Shown here: positions 1 to 52,699 of the stretch, in pieces | Layout: each line of letters begins with the position of its first letter | Position numbering within the stretch: position 1 is the first letter of the stretch | From: Armatimonadota bacterium | GTDB lineage: Bacteria; Bacteroidota; Ignavibacteria; OLB7 | Assembly: GCA_020850315.1 (NCBI GenBank) | Contig: JADZEY010000113.1 | Location: forward strand, 1 to 52,699 | Direction of reading: 5' to 3' | Length of the DNA: 52,699 nt | Notes under the pieces: model-generated | Told to the model about the DNA's origin: nothing | Databases searched by the model: none | The model's input: only the letters and a program-made list of their open reading frames with translations | Translations under genes and position numbers: made by a program

Positions 1-1509
1 AATGCCTTCCTGCCACTTAGCAAGCTCAACAGTAGTATCAACACCACGGCTAACCCAACCAGCAACTACATTGCCATTGCTGATTGTTAATCCTGCATTC
101 TCCTCAATGATATTTTTCCGAAACAATGCAGTCTTAGTTGACAGCAATATCCTTTTGTTATTAATATCTATCTGAGCATTGCTTAACTGACGATCAGCAC
201 CTACAATGCGTCGAGGAATAATTTTATTGTTAGAAATATCTAAACACTTCCTCCAGTATTTATTGATTTGATTTGAATCAGTAATTACTGCCTCATTATC
301 ATTGATGACATAGAGTTCATGGTCTTTAGATACACCTTGATCGCCATAACCACCTTTCCAATAACTCCAATTTCTATCATATACAACAAAGAAAATTCTA
401 CTAAATCCATCCCAGTACACTTGCCTTGTAGTGATTACGGATAAAGAAGCGGTGTATTCAGGTGAGATAATCACATAGTTCCAACGAGCTAATTCCATAG
501 AATAGTTCACTTGTCCATCTAAATGTACATGTGCTTTAATAGCAACGAAAGGGACCATATTGGACATATTAGCTTCCCCACCACCTCGAGCATACATCAC
601 AAACAACGAATCATCCTCATCCCGATACGGGAATACTGAATTAGGGGCAATCTTCCCTTCCGAGGGCTGAGGGAGTGTAAACCGAATCACCCGCTCCGCC
701 ACCGTGTCCAACACATTCGCGTATAACACCAATGCCGTGTCACCCTGTACCGTTGTCACTACTCCATCCCGACTTAAATGCCACTTCTCACTGAACTTCC
801 TTGACCAACTCCCTTCCACGATCTTCTCCCCAACACTATCCAACAATATCGGCAACTCGTTCACCCGCAATACTGCTCTCACTCCGTTCCCAAATGGCCC
901 CATGATTCCCGATGCCCGACCGCTGTCCATGAAGCTCAACCCCGCTGTCGGATACCCCAAGCTATCCACTCCTTGCCACAGTATCCCACCGCCTGCGCTT
1001 GTGTCGTTCCACAGCAACCTTGTGCGTCCGCCAACCTCCAGCACCATTGCTCCCTGTGCCGGAAACGGCCAGCCCCTGTACTCTTCTTCTGATCCCAGCT
1101 TCCCCGACGTGTCCACCGTCCGCATCCAGATTGACGTGTCGCCACCGCGACGATCCTTCCAGAACACTAAAAAACGTTCCCCAACCGACACCACCTGCAC
1201 GTAGCCAAAGGGTCGTGCTTCCTCCGAGGTCAATTTCTTCTGCGGTCCCGACAGCACTGTGTCCTTCAGCAACTGCATCACCAGCATCGGAACAGCACTA
1301 TCGCCCAGACGTTCGGTGGTCCCGAAGACTACCAACCTCCAATCCCCCAATTGCGAACCCGATTCGACCATCGCCTCTGCCGGAAGCACCGGCTGCCACG
1401 GATCGTAGGATAAACGAAGATCGCCCGATTGGCCGCGCATCGGCACAACAGCCGCGAGCAAGGGGATCATCAGAGCAACAACAGCAACAATGCAGAAGCG
1501 GAGTTTCAT
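1..1509 (-). CDS. Secreted propeller-like repeat protein, C-terminus beyond window
   Basis: The reverse-strand frame is open for 503 codons, from ATG at 1509 to the first base of the window, with no stop, so the 3' end is missing. The product starts with a Sec signal peptide (MKLRFCIVAVVALMIP..., probable cleavage near residue 27 after 'MRGQS'). The mature part has repeats of the kind 'FWKDRRGGDTSIWMRTVD' and 'LLWNDTSAGGGILWQGVD', which resemble blades of surface beta-propeller proteins. No enzyme motif is seen. A T9SS sorting domain could lie past the edge. The first ~280 codons use GC-rich codons, while the part below about position 650 is clearly AT-rich, an unusual change inside one frame. 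It is divergent from sprA. Export is well supported; function is unknown. Confidence 0.8.
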   Translation of the reverse strand, partial: MKLRFCIVAVVALMIPLLAAVVPMRGQSGDLRLSYDPWQPVLPAEAMVESGSQLGDWRLVVFGTTERLGDSAVPMLVMQLLKDTVLSGPQKKLTSEEARPFGYVQVVSVGERFLVFWKDRRGGDTSIWMRTVDTSGKLGSEEEYRGWPFPAQGAMVLEVGGRTRLLWNDTSAGGGILWQGVDSLGYPTAGLSFMDSGRASGIMGPFGNGVRAVLRVNELPILLDSVGEKIVEGSWSRKFSEKWHLSRDGVVTTVQGDTALVLYANVLDTVAERVIRFTLPQPSEGKIAPNSVFPYRDEDDSLFVMYARGGGEANMSNMVPFVAIKAHVHLDGQVNYSMELARWNYVIISPEYTASLSVITTRQVYWDGFSRIFFVVYDRNWSYWKGGYGDQGVSKDHELYVINDNEAVITDSNQINKYWRKCLDISNNKIIPRRIVGADRQLSNAQIDINNKRILLSTKTALFRKNIIEENAGLTISNGNVVAGWVSRGVDTTVELAKWQEGI

Positions 1510-1965
1510 TGGTTAGCCAGAAGTGTGTGTAGGAAAGAAGGAAATTTATGGATGGCGCGAACGCAGCGAACGCAATCCACCACCCCACCCAAGCGCAGAA
1601 GTAAGTAGGCATTGCCAAGATAACTTCCGATGAAACCGAAGGCAAGGGCACAGACCGGGTATCCATCCAGAAAAAGAAGCAGCATCCCACATTTTTTCCC
1701 TTGCTCAACGCTGGAACTCGGCATATCATTGCAACCGTTTCCCTGCATCCTGTTGTTGCAACCTATCCGACTACACTATCGAGAGTAAGCAGTTACCCGT
1801 TACAAACCACGCTGGCAGCGTACTTCCGGAAATCACAGCTAACATTCCGAGATGACTTGGAGTGTTGCCTGTCACGGTGCTTCGCTTCATATTTGCCAGC
1901 TTTTCATTTCTACCAATGCCATACCCCCCTGCTCTGGGGGTGTTATCTGGCTGTTGCTTTGAACA
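1510..1965. other. Divergent intergenic region before sprA
   Basis: This 456-bp stretch lies between two divergent genes and should hold both promoters. I see no convincing gene; the open frames have no recognisable domains and overlap the sprA start. A short hairpin, ACCCCC (1923-1928) with GGGGGT (1936-1941), sits 25 bp before the sprA ATG. No Shine-Dalgarno sequence precedes either gene. Confidence 0.5.
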
Positions 1966-4900
1966 ATGGGGACTGCCTTGACCGATTTCCGACGAACCAC
2001 GTGGTTCTTGTTTGCATTGCTGATGCTCCTGGTGGCTGCCGCTCCGGCTGCTGCACAGGACTCTACCGGGCGTGCCTCCACCCCAACCACTATCACCCCG
2101 AGGACTCCAAGCTCTCCGTTCACCGACCCATTTCCGTTTGAAGCCTACCAACATTACGTCGAGTTCGACTCGGTGGAAAATCTTGTGCGAATCAGGGAGA
2201 CGCTGTTTGGCCAGCCGATTGGCCAACCACTGACGCTGACGCTGGATCAGTACATTGCCGAACGCCAAAAATCGCTGGAACGCCAGATGTGGGACCAGCG
2301 GCTGAAACGCTACACAGTGGATAGCGCGGCACTGGCAAGCGCAAAATCCCCCGACACCACCGCAAAAGAGAAAGACCTTGCCGACATTGTTGGATTGCCG
2401 AAGGAGATCAAAATCCCAATCCCGCAAAACCCCCTCTTCTCCATTTTTGGCGAGCCAACCGTCAGCATCAACGTGAACGGCAGTGTGAACGTGAGCGCGG
2501 GTTGGCAGTGGGACAACAACAACCTTACCAGCATCAACGCGCTGGGAACCACGCAATCGGCTCCGTTTTTCAATCAGAATATCCAGGTGGCGGTTAGCGG
2601 AAAGGTGGGGGATAAACTGAAGCTGAATGCCGATTTCGACACGCAACGCGCGCTGGACATCGAGAATCAGCTGAAGATCAGTTTTGGTGGCGGCCCCGCA
2701 AGCGACGATGACATCATCCAGTCGGTGGAAGCCGGGAACGTCAGTTTGCAAACGCCAAGCCAACTGGTGGGGAGCGCGCAAGCACTGTTCGGGGTGAAAT
2801 CCAGCTTCAAGTTTGGGAAGCTGTTCCTGACGGCGTTGGCTTCGCAGAAGCGGGGCGAACGGAAAACCGTCAGCGTCAGCGGCGGGTCGGTGAAAACCCG
2901 AATCTCGCTGAAACCCTACGACTACGCCCCCAACCATTTCTGGCTGGACACCGCCTACCGGAATTTCTACGACCGCTACTATGCCAACCAGCCGCCAGCC
3001 GCAACGCCCGACATGGCCCCGTGGAATATGACGGACATTGAGGTCTATGAGCAGGTGAAGGATGGTTCGATTCCCTCACAGTTCAAAGCAATCGCCTATG
3101 CGGACCTTCCGCCAGTTGGCCCCGGTGGGCGGTACGATGCCAGCTTCCGGCAACTGAGCGCGAACACCGTTTCCGGCGAGGTGCAGCCAGCATCGTTTAT
3201 CAAGCTGGAGCAAGGGAAACATTTTGAGTACGACCGCCAGCTTGGAACCCTAACAATCAAAACGCTACAGCGGGATAAAATTTACGCTGTGGCGTTCAAA
3301 ACCAGCGGGCGCGGAACCTACGGCGAGTTCAGCAACACCCGTGGCGACTCCACCGAGGTTGGGGTGCTTCGGCTGATCTACGTCAGCAACCTTCAGCCAG
3401 GATTCAAAACCTTGTGGACGCGGCAGATGAAAAACATCTACCAGATGCAAGGGGTGCGGAACATTGATTTGGGGAACTCCAAAATCATCATCAGCTACGG
3501 CATTCCCCCCGACACCAACGAAGTCCTGAAAGTCAGTGGCAACCCACGCCTTGTGGAGGTGCTTGGCGTTGACCGCACCAACAGCTCCAACCAATCGGTT
3601 CCCGATGGCGAGTTCGATATCCGAACCCCATACTTCTTCGATCCGGTACGGGGTGAGATCACCTTCCCCAGCACCGAGCCGTTCCGCAAAGGCTTGCGCG
3701 AATCGCCAAAGTTGGCCGGCAATGCCGAGCAGTTTGTCATCAACTCCATCTACGACCAGACCCGCGAAGAAGCCCAACAGCAGGACACCCGCGTTGGACG
3801 CTACACGATTGGCGGTGAGATTGCTGGAAGCGGCGGAAACAAGATCAATCTTGGGGTCTTCAACCTTGCCCGAAACTCCATCAAAGTTTCCGCCAACGGC
3901 GAGATGCTGACCGAAGGGCTGGATTACCGCGTGGATGAGGTTTTCGGCGAAGTCACCCTCCTTTCCCCAAAAGCCAACAGCGCGACCGGAAATATCCAAG
4001 TGGAGTTCGAGCAGAACGATTTTTTCACCATTGCCCAAAAAACACTGCTGGGGCTGCGTGCCGACTACGACCTGCTGAACAAACGGAACATCAAGTCCAA
4101 GTTGGGGATGACGATGATGCAATACAGCCAATCGCTCCCCACCAACAAAGTCCAGATCTACAGCGGCGAAGAACCCGTCACAAACCTTGCCGTTGGGTTC
4201 GATGGCTGGGTAGATTTCCGAGCTCCATTCATCACTAAAGCCCTTGACGCGCTCCCGTTTTTCAGCACCACCGAGGCATCGAACATCAAACTTGGTGGGG
4301 AGATTGCCGCAATCGTCAGCAACCCGAACAACAAGGAAAGTTTGGTGCAAAGCGATGCCGGAAAAGGGGCCGCATACATTGATGATTTTGAATCGGGGGC
4401 CAAGCGGCAGATTCAGCTTGGTATCAACTACACCCTGTGGCATCACTCCAGCGCGCCTGTGGATTTGCGGCTTGGCACGGACGACAGTGCCCGCGTGAAA
4501 AACCGCTCCCTGTTCTACTGGTACAACCGCCAGCCGGCCAACGAGGATGTGAAAAATATCTGGCCAAACCGCGACGTTGGAACCTACTCCCAAAAAACCT
4601 CCATTCTGGATGTGGTGATCGAGCCAGACCTGCGTGGCATCTACAACCCAAATCTTGATTACGAGAACAACGTCCCGCGCCAAGAAGCATGGGGCGGCAT
4701 GATGCGAAGCCTCTCCTTCTTCACCACCAATTTGAACGAGGAGAACATTGACTACATCGAGATCACCCTGCGGGCCGATGAGTTCGACCCCAACAGCACC
4801 GAGGTCTATCTGGATTTGGGGCAGATCAGCGAAGACGTGATCCCCAATTTGGATCAGGACACCGAGGATGGCGCAACCGCAAACAACACACAGCAAGATG

Positions 4901-7900
4901 ACGTGCTGAACGAAGGTGAGGACATCGGCATTGACCGGCTGGACGACGCAGGGGAACGCGCCAAATTCGACGGGAACGAAACCGACCCCGCACGCGACAA
5001 CTTCCAGTTCGACAAATACGGCAGCACCTTCTGGGAAGACTACCGCCGCGTGAACGGTTTGGAAGGAAACCAGGGGCGCGAAAGCGGACCATTCCCCGAT
5101 GCCGAGGACCTGAACGGCAACAAAAGTTTGGACCTTGACAACAGCTATTTCCGCTACAAGATCAACCTTGATAACGATGCAGCCCGCAACCCGCAAATCG
5201 TTGGTGGCGGCGATAACCCCAACGGCTGGCGGCAATACCGAATCCCGTTGCGCACCGGGTTCCAGAAAGTTGGGAACCCATCGTTCAGCAACGTCCAGTT
5301 TGCGCGGGTGATTGTTAAAAGCCCATCGCGGGCGCGGATTCGGTTTGCGGAGTTCAATATGGTGGGAAGCGATTGGCGCAACGCCGACATCGCCATTGGC
5401 GACAGCACCCGCGATCCAAAATTGGATGTCTCCTTTGTGAACCTTGAGGACAACAGCGGTCCGCCCGATTTCTACACCGTCCCGCCCGGGGTGGAGCGCG
5501 AACGTGAGTACAGCACCGACATTTTGAAAAATGAGCAATCGTTGGCCGTGCGGGTGCAAGATTTGGAGCGTGGGGAATCGCGTGCGGCGGTGCGGGTGCG
5601 GCCACGTGCGTTCGATATGTTCAACTACAAAAAAATGCGCTTCTTCCTGCACGGAAGCGGCGATATGGATGCCGACCAAGAATCGGGGCAACCGGCAAAA
5701 GTTGTGGCCTTCATCCGGTTCGGCTGGGACAGCACCAATTACTATGAGTACCGCGTGCCGCTGCTTCGCGACTGGCACGAGTACACCGTTGACTTTGGGG
5801 ACCTTGCAGCAATCAAGCAGCAAGCAGCAACCACCGTTGGCGGGGTGCAATTCTTTCCGGTTCCCGGGCAGCCAACCGCCCAGTTCGCACTGCGCGGAAT
5901 GCCCTCGCTGACACGCATCCAATTCATCGCTTTTGGGGTGGAGAACAACGCCTACCCGGGCGCACTGACAACAACCATGTGGGTGGATGAACTGCGCGCC
6001 GTGGAGGCCGAGGACGAGACCGACTGGGCAGCAACATTCCAAGCCAACACAAAGCTGGCTGATTTGGGGACGGCAAACTTTAACTTCAGCCGCACCAACC
6101 CGAACTTCCACCGCATAGAAGATCGTTTTGGCAACCGCGTGGAATCAACAAACCACGCAACAAACATCAGCCTTGCCTTCGATAAATTCATGCCAACGGC
6201 GCTGAAAGGGACCACACTCCCCTTCACCTACAACCACGTGGAGAAAATTGAGAAGCCACGCTACGTCAGCGAGTCGGACGTTGAGGTGGAAGCCGCCGCC
6301 GAACGAATCGTCAGCGATGGCGGTGCCGACCCCGCCGCCGCGCAACGCCGCGCCGACAGCTTGCGGACCGCCACCCAAACGTTGGTTGTGCAGGATGCCT
6401 TCAGCTTCTCCAACATCACCCCGAAATTCCCGGGGACGGCTTGGTATGTCCGCGACATCTTTAACCGATTCCAATTCGGCTACGATTACAACCAAACCCG
6501 CACCCGCAGCCCGCTGATCGAGCAGCGGTTCGAGTGGCAGTGGAAATTCCGTGGACAGTACAGCACAAGCATCCCACAAAACTTCGACGTGAAACCGCTG
6601 ACGTTCCTGGGTGATGTTCCGGTGCTCAACTTCTTCAAAGATTACAAAATCAACCTGCTTCCAACCAGCCTCACGTTCAAAACGGATGTGACGCGCGGGC
6701 GCACCACCGAACAGCTGCGCGGGCTGGAAAGCCCAAGCCCGGTGATTCGTGAGTTCGGAACCGCCCGCAACGCCAACTTCCGCTGGCCAATGACCGACAA
6801 CGGATTGTTGAACATCAGCACCGAGTACAACCTTGATGTGTATGGCTCGCTGACCGATGTCGAACTTGACACCGACGGCAAGCAACGCTCCGGTGCCGAC
6901 ATCGCCAACGACCTGTTTTTCAACGATGGACGGCTGTTCAATTTTGGGCGGGACTATGAGATGAAGCAGACCTTCAATTTCAACGGTCGCCCACGCATCC
7001 CCTACCTGAACACCGCACGCTACAAGGTGGAGTACGGGTGGCAAGATCAACTGAATCCAACCGTCTCCACTGGCAGCTTCACCAAACGTGCCAACTGGAA
7101 CAGCATGGCCACACTTGGCCTAGAGTTCCCGCTGAAGCAGATCGGCAACACCCTGTGGGGCGCGCCACCAAACGGACTTCCCGACACCGCCAGCGAAAGC
7201 ACGATTGCAAGCGTGCTCCGCTACCTGATAAAAATTCCGTTCTTGGAGTTCGACCGCCTGACGATCACCTACAACCAAAACAACAGCAGCAAAAACGACG
7301 GCGTGTTGGGGGCAACCGGTATCTCCAACTTCTGGGGCCGCTCCCTTTTCCTCCGCTCCGAATCGCCGAACTTCGGCCCCGGAACCGCCTACCAGCTTGG
7401 CCTAACCGACGATCCACACAGCAAGCTGAATTTTGGATTGAAGTCAGCATTCCCCTTCATCAGCGTGGAAAAAGAGGGGGGATTGCGCGCACCGAACATC
7501 TACGTGCAAGATCAGTTCACGCAGGAGAACAACCTTCAGGGAAGCACGTCGCGGACGTTGTGGCCCGGGGCATCGCTGAACCTGAATTGGAACACAAAAT
7601 GGGGCTTCAACCAGAACACCACCATCACCACCGACGGCGACGGGATTGTGACACAGGGGGATGTGCTCTCCACCTTCAACCGCTCCCGCAGCTACCTCAG
7701 TTTGCCCGATTGGTTCATCTTCAGCGCGTTCGATAACGACATCGAAGGAGTTGTGGATGAGTACGCACGGCGGAAAGGTGAGCTTCCGGTTCCGCAACTT
7801 CCGGCAAACCCCACCGGAGCCGACTCCATCGCCTACAGCCAAGCAACAGTGGCCTACAACAAGCAACTCACCTCCATCCTTTCGGAGACGTTCGAGCAGC

Positions 7901-8601
7901 AATTGGAGGCGTTGAACTGGCTGCCGGGGAACATCGGGAAGTATCTGCCGCGCGTCAACTGGCAGTTCACCTGGAACGGCTTGGAGAAATTGCCATTCCT
8001 GACTGGCTGGCTGGCAAGCGCATCGTTCCGGCACACCTACACTGGCAAATTCACCTACAACTACCGTGTCACCCCCGATGGCGAAATTCCCGAAACGCAG
8101 ACCGTCACGCGGGGATTTTCGCCGCTGGCGCAGCTGAACCTGACAGGAAAGGATGATGTGTTTGGCGGAAGCGCGACCGGATCAATCAGCTACAACACCA
8201 CCACCGATTTTGTGTTGGTGACGGCGGCGCGTTCGGAAATCAGCAAGGAAGTAAAGAACGAGGCGACGATGCAACTGAACTACCGCAAGCGCGGTTTCAG
8301 CTTCCCGCTGTTCGGGCTGAAATTGCAGAACGAGATTGAGTTCCAAACCAATTTCAGCTACTCGCGCAATAATCGGAAGCGGTTCAACATCACCGACTTC
8401 AAGCCGGAAGGGAACAACAACGGATCCACAAAAATTAGCTTCCGCCCAAGCATTCGTTACTCCATCAGCAATGCCGTGGATGGATTAGCGTTCATCAGCT
8501 ACGATGCCACAATCCCCGACGACGAGGGATCGCGCGAGATAAGCCGAAGCACCACAAAAGTGGGAATTGAAATCCGGCTAAGAATTTCCGGCGGACGATA
8601 A
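1966..8601 (+). CDS. sprA: SprA, outer-membrane translocon of the type IX secretion system
   Basis: SprA forms the very large outer-membrane beta-barrel through which T9SS cargo leaves the periplasm; it is also needed for gliding in gliding species. The product is 2211 residues, near the usual 2300-2400. It opens with a signal peptide (hydrophobic residues about 13-30, 'APAAAQ' near the cleavage site). Family hallmarks are the 'AYIDDFESG' motif near residue 800, an acidic Asp/Asn-rich segment at about 960-1070 ('DLNGNKSLDLDNSYF'), and long stretches of alternating aromatic and polar residues typical of barrel strands, up to a basic C-terminus. The ATG at 1966 is chosen because the signal peptide starts there; there is no Shine-Dalgarno. 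It appears monocistronic, with its own terminator. T9SS cargo candidates occur at 32556-35840. Confidence 0.95.
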   Translation: MGTALTDFRRTTWFLFALLMLLVAAAPAAAQDSTGRASTPTTITPRTPSSPFTDPFPFEAYQHYVEFDSVENLVRIRETLFGQPIGQPLTLTLDQYIAERQKSLERQMWDQRLKRYTVDSAALASAKSPDTTAKEKDLADIVGLPKEIKIPIPQNPLFSIFGEPTVSINVNGSVNVSAGWQWDNNNLTSINALGTTQSAPFFNQNIQVAVSGKVGDKLKLNADFDTQRALDIENQLKISFGGGPASDDDIIQSVEAGNVSLQTPSQLVGSAQALFGVKSSFKFGKLFLTALASQKRGERKTVSVSGGSVKTRISLKPYDYAPNHFWLDTAYRNFYDRYYANQPPAATPDMAPWNMTDIEVYEQVKDGSIPSQFKAIAYADLPPVGPGGRYDASFRQLSANTVSGEVQPASFIKLEQGKHFEYDRQLGTLTIKTLQRDKIYAVAFKTSGRGTYGEFSNTRGDSTEVGVLRLIYVSNLQPGFKTLWTRQMKNIYQMQGVRNIDLGNSKIIISYGIPPDTNEVLKVSGNPRLVEVLGVDRTNSSNQSVPDGEFDIRTPYFFDPVRGEITFPSTEPFRKGLRESPKLAGNAEQFVINSIYDQTREEAQQQDTRVGRYTIGGEIAGSGGNKINLGVFNLARNSIKVSANGEMLTEGLDYRVDEVFGEVTLLSPKANSATGNIQVEFEQNDFFTIAQKTLLGLRADYDLLNKRNIKSKLGMTMMQYSQSLPTNKVQIYSGEEPVTNLAVGFDGWVDFRAPFITKALDALPFFSTTEASNIKLGGEIAAIVSNPNNKESLVQSDAGKGAAYIDDFESGAKRQIQLGINYTLWHHSSAPVDLRLGTDDSARVKNRSLFYWYNRQPANEDVKNIWPNRDVGTYSQKTSILDVVIEPDLRGIYNPNLDYENNVPRQEAWGGMMRSLSFFTTNLNEENIDYIEITLRADEFDPNSTEVYLDLGQISEDVIPNLDQDTEDGATANNTQQDDVLNEGEDIGIDRLDDAGERAKFDGNETDPARDNFQFDKYGSTFWEDYRRVNGLEGNQGRESGPFPDAEDLNGNKSLDLDNSYFRYKINLDNDAARNPQIVGGGDNPNGWRQYRIPLRTGFQKVGNPSFSNVQFARVIVKSPSRARIRFAEFNMVGSDWRNADIAIGDSTRDPKLDVSFVNLEDNSGPPDFYTVPPGVEREREYSTDILKNEQSLAVRVQDLERGESRAAVRVRPRAFDMFNYKKMRFFLHGSGDMDADQESGQPAKVVAFIRFGWDSTNYYEYRVPLLRDWHEYTVDFGDLAAIKQQAATTVGGVQFFPVPGQPTAQFALRGMPSLTRIQFIAFGVENNAYPGALTTTMWVDELRAVEAEDETDWAATFQANTKLADLGTANFNFSRTNPNFHRIEDRFGNRVESTNHATNISLAFDKFMPTALKGTTLPFTYNHVEKIEKPRYVSESDVEVEAAAERIVSDGGADPAAAQRRADSLRTATQTLVVQDAFSFSNITPKFPGTAWYVRDIFNRFQFGYDYNQTRTRSPLIEQRFEWQWKFRGQYSTSIPQNFDVKPLTFLGDVPVLNFFKDYKINLLPTSLTFKTDVTRGRTTEQLRGLESPSPVIREFGTARNANFRWPMTDNGLLNISTEYNLDVYGSLTDVELDTDGKQRSGADIANDLFFNDGRLFNFGRDYEMKQTFNFNGRPRIPYLNTARYKVEYGWQDQLNPTVSTGSFTKRANWNSMATLGLEFPLKQIGNTLWGAPPNGLPDTASESTIASVLRYLIKIPFLEFDRLTITYNQNNSSKNDGVLGATGISNFWGRSLFLRSESPNFGPGTAYQLGLTDDPHSKLNFGLKSAFPFISVEKEGGLRAPNIYVQDQFTQENNLQGSTSRTLWPGASLNLNWNTKWGFNQNTTITTDGDGIVTQGDVLSTFNRSRSYLSLPDWFIFSAFDNDIEGVVDEYARRKGELPVPQLPANPTGADSIAYSQATVAYNKQLTSILSETFEQQLEALNWLPGNIGKYLPRVNWQFTWNGLEKLPFLTGWLASASFRHTYTGKFTYNYRVTPDGEIPETQTVTRGFSPLAQLNLTGKDDVFGGSATGSISYNTTTDFVLVTAARSEISKEVKNEATMQLNYRKRGFSFPLFGLKLQNEIEFQTNFSYSRNNRKRFNITDFKPEGNNNGSTKISFRPSIRYSISNAVDGLAFISYDATIPDDEGSREISRSTTKVGIEIRLRISGGR

Positions 8602-8637
8602 AAAACTGAATAAAAAAAATAGAGAGAGAGGAGAACA

Positions 8638-8679
8638 ACAAGGCCGAAGCATTGCTGCTTCGGCCTTGTGAGTTTTTTT
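8638..8679 (+). terminator. Rho-independent terminator of sprA
   Basis: A perfect 13-bp stem (8638-8650 with 8657-8669, core AAGGCCGAAGC) and a 6-nt loop are followed by T7 at 8673-8679. It lies 36 bp after the sprA stop. Confidence 0.93.
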
Positions 8680-8727
8680 GCGAATCGGAAACCACTCCAA
8701 ACCTCATTCTCACTGCCACCCGCAAGG

Positions 8728-8769
8728 TTGCTTCGAAAAGCTCAGCATGAGCAGGTGGGCAAGCCCACC
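8728..8769. repeat. Dispersed intergenic repeat (copy A) plus adjoining hairpin
   Basis: Positions 8728-8752 match the reverse complement of 38832-38856 at 24 of 25 bases (core CTTCGAMAAGCTCAGCATGA). The unit holds the small palindrome GCTCA-GCA-TGAGC. It is followed directly by a perfect 7-bp inverted repeat, GGTGGGC (8754-8760) and GCCCACC (8763-8769). The hairpin could also mark the 3' end of the reverse-strand gene that stops at 8795, but it has no T-run in that direction. Confidence 0.7.
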
Positions 8770-8794
8770 CGACAGTGCCGCGCCCACTTTTGCA

Positions 8795-10294
8795 CTACGT
8801 GATATTCGGCCCAAACCGCCGCAGCCATTCCACCATGAAGTTTTTTCGGAATTTTTCTCCGGGAGCGATTTCCAGCACTGTTTGGCGAAGCTGGCAATAG
8901 CGGCGAGCAAGATTGCTTGATGGCGCGGTGTTGTATTCAGCAGCAAGCAACATCAGCCGAATAAACTGATAATTCATGGTGACAGCAATATCATGCAGCG
9001 AACGGCTTTTCATTGCGTTGGCAACCACTTGTAGCCCCTCAACGTCACCAATTCGGTAAAAATACTTGGCTTTGATCCGTAGCAGTGGCGGCATAAATGG
9101 AGAGTTTGGCTCAACGTAGCGTTCCATCTCAATTATCGCATCCATAATTTCATGGTGGTTTCCAAGCTCCGGCTGATATAACCGATACCGTGCTTCATAG
9201 GCTCGCGCCGATGCCAACTGATACTCTAACCCTTTCTGCTGATTATGCTGAATTAATTCGTTCAATAATGGTGGGATTAACTCTACTTGGTGACTGGAAA
9301 AAAGGAGTGCCATCCGCATCGTCATAATTCGGTGATATTGCACTGGCTTGTCGCGCATTACATCAATTGCTTCGGCAAGGCAAACCGTGGCGGTTTCCAA
9401 ATCATCATCTTTTAATGCCTTCATGCCGGTAAAATAGACTTGATATTTCTGCTCCTGCTCGGCAGTAATTGCTGCATCGCTCATAAAAAAATATCGTTTA
9501 TTCGCCAGCAGCAAAAAGGCTTCCGCTCGCCGATTCCAAGCCTCCATCATTTTTCCCCAATCGTCGTGCAGGCGGTGATATTCCACTTCCACCGATAGCT
9601 TCATGTAGTCAATTATCGGCTGGTGTTCACGAAGAAACCACATCCCACGTAGCTGTTCAATTTCCGATTGCCATTGCACTAATTCCTCTTCGGTTCGCTT
9701 TGTGCGCAAATCACGGTACATGGTACTCCGCAAAAAATTCATGTAGCCATGCAGCACCACACCAGCAAGCTGGTTGGCATCCTGTTGGTGGTTGTTCAGC
9801 GCGGCGGACTCTGGGGCAGTGATTTTATGAAGGATGCGCAGATACAGCGATTGGTTCTGGGCAACAAACAACTCATCGTGAAAACCACTGCGAAGCTCGG
9901 CGATATTGTGGCGCAGCAGTTGTTCGGCATCGTGCCAACGTCCATGCTGGTGCAACGCACGCGCTTGGTAGTAGCGTAGTTCGGTTGGTGATAACGCCAC
10001 ATCCATATTTGATGCCAACGCCTGCGCCTGAATTTCATGCAGTTTTTTCCCCAAACTGTCGTTCAGCCGCATCAGCGCGGTGTAGGCTTTGCGGAATTGA
10101 GCGGAGGTGTGGCCGTTGCCATACAGGTGGATCACCGCTTGGCGATGCTCGAACGGCGTACCATCGGTAATTAGCTGAAGGTAGTACTCAAACAACAACT
10201 GTTGTTTCGATCCATTTGCCAACCCCCCCCCCACTTGCTGGCGTTGGTCGGGGGCAAGCGTAAGCAACAACTGAATGACCGAGTGCGGAGACAT
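8795..10294 (-). CDS. Helical-repeat (TPR-like) protein of unknown function
   Basis: The product is a soluble protein of 499 residues, almost entirely predicted helices, with TPR-like pairs such as 'YYQARALHQHGRWHDAEQLL'. It has no signal peptide, membrane segment or catalytic motif. The overall pattern (an N-terminal helix 'VIQLLLTLAPDQRQQ', then long helical repeats) recalls a hypothetical family common in Bacteroidota; this likeness is from memory. The start is uncertain: the reading frame extends upstream to 10537. I chose ATG 10294 because the conserved-looking region starts there; ATG 10330 is the alternative. A G10 homopolymer (10223-10232 on the plus strand) lies in codons 21-24, so a one-base slip would destroy nearly the whole protein. 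The gene is AT-richer than its neighbours and divergent from the Cys-rich protein gene. Confidence 0.75.
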   Translation of the reverse strand: MSPHSVIQLLLTLAPDQRQQVGGGLANGSKQQLLFEYYLQLITDGTPFEHRQAVIHLYGNGHTSAQFRKAYTALMRLNDSLGKKLHEIQAQALASNMDVALSPTELRYYQARALHQHGRWHDAEQLLRHNIAELRSGFHDELFVAQNQSLYLRILHKITAPESAALNNHQQDANQLAGVVLHGYMNFLRSTMYRDLRTKRTEEELVQWQSEIEQLRGMWFLREHQPIIDYMKLSVEVEYHRLHDDWGKMMEAWNRRAEAFLLLANKRYFFMSDAAITAEQEQKYQVYFTGMKALKDDDLETATVCLAEAIDVMRDKPVQYHRIMTMRMALLFSSHQVELIPPLLNELIQHNQQKGLEYQLASARAYEARYRLYQPELGNHHEIMDAIIEMERYVEPNSPFMPPLLRIKAKYFYRIGDVEGLQVVANAMKSRSLHDIAVTMNYQFIRLMLLAAEYNTAPSSNLARRYCQLRQTVLEIAPGEKFRKNFMVEWLRRFGPNIT

Positions 10295-10457
10295 AAGGCT
10301 GTGCCGTTTGGGAACGAAGTAGGAACGCATGGTTGCGTAGCTACGCGAAAGTATCAAAATGCTGATTCCAATAGACTCTATTTTTTTTTTTCTTCGCGAT
10401 GAAGAATCCTGGCGAAGCTGGGATTTCATCAACATGAAACCTACACAGCTAATTTTT

Positions 10458-10462
10458 GGAGG
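10458..10462 (+). promoter_or_regulatory. Shine-Dalgarno GGAGG that decides the start at 10468
   Basis: GGAGG lies 5 bases before ATG 10468. It is one of few clear ribosome binding sites in the window, and it excludes the in-frame TTG at 10456, which overlaps it. An 11-base T-run at 10381-10391 lies upstream between the divergent genes and may be part of a promoter region. Confidence 0.7.
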
Positions 10463-10467
10463 TACCG

Positions 10468-11280
10468 ATGACAACGCGCGACGCACGATGGAACACACCA
10501 CACAAAGGATTGATAGCCTTTGCACTGATGGCCGCATTGATAGTGCTTGGCCCAGCCCTTGCCGCAGCGCAACCGATCACCAAAGCGGTGTTGACCTTGG
10601 GAAACAACCAAGCAGGGAAAGTCCTAGAGTATCACTCAGGACAACGGTCAGGCGATGGAAGCGTACGCTACGAAGCAAAAATTGACGGCAACAGACGGGT
10701 TGTCACCTACCGTGCGCTCCCCAACGAAAAAGCATTAGTGGTAAGCATCGACGACGGCTCCGGCGGCGCGGCAATGAAGTATAAAGTACGTGCCGTTGCG
10801 GATGCAGGGGCAACCGATGCCGCGTTTACCTACCAAAAAATTGAGTGGGTAATCGAAGCTGCCGGACAAATTATTGCCCAAACAACCACTGATAAAAACG
10901 AGAAGGAGGTATTGCTATCGCTGAGGAAAGGAGCGCGATATGATGCCTACTCCATGGATGTTCTTCTGCATCTTCCCAGCGAAGTGGCTGCGCTTGACCC
11001 TGCGAACAACCAGCCCGGAGTTGAAGCTCAAGGGCTTTTTGGTAAGATTCTCAAATTTCTTGGCGGGCTTTTTACTGGCGGTGCAAAATGGCAGCGGGAT
11101 TGCCAGAAGACAACAGAGAAAATTTGCATCTGCTCGGCAGCATGTATGCAAACACCAGGAACACCCCCTGGGGATTGCTCGTGCGCAGACTGCTGTGGAA
11201 CTTGCTGCAGTGGAAGCTGCACCCAAGAGGAGCGCGTGGTGAAGAACTGCTCGCAAACCGTCAGCGTTGGGAAGGATTAG
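10468..11280 (+). CDS. Exported protein with a cysteine-rich C-terminal tail
   Basis: The product is 270 residues. A Sec signal peptide covers about residues 1-35 (hydrophobic 'LIAFALMAALIVLG', cleavage after 'ALAAA'). The middle region (about 36-190) looks like a beta-rich domain I do not recognise. A Gly/Phe segment ('GLFGKILKFLGGLF') follows. The last ~60 residues hold twelve cysteines, including 'CICSAAC', 'CSCADCC' and 'CCSGSC', with Gly, Ser and Pro between them. Such a tail could form disulfides outside the cytoplasm or bind metal; nothing in the sequence decides between these. The tail differs from the T9SS sorting domains seen elsewhere in the window. The gene appears monocistronic, is preceded by a clear GGAGG, and ends at a strong terminator shared with acs. 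Confidence 0.82.
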   Translation: MTTRDARWNTPHKGLIAFALMAALIVLGPALAAAQPITKAVLTLGNNQAGKVLEYHSGQRSGDGSVRYEAKIDGNRRVVTYRALPNEKALVVSIDDGSGGAAMKYKVRAVADAGATDAAFTYQKIEWVIEAAGQIIAQTTTDKNEKEVLLSLRKGARYDAYSMDVLLHLPSEVAALDPANNQPGVEAQGLFGKILKFLGGLFTGGAKWQRDCQKTTEKICICSAACMQTPGTPPGDCSCADCCGTCCSGSCTQEERVVKNCSQTVSVGKD

Positions 11281-11348
11281 GCTGCAAGCAGTAGGCAGCT
11301 GGGCTGCGCCGAGCCTTGCCCGCAGTACATCACACACATCACACAACA

Positions 11349-11397
11349 AAAGAAGGGTGAAGTCAATCCATGACTTCACCCTTCTTTGATTTTTTTT
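11349..11397. terminator. Bidirectional terminator between the Cys-rich gene and acs
   Basis: A perfect 17-bp stem (11349-11365 with 11371-11387, core GAAGGGTGAAGTCA) and a 5-nt loop are followed by T8 at 11390-11397. On the other strand the stem is followed by a short T-run, so it can stop both converging transcripts. Confidence 0.93.
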
Positions 11398-11435
11398 GGG
11401 GGCGACTACCTGCACCCACAAGGCTTTCCCCCTTT

Positions 11436-13496
11436 TTACTCCTCCTCCCCGGCACGCAACCGCTCCAGCGCGGAAAGGTCTTCCAGCGTGGTGACATCGC
11501 CGCTGATGCTTCCGGTGCTGGCGATTTCGCGGAGCAAGCGGCGCATGATTTTGCCGGAACGGGTTTTGGGGAGCGCGTCGGCAAAACGGATTTCATCGGG
11601 TTTGGCGATGTGACCAATTTCAGTCCCGACATGACTCCGCAGCACCTCTTTCAGTTGATCGCTGGGGGTTTTATCACTTTTCAGCGTGACGAACGCCACC
11701 AATGCGTTCCCTTTCAGCTCGTCGGGACGGGCCACCACAGCTGCCTCGGCAACGTCGCGGTGGCTTACCAGCGACGACTCAATCTCGGCGGTTCCCAGCC
11801 GATGGCCCGAGACGTTCACCACGTCGTCCACTCTTCCCATAATCCAGAAATATCCGTCGCGGTCGCGGCGGGCACCGTCGCCGGTGAAGTACCATCCTTT
11901 GTAGTTGCTCCAGTAGGTTTGGCGGTAGCGTTCGTCGTCGCCAAAAATTGTGCGAAGCATGGCGGGCCACGGATGTTTCACCACAAGAAATCCCCCTTCA
12001 TCCGGCTTGCAGGTTGTTCCATCCTTCCGGACAACATCGGCCATGATTCCGGGGAGCGGAAGCGTTGCCGAGCCAGGCTTTGTGGGGGTTGCGCCGGGAA
12101 GCGGTGAGATCATAATCCCCCCGGTTTCGGTTTGCCACCAGGTGTCAACAACCGGGCAGTTCCCGCCGCCAATCGTCTGCTGGTACCAAATCCATGCTTC
12201 GGGGTTGATCGGTTCGCCAACGGAGCCAAGCAGCCGAAGCGAGCGCAGATCATGCTTGCGCGGATGCCCTTCCCCCCACCGCATGAAGGCGCGAATTGCC
12301 GTTGGTGCGGTGTAGAAAATGGTGACGCGGTGACGTTCGATAATGTCCCAGAAGCGGTCGGGTTCCGGCCAGTTTGGCGCGCCTTCGTACATCAGTGTGG
12401 TGATGCCGTTCAGCAGCGGGCCATAGATCACGTAGCTGTGTCCGGTCACCCAGCCAACGTCGGCGGTGCACCAGTAGATGTCGTCGTCGCGGACATCGAA
12501 CACCAGTTTGGTGGTGTAGTGATTCCAGACCATGCTTCCGCCAAGCGTGTGGAAAATCCCTTTCGGTTTTCCGGTGGAGCCGCTGGTGTAAAGGAAGTAG
12601 AGCGGGTGTTCGCTATCCAGCGGAACAGCCGGGCAACGGTTGGGAACGGATTCCATCATCTGATGCCACCAATGGTCCCGCCCGGCGTTCATGGCCACGG
12701 GCGTTCCGGTGCGGCGGAAGACCACAACGTGCTGAACAGTTGGGCAGTGGGGCATGGCCAGATCCACTGCCTCTTTCAATTTCACCTCAGTCCCGCGTCG
12801 CCAGGCGGCATCTTGGGTGACGATCAGTTTGGCGTTGCTGTCGTTCATCCGGTCGCGAAGGGCTTCGGCACTGAAGCCGCCGAACACCACGTTGTGCGCC
12901 GCGCCGATGCGGGTGCAGGCCAGCATTGCGATTGCGGCTTCGGGAACCATCCCCATGTAAATCCCAACAGTATCGCCCGACTTCACCCCAAGCGACAGCA
13001 GGACGTTCGCAAACTTCTGGACTTCATGATGGAGTTGCCCGTAGGTCAGGGTCCGCTGCTCCCCCGGCTCCCCTTCCCAGATGATTGCCGCCTTTGTTTT
13101 GCGCCAATTTTCCACGTGGCGATCAAGGCAGTTGTAGCTCATGTTGGTTTTCCCGCCAACAAACCACTTGGCGAACGGAGCCTTCCACTGCAATAGCTTC
13201 CGCCACGGTTTGTGCCAATGGAGTTGGCTGGCCATGTCGCCCCAGAATCCTTCCGGGTCTTCTTCGGCGCGCTTCCGCAGCTTCTTGTATTCCCGCAACG
13301 ATTTCACCCTTGCGCCACTGCTGAATTGCTCCGGCGGCGGGAACAACCGTGACTCGTGCAAGACGCTGGTGATAACTTGCTCGGTAGGCTCGGAAGCCAC
13401 TGTTGAGGATGCTTTGGAAGCAGTTTTGGAAGCGGCGTTGGAAGCCGCCGCAGCCTTGCGGGAAGATTGTTTTGGGGAAGGTTGATTCTTCTTCAT
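11436..13496 (-). CDS. acs: Acetyl-CoA synthetase (AMP-forming)
   Basis: This enzyme converts acetate, ATP and CoA to acetyl-CoA, AMP and PPi. The 686-residue product carries all the signatures: the P-loop '[11 protein letters not shown]' near residue 302, '[12 protein letters not shown]', '[10 protein letters not shown]', the hinge region '[20 protein letters not shown]' with '[19 protein letters not shown]', and the C-terminal '[12 protein letters not shown]', whose lysine is the known acetylation site in this family. Start ATG 13496 is preferred over 13511; neither has a Shine-Dalgarno. A 40-residue Ala/Ser/Lys-rich N-terminal extension precedes the usual family start. It appears to be a single-gene transcript. 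Confidence 0.95.
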
Positions 13497-13843
13497 TGGG
13501 CAGTATGCCAAGTTAGGTTATGCGGGGAACCAGATGCAGCGGCCAGCTTCTGAAGCGGTGTCATCCAAAGCAACTCTGGATAGCGGACTCTGCATCGGCC
13601 AGTGTCATGCGGCAAAGCTCCGATTTTCTTTGACGATCTTCAAACGGTTATTCAAGGACTTGGCCCCCCCGGTCTGTTATGCTCGTGAACGGGTTCCGCT
13701 TTCGCGGAAATGGCAGCACGAGCGGTGTCGCAAACGCCTCTTAAAAGTGTGGAAAATGCCTAACAACAGCGCACCTAAGGGAGGCAGGAAATTTTTGTTT
13801 TTACCGTATCGCAATTCCCGGCTATACCACAATGTCCAGTGGG
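13497..13843. repeat. Intergenic region with a 'GCTTTCGCGGAA' hairpin element
   Basis: This 347-bp gap has no credible gene. At 13681-13723 it holds a nested palindrome: outer arms GCTCGTG (13681-13687) and CACGAGC (13717-13723), inner arms TTCCGC (13694-13699) and GCGGAA (13704-13709) around TTTC. The inner part is related to elements at 27465-27490 and 45427-45472. Confidence 0.6.
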
Positions 13844-15073
13844 TCACTCATACAACAAATACTCCTCCCTCCTACCAATAAACCGATTCAATTCTACTAC
13901 CCAGCTGTCGGTGATATTGTTGAAGGAGACACCGGAACGTAACTGATGCTGTAGCTGATCCCCGCCGCAAACCTTGTTGAACATCACCCATTTTGAAGAG
14001 GTGTCGCTTGGGAATAATTTTCGCTCGGGATAGGCATCACGTAACGTGGTCATAATTGCTACGCAGGCGGTGAATGGGGCGGTGCGAAGATCGGAGCGGA
14101 TGATCTGCACGCCGTTGCAGACTTGACCGTTCGAGAAACCATAGAATGGTTTGTAGCTGGTTTTGCGGAACCAGACCCCTTCAACATCAAGGTTGTTCAG
14201 CTTGCTGGCAAATTCTTCTCCGTTCATCCAGGTTGCCCCCACAAGTTCGAACGGCAGCGTGTAGCCAATGCCGATGCTGATAACACCAAGCTCACCCAAC
14301 GCCCCGGTGACTGCGTAGGCAAACCCCGCTTCCGGCGTTGGGATGTGGGGCGAGGGGGGAATCCATTGCAGCCCCGTTTGCCGCCACGTCATCGAACGGT
14401 TCCAGCGCGCCATTTGCACGACGGAAAGCTCACACTTCACCCCGTTTGCCAACCACCCTTCCCCGTTGGCCATTAACGCAAGCTCGCCAACGGTTAGGCC
14501 ATAGACGTAGGGAACCGGGACGATGCCAACAAACGAGCGGTAGGCGGTATCGAGTACTGAACCATCCACAACATCGCCGCCGATTGGATTGGGGCGATCC
14601 AGCACAATCAGCGGAATGTTCGCCTCGGCGCATCCCTCCATCACTTTTATCAAGGTGCTGATGAAGGTGTAGCTTCGGACCCCGATGTCCTGGATATCAT
14701 ACACCATCACATCAATATCCTTCAGCATCTCCCGCGTGGGCTTCTTGGTTGCGCCGTACAGCGAATAGACTGGGATCCCCTGATACGTCCGGTTGGCGAC
14801 CTCATCGCCAGCCAGCACCGATCCATCAATCCCATGCTCCGGCGCGTAGAGTGCCGTAAGCTGGCAATGCTCGGTGGAGAGAAAGGCTTGGACAGTGGTT
14901 TGGCGGAAGTCCCGGCGAACACCGGTTTGGTTGGTGACAAGCCCAACACGCTTGCCAGCCACTGCCGCGAAGTTTTGCGCCACCAGAACATCAATTCCGG
15001 GAAGGGTTTGCGCAACGGCGGATGGTAGCGTTATGGCAACAGCAAGCAGCAAACAAAAAAAACGAGCAGACAT
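13844..15073 (-). CDS. namZ: NamZ-like exo-beta-N-acetylmuramidase (DUF1343/YbbC family)
   Basis: NamZ-type enzymes remove N-acetylmuramic acid from the non-reducing ends of peptidoglycan fragments. The frame extends upstream into the HAD gene in another phase, but the true start is ATG 15073, where a signal peptide begins ('MSARFFCLLLAVAITLP', cleavage after 'AVAQ'). This gives 409 residues, the usual size. Family motifs follow in order: 'GLVTNQTGV', 'LTALYAPEHGIDG', 'YSLYGATKKPT', 'DVMVYDIQDIGVRSYT' and 'LDRPNPIGG'. It begins 10 bp after the HAD stop, so the two genes are very likely co-transcribed; the HAD enzyme might act on a sugar phosphate from cell-wall recycling, which is inference. 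Confidence 0.92.
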   Translation of the reverse strand: MSARFFCLLLAVAITLPSAVAQTLPGIDVLVAQNFAAVAGKRVGLVTNQTGVRRDFRQTTVQAFLSTEHCQLTALYAPEHGIDGSVLAGDEVANRTYQGIPVYSLYGATKKPTREMLKDIDVMVYDIQDIGVRSYTFISTLIKVMEGCAEANIPLIVLDRPNPIGGDVVDGSVLDTAYRSFVGIVPVPYVYGLTVGELALMANGEGWLANGVKCELSVVQMARWNRSMTWRQTGLQWIPPSPHIPTPEAGFAYAVTGALGELGVISIGIGYTLPFELVGATWMNGEEFASKLNNLDVEGVWFRKTSYKPFYGFSNGQVCNGVQIIRSDLRTAPFTACVAIMTTLRDAYPERKLFPSDTSSKWVMFNKVCGGDQLQHQLRSGVSFNNITDSWVVELNRFIGRREEYLLYE

Positions 15074-15083
15074 TGTGGATCGG

Positions 15084-15773
15084 TTATTCGGAGATGAATG
15101 CATGAATGGAGCTATCGTCCAGAAGGGTTTCGGCCAGGTAGTCGGGGCTGTGCGTGCGAAGCTGATCCAGCGAAAGCCCGCCGGTTGCAACCGCCAACGC
15201 ACGCAGCCCGCTACCACGAGCACACTCGATGTCGCGATGGGAATCGCCGATGATGAGCGTTTGGCTGGGCTGGAACGAATGGCCGTGAAGCTGGGCAGCG
15301 CGGCGCAAGGCAATCGGGGGCAAGTGGTTGCGAACCGCCGAATCGGAACCATACGCGCCAACGGTGAAATACTTCTGCAGCCCGTGCGGGCGCAGCTTGG
15401 CGTTGGCTCCGCTGGCAACGTTCCCCGTTAGCAAGCCAAGATAGACGTTGGGAAGCTGCGCCAATCGCTCCAGCAGATCAACAACTCCGGGAAGAAGCTG
15501 GACGGTTTGCGGGCTCAGATGCCGCTCCCACTCTTCGGTGATGACCTGCTCAAGCTGCTGCAACCGCGCTTCGGCATCGTGGCGTTCCAGCTGAAGCTGC
15601 GCGGCGATTTCCAGAAAGATCTGCGGGTCGGTTTTCCCGTGAAGCTCCAACTCTGGAAGCTCATCGTGATGCCCCAACAACCGCGAAACCACCCCACCCA
15701 CCACCGCCCGATTCACAGCCCGCTGAACGCGAAGCAGTGTGCCGTCAATGTCGAATAGAAGGAGTTTGGGCAT
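15084..15773 (-). CDS. HAD-superfamily phosphatase, phosphoglycolate phosphatase-like
   Basis: The product is 229 residues with HAD motif I 'LLFDIDGTLL' at residues 5-14 (nucleophile Asp8), motif II 'LGLLTGN', and motif IV 'LIIGDSHRDIECARGSG'. A helical cap lies between motifs I and II. This arrangement matches the phosphoglycolate or MurNAc-6-phosphate phosphatase group; the substrate cannot be read from the sequence. The gene is 10 bp upstream of namZ on the same strand, which fits a role in cell-wall sugar recycling but does not show it. The start is ATG 15773, directly after a repeat-rich gap. Confidence 0.88.
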   Translation of the reverse strand: MPKLLLFDIDGTLLRVQRAVNRAVVGGVVSRLLGHHDELPELELHGKTDPQIFLEIAAQLQLERHDAEARLQQLEQVITEEWERHLSPQTVQLLPGVVDLLERLAQLPNVYLGLLTGNVASGANAKLRPHGLQKYFTVGAYGSDSAVRNHLPPIALRRAAQLHGHSFQPSQTLIIGDSHRDIECARGSGLRALAVATGGLSLDQLRTHSPDYLAETLLDDSSIHAFISE

Positions 15774-15976
15774 TGGTCAGTGGTCAGTGGTCAGTAGTCA
15801 GTGGTCATTATTCGACATTCGACATTCCACATTCTCCACTCTCCATTTCTTCGCGCCCTCCTTGATCGTGCTGCAAGCAGCAGATCGTTCCTCCCAAGTT
15901 TGGGAGGAAGTTGGACTGCGGCTCCCATTCTCCATTCCACATTCTTCATTCTCCATTCGACTTTCTGCTTCCCTGC
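15774..15976. repeat. Simple tandem repeats between HAD and ychF
   Basis: The gap starts with four or five imperfect GGTCAGT units (about 15775-15808). 'ACATTC/CCATTC'-type units follow at about 15809-15846 and again at about 15927-15962. A perfect 9-bp hairpin, TTCCTCCCA (15888-15896) with TGGGAGGAA (15901-15909), lies between the two blocks. There are no spacers of constant length, so this is not a CRISPR. Confidence 0.7.
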
Positions 15977-17071
15977 TTAAACATTGAATCGGAAGAACAT
16001 CACGTCTCCATCTTTCACCACGTACTCCTTCCCTTCCACACGGTACAGGCCGGCTTCTTTCACTGCTGGCTCGCTTCCCAGGCGGCGAAGGTCATCGTAG
16101 GATTGGACTTCGGCGCGGATAAATCCTTTTTGGAAATCGGTGTGGATCACCCCGGCGGCCTCCGGTGCGGTGGAGCCTTTGCGGACGGTCCAAGCGCGGC
16201 ACTCTTTCTCGCCAGCGGTGAAGTAGGTGAGCAATCCCAACAGGCCGTAGCCGGTGCGGATGATGGAGTTCAGCCCCGGCTCGGTTAGCCCAATCGACGC
16301 AAGGAAATCGGCGCGATCTTCTGCCGGAAGCTCGGCAATCTCTGCCTCAATTTTTGCACAGACCGGAACACACTTGAACCCACGTGACTCGGCGAACTGC
16401 CGGACGCGGTCAATCTGCGGGTTGCCGTTTACCAGGCCATCTTCGTCGGTGTTGGCGATGTACATCACCAGCTTGTCGGTCAGCAGGTGAAATTCGCGAA
16501 GCAGCTCCCGCTCCTTGTCGTCGCGCTGGAAGGTGATTGCCAGCTGGCCGTTGCCAAGATGCTGGCGCAGTTTGTTGGCCAGCTCAATCTCCTCAGCCGC
16601 CGATTTATCCTGGGTTTTCATCTTCCGTTGCGCCCCTTCAATCCGCTTCTCCACTGTCTCGATATCCTTCAGAATCAACTCCGTTTCAATCGTCTCGATG
16701 TCCCGAATTGGATCCACGCTGCCGTCAACGTGGATCACATTGTCGTCGCTGAAGCAGCGGACAACGTGCGCCACAGCATCCACCGTGCGGATATGCCCCA
16801 AAAATTGATTCCCCAACCCTTCCCCCTGCGCCGCGCCGCGCACAAGCCCGGCAATGTCAACAAACTCAATGGTTGTGGGCACTGTGCGTTTAGTGTTGAA
16901 GACGGTGGAAAGCCAATCAAGCCGGGGATCGGGAACGGGGACAACCCCAGTGTTCGGCTCGATGGTGCAAAACGGATAGTTCTCGGCAGCGATTCCAGCC
17001 GATGTGATAGCGTTAAAAAGCGTTGACTTCCCGACGTTCGGAAGCCCAACAATGCCACAGGCAAAACCCAT
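15977..17071 (-). CDS. ychF: YchF/Ola1-type ATPase
   Basis: YchF is a ribosome-associated P-loop protein of the Obg group that hydrolyses ATP rather than GTP. The product is 364 residues, the standard size. G1 is 'GLPNVGKST' (residues 8-16), G3 is '[16 protein letters not shown]', and the G4 position reads 'NTDE' instead of NKxD, as expected for the ATP-binding members. The C-terminal TGS domain ends '[17 protein letters not shown]', a typical YchF terminus. It lies 51 bp downstream of the SDR gene on the same strand. Confidence 0.96.
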
Positions 17072-17122
17072 AGGATAGCGTGCGTTGGTTGATTGAATGT
17101 TGGTTTGAAAACAGCCTGCAAT

Positions 17123-18028
17123 CTACCGCCCACCGCCACGCCGACGAAGCGTTTGCTGGAATCCATCTGTAATTGAGTGGGGTTCCCAACCCAGCTGGCG
17201 GAGTGCGCGGCAGTCCAGATCAATGTGGCTTGCGCCGCCAACGTAGCCAGTTTTTTGGCTTGCAGCCATCATCTTGCAAAGCGTGTGCGGTACGCCGCAG
17301 GCATCGGCCCACGCCAGCCCGAACTGGGCGCGGCTAAGGCACTGCTCCCCTCCGGCGTGAAAAATTCCCCCCCAAGATTCTGTGCGGATAATCGCTTCGA
17401 TGGCGGTGAACACATCTTCAACAAACAGAAAGGAGCGGAATTGGTCGCTGAAGAGCGGAGCCGGTTCGCCACGTTCCCAGCAGCGATCAATAAACTGGGT
17501 GAAGGAGTTGGTGTGGGGCGTTCCATCACCGAACATCACCGATGGGCGAATGATTGCCCACCGCCCGGCAGCCGATTGCACCGCCTGTTCACCTTGCAGT
17601 TTCGATTGGGCGTAGAGTGAGTGAGTGGGCGGGGCGGGAGCCACCGATTCATCAATCGGGTTTGGGCCGGAGGGAAGAAGAAGATCGGTGGAGAGGTAGA
17701 TCAGCGGAATATCATGGTTGGCAGCAACGGTTGCCAAATCATTGGTGCCCCGAACGTTGACGGCATGGAGTTGTTCGGGGCTGTTGTGAAGTTGCGGGCG
17801 AGCAAGCGCGGCAAAGTGAAAAACAAATGTCGGCTGGAAGCGGCGGATGATCTCGTGAATTTGGGTTCTGTCGGCAAGATCTAGCCTGACAGCAACCGCG
17901 CCGTTGTCGTGATGCAAGTAGTGAGGAAACGTATGGAACGTCCCAACGACGCTGTCACCCTGATTCGCGAAATACCGCACCGCATTCCAGCCGACAAAAC
18001 CTGAACTACCCGTTATCAACAGCTTCAT
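17123..18028 (-). CDS. NAD(P)-dependent SDR, dTDP-4-dehydrorhamnose reductase (RmlD)-like
   Basis: The product is an extended short-chain dehydrogenase of 301 residues. The Rossmann motif is 'TGSSGFVG' (residues 6-13), the catalytic Tyr/Lys pair is in 'YAQSK' (Tyr139, Lys143), and the catalytic Ser/Thr is in 'YLSTDLLLPSG'. The order and spacing match the RmlD-like branch, which reduces dTDP-4-keto sugars. No rml operon surrounds it; the thymidylyltransferase at 43165-44235 is 25 kb away. The real substrate is therefore open. Confidence 0.85.
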   Translation of the reverse strand: MKLLITGSSGFVGWNAVRYFANQGDSVVGTFHTFPHYLHHDNGAVAVRLDLADRTQIHEIIRRFQPTFVFHFAALARPQLHNSPEQLHAVNVRGTNDLATVAANHDIPLIYLSTDLLLPSGPNPIDESVAPAPPTHSLYAQSKLQGEQAVQSAAGRWAIIRPSVMFGDGTPHTNSFTQFIDRCWERGEPAPLFSDQFRSFLFVEDVFTAIEAIIRTESWGGIFHAGGEQCLSRAQFGLAWADACGVPHTLCKMMAASQKTGYVGGASHIDLDCRALRQLGWEPHSITDGFQQTLRRRGGGR

Positions 18029-18219
18029 TGGGGGCTTCTCACTTCTTTTGAGTAGTTGCGCTTCACTGGGGGAAGAAAGGCTTCAGGTGCTTCACCCCAC
18101 GCAGGTTTTCTGGAGAACCGACGTACACACGTTGGCTGACGTGCGGTTGGCTTGTTCTATTGTGTGCTTGAACAACTCACTGTACACCGTTGTTTCCCCG
18201 TTTGTGCAGGAATCCAACC

Positions 18220-19569
18220 TCACAACGTTTTGGTTGAGTAGCCCGATGCCCGCAAGCGGTTTTTCTGTTTATAGACGATGGTGATCGGTGCACCAACAAA
18301 GCCGTAGTGCTTGCGGATTACCCCCTCCAAAAAGCGGGTGTAGTTCTCCGGCACAAGCTCTGGGTAGTTGGTGTAGCACAGGAACACCGGCGGCGCGGCT
18401 TGCGGCTGCTGGATGAAATTGATCCGCAGATCGTGCCCCTTCACCGCAGGTGGTGGGTGGTTTTTAATCGCCTCCAGAATCACATCGTTCAGCTGGCTGG
18501 TGCTGATCCGTTTGTGGCGTTCGGCATGGACCTGTTGGGCAAGCTCAATCAGCTTCACCAAACGCTGGCGGGTGACTGCCGAGACGAAGGTGATGGGGAT
18601 GTAATCGAACGTCGGCAACGCCTCGTAAATCGCATCCTGGAACCGCTTGGAGGTCATGGTGTCCTTCTCCACAAGGTCCCATTTATTCACGGCAATAATC
18701 AGCCCTTTCCGTTTTTCGGCAGCCTCCACAATCACTTTTGCGTCCTGGCGTTCCAGTCCTTCAATGGCATCAATCACCACAATCGCAACGTCGCAACGCT
18801 CGATTGCACGAGTGGTTCGGATAATGGAGAACAGCTCCACCGATTCTTTCACCCGCTTCCGCTTCCGCAGCCCGGCGGTGTCAATCAGGGTGATCTCTTC
18901 GCCGTGGTAGCGCAGGGTGCTGTCAATGGAGTCGCGGGTGGTTCCGGCAATCGGGGTGACAATGGCGCGTTCCTGGCCCAGCATGGCGTTGGTGATGGAG
19001 CTTTTCCCAACGTTCGGCCTTCCGATCAAAGCGATTTTCAGCGGCCCCCCTTCCTCCTCATCGTTCATATCACTTTGGGGGAAGCCTTCGGTGACAATAT
19101 CCAGCATATCACCGATATGCCGCCCGTTCATTGCCGAGATGGGGTATGGCTCGCCAAGCCCCATGTTGTAGAAATCAACGGCTTCTTGGTCGTACTTCTC
19201 GTTATCGGCTTTGTTCACCACCAGCACCACTTTTTTGCCAGCGCGGCGGAGCATGACGGCGATTTCTTGATCAATGGAAGTCAGCCCGTCGCGGGCATCC
19301 ACCACGAAGATCAGTGAGTCGGATTCTTCGATGGCGATTTCCGCTTGCTCGCGAATGGCAAGCTCGAACACATCGGAGCTTTCCGGGACGAAGCCACCGG
19401 TATCCACCAGCGAGAATTTTTTGCCGGCCCACTCCGCCTCGCCATAGTGGCGGTCGCGGGTGACGCCTGGCTCGTTCTCCACAATGGCATCGCGGCGTTG
19501 CAGGATGCGGTTGAACAGCGTTGATTTCCCGACGTTCGGCCTTCCGACGATTGCGACTACTCGCTTCAT
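18220..19569 (-). CDS. der: Ribosome-biogenesis GTPase Der (EngA)
   Basis: Der has two tandem GTPase domains and acts in 50S subunit maturation. The 449-residue product shows G1 '[15 protein letters not shown]' (residues 8-22), G3 'DTGGF' and G4 'NKAD' in the first domain, and '[14 protein letters not shown]', 'DTAGLRKR' and 'NKWD' in the second. The KH-like C-terminal domain ('[15 protein letters not shown]', '[14 protein letters not shown]') is complete. The start lies 6 bp after the stop of the upstream lipoprotein gene, which suggests one operon of HIT, lipoprotein and der. Confidence 0.97.
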
Positions 19570-19575
19570 TGGTTC

Positions 19576-20985
19576 TTATTGTGGTTTGTTAATCGCTTCC
19601 AGAACCTTCAGTTCTTCGGCTGATGGATTGCGCCCTGCCTTTGCATACTCCGTCCCGATTGCTGCCAGCGCAAGCGCGCGCTCGCGTGGTTGGGTCAGTT
19701 TCTGGTAGGCGGCAATGGCCCCGGCAAAATTGCCAGCGCGTGCTTGGTCGTAGCTGATTTGTGCAAGCAGTGCTTCCCGCTCGGGCCCGGCGGGGCTGCC
19801 CCCTGCCAATGTGGCGGCTTGATCCAGCAGCCGGATTCCCGAGGGGGCCATGCTGGAGTCAATGTAGGCTTCGGCAGTGGCGGTTAGCGTGGCGGCAAAC
19901 GGAGCCAAAATTTGGGGATCGCTGACCGCTCCCGAGAAATGGATTGCCTGGGTTGCCGCGCTGTCGGATTGGCTGTTCATCCGCAAGGCAACCAAGCACT
20001 CGGCAATCCCAACGGCGGCATCAAACCGTGCGGCCGGGGCCAAGCTATCCGATTCAGCCTGAAGTTTTTCCAGAATCTCCATTGCTGGCTTCCACTGTTT
20101 GATCCCGGCCAACTGCTTTGCCACGGCCACCCACCCCGGCGCGCGCGAGTGCCATTCTGGCTCGTTTCCAGCAATCTGGGTTGCGTGGTTCAGAAGTATC
20201 AGTGCCGAATCGGTATTGCCAAGTTTGGCGTAGCTAGCCGCAGCGTTCAGCAGTCCATCGAACTGCACACGGCGTTCGGGGCTTGCCGCAGCGGTTGCCA
20301 GCGCGGCAGCGGGGTTGCCGATGTTCCCGAACGCACGACTGATATAGCCAAGCGCAAGGCTTCCGGGAATCTTCGTTCCATCAATCCCTTTTGCTGCGTC
20401 GTTCAGCATTGCCGTTGCCTCATCACGGAAACCAGCCTCGGCATAGATAATTGCAAGCTCGGAAACAGCGCGGGTTCGGAAAAACGGGTCGGTAATGGAG
20501 ACTGCCGAAACGCGACCGTCATCCAAAAACCGCTTGGCAGCGGCGGTGTCGCCAAGCCGAAGCGCGGCCTTGGCAAGCTCACCAGTCCGAATCGCGCGCG
20601 TGCTGGGGGTCAGCGAGGAAAGATCCAAGGCTGCTGCGCTGGCAAGGATTCTCCGCGCCAGCGAATCATCCCCGTTGCGGCTTCGCTCGGTGACAAGTTT
20701 GGCAAGCAGATAGGTCTGAATCTCTGCAGATTTCAATCCCTCCATCACCCGCTCGGCATCGCTGAACAATCCCGATTCGGCATAGTTCACGGCAACCGTG
20801 GAGAGCGCGGTTTGGCGGGCAACGGTGTCGGTGATCCCTGCGGCTACCGTTTCGGCGGCGTGCAAAAAAGGATTCCCCTTCCCTATCTTGGCTTCAGCCG
20901 GTTTATCGGAATCTGCGCAACCAACGGCAAGCAGGGCAAACGCAGCAACGGTCCACCAGCAGGATATTCCAGCAATGATTTTCAT
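19576..20985 (-). CDS. Lipoprotein with TPR-like helical repeats
   Basis: The 469-residue product starts with a lipoprotein signal peptide, lipobox 'LAVGC' with Cys23, so it should be anchored to a membrane on the periplasmic side. The rest is Ala-rich helical repeats of about 33-40 residues in TPR/Sel1 style, with recurring 'A..YA..G..D.A...L' segments (for example 'YAKLGNTDSALILLN'). No catalytic motif is seen. The ATG overlaps the stop of the HIT gene by 4 bp (20982-20985) and the stop lies 6 bp before der, so translation is likely coupled. Confidence 0.85.
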   Translation of the reverse strand: MKIIAGISCWWTVAAFALLAVGCADSDKPAEAKIGKGNPFLHAAETVAAGITDTVARQTALSTVAVNYAESGLFSDAERVMEGLKSAEIQTYLLAKLVTERSRNGDDSLARRILASAAALDLSSLTPSTRAIRTGELAKAALRLGDTAAAKRFLDDGRVSAVSITDPFFRTRAVSELAIIYAEAGFRDEATAMLNDAAKGIDGTKIPGSLALGYISRAFGNIGNPAAALATAAASPERRVQFDGLLNAAASYAKLGNTDSALILLNHATQIAGNEPEWHSRAPGWVAVAKQLAGIKQWKPAMEILEKLQAESDSLAPAARFDAAVGIAECLVALRMNSQSDSAATQAIHFSGAVSDPQILAPFAATLTATAEAYIDSSMAPSGIRLLDQAATLAGGSPAGPEREALLAQISYDQARAGNFAGAIAAYQKLTQPRERALALAAIGTEYAKAGRNPSAEELKVLEAINKPQ

Positions 20986-21491
20986 CCTTCCTCCTTCAGT
21001 AATTGCTCTTTTGCTTCCCGCAACGTAGCAAACGCTTGCTCCATTTGCTCGCTGATGACACGGGTTTCATCCAGCACCGGCATGAAATTCGTGTCGCCAT
21101 TCCAACGGGGGACAATGTGGATATGGACGTGATTCAGGATTCCGGCCCCGGCAGGCCGCCCCAGGTTCATCCCGATGTTGAAGCCGTGCGGGTTCATTGC
21201 ACGCTGCAAAATCCGCACGCCAAACTGCGTCAGCGCGAACAGTTCACTCCCTTCTTCCGGCGTAAGCTCTAGCAAATCGGCAACCTGCCGAACCGGAATG
21301 ACCAGAAGGTGGCCAGCGTTGTACGGATACAGATTCAGGATAATGAACCCCAACGTCCCCCTGTGAAGCAGGTAGGTTTCGCGATCCCGTTCCGGCTGGT
21401 TGAACGCTAGGGTAAACGGGCTGTCGCCGGGCGTTTCATCCTTTGGCGCGTTGATAAAGTGGGATCGCCACGGCGACCACATCCGTTCCAT
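20982..21491 (-). CDS. HIT-family nucleotide hydrolase/transferase
   Basis: The product is 169 residues with the histidine triad in 'HVHIHIVPRW' (His121, His123, His125), which binds the alpha-phosphate of a nucleotide. The N-terminus 'MERMWSPWRS' is typical of the HIT branch related to diadenosine polyphosphate (Ap4A) phosphorylases and hydrolases; I cannot fix the substrate. It is the first gene of the operon with the TPR-like lipoprotein and der. Confidence 0.9.
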   Translation of the reverse strand: MERMWSPWRSHFINAPKDETPGDSPFTLAFNQPERDRETYLLHRGTLGFIILNLYPYNAGHLLVIPVRQVADLLELTPEEGSELFALTQFGVRILQRAMNPHGFNIGMNLGRPAGAGILNHVHIHIVPRWNGDTNFMPVLDETRVISEQMEQAFATLREAKEQLLKEEG

Positions 21492-21709
21492 GATTTGTTG
21501 CTGCTTGGATTATTGGTGCTAACGCTATTCTGGTTTGGACAAGGGTTGCCAAAATACGAGCGGGAAGGGGGAATCAAATGCCGCAAAGTGATACACTGGG
21601 AGGGCGTTTCTCAATCGGGTGAAATTGGCTAAGTTCGGCGCAAGCAAACAGTTAGGTTGTGTCCCAACCAATAGAACCTTCCCGAACGACCTCGATCATT
21701 CAAACGATC

Positions 21710-23059
21710 ATGCCGAACCTCTCCGAACAAAATTTCCCGAAGCTGATCCTTCCTGACATCCCGAACCTCCACAAGCTGGATGTCTATCTTGCCAACGGCG
21801 GCTACCAGATGTACCGCAAGGCACTGACGATGCAGCCGAACGACATCATCGAGGAGATGAAGCGTTCCGGCTTGCGCGGGCGCGGCGGCGCGTGCTTCCC
21901 CACCGGACTGAAATGGAGTTTTATGCCGAAGGGGAACGATAAGCCGAAATATCTGGCGATCAACGGCGACGAGTCGGAGCCGGGGTCGTTCAAGGATCGC
22001 GCAATTTTTGAGTTCAACCCCCACTTGCTGATTGAAGGAATCTTGATTGCTGGCTACGCCATGGGGATCAAAACCGCCTTCATCTACATCCGTGGCGAGT
22101 ATCACAAATGGGTGCGGCTAACCGAGGAAGCGGTGCAAGCCGCCTACGATGCCGGACTGATTGGCCCACGGATGAAAGAGACGTTCGGCGGCGATTACAG
22201 CATGGACATTGTGGTTCACAAGGGTGCCGGGGCCTACATCTGCGGCGAAGAATCATCGCTGATGAACTCACTGGAAGGCGACCGCCCCTACCCACGGGTG
22301 AAGCCGCCGTTCCCGGCCCAAGTTGGTTTGTGGGGAATGCCCACCACCATCAACAATGTGGAGACGATAGCCAACGTTCCGGTGATCCTGCGGATGGGCG
22401 CGGAAGCCTACTCCAAGATCGGTGCCGAAAAACATCCGGGGACGTTGCTGTTGGGAATATCGGGCCATGTGAATAAACCGGGTGTGTATGAGGTTCCATC
22501 CGGGTTGCCGCTGTTGGATATTATCAACGACCTTGCTGGTGGGGTTCCCGGGGGGAAACAGATCAAGGCAGTGATCCCGGGCGGAAGCTCGATGCCGATT
22601 TTGCGCGGCGACCAGTTGGAAGGGGTGATGATGGATGCCGAAGGATTGAAAGCGGCTGGCTCGGCAATCGGAACTGGGGGAATTATGGTGATGGACGAAG
22701 ACACCGACATCCCCCATATGCTTCGCCGGCTGATCCATTTCTACCACCATGAATCGTGCGGGCAATGCACCCCCTGCCGCGAAGGCTGCGGCTGGCTGGA
22801 AAAAGTTCTGACCCGCGTTGACGAAGGCCATGCCTCCAGTTCAGATCTTGATTTGTTGGTGGATATCGCCAACAACATCGAGGGGAATACCATCTGCGCA
22901 TTGGGCGAGGCGGCGGCCTGGCCAACCCGATTCACCATCACCCGGCTTCGCGAGGAGTTTGAGGCAAAGGTGAAACCAGACGCTGCGCTGCCAGTTGCCA
23001 ACGTGGTCCACGCCTTGCGGGAATCCAGCTACCGCCCGGCGGTGGTGGCAGAAAGCTGA
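21710..23059 (+). CDS. nuoF: NADH-quinone oxidoreductase subunit F
   Basis: NuoF carries the NADH site, FMN and an Fe4S4 cluster at the entry of respiratory complex I. The 449-residue product has 'GLRGRGGACFPTGLKW' (FMN/NADH fold), 'NGDESEPGSFKDR', 'GAGAYICGEESSLMNSLEG', and the cluster motif 'SCGQCTPCREGC' (Cys350, Cys353, Cys356) with a fourth Cys in 'NTICALGEAA' near 396. The frame is open to a GTG at 21659, but ATG 21710 gives the normal N-terminus. Neither nuoE nor nuoG is adjacent, so the complex I genes must be dispersed, or this copy serves another NADH-dependent complex. Confidence 0.93.
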   Translation: MPNLSEQNFPKLILPDIPNLHKLDVYLANGGYQMYRKALTMQPNDIIEEMKRSGLRGRGGACFPTGLKWSFMPKGNDKPKYLAINGDESEPGSFKDRAIFEFNPHLLIEGILIAGYAMGIKTAFIYIRGEYHKWVRLTEEAVQAAYDAGLIGPRMKETFGGDYSMDIVVHKGAGAYICGEESSLMNSLEGDRPYPRVKPPFPAQVGLWGMPTTINNVETIANVPVILRMGAEAYSKIGAEKHPGTLLLGISGHVNKPGVYEVPSGLPLLDIINDLAGGVPGGKQIKAVIPGGSSMPILRGDQLEGVMMDAEGLKAAGSAIGTGGIMVMDEDTDIPHMLRRLIHFYHHESCGQCTPCREGCGWLEKVLTRVDEGHASSSDLDLLVDIANNIEGNTICALGEAAAWPTRFTITRLREEFEAKVKPDAALPVANVVHALRESSYRPAVVAES

Positions 23060-23095
23060 GCACGCAAGGTCACACTTGGCGGCACTGGAAATAGA

Positions 23096-23132
23096 GCAGG
23101 GGCGGACAACCATTTGGTTGCCCGCCCCTTGC
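23096..23132. terminator. Hairpin between convergent nuoF and Yip1-family genes
   Basis: The left arm 23096-23111 and right arm 23116-23132 pair with one mismatch and one bulge around the loop ATTT (core GGGGCGG/CCGCCCC). The downstream T content is low (TGTTTACG). Its position between two converging stops supports a terminator for both. Confidence 0.7.
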
Positions 23133-23179
23133 TGTTTACGATTAGCCGGCTTGACTTGTTGGCAAATTCATCTGGCGAC

Positions 23180-23992
23180 TTACCCCGCGCCCATTCCGGT
23201 GAAGATGTTGGCGACCATTCCCATCAGCACAGCCCCCATCAGAAGCACCACCCCCCAGATCAGCCCGGCCTTCAGGCGCGAAGCCCGTGCCAGCGAGCCA
23301 ATCCCGACAGCCGAGACAACCAGCCACCAGATATTGAACGGCGAAGCCACCGATAGCGCGCTTTGCAGCATGGTGCTTTCTGGTTTCAATACTTCGGCAA
23401 GGCTTAAAGTTTGCAGTGTCCCGGTAAACTGAAGCAGCACAATGCCAACAATGGTTCCGATGTTCAGGATCATCACCGAGACCATCACCGTGGCCCAGAC
23501 GGCTTGGAATGTTAGCCCTTCGTGAGCGTTTGGCTCAAGATACTTGGCAATAGCAAGCCAAATCAATGAGCACATGATGCTCAGCACAAACAGCATCACC
23601 ACCGAGCCAGCAACCCCGAAAATCAGGAAGACGGTTGGTGTCATCCCAGCCTCCATCTGCTCGGCAGCTTTATCGCGTTGGTCTTGGGTCATTTTCCCAT
23701 CTTCAACTGCTTTGTCCAGCTGCTTCATCTGCTGCTCTTTTATCTGAGCAATGGCTTCCGGGCGCGAGCTTACCATCACCACCGAGGCGATCGAGACCAC
23801 CAGCGTTACCAGTATCCCCCACCAGACAACTTTCATGTTCCCCTTCCCCCCCAACAGCCCGCTGAACGCCCGCGATGGATTGGTCACAACCTGCACGAAG
23901 CGATCAAATGGCGATAGCTCTTCTTCTTCGAAGTACTCCTCTTGTGGGTCATCGTACTCCGCTTGCACGTGGTCGTTCTGTTCTTGCATCAA
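23180..23992 (-). CDS. Yip1-family integral membrane protein
   Basis: The product is 270 residues. A Glu/Asp-rich cytosolic N-terminus ('EEYFEEEELSPFDR') is followed by 'FVQVVTNPSRAFSGL', the usual opening of bacterial Yip1-domain proteins, and about five hydrophobic segments ('WWGILVTLVVSIASVVMV', 'VFLIFGVAGSVVMLFVL', and three later ones). A charged helix 'IKEQQMKQLDKAVEDGK' sits between segments one and two. The role of bacterial Yip1-domain proteins is unknown. A second ATG one codon in is an equal start candidate. It converges on nuoF. Confidence 0.85.
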   Translation of the reverse strand: MMQEQNDHVQAEYDDPQEEYFEEEELSPFDRFVQVVTNPSRAFSGLLGGKGNMKVVWWGILVTLVVSIASVVMVSSRPEAIAQIKEQQMKQLDKAVEDGKMTQDQRDKAAEQMEAGMTPTVFLIFGVAGSVVMLFVLSIMCSLIWLAIAKYLEPNAHEGLTFQAVWATVMVSVMILNIGTIVGIVLLQFTGTLQTLSLAEVLKPESTMLQSALSVASPFNIWWLVVSAVGIGSLARASRLKAGLIWGVVLLMGAVLMGMVANIFTGMGAG

Positions 23993-24637
23993 TGTTTTCT
24001 CCTGTGTGTTGATTTGGTGTAGCTAAAGTAATCTGTTAGCTGAACAATGACTCTCCCCCTGAAGCAGCGATTGAGGTCTGCACGGCGATGTTGCTATTAT
24101 ACTTTCAGTTAGGTGGCCGGGCCCTACGCGGCTTCGCACTTCAGGTTGCCTTCAAGCATAGTTCAACCAATCCATCATTAAAAAAAATTAAGAAAATATC
24201 CATGCGAAAATAGGGTAATAGAGCTTGGTTGCGGCAATTTGAGAGCCTATTTTACAAGCCCGTTTCCCCTGTTTCGCGCCGGAATCAACAGTTGGCAATT
24301 ACAGTTTTGTCAGAAAGCCATTTTGGGTGGCAAAAGCACCGTTGCCGAACGTATTTTTGGCCGCATCACACAAAGGGGTTTGATAGTGCGCGTAAAGGGA
24401 GCATGGCTTGTTTGCGGGTTTCCGCTACACCAAGCACACACGGAGTAGCCAAGCAAAACCCCACACTGCCGATCTATCTGCAGGTACTACTGATGCACAC
24501 CACATCTTGTGCATCTTCCAACAACTCTCGATTTGGTTGACATCGGTGTGCAGCCAATTCACCGATTGCTCAACCAATCGCCCAAACAACGAACACAACG
24601 CCGGATGACATATACAACCAACGTAAGGGGAACGCAG
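23993..24637. other. Divergent intergenic region, no gene seen
   Basis: This 645-bp gap lies between the divergent Yip1-family and LysM lipoprotein genes. The open frames inside it have no recognisable domain or signal peptide. An AT-rich stretch at 24175-24215 could hold a promoter. I see no RNA gene or large palindrome. Confidence 0.45.
24625..24630 (+). promoter_or_regulatory. AAGGGG ribosome binding site deciding the start at 24638
   Basis: AAGGGG lies 7 bases before ATG 24638. Starting there puts the lipoprotein signal peptide at the N-terminus; the frame is open upstream to 24509, but that would add 43 non-signal residues. Confidence 0.6.
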
Positions 24638-27340
24638 ATGCGAGCTTTTCTACTGCTGCTGATTTCCGCATTGGTGATTGCTGGCTGCCAAAGCACGCAG
24701 ACAGTGACAACCACCAAGAAAGAGCCCACCACCGTTGACGAGTACGCCGTGCTGGACGACACCAAGCCCAGCAAACCGATCACCGACCAAGTGCTGAACA
24801 AGCAACTTGAGCAAGCACGCCAACAGTATGTGATGGCGTTGCGAGCTTCGCAGCAAAAGCGGGAGTCGGTTGCTGCCCAACACTTCGAGGCCGCGCTTGC
24901 CACACTGAACGACCTTTCCACCTACCCCAACATTGACAGCTACCCGGAAGTAGATAAACTTGCCCAAAGCATCATCCGCGACTACGAGGAGCAAATATCA
25001 TCGCTGGACAGCCTTGACCCCAACAGCAATTTCCTTGTGCTGCGCGATAAGATGTACCAGGAGATTGAAGCGATCCCCGTTGAGCGGAAGCAGTACCCCA
25101 AAGCTGACCCCAAGACCGGACAGGTTGAGGCATCCGAAGAACCAAGCCCGCTGCAAATAGTGCTTTCCGAAAACGAAAAAGTTGAGCAGTGCATCGCCTT
25201 CTTCACCGCTACCGAAAAAGGGAGGAAGATTTTTGGAACTTGGTTAGAGCGCACCGGACGCTACTTCCCGATGTACGAGCGGGTGATGGAGGAGGAAGGC
25301 GTTCCCGATGAAATCAAACACCTTTCGATGATTGAGTCGGGGCTGAAGCCGACGGCGGTCTCGTGGGCAAAAGCGGCGGGGTTGTGGCAGTTCATCCCCA
25401 GCACCGGGCAGATGTACGGAATGACCATCAACTGGCACGTTGACGAACGCCGCGACCCCGAAAAAGCAACCCGCGCAGCCGCACGCTATCTACGCGACCT
25501 GTACCAAGATTTAGGCGACTGGCACCTTGCGCTGGCCAGCTACAACTGTGGCCCGGGGCGGGTGAAATCGGCCATTGCAAAAGCCAACAGCCGCGACTAC
25601 TGGACCATCAGCGAGTACCTTCCCCGCGAAACGCGGCAGTATGTTCCGCTGTTTATTGCCGCCACCAAAATCACGATGAACCCGGAGACCTACGGGTTCA
25701 CCAACATCCGCTACATGGCCCCCGCCGCGTACGACACCCTCACCGTAAAAACTGTCTTCGGCTTCGACGATGTGGCAAAAGCCGCCGGGGTTTCGGTGGC
25801 GGACTTGCGCGAACTGAACCCTGAACTGCTTCGCGATCAGCTTCCCCAAAAGGACTCACTCTACCTGCTAAAAATTCCGCAGGCCGCCCGCGAAATGCTT
25901 ATCGCAGCAATGGAAGCAATGCCGGAACCAGAGCAACCGAAAGTGACCTTTGTCAGCCACAAAGTGGCGCGTGGCGAATCCATCAAGGGGATCAGCAAAC
26001 GCTACGGCGTTACCACCGACGACATCTACGCGGCCAACCGAATGACCCCAAAATCCAAGCTGCGCCGTGGTGCGTTGCTGAAAATTCCGGTGCAATCCAA
26101 GGTGAACGATGATGCTGGCAACGCCCCATTGCTTGCAGCAAAAGATTCGGCACCGGCAGCCAGCCCAACAACTGCCACGAAGAGCGCGACACCGCCAGAA
26201 CCCACAGCTGCGGCAGCACCATCCCAGCAGCCATCCGAACCAATGGCCGTGGCATCAGCACCGCGCCGGACACGCTCGGCAAAGGTGGAACAGCGCACTG
26301 AGGCTGCATCGGGAAATGGCGCAACAGCAACAACTCCATCCTCCTCCTCCCCCACCCTTGCAGCCGCCGCAACCAAGCAGCCAACAGCCGAGCTTCCGCC
26401 AGCAAAAAAATTAGTGACCAAGACCGTCACAAAAACCAGCCGCCACAAGGTTGCCCGCAACGAAAACATTGCAGGGATTGCCAAGCGATACGGCGTAAAA
26501 TCCAGCGACCTGATTGCATGGAACCGGCTTGGGAAAAAAGGGAGCTTGAAGGCAGGTCAAACCCTAGAAATTAAAAAGACAGTGAAAGTGCAGGAGTGGG
26601 TTGCGGTGAAGACGGAAACGCCGAAAAACAACGGCGGCGGGGCCACAATGGGGGCCGATAGCCAACAGAAATTGCCACCGGCTTCGGTTGCCCTGAAAAC
26701 CAAAACTACAATCCCAGCAGCCACTGCCACCAACGCTGACGAAGCAGCTGAGATTGCCGAAGCTGCAACCATCGAGTCAACACCGGAGAAATCGGTTTCG
26801 GCTCCGGCAATGGTCCCCGGCAAGCAAACCACAGCAGCGGCTGCAACGCTGGAGAAAGCAAAAAGCCAACCAGCCAGCGCGGCGGCAATCACGGCGAAGA
26901 AGCCAGACGCAGTGGCCAAAGCCGAGCCAGCAAAAACCGCAAAAGGGAAGAAGCCGGTAACGACCACCAGCACCACATTCGAGATCCACAAAGTGAAGCA
27001 GGGTGAGTCGTTATCGGCAGTGGCCGATCAGTACGGCGTTTCGATGAACGATTTGAAAGCGTGGAACCAAAGCACCATCCACGGCAACACCCTTCTTTCG
27101 GGAACGAAGCTGAAAATCTACAGCGAGTCGCCATCCAAGGGTGATGCGAAGAAAAGCAGCCGGAACTCACGCAGTAGCCGTGGCCGCAGCAAACCAAGCG
27201 CGCACGCCATCAAAAAGGGAGAGACGATGGAAACGATTGCCAAACGCCACGGGATGTCCGTTCAGGAGCTTAAAAAGCTCAACCCAAAACTGAAAGAAAC
27301 GCAGCTTCAGATTGGGGGGAAGGTGAAGGTGAAGAAGTAA
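24638..27340 (+). CDS. MltD-like lytic transglycosylase lipoprotein with four LysM domains
   Basis: The enzyme cleaves the MurNAc-GlcNAc bond of peptidoglycan with formation of 1,6-anhydro-MurNAc. The 900-residue product has a lipobox 'LVIAGC' (Cys17) and a transglycosylase domain at about 205-330, with the catalytic Glu233 in 'LSMIESGLKPTAVS', then 'AAGLWQFIPSTGQMYG' and 'LALASYNCGPGRV'. A degenerate LysM-like segment lies near 375-420. Four clear LysM domains follow at about 438-486, 601-648, 783-828 and 856-900 (each starting like 'HKVARGESIKGISKRYGV'). They are joined by long Ala/Pro/Thr/Lys-rich linkers, which make it about twice the usual MltD length. It is likely anchored to the outer membrane. 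Confidence 0.93.
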   Translation: MRAFLLLLISALVIAGCQSTQTVTTTKKEPTTVDEYAVLDDTKPSKPITDQVLNKQLEQARQQYVMALRASQQKRESVAAQHFEAALATLNDLSTYPNIDSYPEVDKLAQSIIRDYEEQISSLDSLDPNSNFLVLRDKMYQEIEAIPVERKQYPKADPKTGQVEASEEPSPLQIVLSENEKVEQCIAFFTATEKGRKIFGTWLERTGRYFPMYERVMEEEGVPDEIKHLSMIESGLKPTAVSWAKAAGLWQFIPSTGQMYGMTINWHVDERRDPEKATRAAARYLRDLYQDLGDWHLALASYNCGPGRVKSAIAKANSRDYWTISEYLPRETRQYVPLFIAATKITMNPETYGFTNIRYMAPAAYDTLTVKTVFGFDDVAKAAGVSVADLRELNPELLRDQLPQKDSLYLLKIPQAAREMLIAAMEAMPEPEQPKVTFVSHKVARGESIKGISKRYGVTTDDIYAANRMTPKSKLRRGALLKIPVQSKVNDDAGNAPLLAAKDSAPAASPTTATKSATPPEPTAAAAPSQQPSEPMAVASAPRRTRSAKVEQRTEAASGNGATATTPSSSSPTLAAAATKQPTAELPPAKKLVTKTVTKTSRHKVARNENIAGIAKRYGVKSSDLIAWNRLGKKGSLKAGQTLEIKKTVKVQEWVAVKTETPKNNGGGATMGADSQQKLPPASVALKTKTTIPAATATNADEAAEIAEAATIESTPEKSVSAPAMVPGKQTTAAAATLEKAKSQPASAAAITAKKPDAVAKAEPAKTAKGKKPVTTTSTTFEIHKVKQGESLSAVADQYGVSMNDLKAWNQSTIHGNTLLSGTKLKIYSESPSKGDAKKSSRNSRSSRGRSKPSAHAIKKGETMETIAKRHGMSVQELKKLNPKLKETQLQIGGKVKVKK

Positions 27341-27364
27341 ACAGTGTTTTTAGTAGAACACAAT

Positions 27365-27396
27365 AAGTGGTACAACGGTGAACCGTTGTACCACTT
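27365..27396 (+). terminator. Hairpin after the LysM lipoprotein gene
   Basis: A perfect 14-bp stem (27365-27378 with 27383-27396, core GTGGTACAACGG) surrounds the loop TGAA, 24 bp after the stop. The following TACTTTGATACTT is only moderately T-rich. Confidence 0.75.
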
Positions 27397-27464
27397 TACT
27401 TTGATACTTGGGGCAATGGAGTTTGCGAGTTCTACGGCGCATGGATGCGCTGCGCAGACCTGTC

Positions 27465-27490
27465 GGCTCCTGCTTTCGCGGGAATGACAG
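27465..27490. repeat. Dispersed 'CTTTCGCGGGAATGACAG' element
   Basis: The sequence around 27465-27490 (core TGCTTTCGCGGGAATGACAG) matches elements at 13691-13716 and 45427-45472, all intergenic. It lies between two converging genes. Confidence 0.6.
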
Positions 27491-27547
27491 CGAAAGGATT
27501 TTCGTACACTCCTTTCATTTCACACAGGCTTGTTTCGCGTTGGGTGC

Positions 27548-29692
27548 TTACTCCCTGCCGGCAATTATCATTGTTCCGGTTCCTGAAAATTTCACCCAAT
27601 AGCCTCGGCCAGGTTGAAGGATAGTGGTGGGCTGAGTGAGGTTAGGACGGGAGTAGAAATCGCTACTACGAGTTGCTCCGGTGATTTCGATTGTAGAAAT
27701 ATCTACCAGAAAACTTGGGCCGGAAATCAAATTCCAGCCGTTGTGGATTGGAATGGTCAGCGGAAGCGTGATCGCACTACCATTGTGCATAATTACGGTG
27801 TCCGTTGGGAAAGAGGCCAAGTATCCTTCACCCGAGCGCAAGGTGGTTGGCGTGAAATAATCGGCTCCATCGAACGCAAACAGAAAGATAGGTGGCGAAA
27901 AGATTGGAGGGGCGAACAACGAACGCTGTACAGCAGCCGAAACTATATTGGAGCCAGCTGGATAGCGAACATCATATTGGAGATTTCCAAGCTCCACTTC
28001 TCCGGTTGTTGGAAGCGCGATGGAGCTTTCCGGGAGGATATGCAGGGTTGCGATCCGAAGCGGAGCAACGCCAGTCATCATGCTTGCACTAGAGTCTGTT
28101 CCAAGCTGGATTGCAACGCTATTTTTAATGCTACCGGAAACACTCAACGTTCCGGTGGCTGGTGTCAGTTGAAGCGTTCCGCTACCGGTAATTATGCCGG
28201 AGCAGCCAAGGCTTCCGGCCACTTGCACCCTTGCTGAATCGAGCGCCAACCTTCCTTCAACTTGTAGATTTCCTTCAATCGTTACGGCCTTGCCAATAGC
28301 AAGGTTGGCTTGTTTGGCAACCCTCACGCTTCCAATCATTTTCAGCCCTGCATCGGCTTGCTTGGGAAGCATCACGGTCACCTGTTTTTCATTTCCCCCT
28401 AATCGCCCGGAAAGTCTTGCCCCCCAGAACCCATCAAGAGTGATGTTGGCGTGAATATCCCCATCAACCACCCCACGCACTCTGACAACGGAATCGGATT
28501 CCAGCCGGCAACCGCGTTGTATGTTACTGGTGAATCGATGCCGAATCACAGCCTCCCCAGCAGTCACTTTCACCGCAATATCACTATCGGACGGGGCTAT
28601 CGGCAGAACCTCGATAAACGGTGTTGTGATGCTGCCAACCACACGCAGTCGCGCGTGTGAACTGCCACGATACCGAAGGCTTGTTGTTGGGTTCCAAACA
28701 CCCGAATCCGTACGCAGCGTTCGATCTTGGCCAATAATTTCCATCACGCAATCGGTAATGATTCCATGATTCAACACGTTCCCTTCTACTCGCCACGTTT
28801 TCTTCCCCGATTCACCGCAAAGCTGACCATACACCACCACAGTTCCTTCCACCGCAACCGCACCGCTTGATTCTGAAGTACCAAGCCCAACAGCCTTGAC
28901 GATTGCAGCCGAGTTGACAATGACCGTTCCGCGGAATGTGGCCACACCAACATGGCGCAAGCCAGCGAACTGCACCGTGTCGGTGGATCGTCCGATAAGC
29001 CCAGCAACAGTGGTGGCCACCACACGCCCACGTAGGTTGCTGGTTTGGCGAGCCTCTTCAATAACGATGTTGCCTTCAACACTCCCGTTGATTTCCCCGC
29101 CGAACCGCACACTCCCCCCTGATTCGGCAACAATACCTGGCTGGCCAAAAGGAGATTGCGAAGAATAGGTTCCGGCAACCGTCAATTGGTAGGAATGAAG
29201 ACTGAGTGTGGTAGAAGTGGAAAGCGTAAGCGTGCCAACGGAGAGGTGGTTTGTCAACACCGCAGAATTTCCGGCAGGGCCAGCAACCACCACATTGCCA
29301 ACCGGCGCAGTACCGCCCAACCGGACACTGATCCCCGCAAGCCGAAGCAGCCCGCTCCCCGACATCACACCATTGTTGGTGGCCGATTCGGTGACGGTCA
29401 ATGCGCCGATGGCCAACTCCACGGCCCCGTTATTGAGAAGATGAGCAACCGATCCACCCGTTGTGTTTACCACTAATCGCCCGTTCGAGCGTATTTCGAT
29501 AGCAGCAAGGTGGAGGTTTGGGATGTCGGTTACACGGGATAGAATCAGAACGGAGTCCCCCGGCTCGGGTCTGCCAGCGGGACTCCATTCTATCTGCTCC
29601 CAAGGCCCATCTTCTTGGCTAACACGAGTTGCCGCGGCAGTTGGCAGTGCAGCAACAGCAAGTAGCACAAGCAGGGTCAGAAATACAGGCAT
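27548..29692 (-). CDS. Exported repeat-rich surface protein with paired 'GWNL.S' C-terminal modules
   Basis: The product is 714 residues. A signal peptide covers about residues 1-20 ('LTLLVLLAVAALPTAAA'). The body (about 60-570) is a series of short beta-strand repeats rich in Gly, Val, Thr and Ser ('GTVIVNSAAIVKAVG', 'EGNLQVEGRLALDSA'), typical of a beta-helix or adhesin-like fibre. The C-terminal ~130 residues contain two related modules, the last reading 'GWNLISG' and then 'GRGYWVKFSGTGTMII'. The same module pair ends the protein at 35898-37718. No canonical T9SS sorting motif is seen. It is the last gene of the five-gene run, 59 bp after the TonB receptor gene. Confidence 0.8.
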   Translation of the reverse strand: MPVFLTLLVLLAVAALPTAAATRVSQEDGPWEQIEWSPAGRPEPGDSVLILSRVTDIPNLHLAAIEIRSNGRLVVNTTGGSVAHLLNNGAVELAIGALTVTESATNNGVMSGSGLLRLAGISVRLGGTAPVGNVVVAGPAGNSAVLTNHLSVGTLTLSTSTTLSLHSYQLTVAGTYSSQSPFGQPGIVAESGGSVRFGGEINGSVEGNIVIEEARQTSNLRGRVVATTVAGLIGRSTDTVQFAGLRHVGVATFRGTVIVNSAAIVKAVGLGTSESSGAVAVEGTVVVYGQLCGESGKKTWRVEGNVLNHGIITDCVMEIIGQDRTLRTDSGVWNPTTSLRYRGSSHARLRVVGSITTPFIEVLPIAPSDSDIAVKVTAGEAVIRHRFTSNIQRGCRLESDSVVRVRGVVDGDIHANITLDGFWGARLSGRLGGNEKQVTVMLPKQADAGLKMIGSVRVAKQANLAIGKAVTIEGNLQVEGRLALDSARVQVAGSLGCSGIITGSGTLQLTPATGTLSVSGSIKNSVAIQLGTDSSASMMTGVAPLRIATLHILPESSIALPTTGEVELGNLQYDVRYPAGSNIVSAAVQRSLFAPPIFSPPIFLFAFDGADYFTPTTLRSGEGYLASFPTDTVIMHNGSAITLPLTIPIHNGWNLISGPSFLVDISTIEITGATRSSDFYSRPNLTQPTTILQPGRGYWVKFSGTGTMIIAGRE

Positions 29693-29751
29693 CGGGAAGC
29701 AAAATGAGTGTGAAAAGCCCTAACAGAACATCAACCTGATCTTCATTGTGT

Positions 29752-32520
29752 TTAAAATCTTGCTGATATACTCAACGAAAGGCTTGTTTGTTTTCCGTTG
29801 ACCCGCGCCTTTTTCTCCCCTTGCTGGAAGACTTGATCTTGGGCAAGGATATCCTTGACTGCCAGCTTCAACTCGAAGTTGCTGAAGATGGTTTTGGTGA
29901 CGGTAAGGTCAATCAGGTCGCGGGGTTGCTCAACGAAGTCAGGTTGCCCGGCACGGGCAACTTGGGTGATGCGTGCACCAAAACGATTGTAGAGCAACGA
30001 TGCCGAAAATCCTAATGAATCACTGGAGTAGTTCAACCCCGCATTCACCATGTAGGGGGATTGCCCCTGCAATCGGCGGCCATTCTTGCCAGTGATAAAA
30101 TCCGTTTGCTCAACCTCTACCCGTGAATCCAACCATGTGTAGTTCATGCTTGCCGAGAAATTCTCTATCAACTTGCCGAGGAAGCCAAGCGACTTGCGGG
30201 CTTCCAGCTCCACCCCGGTGTTCACCACGTTGCTGGCGTTTGCCCACGTGCGTTCCGGGGTGTCGCCGCTAAGTGTCACTTCCTCGATAGCATCTTCAAA
30301 GTTTTTGTGGAAGATGCTGATAGCCAGCAACTCCCCAAACGCTGGGAAGAACTCATAGCGAAAATCGTAGTTGGCCACCAGCGTTCGGCGAAGATTTGGG
30401 TTGCCATACACCAACGCATCGGTGGTGTAATCGTAGAAAACAAACCGTGCGAACTCACGGAACTCAGGGCGTGCAACGGTTTTGCTCCAGGCTAACCGAA
30501 CGTTCATCTGGTCGGTAGCCTGCCAAATCAGATTGGCCGATGGAAGAATGTCGGTGGTGATGGTGCTGACATGAATTGGCCGGATATCAGCAGTGTTGAT
30601 GTTCAACAACCAGTCTTCCAAACGTGCGCCCCCAATCAGACGGAACGATTGATCAAACAAATCAAGTGGAACATCGGCCATCACGTAACCGCTTCGCAAA
30701 TGTGAGCTGGCGTTGTACTTGTCGGACTTTGCCGTGATCTCCCGCATGGAAAGCTGATGCTCCCCAATGTGCGACGGATCGAAGAGTGTATCTATCGAAG
30801 AATACGCCAGATAGGATGCTTCGTTGGCAACCACATACGCGAATGAACGGGCCGCAAAATCACGTGCCTTGTTTTCGGTTAAGGCCCCAACTTTAATTTT
30901 TGCGTTGCCAATCGGCAGCGTAACGTCAACTGCGGCACCGCCAAGATTCTCGCTTAATTCACTAAAAAATCGCCCTGCCCCAAAGATGTTCGGTGCGGTG
31001 GTTGGGATCAGCGCAATGAACGGCACGCTGGTGTCGGTGGGATCGTAGCGGGCAAACGCAGCACGGCGGAAGTCCGGCTCGTTGCGGCTGGAAAGCGAAC
31101 CGAACACACGCCACTGTGCCCGCAACGCGCCCAGCCACGGGAACAGATGCTCCCCCACCACTTGCCCGCTTGCCATATCACGTTCCAAGTAACGGAACCC
31201 GTACAGTTTTTTCTCAATGGAGTTGTATAAGTCCATCCCCTGCAGAAACGTAAACTCATCATCAGCAGTGCGGGTGTACAGGCTCTTTACTCCAACAGAA
31301 TGATTCGCCCCCAACTTATAGCTAAGGTTTGCCATCCCTCCCCACAGCGTTGTGAACTCGCTGGTGGTTCCGGCATATTCAAATCTTGCGGAATCAGCAC
31401 GGACAATCGTGCTATTGTCGTAGTTGTTCCGGTAGGTCAGGCCAAGAACAAGGCCAAGATCATTCCCAAGCACGTTGAATCGGTCGCCGTAACTCAGCAG
31501 GTAGCTGGCGTTTGGCGGAGCAGTAAACGGGGTTCGGGAGTATCCGTTGTTGAACTGCCGAGCATAGCCAGCAATTTCGGCTGGTTTGAATTGTGGTGTG
31601 TTCAGCAACGAATCAGGGAACGATGATGGTAACGCACGCGCTCCATCATCAACACCGAAAGCATCCGATGATCCACGTGGCCCCAAGGTCATCCCGGAAA
31701 GACTTGTCCCATTGCTGTAACCGCCGCTGATTGCAAAGCGAATTGTCCGCTCATCTGGGTAATCTACTGTGCTTAGCTGCACCAATCCGCCAGAGAAATC
31801 GCCGGGAAGATCGGGGGTGAAAGACTTCGCAACCACAGCGTTTTCCAGAAGGTTGCTGGGGAACAGATCGAAACTAAAGGAACGTTTTTCCGGCTCGGTG
31901 CTGGTCATCGAAACGCCATCAATCTGGGCATTATTGTAGCGTTCGCCAGTACCGCGAACCAACACCGACTTCCCACCAATCACCGACATTCCGGTCACAC
32001 GGGCCAGCGCGTCGGCACTGGTTGCATCGGGCGATCGGCGCATCTGTGCAATGCTGATTCCATCGCTGATAGTGCTTGATTTTTTCCGTTGTGCCAACAA
32101 TGCGTTCTCCGTTCCGCTCCCCCCTTTTGCAGTGACTGTTACTTCCTTTCCACGCAGCGATACTTCTTGCAGAGTAACATCTATCCGGGTTGTTCCGGCG
32201 GTGATCTTTACATCCGTTAGCTCTTGTGGAGTAAAACCAACACTGGTGACACGCAAGGTGTAGCTCCCCTGCGGCACGTTCCGGATAGTGAATGTGCCGC
32301 GAACGTCAGAGTACGCTCCCAATTTTGTTCCAACCACAACAATTGTGGCTCCTGTTACTGGGTCGCCCGTTGCTTGGTTGATGACACCACCACGCACCTC
32401 GCCTGCGGCTGAGTTCTGCGACGCGCTATGTTCGGCTATTGTTAGAAGCCCAACCACTACAATCGCACAATGGAGCAAGGGGGATTTTGCTAAGTGGCCA
32501 AAACGTGAATGAAACAGCAT
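29752..32520 (-). CDS. TonB-dependent outer-membrane receptor
   Basis: The product is 922 residues. After a signal peptide (about 1-35) comes a carboxypeptidase-regulatory-like domain at about 43-118 ('GGVINQATGDPVTGATIVVV', 'GSYTLRVTSVGF'), then a plug domain at about 130-260 ('VLVRGTGERYNNAQIDGVSM'), then a beta-barrel with many alternating aromatic strands, ending 'SLSLSISARF' with the terminal Phe needed for barrel insertion. Such receptors import siderophores, vitamins, sugars or peptides using TonB energy; the substrate is not evident. No SusD-like partner is adjacent. Instead it sits between secreted T9SS-type proteins, with 35 and 59 bp gaps. Confidence 0.93.
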   Translation of the reverse strand: MLFHSRFGHLAKSPLLHCAIVVVGLLTIAEHSASQNSAAGEVRGGVINQATGDPVTGATIVVVGTKLGAYSDVRGTFTIRNVPQGSYTLRVTSVGFTPQELTDVKITAGTTRIDVTLQEVSLRGKEVTVTAKGGSGTENALLAQRKKSSTISDGISIAQMRRSPDATSADALARVTGMSVIGGKSVLVRGTGERYNNAQIDGVSMTSTEPEKRSFSFDLFPSNLLENAVVAKSFTPDLPGDFSGGLVQLSTVDYPDERTIRFAISGGYSNGTSLSGMTLGPRGSSDAFGVDDGARALPSSFPDSLLNTPQFKPAEIAGYARQFNNGYSRTPFTAPPNASYLLSYGDRFNVLGNDLGLVLGLTYRNNYDNSTIVRADSARFEYAGTTSEFTTLWGGMANLSYKLGANHSVGVKSLYTRTADDEFTFLQGMDLYNSIEKKLYGFRYLERDMASGQVVGEHLFPWLGALRAQWRVFGSLSSRNEPDFRRAAFARYDPTDTSVPFIALIPTTAPNIFGAGRFFSELSENLGGAAVDVTLPIGNAKIKVGALTENKARDFAARSFAYVVANEASYLAYSSIDTLFDPSHIGEHQLSMREITAKSDKYNASSHLRSGYVMADVPLDLFDQSFRLIGGARLEDWLLNINTADIRPIHVSTITTDILPSANLIWQATDQMNVRLAWSKTVARPEFREFARFVFYDYTTDALVYGNPNLRRTLVANYDFRYEFFPAFGELLAISIFHKNFEDAIEEVTLSGDTPERTWANASNVVNTGVELEARKSLGFLGKLIENFSASMNYTWLDSRVEVEQTDFITGKNGRRLQGQSPYMVNAGLNYSSDSLGFSASLLYNRFGARITQVARAGQPDFVEQPRDLIDLTVTKTIFSNFELKLAVKDILAQDQVFQQGEKKARVNGKQTSLSLSISARF

Positions 32521-32555
32521 AATGATGACTACTGATGTCTATTGTTGCTAGATGG

Positions 32556-33359
32556 TTACTGAAGGATGATCGTCCGTTTCACGCTGGTTCCCACTGCGGT
32601 TTCGGCAACTATAAAGTATGCCCCAGCAGCAAGCCCACGTAGCGAAAAATGTGTGCTGTGCTGGCCACCTTCCATGACGAATTCTGGCAATGCAGAAACT
32701 AATGTTCCGTGCGCATCGCACAACCGCAATGTCACCGATGTTGATGCATTGGTTTGCAGCACCACATTCAACCCCTGCTGGCGGCGCACGCTGCTTGGAA
32801 TGTCCAGCTTGAAGCCTGTTGCCGAATGATGTTCAGCCACGCTGGCGACAGGGCTACCTTCACGAATAATCGTCAGGACACTGATATTGTCGTCGGTGAT
32901 GGAATAGCTATTGGCGGTGAGCATATTCACAACTTCACCACCCGCCTTGATTGTCAATTTTCCCGAGGATTGGGCAAGGTCCGCTGGCCACATAACGTTC
33001 ACAGGATAGCCACCACTTCCAGCTTGGAATTTGATTCTGAAGGTGTCCTTTTGGTTCATGTCGCGGAAGCCACGAACATCCATCTTCACCCCTTCACCCA
33101 GCACAGTATGCCCCGGTGGGTTGATAAGCCGCACATGGAAGACCTCGGTTGGTGGGAACGGTGGATATTCCTCTTCTCCTATCTCTTTATCAATGCCCAT
33201 CGTGGCCGTTGTGGATAATCCCATCTGCACCGAATCAGAAACAGAGGCAGCGTTGGCAAGGATAATTGGAATAGTGATAGATGTCTGAGCAAGTGCTAAC
33301 TGTGGAACAATAGGAGCTCCAAACAGAGCAGTGGCAAGCATGTAGAAGCGAATACGCAT
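32556..33359 (-). CDS. T9SS-sorted secreted protein, short paralogue of the 775-aa neighbour
   Basis: The product is 267 residues from ATG 33359 (ATG 33368 adds three). It has a signal peptide ('MLATALFGAPIVPQLALAQ') and an N-terminal domain of about 150 residues with the signature 'GIDKEIGEEEYPPFPPTEVF' and 'DTFRIKFQAGSGGYPVNV'. A C-terminal T9SS sorting domain covers about 185-267 ('VTLRLCDAHGTLV', 'LRGLAAGAYFIVAET', 'VKRTIILQ'). The N-terminal domain is clearly homologous to that of the protein at 33513-35840, so the pair arose by duplication with loss or gain of middle domains. It should be secreted through SprA and anchored at the surface. Confidence 0.85.
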   Translation of the reverse strand: MRIRFYMLATALFGAPIVPQLALAQTSITIPIILANAASVSDSVQMGLSTTATMGIDKEIGEEEYPPFPPTEVFHVRLINPPGHTVLGEGVKMDVRGFRDMNQKDTFRIKFQAGSGGYPVNVMWPADLAQSSGKLTIKAGGEVVNMLTANSYSITDDNISVLTIIREGSPVASVAEHHSATGFKLDIPSSVRRQQGLNVVLQTNASTSVTLRLCDAHGTLVSALPEFVMEGGQHSTHFSLRGLAAGAYFIVAETAVGTSVKRTIILQ

Positions 33360-33423
33360 GGGTATCATGTTGGTAGTAAAGGGAAATGTTGGTTGGTAGA
33401 ACTATCTGCGGTATAACCACGCC

Positions 33424-33447
33424 GCCGACCTGTTTGCTCAGGTCGGC
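33424..33447. other. 9-bp hairpin between the two T9SS paralogues
   Basis: GCCGACCTG (33424-33432) pairs with CAGGTCGGC (33439-33447) around TTTGCT. It has no T-run on the reverse strand, so it may be an attenuator or an mRNA-stabilising hairpin inside the operon rather than a terminator. Confidence 0.5.
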
Positions 33448-33512
33448 AGCATGTTGTTTTCTCGTACGATCTTGCCGTTTGCAAGAACGGCGTTGCTCCT
33501 TCTTGTCCTTGC

Positions 33513-35840
33513 TTATCGTGCAAGAACGATTGTGCGCGTGGCCTTCATGCCGTCGGCCATCAGCGTAAGGAAGTAGTTGCCGTTTGCAAGCCCTTCGGTA
33601 TCGAAACGGATGGCATGGTTGCCAGCGTTTTGGCGTGTGTTCTCAACAAGGCGCGCCACTGTGCGCCCGTTTGCATCGGTGACAACCACCGTCACGTCGG
33701 TTGCATTTGGCAGCGTGTAGCTGATTGCGGCGGCACCAGTTGTTGGGTTCGGTGTGGTGGCAAGGGCGAAGTGACGCACAGCATCAACATCACCAGTTCC
33801 AGAGGTGCGGTATGCAACCTCATACTCCACCTTCAACCCTTTGTTGTCAGCCCCGCCAACAGTAATCGGCTCGATAACGCTGATCAGCTTGGGGTCTGCA
33901 ATGGTGAATGGAAGCGAGAACATCCGCTCGTCGGTTGGTGGGATTGCATCGCCGGTCAGGGAGTAGAAGAGCAAACGGATTTCGCCGTTCACTACTTTCT
34001 TCTGCACCTCGAAATTGCTGGCGATACCTTCGCTGATCAGAACATCAATATCGGCCGGGGCCATATCGGCTTTCAGCTTCATCTGAATGCCCTTGACAGG
34101 CACCAAATTGTTGATGCTGACATCCACGCCGTAGTTATCAATCACATACTTGAACTTCACATCATACACCGCCTGCGTGCTGGCTCCACTTTTCTCTTCA
34201 TTGCCGCCGTAGCTTTTCCAGAGTGGGTCGGTATCCGGCCAGTTTTCGTTCAAGATTGCGTTGCCGGTCAGCACTACATCCTGCACGTTCAGCTTGGTGT
34301 CGCCGTAGTTGGTGGCATCGCTGAAGATTGGGTTGGTTGCCCACAAGCTGCTCCAGGGGGCAAGGTCTGCACGGTTGAATTGCCAGGGTGCGAAGGTGGA
34401 GCGGCCAAGCACAACATCCACGATATCTAGAATATCCAGCACGTTGACGCGGTCGTCGCAGTTGACATCACCGCGCGAACTGCTGTTGTAGATGAAGTAG
34501 TACGCGGTATCACGAACAGGATCCGCTGTAATGCCAGCGGGGGTTCCAAGGTCGTTTGCCAACACTGACTGGACATCGCTAAGCCAAGCAATGTTCTGCA
34601 CCGAATCGCCACCAACTTCACCATCGCACAGCACCAGGTCTTTCACGTCGTAGGTCACAACGAACAGGCTGTCGTAGGTTCCGGTCTTCAGGTTCACAAG
34701 GTTCGATTGGCCATACAGAACGATGTTGACATCGCTGCCGCTGGTGGCACTGCTGATCTCATAATCGAAATTCCACAAGCCTGGCGTGGCAAGGTCTGGG
34801 CCAACTTCAACTTTTTTCAATTTCAGGTTTGCAGCCGCAACATTCAGCTTGAACTGAAGCCCCTGAATGGAGTCGGTTCCGCTGTACTTCAGGCCGATGT
34901 ACTGCTTGTTCCCCAAGGTGTTATCCACCACACGGTTGCTGTCGGTCAGGAAGTAAATGCCTTCGCCGTCGCTGGCGGTGGCCGATAGCGCGCTGGTGGC
35001 GGGCGTTGCGCCGCCATCGTACCACACACTAACCGTGCCAGCATAGCTGCCCGCCGCCGGAGCCGTGAAAATGATGTCCAAGTTGATACTACTGGTTCCG
35101 GCAAGGCTGGTTGGGAATGTTGGTGTTCCTGCGTTGGTGAATGCCGATGCTCCAGTCACTTTCACGCTGTCAATCGTTGCTGCAGATGACCCGTTGTTGG
35201 TGATGACGACCGGAAGCGTTGCGATGCCAGGGGTTGGATAAGGAACCACACCGAAGTTCAACGTGGCTGGCGAGACCGAAACGCCAGTTGGTGGATTTAT
35301 TGGCCCGGTGGTGTAGATAGTTGCCGTGCTAATTCCTTCGTCTGTTTGGACGATAGAGGTTCCGGTCAGCATATCCACATCCGAAGCCCCCGTTGTTTTG
35401 ATAACAGCCGTGGTGAAATACTGCGACATGTTGCTTGGCCAGCTAATCGTGACCGGGTAGAAGGCGGTTGCGCCGCCAGCTTGGAACTTCACGCGGAACG
35501 TATCGGCTTGTGCCGATCCAGTGTAAGGACGCAGGTGCTTCTGCGTTCCATTCCCTAAGTTGGTTCCGGCTGGAAAACCGCTCCAGCGGATATCAAAGAT
35601 TTCCGTTGGTGGGGATGGGGGATATTCAAATTCCCCTAAGTCGGTAGTCCCTCCGGTTCCATCATCAATACCACGGGTTGCGGCTGGGTCAACACCGAAG
35701 TAGATGGTGTCGCGGTCGCCATTGCTGTTGGTGACAATCAGCGGAACGCTGAAGGAGACTTGGGCAACTGCTGTGTGGCCCGCCAGTCCGATGCCAGCCA
35801 TTAGGCCAAGCATCATCGTAAGTTTATTCAGGAGTCTCAT
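33513..35840 (-). CDS. Multidomain T9SS-sorted protein with cohesin-like and dockerin-like parts
   Basis: The product is 775 residues. Signal peptide about 1-26. The N-terminal domain shared with the 267-aa neighbour ('GEFEYPPSPPTEIF', 'DTFRVKFQAG') covers about 27-190. An ASPM/Hydin-like Ig domain ('VSPATLNFGVVPYPTPG') covers about 195-300. A cohesin-like domain lies at about 310-430 ('QGLQFKLNVAAANLKLKKVEV'). A dockerin-like calcium-binding repeat pair follows ('RGDVNCDDRVNVLDILDIVD' and 'GDTKLNVQDVVLTG'). A second cohesin-like domain lies at about 580-680. The T9SS sorting domain ends the protein ('TPNPTTGAAAISYTLP', 'GLANGNYFLTLMADG', 'KATRTIVLAR'). It is probably surface-anchored; ligand and role are unknown. 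Confidence 0.87.
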   Translation of the reverse strand: MRLLNKLTMMLGLMAGIGLAGHTAVAQVSFSVPLIVTNSNGDRDTIYFGVDPAATRGIDDGTGGTTDLGEFEYPPSPPTEIFDIRWSGFPAGTNLGNGTQKHLRPYTGSAQADTFRVKFQAGGATAFYPVTISWPSNMSQYFTTAVIKTTGASDVDMLTGTSIVQTDEGISTATIYTTGPINPPTGVSVSPATLNFGVVPYPTPGIATLPVVITNNGSSAATIDSVKVTGASAFTNAGTPTFPTSLAGTSSINLDIIFTAPAAGSYAGTVSVWYDGGATPATSALSATASDGEGIYFLTDSNRVVDNTLGNKQYIGLKYSGTDSIQGLQFKLNVAAANLKLKKVEVGPDLATPGLWNFDYEISSATSGSDVNIVLYGQSNLVNLKTGTYDSLFVVTYDVKDLVLCDGEVGGDSVQNIAWLSDVQSVLANDLGTPAGITADPVRDTAYYFIYNSSSRGDVNCDDRVNVLDILDIVDVVLGRSTFAPWQFNRADLAPWSSLWATNPIFSDATNYGDTKLNVQDVVLTGNAILNENWPDTDPLWKSYGGNEEKSGASTQAVYDVKFKYVIDNYGVDVSINNLVPVKGIQMKLKADMAPADIDVLISEGIASNFEVQKKVVNGEIRLLFYSLTGDAIPPTDERMFSLPFTIADPKLISVIEPITVGGADNKGLKVEYEVAYRTSGTGDVDAVRHFALATTPNPTTGAAAISYTLPNATDVTVVVTDANGRTVARLVENTRQNAGNHAIRFDTEGLANGNYFLTLMADGMKATRTIVLAR

Positions 35841-35897
35841 GTTGGAGATTCTGTTTGGATTGATTAAGGGGCAGTAATGCGTTTCCCGTATGTGGGA

Positions 35898-37718
35898 TTA
35901 TGGGTTGAATGTGATAGTCCCCGCTCCGTTCGACTTCACCCAGTATGCTTTTCCTGGCTCTAGTTTGGTTTCGGTAGAGTAGCCATTGTTGAAGCCGAAG
36001 AAGTTGGAGGCACTTGTTGCGCCACCACCAAACACAGCCTTGCCGGCAGTTGCGGCATCCACAACAACGCTCATTCCGGTACTCACCAAGTTCCAGCCGT
36101 TCACAACGTTTACCACTTGTGCGGTAGCCACTGATGTTCCCACCTGCTCCACAATGCTGTTGTCGCCAAGTTTCATGAAGTAGCCTTTGCCAGCGTCCAT
36201 GGTGTTGTCAACAACATAGCCGCCGTTGAAACTGAATGCGTTCGAGATAGCGTTGCGGTAGATGGAGTCCTTGTGATTATTGGCTGGTGTATTGGCGGTT
36301 GCCACCAAGTTCCACCCCGTGCGGTGTTTCACAAACGTGGTTTTCTTTGGGTTATAGTTTGCCCAAACGGAGTCCCACTGTGCTTTGCGTGCAGCGTTTG
36401 GATCGAACGCGCCTTTGTAGCTGGTGCTGGTAAAGGTGAAGTTGTTGCCGGTAGCAAGCTGGGCATCGGTGAAATCGGTTCCGGTAGCGGCTGGCGAACT
36501 TCCCGATGGACGTGGGTCAGGATTGTTCAGATCGGCTTGTGAAACAGCCAACAACCCTGCGCCGCTGTGGTTTCCGCCACGAACGTTCCCCATGCTTGCA
36601 CAGTTGAACCAAGAGTCTGTTAGTGCTTGCGAGGTGCCGCTAACACCACGAACTTCAGAGAGTTTCCCGGTGACGACGGTGTTGCGAATGCGGAAATCTG
36701 CTGGTTGTGGGCAATCGGCCCCGCCAACAAAGATGGAGTCAAGGTCGCCGTTGCCACCATCAATCCGCAGCCCTTCTTGGTAGCCGGTAATGATCGAATT
36801 GAACAAACCGTAGCGGGTGCTGCGCCGCCAGTGCCCACCACGACCAAACAAACTGTTCGGGACGTTGGCGGTGTCGTTGGTTGGCCCAACAAGCGTCAGG
36901 TTGCTGATGCGTGGATGGGAGCGTGGCGAGTTCAGCGTGCCAGTAGCATCGTTGTCGGCTTCCATACCGTTCGACGTAGAAACGTCACGCTGTGCGGAGT
37001 CGCGCATACCGAACAAGAACTGAAGCCGGCCAGTGTAGCCGAAGTCGGTATCGAACTCATCATCAAGCCCGGCAAACGCGATCAAATTGGTTGCATTGAC
37101 CGTTCCGCCAAACCACTCGAACGAGTCGTCGTTGCCGTAGCTGCTCATGATGTGGCTGATCTTGGTCTTGCGGCCAACGCCACCCAGGGTTAGCGAGTTG
37201 ATCTCCTGGTTTGGAGCAAACGCGATACCTGCATACTCAATGCGGATATACTGAAGCACACCGCTGGAATCGTCGTCGTCGGTTCCGCCATAGACACCGT
37301 TGGTTCCACCTTCGATGGTGGCTGTGCCGGAAGCACTATTCACCCTTGCTTTTCCAAGCATGATGATCCCACCCCAGTCACCAGCATTCTTCGAACCTTG
37401 CGGTTGGTCGCTGGTGAAAACGATTGGGGCTTTTGCTGTGCCAACGGCGTACAATTTTCCGCCACGCTCCACTTGTAAGCAGGAACGTGTGCCGGTTTTG
37501 TTTCCAAGAATCAGTGTGCCCGGTTGAATGGTCAGCGTCACTCCATCGGGGACGATAGTAGTGTTGACCAGTTGGTAGGTCGAATCAGCAAATAATGTGC
37601 GGTTCACCTTGATGGTGTCCGGTAACCCTACCCACTTACTGGGATGTCCTTGCGAACGTGCTGTGGTAGCAAGCGCAAGGAAGGCAACAGCCGCTACAGC
37701 GATTCTTACCTTGTACAT
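35898..37718 (-). CDS. Secreted right-handed beta-helix-like protein with paired 'GWNLV' modules
   Basis: The product is 606 residues. Signal peptide about 1-22 ('AVAAVAFLALATTARSQ'). The main domain (about 45-400) is a parallel beta-helix-like fold: 'GVTLTIQPGTLILG', 'LYAVGTAKAPIVFTSDQPQG', 'GDWGGIIMLGKA', 'YGGTDDDDSSGVLQYIRIEY', 'ISHIMSSYGNDDSFEWFGG'. This domain is widespread in Bacteroidota secreted proteins, which as I recall are often encoded near TonB receptors; its function is unsettled. Two C-terminal modules follow, 'TGWNLVATA...GKGYFMKLG' and 'NGWNLVSTG...GKAYWVKSNGAG'. It is the first gene of the five-gene run, 57 bp before the 775-aa protein gene. Confidence 0.85.
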   Translation of the reverse strand: MYKVRIAVAAVAFLALATTARSQGHPSKWVGLPDTIKVNRTLFADSTYQLVNTTIVPDGVTLTIQPGTLILGNKTGTRSCLQVERGGKLYAVGTAKAPIVFTSDQPQGSKNAGDWGGIIMLGKARVNSASGTATIEGGTNGVYGGTDDDDSSGVLQYIRIEYAGIAFAPNQEINSLTLGGVGRKTKISHIMSSYGNDDSFEWFGGTVNATNLIAFAGLDDEFDTDFGYTGRLQFLFGMRDSAQRDVSTSNGMEADNDATGTLNSPRSHPRISNLTLVGPTNDTANVPNSLFGRGGHWRRSTRYGLFNSIITGYQEGLRIDGGNGDLDSIFVGGADCPQPADFRIRNTVVTGKLSEVRGVSGTSQALTDSWFNCASMGNVRGGNHSGAGLLAVSQADLNNPDPRPSGSSPAATGTDFTDAQLATGNNFTFTSTSYKGAFDPNAARKAQWDSVWANYNPKKTTFVKHRTGWNLVATANTPANNHKDSIYRNAISNAFSFNGGYVVDNTMDAGKGYFMKLGDNSIVEQVGTSVATAQVVNVVNGWNLVSTGMSVVVDAATAGKAVFGGGATSASNFFGFNNGYSTETKLEPGKAYWVKSNGAGTITFNP

Positions 37719-38155
37719 TGTGTTCTCCTACGAAATGTTGATGAATTGGTATTTGGTCTGTATAACAGCCTTTTTTGCTCCGTCAGCGAAGGCGCATTGC
37801 AGAAATGCGCCTAGTAATGATGCCGTTCGCGGCCTGCAAGAGTGTTTGGCAGTGCCGGAATGACTGCAATGGAATAGCACACTCCACCGGGCAACAGGAG
37901 AGGGGCGCAGTGTCGTGCGGGCCATGCAGTGCGCAACTATCCCGTTAGCATTGCTGCTGATGCGGATCGCATCGGAAGCAACGCAGATATGTGCCGCCCC
38001 CAGAAATTCAGATACCACGGGGGGATTGGGAGATCATAACGACAGGAACAACAAAAGCCCCGCCGTACCAAACAACCGTAGCTGTTTGATTCCGACGGGG
38101 CTTGCCATACGCAACGCTCCCGACTTATCTGGATTAATTGTTCAAATCAACAGAA
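37719..38155. other. Intergenic region upstream of the secreted-protein operon
   Basis: This 437-bp gap should hold the promoter of the five-gene run. It contains a 9-bp hairpin, AGGCGCATT (37790-37798) with AATGCGCCT (37804-37812), about 70 bp before the first start codon, and the terminator of the small gene at 38055-38103. I see no credible coding frame. Confidence 0.5.
38055..38103 (-). terminator. Terminator of the small reverse-strand gene
   Basis: On the reverse strand an interrupted stem (AAGCCCCG and CGGGGCTT outer arms, CAAACA and TGTTTG inner arms) is followed by TTTTGTTGTT. It lies 52 bp past the stop at 38156, which supports that small gene being transcribed. Confidence 0.8.
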
Positions 38156-38359
38156 TTATCTCTGTTTTATTTGGCGTTTTTTCACATACCGAATATTCAC
38201 ATCCACTTGTCCAACAGGCTTCCCGTTCTGGTACTTCGTCTCGATAACAACCGAACCGAACAAGTCCACTGGGCGTTGAATTTCTAAAAGATCGTACAGT
38301 TCTCCCAGCAGTTGTTCAATCTGCTGCTCGGTGTCGTGGCTGTAGTTGCTGGTTTGCAC
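38156..38359 (-). CDS. Small hypothetical protein, 67 residues
   Basis: The frame starts at GTG 38359; an in-frame stop lies only a few codons upstream, so no ATG start is possible there. The product is a short amphipathic helix ('DTEQQIEQLLGELYDLLEI') followed by a likely beta-hairpin ('FGSVVIETKYQNGKPVGQVD') and a basic end ('VKKRQIKQR'). The 'FGSV.I......G' part weakly recalls the small YezD/DUF2292 proteins, but I am not sure. Codon use looks coding and a good terminator follows. It has no signal peptide and no close neighbour in an operon. Confidence 0.5.
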   Translation of the reverse strand: MQTSNYSHDTEQQIEQLLGELYDLLEIQRPVDLFGSVVIETKYQNGKPVGQVDVNIRYVKKRQIKQR

Positions 38360-38907
38360 GTTCGGTGCTCAAGAATTGTTCAATGACAGTGCGGTACAAC
38401 AGTATCCTACTTTGTTGTTGTACCGCTGCAAAACTATACCTGTCAGCAGCCAAGGCCAAGTTATCGTTTCTTGATATTGGGGAATGAAGATGCAGTAGGA
38501 AGCAGAAAGGGGAATTAGGCTGTTGAATCAATAAAAAGCGGTGGAGTGTTATGAAATCTTGATGCTATACTCAGAACAAAGTGGTGTGCCAATTCTACGG
38601 AACATAGGAAAGAGGGGCGAAGTTCGCCCCTCCTTCATCGTCTCTATCTTTCTCTCCATCCCATCTTACTACCTCACCTTACGCACCTGCCCTCGTTCGC
38701 TGCCAGCCCTCACCCCTGCCCTCTCCCAAACAGGTGATGCTACTATTTCCACTCCATTGGTCGGGTGGCAGAGGGAGCCAAAGCTGAAAAGGGATTTCCA
38801 TGCTTCGCTGTTCCACCGGACATCACCCTCCGCTCATGCTGAGCTTGTCGAAGCAAGCCAGTGAACGAGCAAGTCTTCACTATCCAAGTTCTGCGTAAGG
38901 TGAGTTA
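38360..38907. repeat. Gene-free region with dispersed repeat copy B and a hairpin
   Basis: This 548-bp gap has no credible gene. It holds an 8-bp hairpin, GAGGGGCG (38612-38619) with CGCCCCTC (38625-38632), and copy B of the 25-bp dispersed repeat at 38832-38856, inverted relative to copy A at 8728-8752. An open frame across it (38541-38864) is explained partly by translating the repeat. Confidence 0.55.
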
Positions 38908-39249
38908 CTACTTAAACGCCATCACCTTCCCCTCCTGTTCTAACAATGCTTTTGCTACTTCCCAGCTTGGGAACTGGTCACTTTGGTAGGTGTAGGTTCT
39001 GATCTCGGTTGCAAGGCTTTTGCTTTGCTTCATCGCCTCTTTATGTTTTCCAGAGTGAGCAAAGTTTTTCAAGGCTTCCTCACTTTCCCATGCAGTCAGG
39101 GTGAAATGGAGGTAGCCGAAACCTCCGTTCTTCAGTTTCACAAATCCGGGCTGGCGCATTGCTTGGCGGGTGATGTTCATCCCCAACCAAGTGAGTTTAA
39201 AAAATCCGCTGAGCTTCCGAAGCCGAAGCGAGGTTACGGTGATGTGCAT
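38908..39249 (-). CDS. Small protein of the dimeric alpha/beta-barrel (ABM-like) type
   Basis: The product is 113 residues. The pattern 'GFGYLHFTLTAWESEEALKNF' followed by a His/Lys-rich helix 'GKHKEAMKQ' and 'EIRTYTYQSDQFPSWEVAKALL' matches small ferredoxin-like proteins of the antibiotic-biosynthesis-monooxygenase/DUF3291 kind, which bind haem or small organic molecules or have no known activity. I cannot name the substrate. It lies 73 bp downstream of nadB on the same strand and may be co-transcribed. Confidence 0.7.
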   Translation of the reverse strand: MHITVTSLRLRKLSGFFKLTWLGMNITRQAMRQPGFVKLKNGGFGYLHFTLTAWESEEALKNFAHSGKHKEAMKQSKSLATEIRTYTYQSDQFPSWEVAKALLEQEGKVMAFK

Positions 39250-39322
39250 GATGTTGTATGTATGAAGGTTGTGGTTCAGAAGAATTGTCTAGTTCAGCCG
39301 CTCCGTTGGTAGCTTGCGTGCA

Positions 39323-40948
39323 TCACAACACCGCTTTTTCGATAAGGGTGTCGCGCAGCCACAGCGGGTCGTCGGTGTCGGGGTAGTCGGTGGTAAAATG
39401 GAGGCCGCGGCTCTCCTTCCGCATCAGCGCGGCTTCCACAATCAGCAGGGCGGTTTCGGCGATGTTCCGAAGCTCAATCAGCTCAACTGTGATTTTTGTC
39501 CGGCGGAAATACTCCTCAATTTCATCCCGAATTAACCGCGCACGCCGCGCCGCCCTCACCAATCGTGCGTTGGAGCGGACAATCCCCACAAGGTCCCACA
39601 TGATCTGCTGAATCTCACGGCGGTCGTGCTCCACCACAATCCATTCTTCAATGTTGAACATCCCTCGGTCGTTCCAGCGAGCAATCTCCGGGTAGGCCAT
39701 TTCGCCACCGCACCACTCTTCGTTGATGTTATTGAACGCCCGATGCGAAAAAACCAATGCTTCCAACAGTGAGTTGCTGGCCAAACGGTTTGCCCCATGA
39801 ACGCCGGTGCAGGAGACCTCACCACAAGCATACAAACGGTTGATGGAGGTTCGCCCCCACAAATCAGTCCGCACGCCACCGCACTGGTAGTGGGCGGCGG
39901 GAACAACGGGAATTGGCATGGTGCGGACATCAATACCAAGCCTGGCGCACTCGGCCTCGATGTTGGGAAAGTGTTGTTGGAAGTCGTCGTAGGGGATGTG
40001 AGTAACGTCCAGCAGCACACTTGGCTCGCCGCTTCGTTTCAGCTCGGCATCAATGGCGCGTGCAACAATGTCGCGCGGGGCAAGCTCGGCGCGGTGGTCG
40101 TAGCGTGGCATAAACCGCTCGCCGGAACGTGTGCGAAGGATTCCCCCATGGCCGCGCACCGCCTCGGTAATCAGGAACGTCCCCCCTTTCCGCTCCGGCG
40201 CGTACAGGCTTGTTGGATGAAACTGCACAAATTCCATATTGGCCAGCACAGCCCCGGCCCGATAGGCCATTGCGTAGCCATCGGCGGTGGCAATGGCGGG
40301 GTTGGTGGTGTGCAGATAGACCTGGCCGCACCCCCCAGTTGCCAGCAGAATCCGCCGTGCAAGGAACATCTCAATCTTGCCCGAGCGATTGTTCAAGGCA
40401 TAGACCCCGTAGCAATTCCGGTGGCGAACGCCCATGGTTCGCGCGCCGGGGATGTGATGCTCGGTGATAAGCTCAACCGCCGTGAAATGCTCCAGCATGG
40501 TGATGTTGGGATTATCAGCCACTGCCTGAAGCAGCGCCCGCTCAACCTCGCGCCCTGTTAAATCGGCGGCGTGGACAATGCGGTTTCGGGAGTGGCCCCC
40601 TTCGCGGCCAAGATCAAGCGCACCATCGGCGTTGCGGGTGAACTGGGTTCCCATTGCAATCAGTTCGTGGATACGCTCCGGTCCCTCGTTCACCAGCACG
40701 TCCACCGCCTGGCGGTTGCACAAGCCCGCACCAGCAATCAGCGTGTCCTGCAGATGTCCTTCGGTGGTGTCGGTCTCCTCCATCACCGCAGCGATTCCCC
40801 CCTGCGCGTAGTTGGTGTTCGATTCGGCCCGCTCCTTTTTTGTGATGATGGTGACGCTTCCCAGCGTGGCAACTTTCAAAGCAAACGTCAGCCCGGCAAT
40901 GCCGGAACCAAGAACAAGGAAATCGGAGGTGTGATGTGTGCTGCTCAT
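39323..40948 (-). CDS. nadB: L-aspartate oxidase
   Basis: NadB oxidises L-aspartate to iminoaspartate, the first step of de novo NAD synthesis, with FAD as cofactor. The true start is ATG 40948, 22 bp after the rarA stop; an open frame continues upstream into rarA but the FAD motif fixes the N-terminus. The 541-residue product has 'VLGSGIAGLTFAL' (FAD site), 'ESNTNYAQGGIAAV', 'EGGHSRNRIVHAAD', 'FVQFHPTSLY', 'EAVRGHGGILR' and 'GEVSCTGVHGANRLASNSLL'. The nadA and nadC genes are not in the window. Confidence 0.95.
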   Translation of the reverse strand: MSSTHHTSDFLVLGSGIAGLTFALKVATLGSVTIITKKERAESNTNYAQGGIAAVMEETDTTEGHLQDTLIAGAGLCNRQAVDVLVNEGPERIHELIAMGTQFTRNADGALDLGREGGHSRNRIVHAADLTGREVERALLQAVADNPNITMLEHFTAVELITEHHIPGARTMGVRHRNCYGVYALNNRSGKIEMFLARRILLATGGCGQVYLHTTNPAIATADGYAMAYRAGAVLANMEFVQFHPTSLYAPERKGGTFLITEAVRGHGGILRTRSGERFMPRYDHRAELAPRDIVARAIDAELKRSGEPSVLLDVTHIPYDDFQQHFPNIEAECARLGIDVRTMPIPVVPAAHYQCGGVRTDLWGRTSINRLYACGEVSCTGVHGANRLASNSLLEALVFSHRAFNNINEEWCGGEMAYPEIARWNDRGMFNIEEWIVVEHDRREIQQIMWDLVGIVRSNARLVRAARRARLIRDEIEEYFRRTKITVELIELRNIAETALLIVEAALMRKESRGLHFTTDYPDTDDPLWLRDTLIEKAVL

Positions 40949-40970
40949 CGGTGGCTTGCTCCTTGCGAAC

Positions 40971-42251
40971 TCACTGTTTATGGTATCTGGTTGGCCGCAG
41001 TGCCAGCAGCCGGTCGTGGATTTTCTTCTCCCCTCCATTCTCGGTTGGGCGGTAATACACCCTTCCGCGAAGCTCCTCGGGAAAATACTCCTGTTCCACA
41101 AAGCCGCCAGCAAACTGATGCGGGTAGCGATACCCTTTTCCGTAGCCAAGCGATTTCATCAGCCCGGTTGGCGCGTTGCGGATATGGAGCGGTGGGGCAA
41201 GGTGTGGGTAGTCGCGGGCATCCTTCAGTGCGGCTTCGATCCCCATGTAGGCTGCGTTGCTTTTTTGCGCTGCGGCCAGCCACGTCACCCCCTGGGCAAG
41301 GATAATTCTCCCTTCCGGCATTCCCACCCGCTCCACCGCCAGCATCACATTGGTTGCAAGGGTGATGCCGTAGGGGTCGGCGTTGCCGATATCTTCGCTG
41401 GCAAGGATTATCAACCGCCGAGCAATAAACAGCGGGTCCTCCCCCGATTCAATCATCCGCGCCAGATAAAAAAGTGCGGCATCGGGGTCGCTTCCGCGAA
41501 TGCTTTTGATGAACGCACTGATGGTGTCGTAGTGCATCTCGCCAGCCTTGTCGTAAAACTGGCGGCTGCTGAATGCCGAACGAATGGCATCATCGGTGAT
41601 GGTGGTTGCGTTTGCCGGAAGCAGATCGCGGGAAAGCTCAAGGCCGGTAAGGAGCTTGCGGCCATCGCCGCCGGAAAGGAGTTTCAGGAGGTCGCGCTCC
41701 TGGAGGGTAATGCCGTGAAGCCGGTCGTCTTCGGCGAAGGCGCGGTCAATCAGTTGATCCAGCGCGTCGGAGGTAAGCGGGTGCAGTTTGAAGACCGCGC
41801 TGCGGGAAAGAAGCGGGGCGATCACCTCGAACGAAGGGTTCTCGGTGGTGGCCCCAATCAGCGTCACCCAGCCTTCCTCCACCCCTTGCAGCAGTGCATC
41901 CTGCTGGGCTTTGTTGAACCGGTGGATTTCATCCAGAAACAGCACCAGCTGCTGGCCTTCGCGCTGCATCAGCTTCCCCTGTTCCAGCACCGCACGAACA
42001 TCTTTCACCCCCGCCGAGACCGCCGAAAGCTGAGTAAACGTTGCGCCAACGGCCGCCGCCAGCAGTTGGGCAATCGTGGTTTTGCCAACGCCTGGCGGCC
42101 CCCAAAAAATCATGGAGCGAAGGGCGCGACGCTCCACCATTCGGCGAAGCGGGCGGCCATTGCCTAACAGGTGGTCTTGGCCAACAACGCGCTCAAGAGT
42201 GGCGGGGCGCATCCGCACAGCAAGCGGCTGCAAATGGTGTTGTTCTGGCAT
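40971..42251 (-). CDS. rarA: Replication-associated recombination protein RarA (MgsA)
   Basis: RarA is an AAA+ ATPase related to clamp-loader subunits that acts at stalled replication forks. From ATG 42251 the product is 426 residues, the usual length. Motifs: '[17 protein letters not shown]', Walker A 'GPPGVGKTT' (residues 51-59), Walker B '[18 protein letters not shown]' (about 105-122), sensor 1 '[13 protein letters not shown]', and the C-terminal family block '[19 protein letters not shown]' and '[10 protein letters not shown]'. The frame upstream of 42251 overlaps the hisA-like gene and is not coding. It lies 59 bp after the HisA-like gene and 22 bp before nadB. Confidence 0.96.
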
Positions 42252-42310
42252 AATCGGACGGTGCAATGGAAATGAACGGCAGAAGCATGGCGTTGGCGGC
42301 GCGACCCCAG

Positions 42311-43108
42311 TTATTGCCCAGGGCGCAACCGGCTGGTTGAGACCTCCTCTATCCAGCTCCCCCCCCCCTGCTTGCGGCGTTCGATTTCGATATCGCGCCA
42401 TAATTCTTGGCAGGGGAAACGGTTCTCGTAGAAGGCACGGCCAATCACCACGGAATCCACCCCAAGCGGCCGCATTTCCTGCAATCGCCAAAGATCCTGC
42501 ACCGAAGCAACCCCACCAGCCGCCGTGATTTGCAGCGATGTTGATTCGGCAAGGCTGCGAAGCGCGGAAAAATTAGGCCCCAACAGTCGGCCATCATATT
42601 CACGATCGGAGAAGAGCAGCCGGCGGATTCCAAGCTGCTTGGCCACGGTAGCGAACTCCATAACTGGAACCGGAGCACCATCCCGTTGAATCATAAACAG
42701 ATTGCCGTTCTGGGAAACTACGCTGGCGCAAATTCGCGATGGGCCGTACTCCGCCAGAAGCTCCGCCACCTCATCAGGTTTGAATAAAATTTGCTCGTGT
42801 ACAATCAGCCGGTAAATTCCGGCATCAAGCAATGCTCGGCACTGTTCAATGGAGTGAAATCGGGAAATAAGCTGAATTGGAATTTCGACCGATGCTGCAA
42901 TTTGGCGAACAACGGCTTCGTTATCGAATGGATTTCCAAGAATTGCATCATAGTCAGTAATGTGAATCGAGCGGGCATTTTCCTTGCGCCAAAGCAGCGC
43001 AATATCAACAGGGTTGGCAGAATATACTTGCTCGGCAAATGGGTCATCGGAAGCCACCATCCGCAGGCAGCGCCCTTCCTGAAGTTCAATAGCTGGAATA
43101 ACAAGCAT
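42311..43108 (-). CDS. HisA-like TIM-barrel protein lacking catalytic aspartates
   Basis: The product is 265 residues with HisA/HisF-type half-barrel repeats: 'MLVIPAIELQEGRCLRM', 'SIHITDYDAILGNPFDN', 'LLDAGIYRLIVHE', then 'RRLLFSDREYDGRLLGPNFS', 'LQITAAGGVASVQDLWRLQE' and 'VDSVVIGRAFYENRF'. In true HisA the first strand reads 'IPAIDL', with the Asp acting as catalytic base; here it is Glu8. The 'GGGIR' phosphate loop is replaced by 'LISRFHS', and the second catalytic Asp region reads 'ASVVSQNGN'. The second phosphate-binding loop ('AGGV', 'IGRAFYE') is kept. A G10 run (42359-42368) lies near the C-terminal codons. No other his gene is nearby. Either an altered isomerase or a non-catalytic relative; the annotation as HisA would be unsafe. 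Confidence 0.8.
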   Translation of the reverse strand: MLVIPAIELQEGRCLRMVASDDPFAEQVYSANPVDIALLWRKENARSIHITDYDAILGNPFDNEAVVRQIAASVEIPIQLISRFHSIEQCRALLDAGIYRLIVHEQILFKPDEVAELLAEYGPSRICASVVSQNGNLFMIQRDGAPVPVMEFATVAKQLGIRRLLFSDREYDGRLLGPNFSALRSLAESTSLQITAAGGVASVQDLWRLQEMRPLGVDSVVIGRAFYENRFPCQELWRDIEIERRKQGGGSWIEEVSTSRLRPGQ

Positions 43109-43164
43109 TGCTGCACACCAAGTTTTATTTGGGTTTTTCTGCTAATTCCGTGCGGTCATTTTTT

Positions 43165-44235
43165 TTACACCAACTCAATCCGGCTTTGTTCCCCCAGCAT
43201 AAACCGTTGCACACGCGGTTTCCCGGCAGCGCGAACAATTTCTACATCGTTGGCAAGGATACTCCCTTCCACACGCACCCCAACATTACTCAGCCGGACG
43301 CGCTCCATTAAAATGGAGTATTCAACTTCGCACCCATCAAGCTGGCAATCGCCACCGATAGCACTGTACGGGCCAACGTAGCTATCCATAATTTTTGTGC
43401 CACGCCCGATAATTGCCGGGCCACGCACGCGGCTATTGATTACTTCCGCACCTTCCTCAATCACCACCGCGCCGGCAATATCACTGAATTGGTCAATTGC
43501 TCCCTCTATTTTTTCTTCGATTTTACTCAGCACAAGGCGATTTGCTTCCAGCAGGTCGCTTGGCATTCCGGTGTCTTTCCACCATCCGGTTATTTCACTG
43601 TGGCCAACGTGGTAGCCATTTTTTAGCAAATAATCGTGCGCATCGCTGATCTCTAATTCACCACGCTCGCTTGGCTGGATTGCGTTCACAGCAGTGAAAA
43701 TTGAGGAATTGTAGAAATAAATTCCGCTGATAGCAAATGGGCTTTTTGGCTCTGTTGGCTTTTCTATCACACCAACAATTTTTCCTTCATCATTAAATTC
43801 TGGGACACCAAACCGTTCGGGATCGCGGACGCGGGCAAGCGTTAGCAAGCAATCGCTTCCGCCATTGTTAAACTGCTGCACAAACCGCTCAATTCCGCCA
43901 ACAACAATGTTATCGCCCAGATAAAAAACGAACGAATCATCACCGATAAATTCTTGCGAGATTTTCACAACGTGCGCAAGTCCCAGTGGTGCTTCCTGCC
44001 AGATGTAGGTAATGGCTACCCCTTGTTGGTTTCCATTGCCAAATGCGCGCTCCACTTCATGGCCATTATCAACGCTAACAACAATTCCAATCTCGGTTAT
44101 TCCAGCTTGTTTAACTGCATCAATCGCATACTGCAAAATCGGTTTATTGGCGATTGGGATCAGGTGCTTGTTTTGTGTGTGGGTAATCGGCCGCAATCGT
44201 GTTCCGCGACCACCAGCGGTTAGTAGTGCTTTCAT
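43165..44235 (-). CDS. Glucose-1-phosphate thymidylyltransferase, long form with beta-helix tail
   Basis: The enzyme makes dTDP-glucose from dTTP and glucose-1-phosphate. The product is 356 residues: a nucleotidyltransferase domain at about 1-240 ('LLTAGGRGTRLRPIT' at residues 4-18, 'YLGDNIV', 'GVIEKPTEPKSPFAISGIYF', 'GWWKDTGMPSDLLEANR') and a left-handed beta-helix tail at about 250-350 ('VIEEGAEVINSRVRGPAIIG', 'YVGPYSAIGG'). The tail is the feature of the long form, different from classic RmlA of about 290 residues. It may instead accept another sugar-1-phosphate. It is the first gene of a co-directional set of HisA-like, rarA, nadB and ABM-like genes. Confidence 0.9.
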   Translation of the reverse strand: MKALLTAGGRGTRLRPITHTQNKHLIPIANKPILQYAIDAVKQAGITEIGIVVSVDNGHEVERAFGNGNQQGVAITYIWQEAPLGLAHVVKISQEFIGDDSFVFYLGDNIVVGGIERFVQQFNNGGSDCLLTLARVRDPERFGVPEFNDEGKIVGVIEKPTEPKSPFAISGIYFYNSSIFTAVNAIQPSERGELEISDAHDYLLKNGYHVGHSEITGWWKDTGMPSDLLEANRLVLSKIEEKIEGAIDQFSDIAGAVVIEEGAEVINSRVRGPAIIGRGTKIMDSYVGPYSAIGGDCQLDGCEVEYSILMERVRLSNVGVRVEGSILANDVEIVRAAGKPRVQRFMLGEQSRIELV

Positions 44236-44283
44236 GCTGTTGTTTCTATCAAAGCTGGAGGTGAAATGTAGAGGTATTAACCA

Positions 44284-44313
44284 TGCGGGGATGGGACAAT
44301 GCCCATCCCCGCA
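44284..44313. terminator. 12-bp hairpin downstream of floA
   Basis: TGCGGGGATGGG (44284-44295) pairs perfectly with CCCATCCCCGCA (44302-44313) around ACAATG. It lies 25 bp after the floA stop on the reverse strand and before the thymidylyltransferase gene. No T-run follows, so termination is probable rather than certain. Confidence 0.6.
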
Positions 44314-44338
44314 GAAAAATTATAGCCATTGTTTCTAT

Positions 44339-45343
44339 TTACGCTAACGAGTCCCGGCTCCCCTGTTCCGATTTGCTGCTGGTTCCGGCAATTGTTTCCC
44401 GCATGGCGGTGTCGGCCTGGACGTTTTTTAGATTGTAGTAATCCAGCGCACCGATATTCCCTTCGCGCAAGGCTTCGGCCATTGCTAATGGAACTTGTGC
44501 TTCGGCTTCCACCACTTTTGCGCGCATTTCGTGCACGCGGGCTTTCATTTCCTGCTCAACAGCAACAGCGGCGGCGCGGCGTTCTTCGGCTTTTGCGCGG
44601 GCAACGTTCAGGTCGGCTTGGGCTTGGTCGCTGGCCAATTTTGCGCCGATATTTTCGCCAACGTCAACGTCGGCAATGTCAATGGAAAGAATTTCGAAGG
44701 CAGTTCCTGCATCCAGCCCTTTTTCCAGGACTGTTCGGCTGATGCGATCGGGATTTTCCAACACAAGGCTGTGGGTATCGCTGGAGCCAATGGTGGTGAC
44801 GATACCTTCGCCAACGCGGGCAATCACGGTATTTTCGCCGGCGCCGCCAACAAATCGGTCAAGGTTGGCGCGCACGGTCACTTTAGCAATGGCACGCACC
44901 TGAATTCCGTTGCGGGCCATTGCAGCAACTGGTGGCGTTTCAATCACTTTTGGGTTGACGGAGATTTTCACGGCTTCCAGAACATCACGCCCTGCAAGGT
45001 CAATGGCTGTGGCTTTTTCCCAGCTTAGATGAATGCCTGCTTTATCGGCACTGATAAGGGCCGCCACCACTTTCTGCACGTTTCCGCCAGCAAGGAAGTG
45101 GGATTCCAGTTTATCGGTGGTTGTTGGGATTCCGGCTTTGTGGGCGGTAATCAGTGAGTTCACGATCACCGCTGGCGGAACCTTGCGGACGCGCATCCCA
45201 AACAGTTGGAATAACCCAACGCGAACCCCAGCAAACAGGGCGGTCATAAACAACCCTACTGGAATAAAATAGAGGAACGCCATTATCAAAATGATGCCCC
45301 CAACCACGACGATAATCGGAATCAGTGCTGCCATGCCATCCAT
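44339..45343 (-). CDS. floA: Flotillin-like protein FloA
   Basis: FloA is a membrane scaffold of the SPFH group that organises functional membrane microdomains. From ATG 45343 the product is 334 residues, the family length; ATG 45385 would add 14. An N-terminal membrane segment ('[20 protein letters not shown]') and a second hydrophobic stretch ('[20 protein letters not shown]') are followed by the SPFH core ('[20 protein letters not shown]', '[20 protein letters not shown]', '[20 protein letters not shown]') and a helical coiled-coil ('[20 protein letters not shown]'). It is separated from the ligase gene upstream by 182 bp that contain a repeat element, so a shared transcript is unlikely. 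Confidence 0.94.
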
Positions 45344-45426
45344 AGTTGTTTGTTGTGATTGTGTGATTGAGTCCTCAGAATACACTGAGTTGCTCGGATT
45401 GATTGCTCTCTATTCTCACCCCAATG

Positions 45427-45472
45427 GATTCCCGCTTTCGCCCCGACTGGTCGGGGTAAACAGGGAATGACA
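45427..45472. repeat. Dispersed 'TTCCCGCTTTCG...GGGAATGACA' element
   Basis: ATTCCC and GGGAAT arms enclose GCTTTCG and a perfect inner hairpin CCCCGAC-TG-GTCGGGG (about 45440-45455). It is related to 13691-13716 and 27465-27490, with an insertion of the inner hairpin. It lies between floA and the GCS2-type ligase gene. Confidence 0.65.
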
Positions 45473-45525
45473 AGGTGGTGTTTGGCGGCCAACTCCTTGC
45501 TTGCACGCTCCGTTGCTGATTGGGG

Positions 45526-46779
45526 CTACGGTATCGCGTCTTCGGCCTTAAAGTGGCTGCTTTCCCGTTCGGCGATGGTGCTTGCGCTTGGCTTGTGCAG
45601 GACCGGAAGCGACGGGTCATCCATCGGAAGCAGGTCAAGCTCGGTTTGCTGGATGATGTAATCCACCACGGCACGGTGGTCTTGGTTGTTTTCGTTCCAG
45701 ACCTTCAGCTGGCGTGCGGCCCCGGTTCCGTTGTCAAGGATGTCGTGGATGTACTCAATCTGCTCGCGCGAACCCAGGTCATCCACAACGTCGTCAACAA
45801 AATGGAGAAGCTCGCGAATCAGGTCGCGAGTCCATTTTTCCTTCTGTTTCCCGAAGTCAATCAGTTTGCCATCAATTCCGTAACGGACAGCGCGCCATTT
45901 GTTTTCCATCAGCAGTGCGCGGCTATAGACCCGGAAGGAGAGGTTTTTCCGGTAGAGTGCGAACAGCTTGGCGGCAATGGCTTGGATCAGCGCGGCGATT
46001 GCTGTGGTCTCCCGAATCGTCATCGGCAGGTCGCAGATGCGAACCTCTAAAGTTGGGAAGCTGGGATGCGGGCGGATATCCCACCAGATCCGCTTCGGGT
46101 TATCAATGCACCCGGTTTTCACCAGCAGCTTGCAGAACGAATCATACTCCCCCCAGCTTTGGAACGGGTCTGGAATCCCCGTACGCGGGAACCGCTCGAA
46201 CACTTTCGAGCGGTAGCTTTTCAGCCCGGTTTCGATTCCAGTCCAGAAGGGGGAGTTGCTGGTAAGGGCAAGCAGATGCGGCAGGAAGTACCGCATCTCG
46301 TTCATGATCTTGATCTGCGTCTCGCGGTTCTCGATGCCGATATGGATGTGCATTCCAAAGATCAACAGCGAGCGCGCCAGCACCTGCATATCCTCCACCA
46401 ACAACCGGTAGCGGTCGTCGGGGTAGATTTCTTGTTGCGCCCAGTGTGATGTTGGATGGGTGCTTGCCGCCCCAATTTTCAGCCCGTTTGCTGCGGTTAG
46501 GTTCCGAACAATGGAGCGGATGCTTTGCAGTTGGGTGAATAACTCCTGCGAGTTTTTGCAGACCGTTGTCCCAATTTCCAGCATTGACCCATGCATCTCC
46601 GGTTTCACCTGTTCTTCCAGGACGGCTTTCCCTTTTGAGAGGAGCTCGAACTGAAGATGCGATTGCAGCTCCCGTGTTTCGGGATGGATCACCATGTACT
46701 CCTCTTCCACGCCAAGCGTAAAACTTGGGCGTTGGTAGGGGTCAGCCTCGGTATAGGTGTCTTGGACGTAGCCTTCCAT
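45526..46779 (-). CDS. Carboxylate-amine ligase of the GCS2 (YbdK) family
   Basis: GCS2-family enzymes join a carboxylate, often glutamate gamma-carboxyl, to an amine using ATP. The 417-residue product has 'FTLGVEEEYMVI' (metal-binding glutamates, about residues 20-31), 'HGSMLEIGTTV', 'FGMHIHIGI' (about 145-153), 'IWWDIRPHPSFPTLEVRICD' and 'MENKWRAVRYGIDGKLIDF'. These are the family landmarks and the active-site residues look intact. The true substrates of YbdK-type ligases are mostly unknown. It starts 33 bp after the ATP-grasp stop on the same strand, so the two ligases are probably made together. Confidence 0.88.
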   Translation of the reverse strand: MEGYVQDTYTEADPYQRPSFTLGVEEEYMVIHPETRELQSHLQFELLSKGKAVLEEQVKPEMHGSMLEIGTTVCKNSQELFTQLQSIRSIVRNLTAANGLKIGAASTHPTSHWAQQEIYPDDRYRLLVEDMQVLARSLLIFGMHIHIGIENRETQIKIMNEMRYFLPHLLALTSNSPFWTGIETGLKSYRSKVFERFPRTGIPDPFQSWGEYDSFCKLLVKTGCIDNPKRIWWDIRPHPSFPTLEVRICDLPMTIRETTAIAALIQAIAAKLFALYRKNLSFRVYSRALLMENKWRAVRYGIDGKLIDFGKQKEKWTRDLIRELLHFVDDVVDDLGSREQIEYIHDILDNGTGAARQLKVWNENNQDHRAVVDYIIQQTELDLLPMDDPSLPVLHKPSASTIAERESSHFKAEDAIP

Positions 46780-46812
46780 GCGATGTCGTCCGTGTGTGTG
46801 TTCTGGTGTTGA

Positions 46813-47811
46813 TTACTTGGTGCTTTTCTTGACTGCTTTTGCCGGCTTCTTTGCTGGGGCAGCCGGTGCTGCCACCGTCTCGGTTTGCCCAAACAGGAAC
46901 TGACTCCAGCGGTATTCTTCCGGCTTGGCGCGCCCTTTCAATGCTTCGTTGATGGCATAGGTTGCCACCGTCTCCACAAACCATTGGAAGTTTTCATCCC
47001 CCACCGACGTTGCCTCGGCATCGGGAGCGGGGTTCATAAAATCAATGGCGTAGGGGATTCCGTCGCGGACGGCGAACTCCACGGTGTTGATGTCGTAGCC
47101 CAGCGCGTCGCATAGCTTGATGCAGTCGCCAGTTATCCGGGCGTGCATCTCGGGCGATGGAGCGAACGGCGCGACGTAGCGAAGGTGATGTGGGTTGCGC
47201 GGCTCGTAGGGCATGATGTGAACATATTGCCGCCCAACGCAGTAGCAGCGGTAGTATTCCTCAAAATCAATCCCTTCCTGCAAGGTCATGCACAACTGCC
47301 CGGTTTGGTTGTAGGCGTTGAAGAACTCATCAATGGAGTTGACCTTATAGACGTGCCGCCAGCCGCCGCCATCGAACGGCTTCAGCCAGGATGGGAAGCC
47401 AACGTAGTTGAAAATTTCCTCCCAGTTCAACGGGTAAATCAGGTTCCGCATGGACTGGCCGGTGGTGTTTGGTGGATGCTGCTTGTGGGGAAGCAGCACC
47501 GTTTTGGGCACAGCAACGCCCAATTTTTTTGCCAGCGCGTAGTTGAAGAACTTGTCGTCGGCAGTCCACCAGAAGGGGTTGTTGATAACGCGAGTTCCGT
47601 TCAGCACGGCGTTTTTCAGCATGGAGCGGTAGAACGGGATGTCCTGTGAGATGCGGTCAATAATCACGGTGTATTGGCTGATCTCTTCCAGCGTCACCCC
47701 GCCAACCTGCACAAACTCGGCACGAACATCGGCCCCACGGCGGTTGATGGCCTCCACTAATGCTGGCGGGAACGTCTGTTCCATGCCAAAAAGTACAGCG
47801 ACTGTTTCCAT
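46813..47811 (-). CDS. ATP-grasp ligase of unknown substrate
   Basis: The product is 332 residues. An N-terminal pre-ATP-grasp domain ('VAVLFGMEQTFPPALVEAI') is followed by the ATP-grasp fold: 'WWTADDKFFNYALAKKLGV', the lysine strand 'GFPSWLKPFDGGGWRHVYKV', 'QEGIDFEEYYRCYCVGRQYV' and the metal-binding end 'EFAVRDGIPYAIDFMNPAPD'. This resembles RimK/glutathione synthetase-like ligases, which activate a carboxylate as an acyl phosphate. The last ~20 residues are Ala/Lys/Pro-rich ('APAKKPAKAVKKSTK') and probably disordered. It is the first gene of the two-gene ligase cassette and divergent from yajQ. Confidence 0.85.
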   Translation of the reverse strand: METVAVLFGMEQTFPPALVEAINRRGADVRAEFVQVGGVTLEEISQYTVIIDRISQDIPFYRSMLKNAVLNGTRVINNPFWWTADDKFFNYALAKKLGVAVPKTVLLPHKQHPPNTTGQSMRNLIYPLNWEEIFNYVGFPSWLKPFDGGGWRHVYKVNSIDEFFNAYNQTGQLCMTLQEGIDFEEYYRCYCVGRQYVHIMPYEPRNPHHLRYVAPFAPSPEMHARITGDCIKLCDALGYDINTVEFAVRDGIPYAIDFMNPAPDAEATSVGDENFQWFVETVATYAINEALKGRAKPEEYRWSQFLFGQTETVAAPAAPAKKPAKAVKKSTK

Positions 47812-48061
47812 GTTGATTGCTTCCTGATTATGTTGAACGATACGGTTGGACGATGATTGAGTGCTATCGTGAAGGCTTGGCGTGCGCTCCTGAAAATGCT
47901 ACGTTCCTAAGCCCTCAAAAGCAATGAAATCGGTAGGTGGAAGGAACTGGGCGCAATCTGAAGAATCTCCCTGACGTGAGCAATGGGTCATAGGCAATGA
48001 TTGGTTATTTTCACACCAAAATTTTTCAACATCAGCAACTACAACAACCGTTTTCCCATCC

Positions 48062-48559
48062 ATGGCCTCTACCTTCTCGTTCGACATCGTTTCGGAAGTT
48101 GATCTTCAGGAAACCGACAACGCTATCAACCAAGCCCAAAAAGAGGTGGCCCAGCGCTACGATTTCAAAGGGGCAAACGCCACGGTTGAGCTTGACCGCA
48201 AAGAAAAAACAATCCAGCTTGAAGCCGGAGCCGAGTTCCAGCTGAAGCAGCTGGTGGACATTGTGGAATCCAAACTTGTGAAGCGGGGAATCGCGCTGAA
48301 AGCGTTGAACTATGGGGAGATTGAGCAAGGATCACGCGGGTCGGCACGGCAAAAAATCTCACTGATTTCCGGCATTGATAAGGAGAACGCAAAGCTGGTG
48401 ACAAAGCTGATAAAGGAAAGCGGCGCAAAAGCACAAGCGCAAATCCAAGATGAGCAGGTGCGCGTCACCAGTAAATCCAAGGATGACCTGCAAACAGTAA
48501 TCCAAGCCTTGCGGGAAGCCGAGCTGCCCATCCCCCTCCAGTTTGTGAACTACCGGTAA
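48062..48559 (+). CDS. yajQ: YajQ-family nucleotide-binding protein
   Basis: YajQ proteins bind RNA or nucleotides; one member binds cyclic di-GMP in Xanthomonas, but the general role is unsettled. The product is 165 residues with the family blocks 'STFSFDIVSEVDLQETDNAI', 'RYDFKGANATVELD', 'RGIALKALNYGEIEQGSRGS', 'LISGIDKENAKLVTKLIKES' and 'QAQIQDEQVRVTSKSKDDLQ'. The start at ATG 48062 has no Shine-Dalgarno. The amidase gene begins 14 bp after its stop. Confidence 0.96.
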   Translation: MASTFSFDIVSEVDLQETDNAINQAQKEVAQRYDFKGANATVELDRKEKTIQLEAGAEFQLKQLVDIVESKLVKRGIALKALNYGEIEQGSRGSARQKISLISGIDKENAKLVTKLIKESGAKAQAQIQDEQVRVTSKSKDDLQTVIQALREAELPIPLQFVNYR

Positions 48560-48573
48560 GCACACCGCACGCA

Positions 48574-49833
48574 ATGCCACAACTGCGGCTCACCCTTCTT
48601 TTGTTGATCATCTCCACCGTTGCTGCGGCTGCCCAATCGGCAGTGCCGCAGCTTCGCGACATCACCGTCCGCCCTTCCGGATCAACAGCCACCATCACCT
48701 TGTTGTTCACCGGAAGGGTGACGACAGTGGTGGTGGAACCGAAGGGAAACGGCGTGGCGCAGGTTCGGATGAAATCGGTTCGGGCTGATGAGAAAGCGTT
48801 GACCTCTGCAGTGGTCAAACCCGGCCTCCGCTCGGTTCGCGCTCACATCGAACGTACCGACGTGCTGGTGGCAAACGTGACCTTCACCCAAACCGTTGCC
48901 AGCATGACCGTAACAAAGCGGGACTCCGTTTCGGTGGTTGTGCTGGTAAAACTTCGCCCCAATTCTCCTGCTTCGGCAGCCACAACATCGGCAGCCAAAC
49001 CCACCAAAAAAGAATCATCGAAAACAGCACCGGACGAACCACCGGACACCTCACCCAAGGCTGGCAACACAGACAACAATACAGCTGACAACAGAACCGA
49101 TAACGCCTTGTCGCGCAAACGCTGGGCGCTGAACACCATCATCATTGACCCCGGCCACGGCGGAAAAGACCCCGGAGCATTGGGAATTGGTGAGGTGAAA
49201 GAGAAAGATGTGACGCTTGCCACCAGCAAAAAAATTCGGGAGGAACTGAAGAAGCTGATGCCCGGGGTGAAGGTGCTGCTCACCCGCGAAGATGACGCCT
49301 TTGTGGAACTGTACCAACGTGGGCAGATAGCAAACAAGGCCGGCGGGAAGCTGTTCATCTCCATCCACTGCAACTCCATGCCGGAGAAACCACACCCAGC
49401 AAGCGGGTTCGAGTGCTACATCCTGCGCCCGGGAAGAAGCACCGACGCAGCAAGGGTTGCCCTGCGGGAAAACAGCGTGATCCAGTTAGAGTATGGCCAG
49501 GAGAGGTATGCCGGGATGACCACCGAAACAACGATTATGGCAGCAATGGCCCAAAGCGCGTTTGCACGATTCAGCGAAACGCTTGCCCAACGGATCCGCG
49601 AGTCGGTCCGCACCACAGATATTCTTCCGGATCGTGGTGTGCATCAAGCTGGGTTTCTGGTACTGGTGGGGGCCTCGATGCCATCGGTGTTGGTGGAGCT
49701 TGGCTATTTAAGCAACGAGCACGATGCCGAGCTGTTGGGAAGCAAAACCGGGCAGCGTTCGCTGGCACGCTCGGTTGCCAAAGGGATTCAACGCTATGCT
49801 CAGGAGTATGAGGCAATCATCAAAGAGCAGTGA
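48574..49833 (+). CDS. N-acetylmuramoyl-L-alanine amidase with AMIN domain (AmiC-like)
   Basis: The enzyme cleaves the amide bond between MurNAc and the stem peptide, usually for daughter-cell separation. The 419-residue product has a signal peptide (about 1-22, 'LLLLIISTVAAAAQS'), an AMIN domain at about 25-127 that targets septal peptidoglycan, a Ser/Thr/Asn/Lys-rich linker (about 130-183), and an Amidase_3 domain at about 187-413. Zinc ligands and the catalytic Glu are in place: His195 ('DPGHGGKDPG'), Glu210 ('VKEKDV'), His265 ('FISIHCNS') and Glu375 ('VLVELGYLS'). It lies 14 bp downstream of yajQ. Confidence 0.95.
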   Translation: MPQLRLTLLLLIISTVAAAAQSAVPQLRDITVRPSGSTATITLLFTGRVTTVVVEPKGNGVAQVRMKSVRADEKALTSAVVKPGLRSVRAHIERTDVLVANVTFTQTVASMTVTKRDSVSVVVLVKLRPNSPASAATTSAAKPTKKESSKTAPDEPPDTSPKAGNTDNNTADNRTDNALSRKRWALNTIIIDPGHGGKDPGALGIGEVKEKDVTLATSKKIREELKKLMPGVKVLLTREDDAFVELYQRGQIANKAGGKLFISIHCNSMPEKPHPASGFECYILRPGRSTDAARVALRENSVIQLEYGQERYAGMTTETTIMAAMAQSAFARFSETLAQRIRESVRTTDILPDRGVHQAGFLVLVGASMPSVLVELGYLSNEHDAELLGSKTGQRSLARSVAKGIQRYAQEYEAIIKEQ

Positions 49834-49861
49834 GGTTCCATCCCTTGTTGGAATGATTTTT

Positions 49862-49905
49862 TTGGACAGATTTGCAGTTGAATTGCAAATCTGTCCAAGT
49901 TTTTT
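49862..49905 (+). terminator. Perfect 15-bp palindrome with T-run abutting the next ATG
   Basis: TTGGACAGATTTGCA (49862-49876) pairs fully with 49884-49898 around GTTGAAT, followed by T6 at 49900-49905. It should terminate the yajQ-amidase transcript. The next gene's ATG starts at 49906, so this sequence may also be an operator or 5'-leader element for that gene. Confidence 0.85.
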
Positions 49906-51078
49906 ATGCTCATTCCACGCCAGAGTGCCTTGTTTGCACAGCAGCTTGCCAGCTGGTTTCCGGTGCTGGCCGTTACTGGCCCGCGGCAATCGGGAAAAAC
50001 CACGCTTGTTCGCCAGTTGTTTCCGCAGCTGCCGTATCGCTCCCTCGAAGACCCTGATATCCGGGCGTATGCCGAGGAAGACCCTCGCAGTTTTTTGGGA
50101 TCGGGTGGGATGATTGTTGATGAAGTGCAGCGGGTTCCGGGGTTGCTCTCCTACATCCAAACGATTGTTGACACACTTCCCAACTCATCCTTCATCCTAA
50201 CTGGCTCCCAAAATTTTGCACTGATTGAACGCATATCACAATCGCTTGCTGGGCGGGTGGGGTTGCTGACACTGCTGCCACTAAGCATCGCCGAACTTCA
50301 AGCGGGGGGCCACATCACAACCAGTTTCGAGCAAGCCGCTCTGCAGGGTGGCTATCCTCGAATTTTTGAGCGGGAGATACCCCCAAACATTTTCCATGCG
50401 AACTACATGGGAACCTACATCGAGCGGGATGTGCGGATGCTGAAAAACATCGGCGACTTGTCGGCATTTCAACGGTTTGTGCGGTTGTGCGCTGGGCGAA
50501 TTGGGCAGCTGCTGAATCTTTCATCGCTTGCAACAGATACCGGAATTTCGGTCAACACCGCAAAGTCATGGCTGTCGGTGCTGGAAGCAGGGTACATTAT
50601 TCAACTGCTTCGGCCATACCACAACAACTTCAACAAACGCCTGACAAAATCTCCAAAACTCTATTTTCTTGATACTGGTTTAGCTTGCTGGTTATTGGGC
50701 ATCGAACACGCAACGCAGTTGCAGCATCACCATGCACGGGGCGCGCTGTTTGAAAACCTTGTGCTGACGGAATTGTGGAAAACAGGGTTCAACACTGGGC
50801 GGCGAATAGAGACGTATTTCTGGCGCGATCATCATGGCCTTGAGGTTGATTGCTTAATCGAAGATGCTGGAAGGCTTCGGGCGGTTGAGATGAAATCCAC
50901 AGCCACCATCACCACCGACTTGCTGCGCGGTTTACAACGGTGGCGGCAACTTGCTGGCGAAGAAGTGACGGACGCAACAGTAATCTATGCAGGGAACCAG
51001 ATGGAGCAGCGGAGTGGAATTCGGGTGATCCCTTACCTTGACACAGGCCAGCTTGTAAAAACTGAGGTGGAGCCGTAG
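49906..51078 (+). CDS. AAA_14/DUF4143 ATPase with PD-(D/E)XK-like C-terminus
   Basis: The product is 390 residues. AAA domain: Walker A 'GPRQSGKTTL' (Lys31), Walker B 'MIVDEVQRVP' (Asp72, Glu73), sensor 'FILTGSQNF'. The DUF4143 part follows: 'LSIAELQ', 'YIERDVRMLKNIGDL', 'LRPYHNNFNKRLTKSPKLYF' and 'LDTGLACWLLG'. The C-terminus shows a nuclease-like series 'GALFENLVLTEL', 'GLEVDCLIE', 'AVEMKS', matching the PD-(D/E)XK pattern. The family is very common, often accessory, and without a settled function. The start ATG lies directly behind a terminator-like palindrome, so its promoter is unclear. Confidence 0.9.
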   Translation: MLIPRQSALFAQQLASWFPVLAVTGPRQSGKTTLVRQLFPQLPYRSLEDPDIRAYAEEDPRSFLGSGGMIVDEVQRVPGLLSYIQTIVDTLPNSSFILTGSQNFALIERISQSLAGRVGLLTLLPLSIAELQAGGHITTSFEQAALQGGYPRIFEREIPPNIFHANYMGTYIERDVRMLKNIGDLSAFQRFVRLCAGRIGQLLNLSSLATDTGISVNTAKSWLSVLEAGYIIQLLRPYHNNFNKRLTKSPKLYFLDTGLACWLLGIEHATQLQHHHARGALFENLVLTELWKTGFNTGRRIETYFWRDHHGLEVDCLIEDAGRLRAVEMKSTATITTDLLRGLQRWRQLAGEEVTDATVIYAGNQMEQRSGIRVIPYLDTGQLVKTEVEP

Positions 51079-51175
51079 CAGCGTTCAACCTTCGCGGGTG
51101 TGGCGAATCTTCTGCATTGCGGAATCGTTCTGGAAAGAGCGATACTTGAATTGCACAGATGATGGAGCTATCGCC

Positions 51176-51523
51176 ATGAAGAAGAACCGAACACTTATTG
51201 GGATTATTTGCCTGCTGATAACAGTGGCCATTGGGTACGCGGTGAACCGAACCTTGCTCCCCTTTGCCGATCGCTACATCGGGACCAGCCACCAACTTAC
51301 TATGGAGTTTCGGGAGATACAGAGCGAGGAGCGGTTGGTGGAGTTCTGCTACCAGCTTCACCAGCTACAAGGGGTGACGGGGGTCAGCTACCAGCACTAC
51401 AACCCGATTGAACGCACAGCAACCGTGCGAGTGTTCTACAACCCAGAACATACCACCCCCCGAATGCTCCAAGTATTCCTTCAACACAGCGAGTTAATGA
51501 CAGGAAAATCCTTAAGCGCGTGA
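51176..51523 (+). CDS. Small membrane-anchored protein with HMA-like fold, no CxxC
   Basis: The product is 115 residues from ATG 51176, with GGAG at 51163-51166 upstream. A basic N-terminus and one membrane segment ('TLIGIICLLITVAIGYAV', about 6-23) are followed by a ~70-residue domain 'LVEFCYQLHQLQGVTGVSYQ' plus 'ERTATVRVFYNPEHTTPRML'. The pattern beta-alpha-beta-beta-alpha-beta with 'GV.GV....... A.V.....T' recalls heavy-metal-associated domains, but the metal-binding CxxC is absent. Function unknown. It lies 97 bp after the DUF4143 gene. Confidence 0.7.
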   Translation: MKKNRTLIGIICLLITVAIGYAVNRTLLPFADRYIGTSHQLTMEFREIQSEERLVEFCYQLHQLQGVTGVSYQHYNPIERTATVRVFYNPEHTTPRMLQVFLQHSELMTGKSLSA

Positions 51524-51678
51524 TTGCCCCAAACCCCACGGAAACCGCAAAATTCCAGAATCGAAGATTGCATTGCTTAGAGGGTATCCATATGAGTATA
51601 TTGTTTTCGGTTTATAGCCAGATGAGCAAAGATTGCGAAAATGTAGAGGCTATATTCCGCCCAGAAACCCTGAGATAT

Positions 51679-52482
51679 ATGCGCCTCGAACAATTACCCA
51701 ACATAAAAATGTATTACATACTTCTATCTATCGTTCTATTTTTCATTTCCCCAATTGATCTGTTTGCCCAATTTTGGCAAAAAGTAGAATCAAATAATAA
51801 TGGCATATTAAAAGGGATCGATTTTTACGACGAAACGTTTGGGATGATTGTTGTTAGAAATTCACTCATTTTACAAACGACCGATGGTGGCAACTCATGG
51901 AACAATCAAGAAATAGGTGATCTTGCTGTTCTGAATGACATATCGTTAATCTCAAGCACAACTGCGATTGCTGTTGGTATTGAAGCGATTTTCAAAACTA
52001 CTAATGGAGGAAATTATTGGCAGCGTATCAACACAGGATCAGATACAATTTCTTCGTTATTAAATATCAACTTTGCCAATTCAACTATTGGAATGGCTGC
52101 AGGTATTGCATATCCCGACACTATTTCCCAACAAGGAATCATCTTAATTACTTTAGACGCAGGGGAAACATGGCAACGACGTAATAATGGAATTGAACAC
52201 CCTCTTAGCTGTGTTTGGATGATAGATTCAACAACAGCATTAGCCAGTTCTTATTATTACAGAGGTATCTATAGAACCACTAATCAAGGGTTATCATGGG
52301 AGATGGTTGATTCAACGATAGCCGCAGATCGGTTCCACTTTATTAACAAGAATTATGGATGGTCTGTTGGGTGGCCAATGGCCAAAACTACTAATGGCGG
52401 GTTAACATGGACAAAGGTTGCTCTTAACGTTGCCTCTCCTAGTAGTGGAATATATGTCCTTGACTCGCTTAATATAATTTGA
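51679..52482 (+). CDS. Secreted YCF48-like repeat protein, ended by a premature TGA
   Basis: From ATG 51679 the product is 267 residues; ATG 51709 is an equal alternative and the frame is open to 51520. A signal peptide is present ('MYYILLSIVLFFISPIDLFAQ'). The rest is YCF48/BNR-like propeller repeats with the signature 'T.GG..W': 'TTDGGNSWN', 'TTNGGNYWQ', 'TLDAGETWQ', 'TTNQGLSWE', 'TTNGGLTWT'. The TGA at 52480-52482 falls inside the next repeat, which continues in the same frame to 52578. The gene is strongly AT-rich compared with the rest of the window, which suggests recent acquisition or relaxed selection. Confidence 0.7.
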   Translation: MRLEQLPNIKMYYILLSIVLFFISPIDLFAQFWQKVESNNNGILKGIDFYDETFGMIVVRNSLILQTTDGGNSWNNQEIGDLAVLNDISLISSTTAIAVGIEAIFKTTNGGNYWQRINTGSDTISSLLNINFANSTIGMAAGIAYPDTISQQGIILITLDAGETWQRRNNGIEHPLSCVWMIDSTTALASSYYYRGIYRTTNQGLSWEMVDSTIAADRFHFINKNYGWSVGWPMAKTTNGGLTWTKVALNVASPSSGIYVLDSLNII

Positions 52483-52578
52483 CTTGGAAATAATGGCGAA
52501 ATTATTCGCACAACAGATGCAGGAACCACATGGAGGGTTGAGCATATTAACCTTGGGTTTCTTAGTGACATAGATTAG
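52483..52578 (+). pseudogene. In-frame continuation of the YCF48-like protein after the TGA
   Basis: Reading on in the same frame gives 'LGNNGEIIRTTDAGTTWRVE' and ends at TAG 52576-52578. The 'T.DAG..W' motif and spacing fit another repeat of the preceding protein. One base change (TGG or GGA to TGA) explains the break. No sorting domain follows, and 52579-52699 shows no further gene. Confidence 0.65.
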
Positions 52579-52699
52579 ACTTATTCAGGAATAGTGATAA
52601 AGACGAAGAAGGCGTAATGAAGGTTGATGGGCAAATGTTATCCAACGAGCGGTGATTGGGTGCGCTGATAATAATTACTTAATCCACAACATATCACCA

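Follow-up and report, generated by a model that had tools for sequence, protein, structure and literature searches.

Predicted non-ribosomal amide-ligase pathway with a conserved gene set in Acidobacteriota and Bacteroidota

Evidence from gene neighborhoods, phyletic co-inheritance and structural models leads us to propose, with moderate confidence, that two adjacent ligase genes of the window (the whole 52,699-nucleotide stretch of DNA analyzed here) form the center of a conserved amide-ligase pathway, cytosolic and non-ribosomal, that combines an esterase-like hydrolase (est1), three ligases and a hydrolase slot occupied by either an M29 peptidase-like protein or a class-I glutamine amidotransferase (GATase). 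The gene set and its order, the co-inheritance of its members, their folds and their conserved catalytic residues emerge directly from the computational analysis. The product is probably a small peptide or amide of the gamma-glutamyl type, a view in which we infer every chemical step.

Cofactors, siderophores, antibiotics and protein tags are all known products of linked amide-ligase clusters. The present system, with three different ligase folds and with a central protein that belongs to no Pfam family, has been kept by hundreds of genomes from two phyla of major environmental importance. Should it turn out to make a small peptide or amide that is new, then a metabolite shared by many bacteria of soil and fresh water would so far have been overlooked.

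The ligase pair of the window

The two genes and the features of their products to which the argument refers are the following.

46813..47811, minus strand: ATP-grasp ligase gene, 332 aa, RimK-like fold, no Pfam model (open reading frame, AlphaFold2 model)
47359..47382, minus strand: ATP-binding lysine and glycine-rich loop of the ATP-grasp protein, K144-P-F-D-G-G-G-W151 (alignments)
47032..47043, minus strand: putative metal ligands of the ATP-grasp protein, D257-x-x-N260, both invariant in 55 relatives
46816..46881, minus strand: Ala/Lys/Pro-rich C-terminal tail of the ATP-grasp protein, residues about 311-332, pLDDT 56-71 by block
46780..46812, minus strand: 33-bp spacer between the two genes, which lie on the same strand, compatible with one transcript
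45526..46779, minus strand: GCS2/YbdK-type carboxylate-amine ligase gene, 417 aa, PRK13515 subfamily (open reading frame, PF04107, NF010039)
46699..46713, minus strand: GCS2 signature G23-V-E25-E26-E27, the GhExE ATP/Mg motif (28 relatives)

On the minus strand the ATP-grasp gene comes first and the GCS2 gene follows after 33 bp. The original prediction, made from the sequence alone, of two ATP-dependent carboxylate ligases at this distance on one strand was exact in coordinates, strand and spacing, and the identification of both proteins as such ligases is supported by family membership or by predicted fold. For the GCS2 protein, the Pfam match is to PF04107 (199.8 bits, 7.8e-59), the score against the NCBIfam model NF010039 (PRK13515.1 carboxylate-amine ligase) is 508.6 bits, above the curated equivalog cut-off of 371, and its profile (A8) matched YbdK (PDB 1r8g) at 1.3e-67. 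The ATP-grasp protein matches no Pfam family at E 0.001, GshB included, and its sequence similarity to RimK/LysX is weak, with 28.5 bits against rimK_fam (TIGR00768), far below the cut-off of 143.4. Its AlphaFold2 model (pLDDT 88, pTM 0.82) nevertheless supports a RimK-like fold, given that it aligns with RimK over 264 residues, that is, the whole catalytic domain (Z 22.8, rmsd 2.8), followed by ArgX/LysX (Z about 20.9) and Ddl (Z about 19).

The claim that the active-site motifs of both ligases are intact is borne out by the family-invariant residues. Invariant columns were computed from 55 ATP-grasp and 28 GCS2 relatives; since the window protein was the first row of each alignment, the window copies keep these residues. 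In the ATP-grasp family, K144, P145, G150 and W151 are invariant and G148 and G149 nearly so, in a region that aligns with the corresponding parts of Ddl and biotin carboxylase, and R188, E245, D257 and N260 are conserved as well. At the putative metal site, D-x-x-N replaces the usual E-x-N, with a one-residue insertion relative to Ddl in the alignment. The invariant residues of the GCS2 family are G23, E25, E26, E27, H144, H146, D234, R236, E245 and R247 (A8), the first four of which lie within the GhExE signature of this superfamily (PMC2588565).

The basic Ala/Lys/Pro tail of the ATP-grasp protein, which had been singled out as an oddity, is real. As an extension modeled with low confidence and poorly conserved, varying in both length and sequence among relatives, it does not amount to a meaningful oddity, and we discarded it as a functional feature.

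A larger operon and its variants

The GTDB genome collection was scanned for the ATP-grasp protein and yielded at least 575 stretches encoding it; the neighborhoods of 80 loci among these matches were analyzed, including loci from Acidobacteriota and Bacteroidota/Chlorobi/Ignavibacteria/Kapabacteria and one Planctomycetota record. Clustering of the open reading frames, with recurrent antisense frames from the first clustering discarded, revealed a set of recurrent neighbors: est1, a PF00756 esterase-type alpha/beta-hydrolase (40.6 bits); a protein resembling M29 peptidases (PF02073, 47.2 bits); and cpX, which is ligase-like, measures about 390-400 aa and belongs to no Pfam family. The commonest order, est1-ATP-grasp-GCS2-M29-cpX, is fixed in 23 loci. 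The median gaps along it are 59, 62, 59 and 46 bp, of which the second, from ATP-grasp to GCS2, was taken over 72 loci. Thus, the pair, originally taken for a self-contained two-gene cassette, is instead the center of a larger system that includes cpX, est1 and either the M29 protein or the class-I GATase.

No Pfam or NCBIfam model matches cpX at its cut-off, and the cpX profile found no match in the PDB below E 0.98. Its AlphaFold2 model (pLDDT 93, pTM 0.92) has a circularly permuted ATP-grasp fold, with best matches to YgiC (Z 25.8), YjfC (25.2) and the putative glutathionylspermidine synthase 3n6x (24.2), and further matches to human glutathione synthetase (24.0), E. coli glutathionylspermidine synthetase (23.6) and the fungal ligase Cp1B (22.9). 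By comparison, LysX and RimK match only part of cpX, at Z about 7.5. The order of the cpX motifs, ELQGFP before KPLYSFAGxGV, agrees with the circular permutation.

These folds bear on whether the system makes glutathione or a close analog, with GCS2 producing gamma-glutamylcysteine and an ATP-grasp enzyme adding a residue. The place of GCS2 within the glutamate-cysteine ligase superfamily and the glutathione-synthetase fold of cpX speak for such a thiol pathway, but GCS2 scores only 65.4 bits against gshA_cyano (TIGR02048), below the equivalog cut-off of 249, neither ATP-grasp enzyme falls in the GshB or GSS Pfam family, bacillithiol derivatives have been ascribed to Chlorobi (PMC6282198), and such a pathway would have no need of two more ligases or hydrolases. 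We consider this reading improbable, and the classical glutathione pathway itself is rejected given that the window proteins fall under the curated-model cut-offs. The original prediction had also stated that no glutathione-type gene lies nearby, which is true of the window; in intact operons, by contrast, the last gene encodes cpX with its glutathione-synthetase fold.

The hydrolase slot is variable. In many Bacteroidota, the place of the M29 gene is taken by one whose product has the class-I GATase fold (PF00117, 31.3 bits), with Cys, His and Glu invariant; the GATase (for instance L141:9718-10530, plus strand) and the M29 protein (for instance L160:5288-6121, minus strand) occupy the same slot between GCS2 and cpX.

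The partner ligases vary too. In several Bacteroidota families, the ATP-grasp gene is followed by that of another permuted ATP-grasp protein and then by GATase and esterase genes, with GCS2 absent or encoded elsewhere.

L146:9576-10928, plus strand: alternative permuted ATP-grasp protein, about 450-470 aa, also found at L145, L147, L150 and L155

This protein matches CP_ATPgrasp_2 at 23.7 bits, below the cut-off, and its association with the ATP-grasp protein, GATase and esterase is a second version of the system. Given this group, together with the ATP-grasp genomes of the survey described below that lack cpX (14 of 72) or GCS2 (also 14 of 72), the ligase set is not fixed, and the variation in partner ligases identifies the ATP-grasp protein as the hub of the system.

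A second PF00756 esterase gene (enterochelin-esterase-like, 53 bits, below the cut-off; for example L065:5994-6893, minus strand) lies divergently upstream of the operon, on the other strand, in 24 of the 80 loci.

In the window genome the remaining parts are dispersed, as the following two genes show.

C136:21569-22285 (L101, genome G000): est1 on another contig, with 24 of 27 family-invariant positions kept
C57:2176-3363 (L102, genome G000): cpX on another contig, with 52 of 54 family-invariant positions kept

With est1 and cpX on other contigs, the window represents a dispersed form in which only the central pair is still together; in our reading, the operon was broken up in this lineage, ATP-grasp and GCS2 staying side by side while cpX and est1 moved elsewhere. 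Neither a form of the GATase nor an M29 ortholog was found in the window genome, its best M29 match being a relative at 42.8 bits. Because the parts are scattered, the case for their co-operation in this genome rests on co-inheritance. A genome of the same family (G004) has est1 and cpX with neither window gene found, where loss and missing sequence are indistinguishable because the assembly is 95% complete.

The other genes of the window do not recur among the neighbors elsewhere, and we rejected as partners FloA, the nucleotidyltransferase, the HisA-like protein, RarA/MgsA, YajQ, the amidase and the DUF4143 ATPase. The last of these, an AAA_14 and DUF4143 ATPase gene (49906-51075, plus strand), lies close upstream of the pair; AAA_14/DUF4143 ATPase genes are often patchily distributed. 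The gene for the HisA-like protein (PF00977; 42314-43108, minus strand) sits beside those for the nucleotidyltransferase and RarA/MgsA, outside any histidine operon.

Co-inheritance of the ligases

To see whether the pair is conserved, 198 genomes drawn evenly from the phylum were searched for the ATP-grasp protein, GCS2 and cpX, and only strong matches were counted (ATP-grasp at least 226 bits; cpX at least 390 bits, except for one split gene; all 62 GCS2 matches). ATP-grasp and GCS2 occur together in 58 genomes, ATP-grasp without GCS2 in 14, GCS2 without ATP-grasp in 4 and neither in 122. With cpX included, all three ligases are present in 54 genomes and none in 122; the others have two ligases (ATP-grasp with GCS2 in 4, ATP-grasp with cpX in 4, GCS2 with cpX in 2) or a single one (ATP-grasp alone in 10, GCS2 alone in 2). 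Fisher tests, which take related genomes as independent, give p of 2e-31 for ATP-grasp and GCS2, 7e-34 for ATP-grasp and cpX and 2e-37 for GCS2 and cpX.

Of the hydrolases, the GATase was found in 49 of the 198 genomes, 48 of which are among the 72 with ATP-grasp and one of which lacks it, and the M29 form in two, neither of which has the GATase. In turn, est1 is present in 70 of the 72 ATP-grasp genomes and in 11 without ATP-grasp. A single family (f9) splits in one and the same way for each of the three ligases and the GATase, with 7 genomes carrying all four and 8 carrying none of them, which argues that they were gained or lost together; given this split, shared descent alone does not explain their co-occurrence.

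Where both genes of the pair are present, they are adjacent, in the same order and on the same strand, in 38 of 58 genomes and apart in the other 20. Conservation as neighbors, proposed originally as a check of the pair, was found over two phyla and beyond this genome, and neither protein proved to be a curated glutathione-pathway enzyme. In further samples, the ATP-grasp protein was found in 24 of 61 related genomes searched, and in 32 genomes reached through the 80 loci, GCS2 scores at least 570 bits in 28, with a weaker relative (328 bits) in one genome and no GCS2 in the other three. Twelve of these 32 were picked because GCS2 lay out of reach of the locus, and in eight of the twelve it is encoded elsewhere.

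That two ordinary, unrelated ligases became adjacent by accident, or are joined through shared regulation only, appears extremely unlikely. The 20 genomes in which the genes are apart would fit such a view, but there, too, ATP-grasp and GCS2 co-occur, and the order seen in the 38 adjacent pairs holds in Acidobacteriota as well; the adjacency and the co-occurrence (2e-31) together argue that the pair is not a product of chance, and accidental adjacency was rejected on these grounds. Spread on mobile elements was likewise rejected, as tblastn of the ATP-grasp protein against 72,556 plasmid and 50,697 phage records returned no match, and so was a role in anti-phage defense, for which PADLOC gave no match among five proteins. 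The gene set, a small one, is also carried by organisms in culture, namely Bryocella elongata DSM 22489, Acidobacterium sp. S8, Pontibacter sp. 172403-2 and Thermaurantimonas aggregans.

Predicted chemistry and comparison with known systems

With respect to the reactions, RimK, LysX and ArgX ligate glutamate or aminoadipate, and glutathione synthetase (GSS) and glutathionylspermidine synthetase (GspS) lengthen gamma-glutamyl peptides by a glycine or a spermidine. In GCS2 enzymes, a carboxylate, in most cases that at the gamma position of glutamate, is phosphorylated and coupled to an amine (PMC2588565), and linked ligases of different folds often form successive peptide bonds (PMC4431377). The simplest reading of the system is a three-step non-ribosomal synthesis in which GCS2 would phosphorylate the gamma-carboxylate of glutamate or an analog and couple an amine to it, the RimK-like ATP-grasp enzyme would add an amino acid, probably an acidic one, and cpX would add, or cap the product with, a further amine. 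The esterase est1 and the M29 or GATase enzyme would serve in trimming, recycling or release, acting on a precursor, the product or a by-product. Carrying this further, we tentatively suggest that the three fold types acting in sequence could yield a chemically new gamma-glutamyl-type conjugate, comparable in role to glutathione or glutathionylspermidine and made by an undescribed metabolite or cofactor pathway widespread in Acidobacteriota and Bacteroidota/Chlorobi/Ignavibacteria.

RimK-like enzymes can modify proteins too. Under the alternative of protein or peptide tagging, the RimK-like enzyme, GCS2 and cpX would attach glutamate-like or peptide tags that the M29 or GATase protein and the esterase remove, much as RimK acts on ribosomal protein S6 or in the manner of PafA/Dop. 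This is the main rival to a small-molecule product, since the hub comes closest in fold to RimK and, next, to ArgX/LysX, enzymes that attach glutamate or aminoadipate to proteins; moreover, GCS2 is related to the Pup ligase PafA (PMC2588565), and the pairing of ligases with a peptidase fits add-and-remove chemistry. However, the folds of RimK, LysX and Ddl are so alike (Z about 19 to 23) that fold does not pick the substrate of the ATP-grasp enzyme, and the cpX relatives of known function act on small molecules, glutathione and spermidine. Furthermore, among open reading frames of at least 25 aa in the operon loci, no conserved precursor-peptide, Pup-like or LysW-like frame lies in or beside the operons; the recurrent small frames are antisense to or overlap the second esterase gene, or overlap that of the alternative ligase, and none is a candidate peptide. 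We regard tagging as unlikely, and both a graspetide (ATP-grasp RiPP) cluster and pupylation were rejected for want of a conserved precursor or Pup-like frame.

The synthesis of a small gamma-glutamyl-type product, which we prefer, has parallels in the clusters of non-ribosomal amidoligases that Iyer and co-workers (2009) reportedly surveyed, in which ligases of different folds are said to be linked with peptidases and were predicted to make peptide metabolites, a principle taken up again in PMC4431377; here, similarly, three linked ligases of different folds accompany hydrolases. Amidoligase clusters are already known, and the present combination is apparently undescribed: in the open-access papers searched, the 2009 survey aside, we found no account of the set of est1, three ligases and hydrolase or of a thiol-related role for it.

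Compared with pupylation (PafA/Dop-Pup), the system has in common a GCS2-superfamily ligase with proteolytic partners, and differs in the absence of a Pup-like small-protein frame beside the operon genes. With respect to YbdK of E. coli (PDB 1r8g), the window GCS2 is a member of the same PRK13515/NF010039 family by the curated cut-off, with GhExE and the other invariant residues kept, and falls in a high-scoring group, presumably one clade, found in company with the ATP-grasp/cpX system; YbdK of E. coli is not known to lie in an operon of this kind. With profile A8, the cluster-linked GCS2 proteins reach 480 bits or more, and other PRK13515 members, in G006, G206 and G249, reach 300-390 bits. 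The window ATP-grasp protein shares with RimK, LysX and ArgX the whole-domain fold (Z 20.5-22.8) and the ATP-grasp catalytic residues, and is set apart from them by its score below the rimK_fam cut-off, by D-x-x-N in place of E-x-N and by a different gene neighborhood. Finally, although it has no sequence-level match to glutathionylspermidine synthetase, YgiC/YjfC or eukaryotic glutathione synthetase, cpX has the same permuted fold as these enzymes over its full length (Z 22-26).
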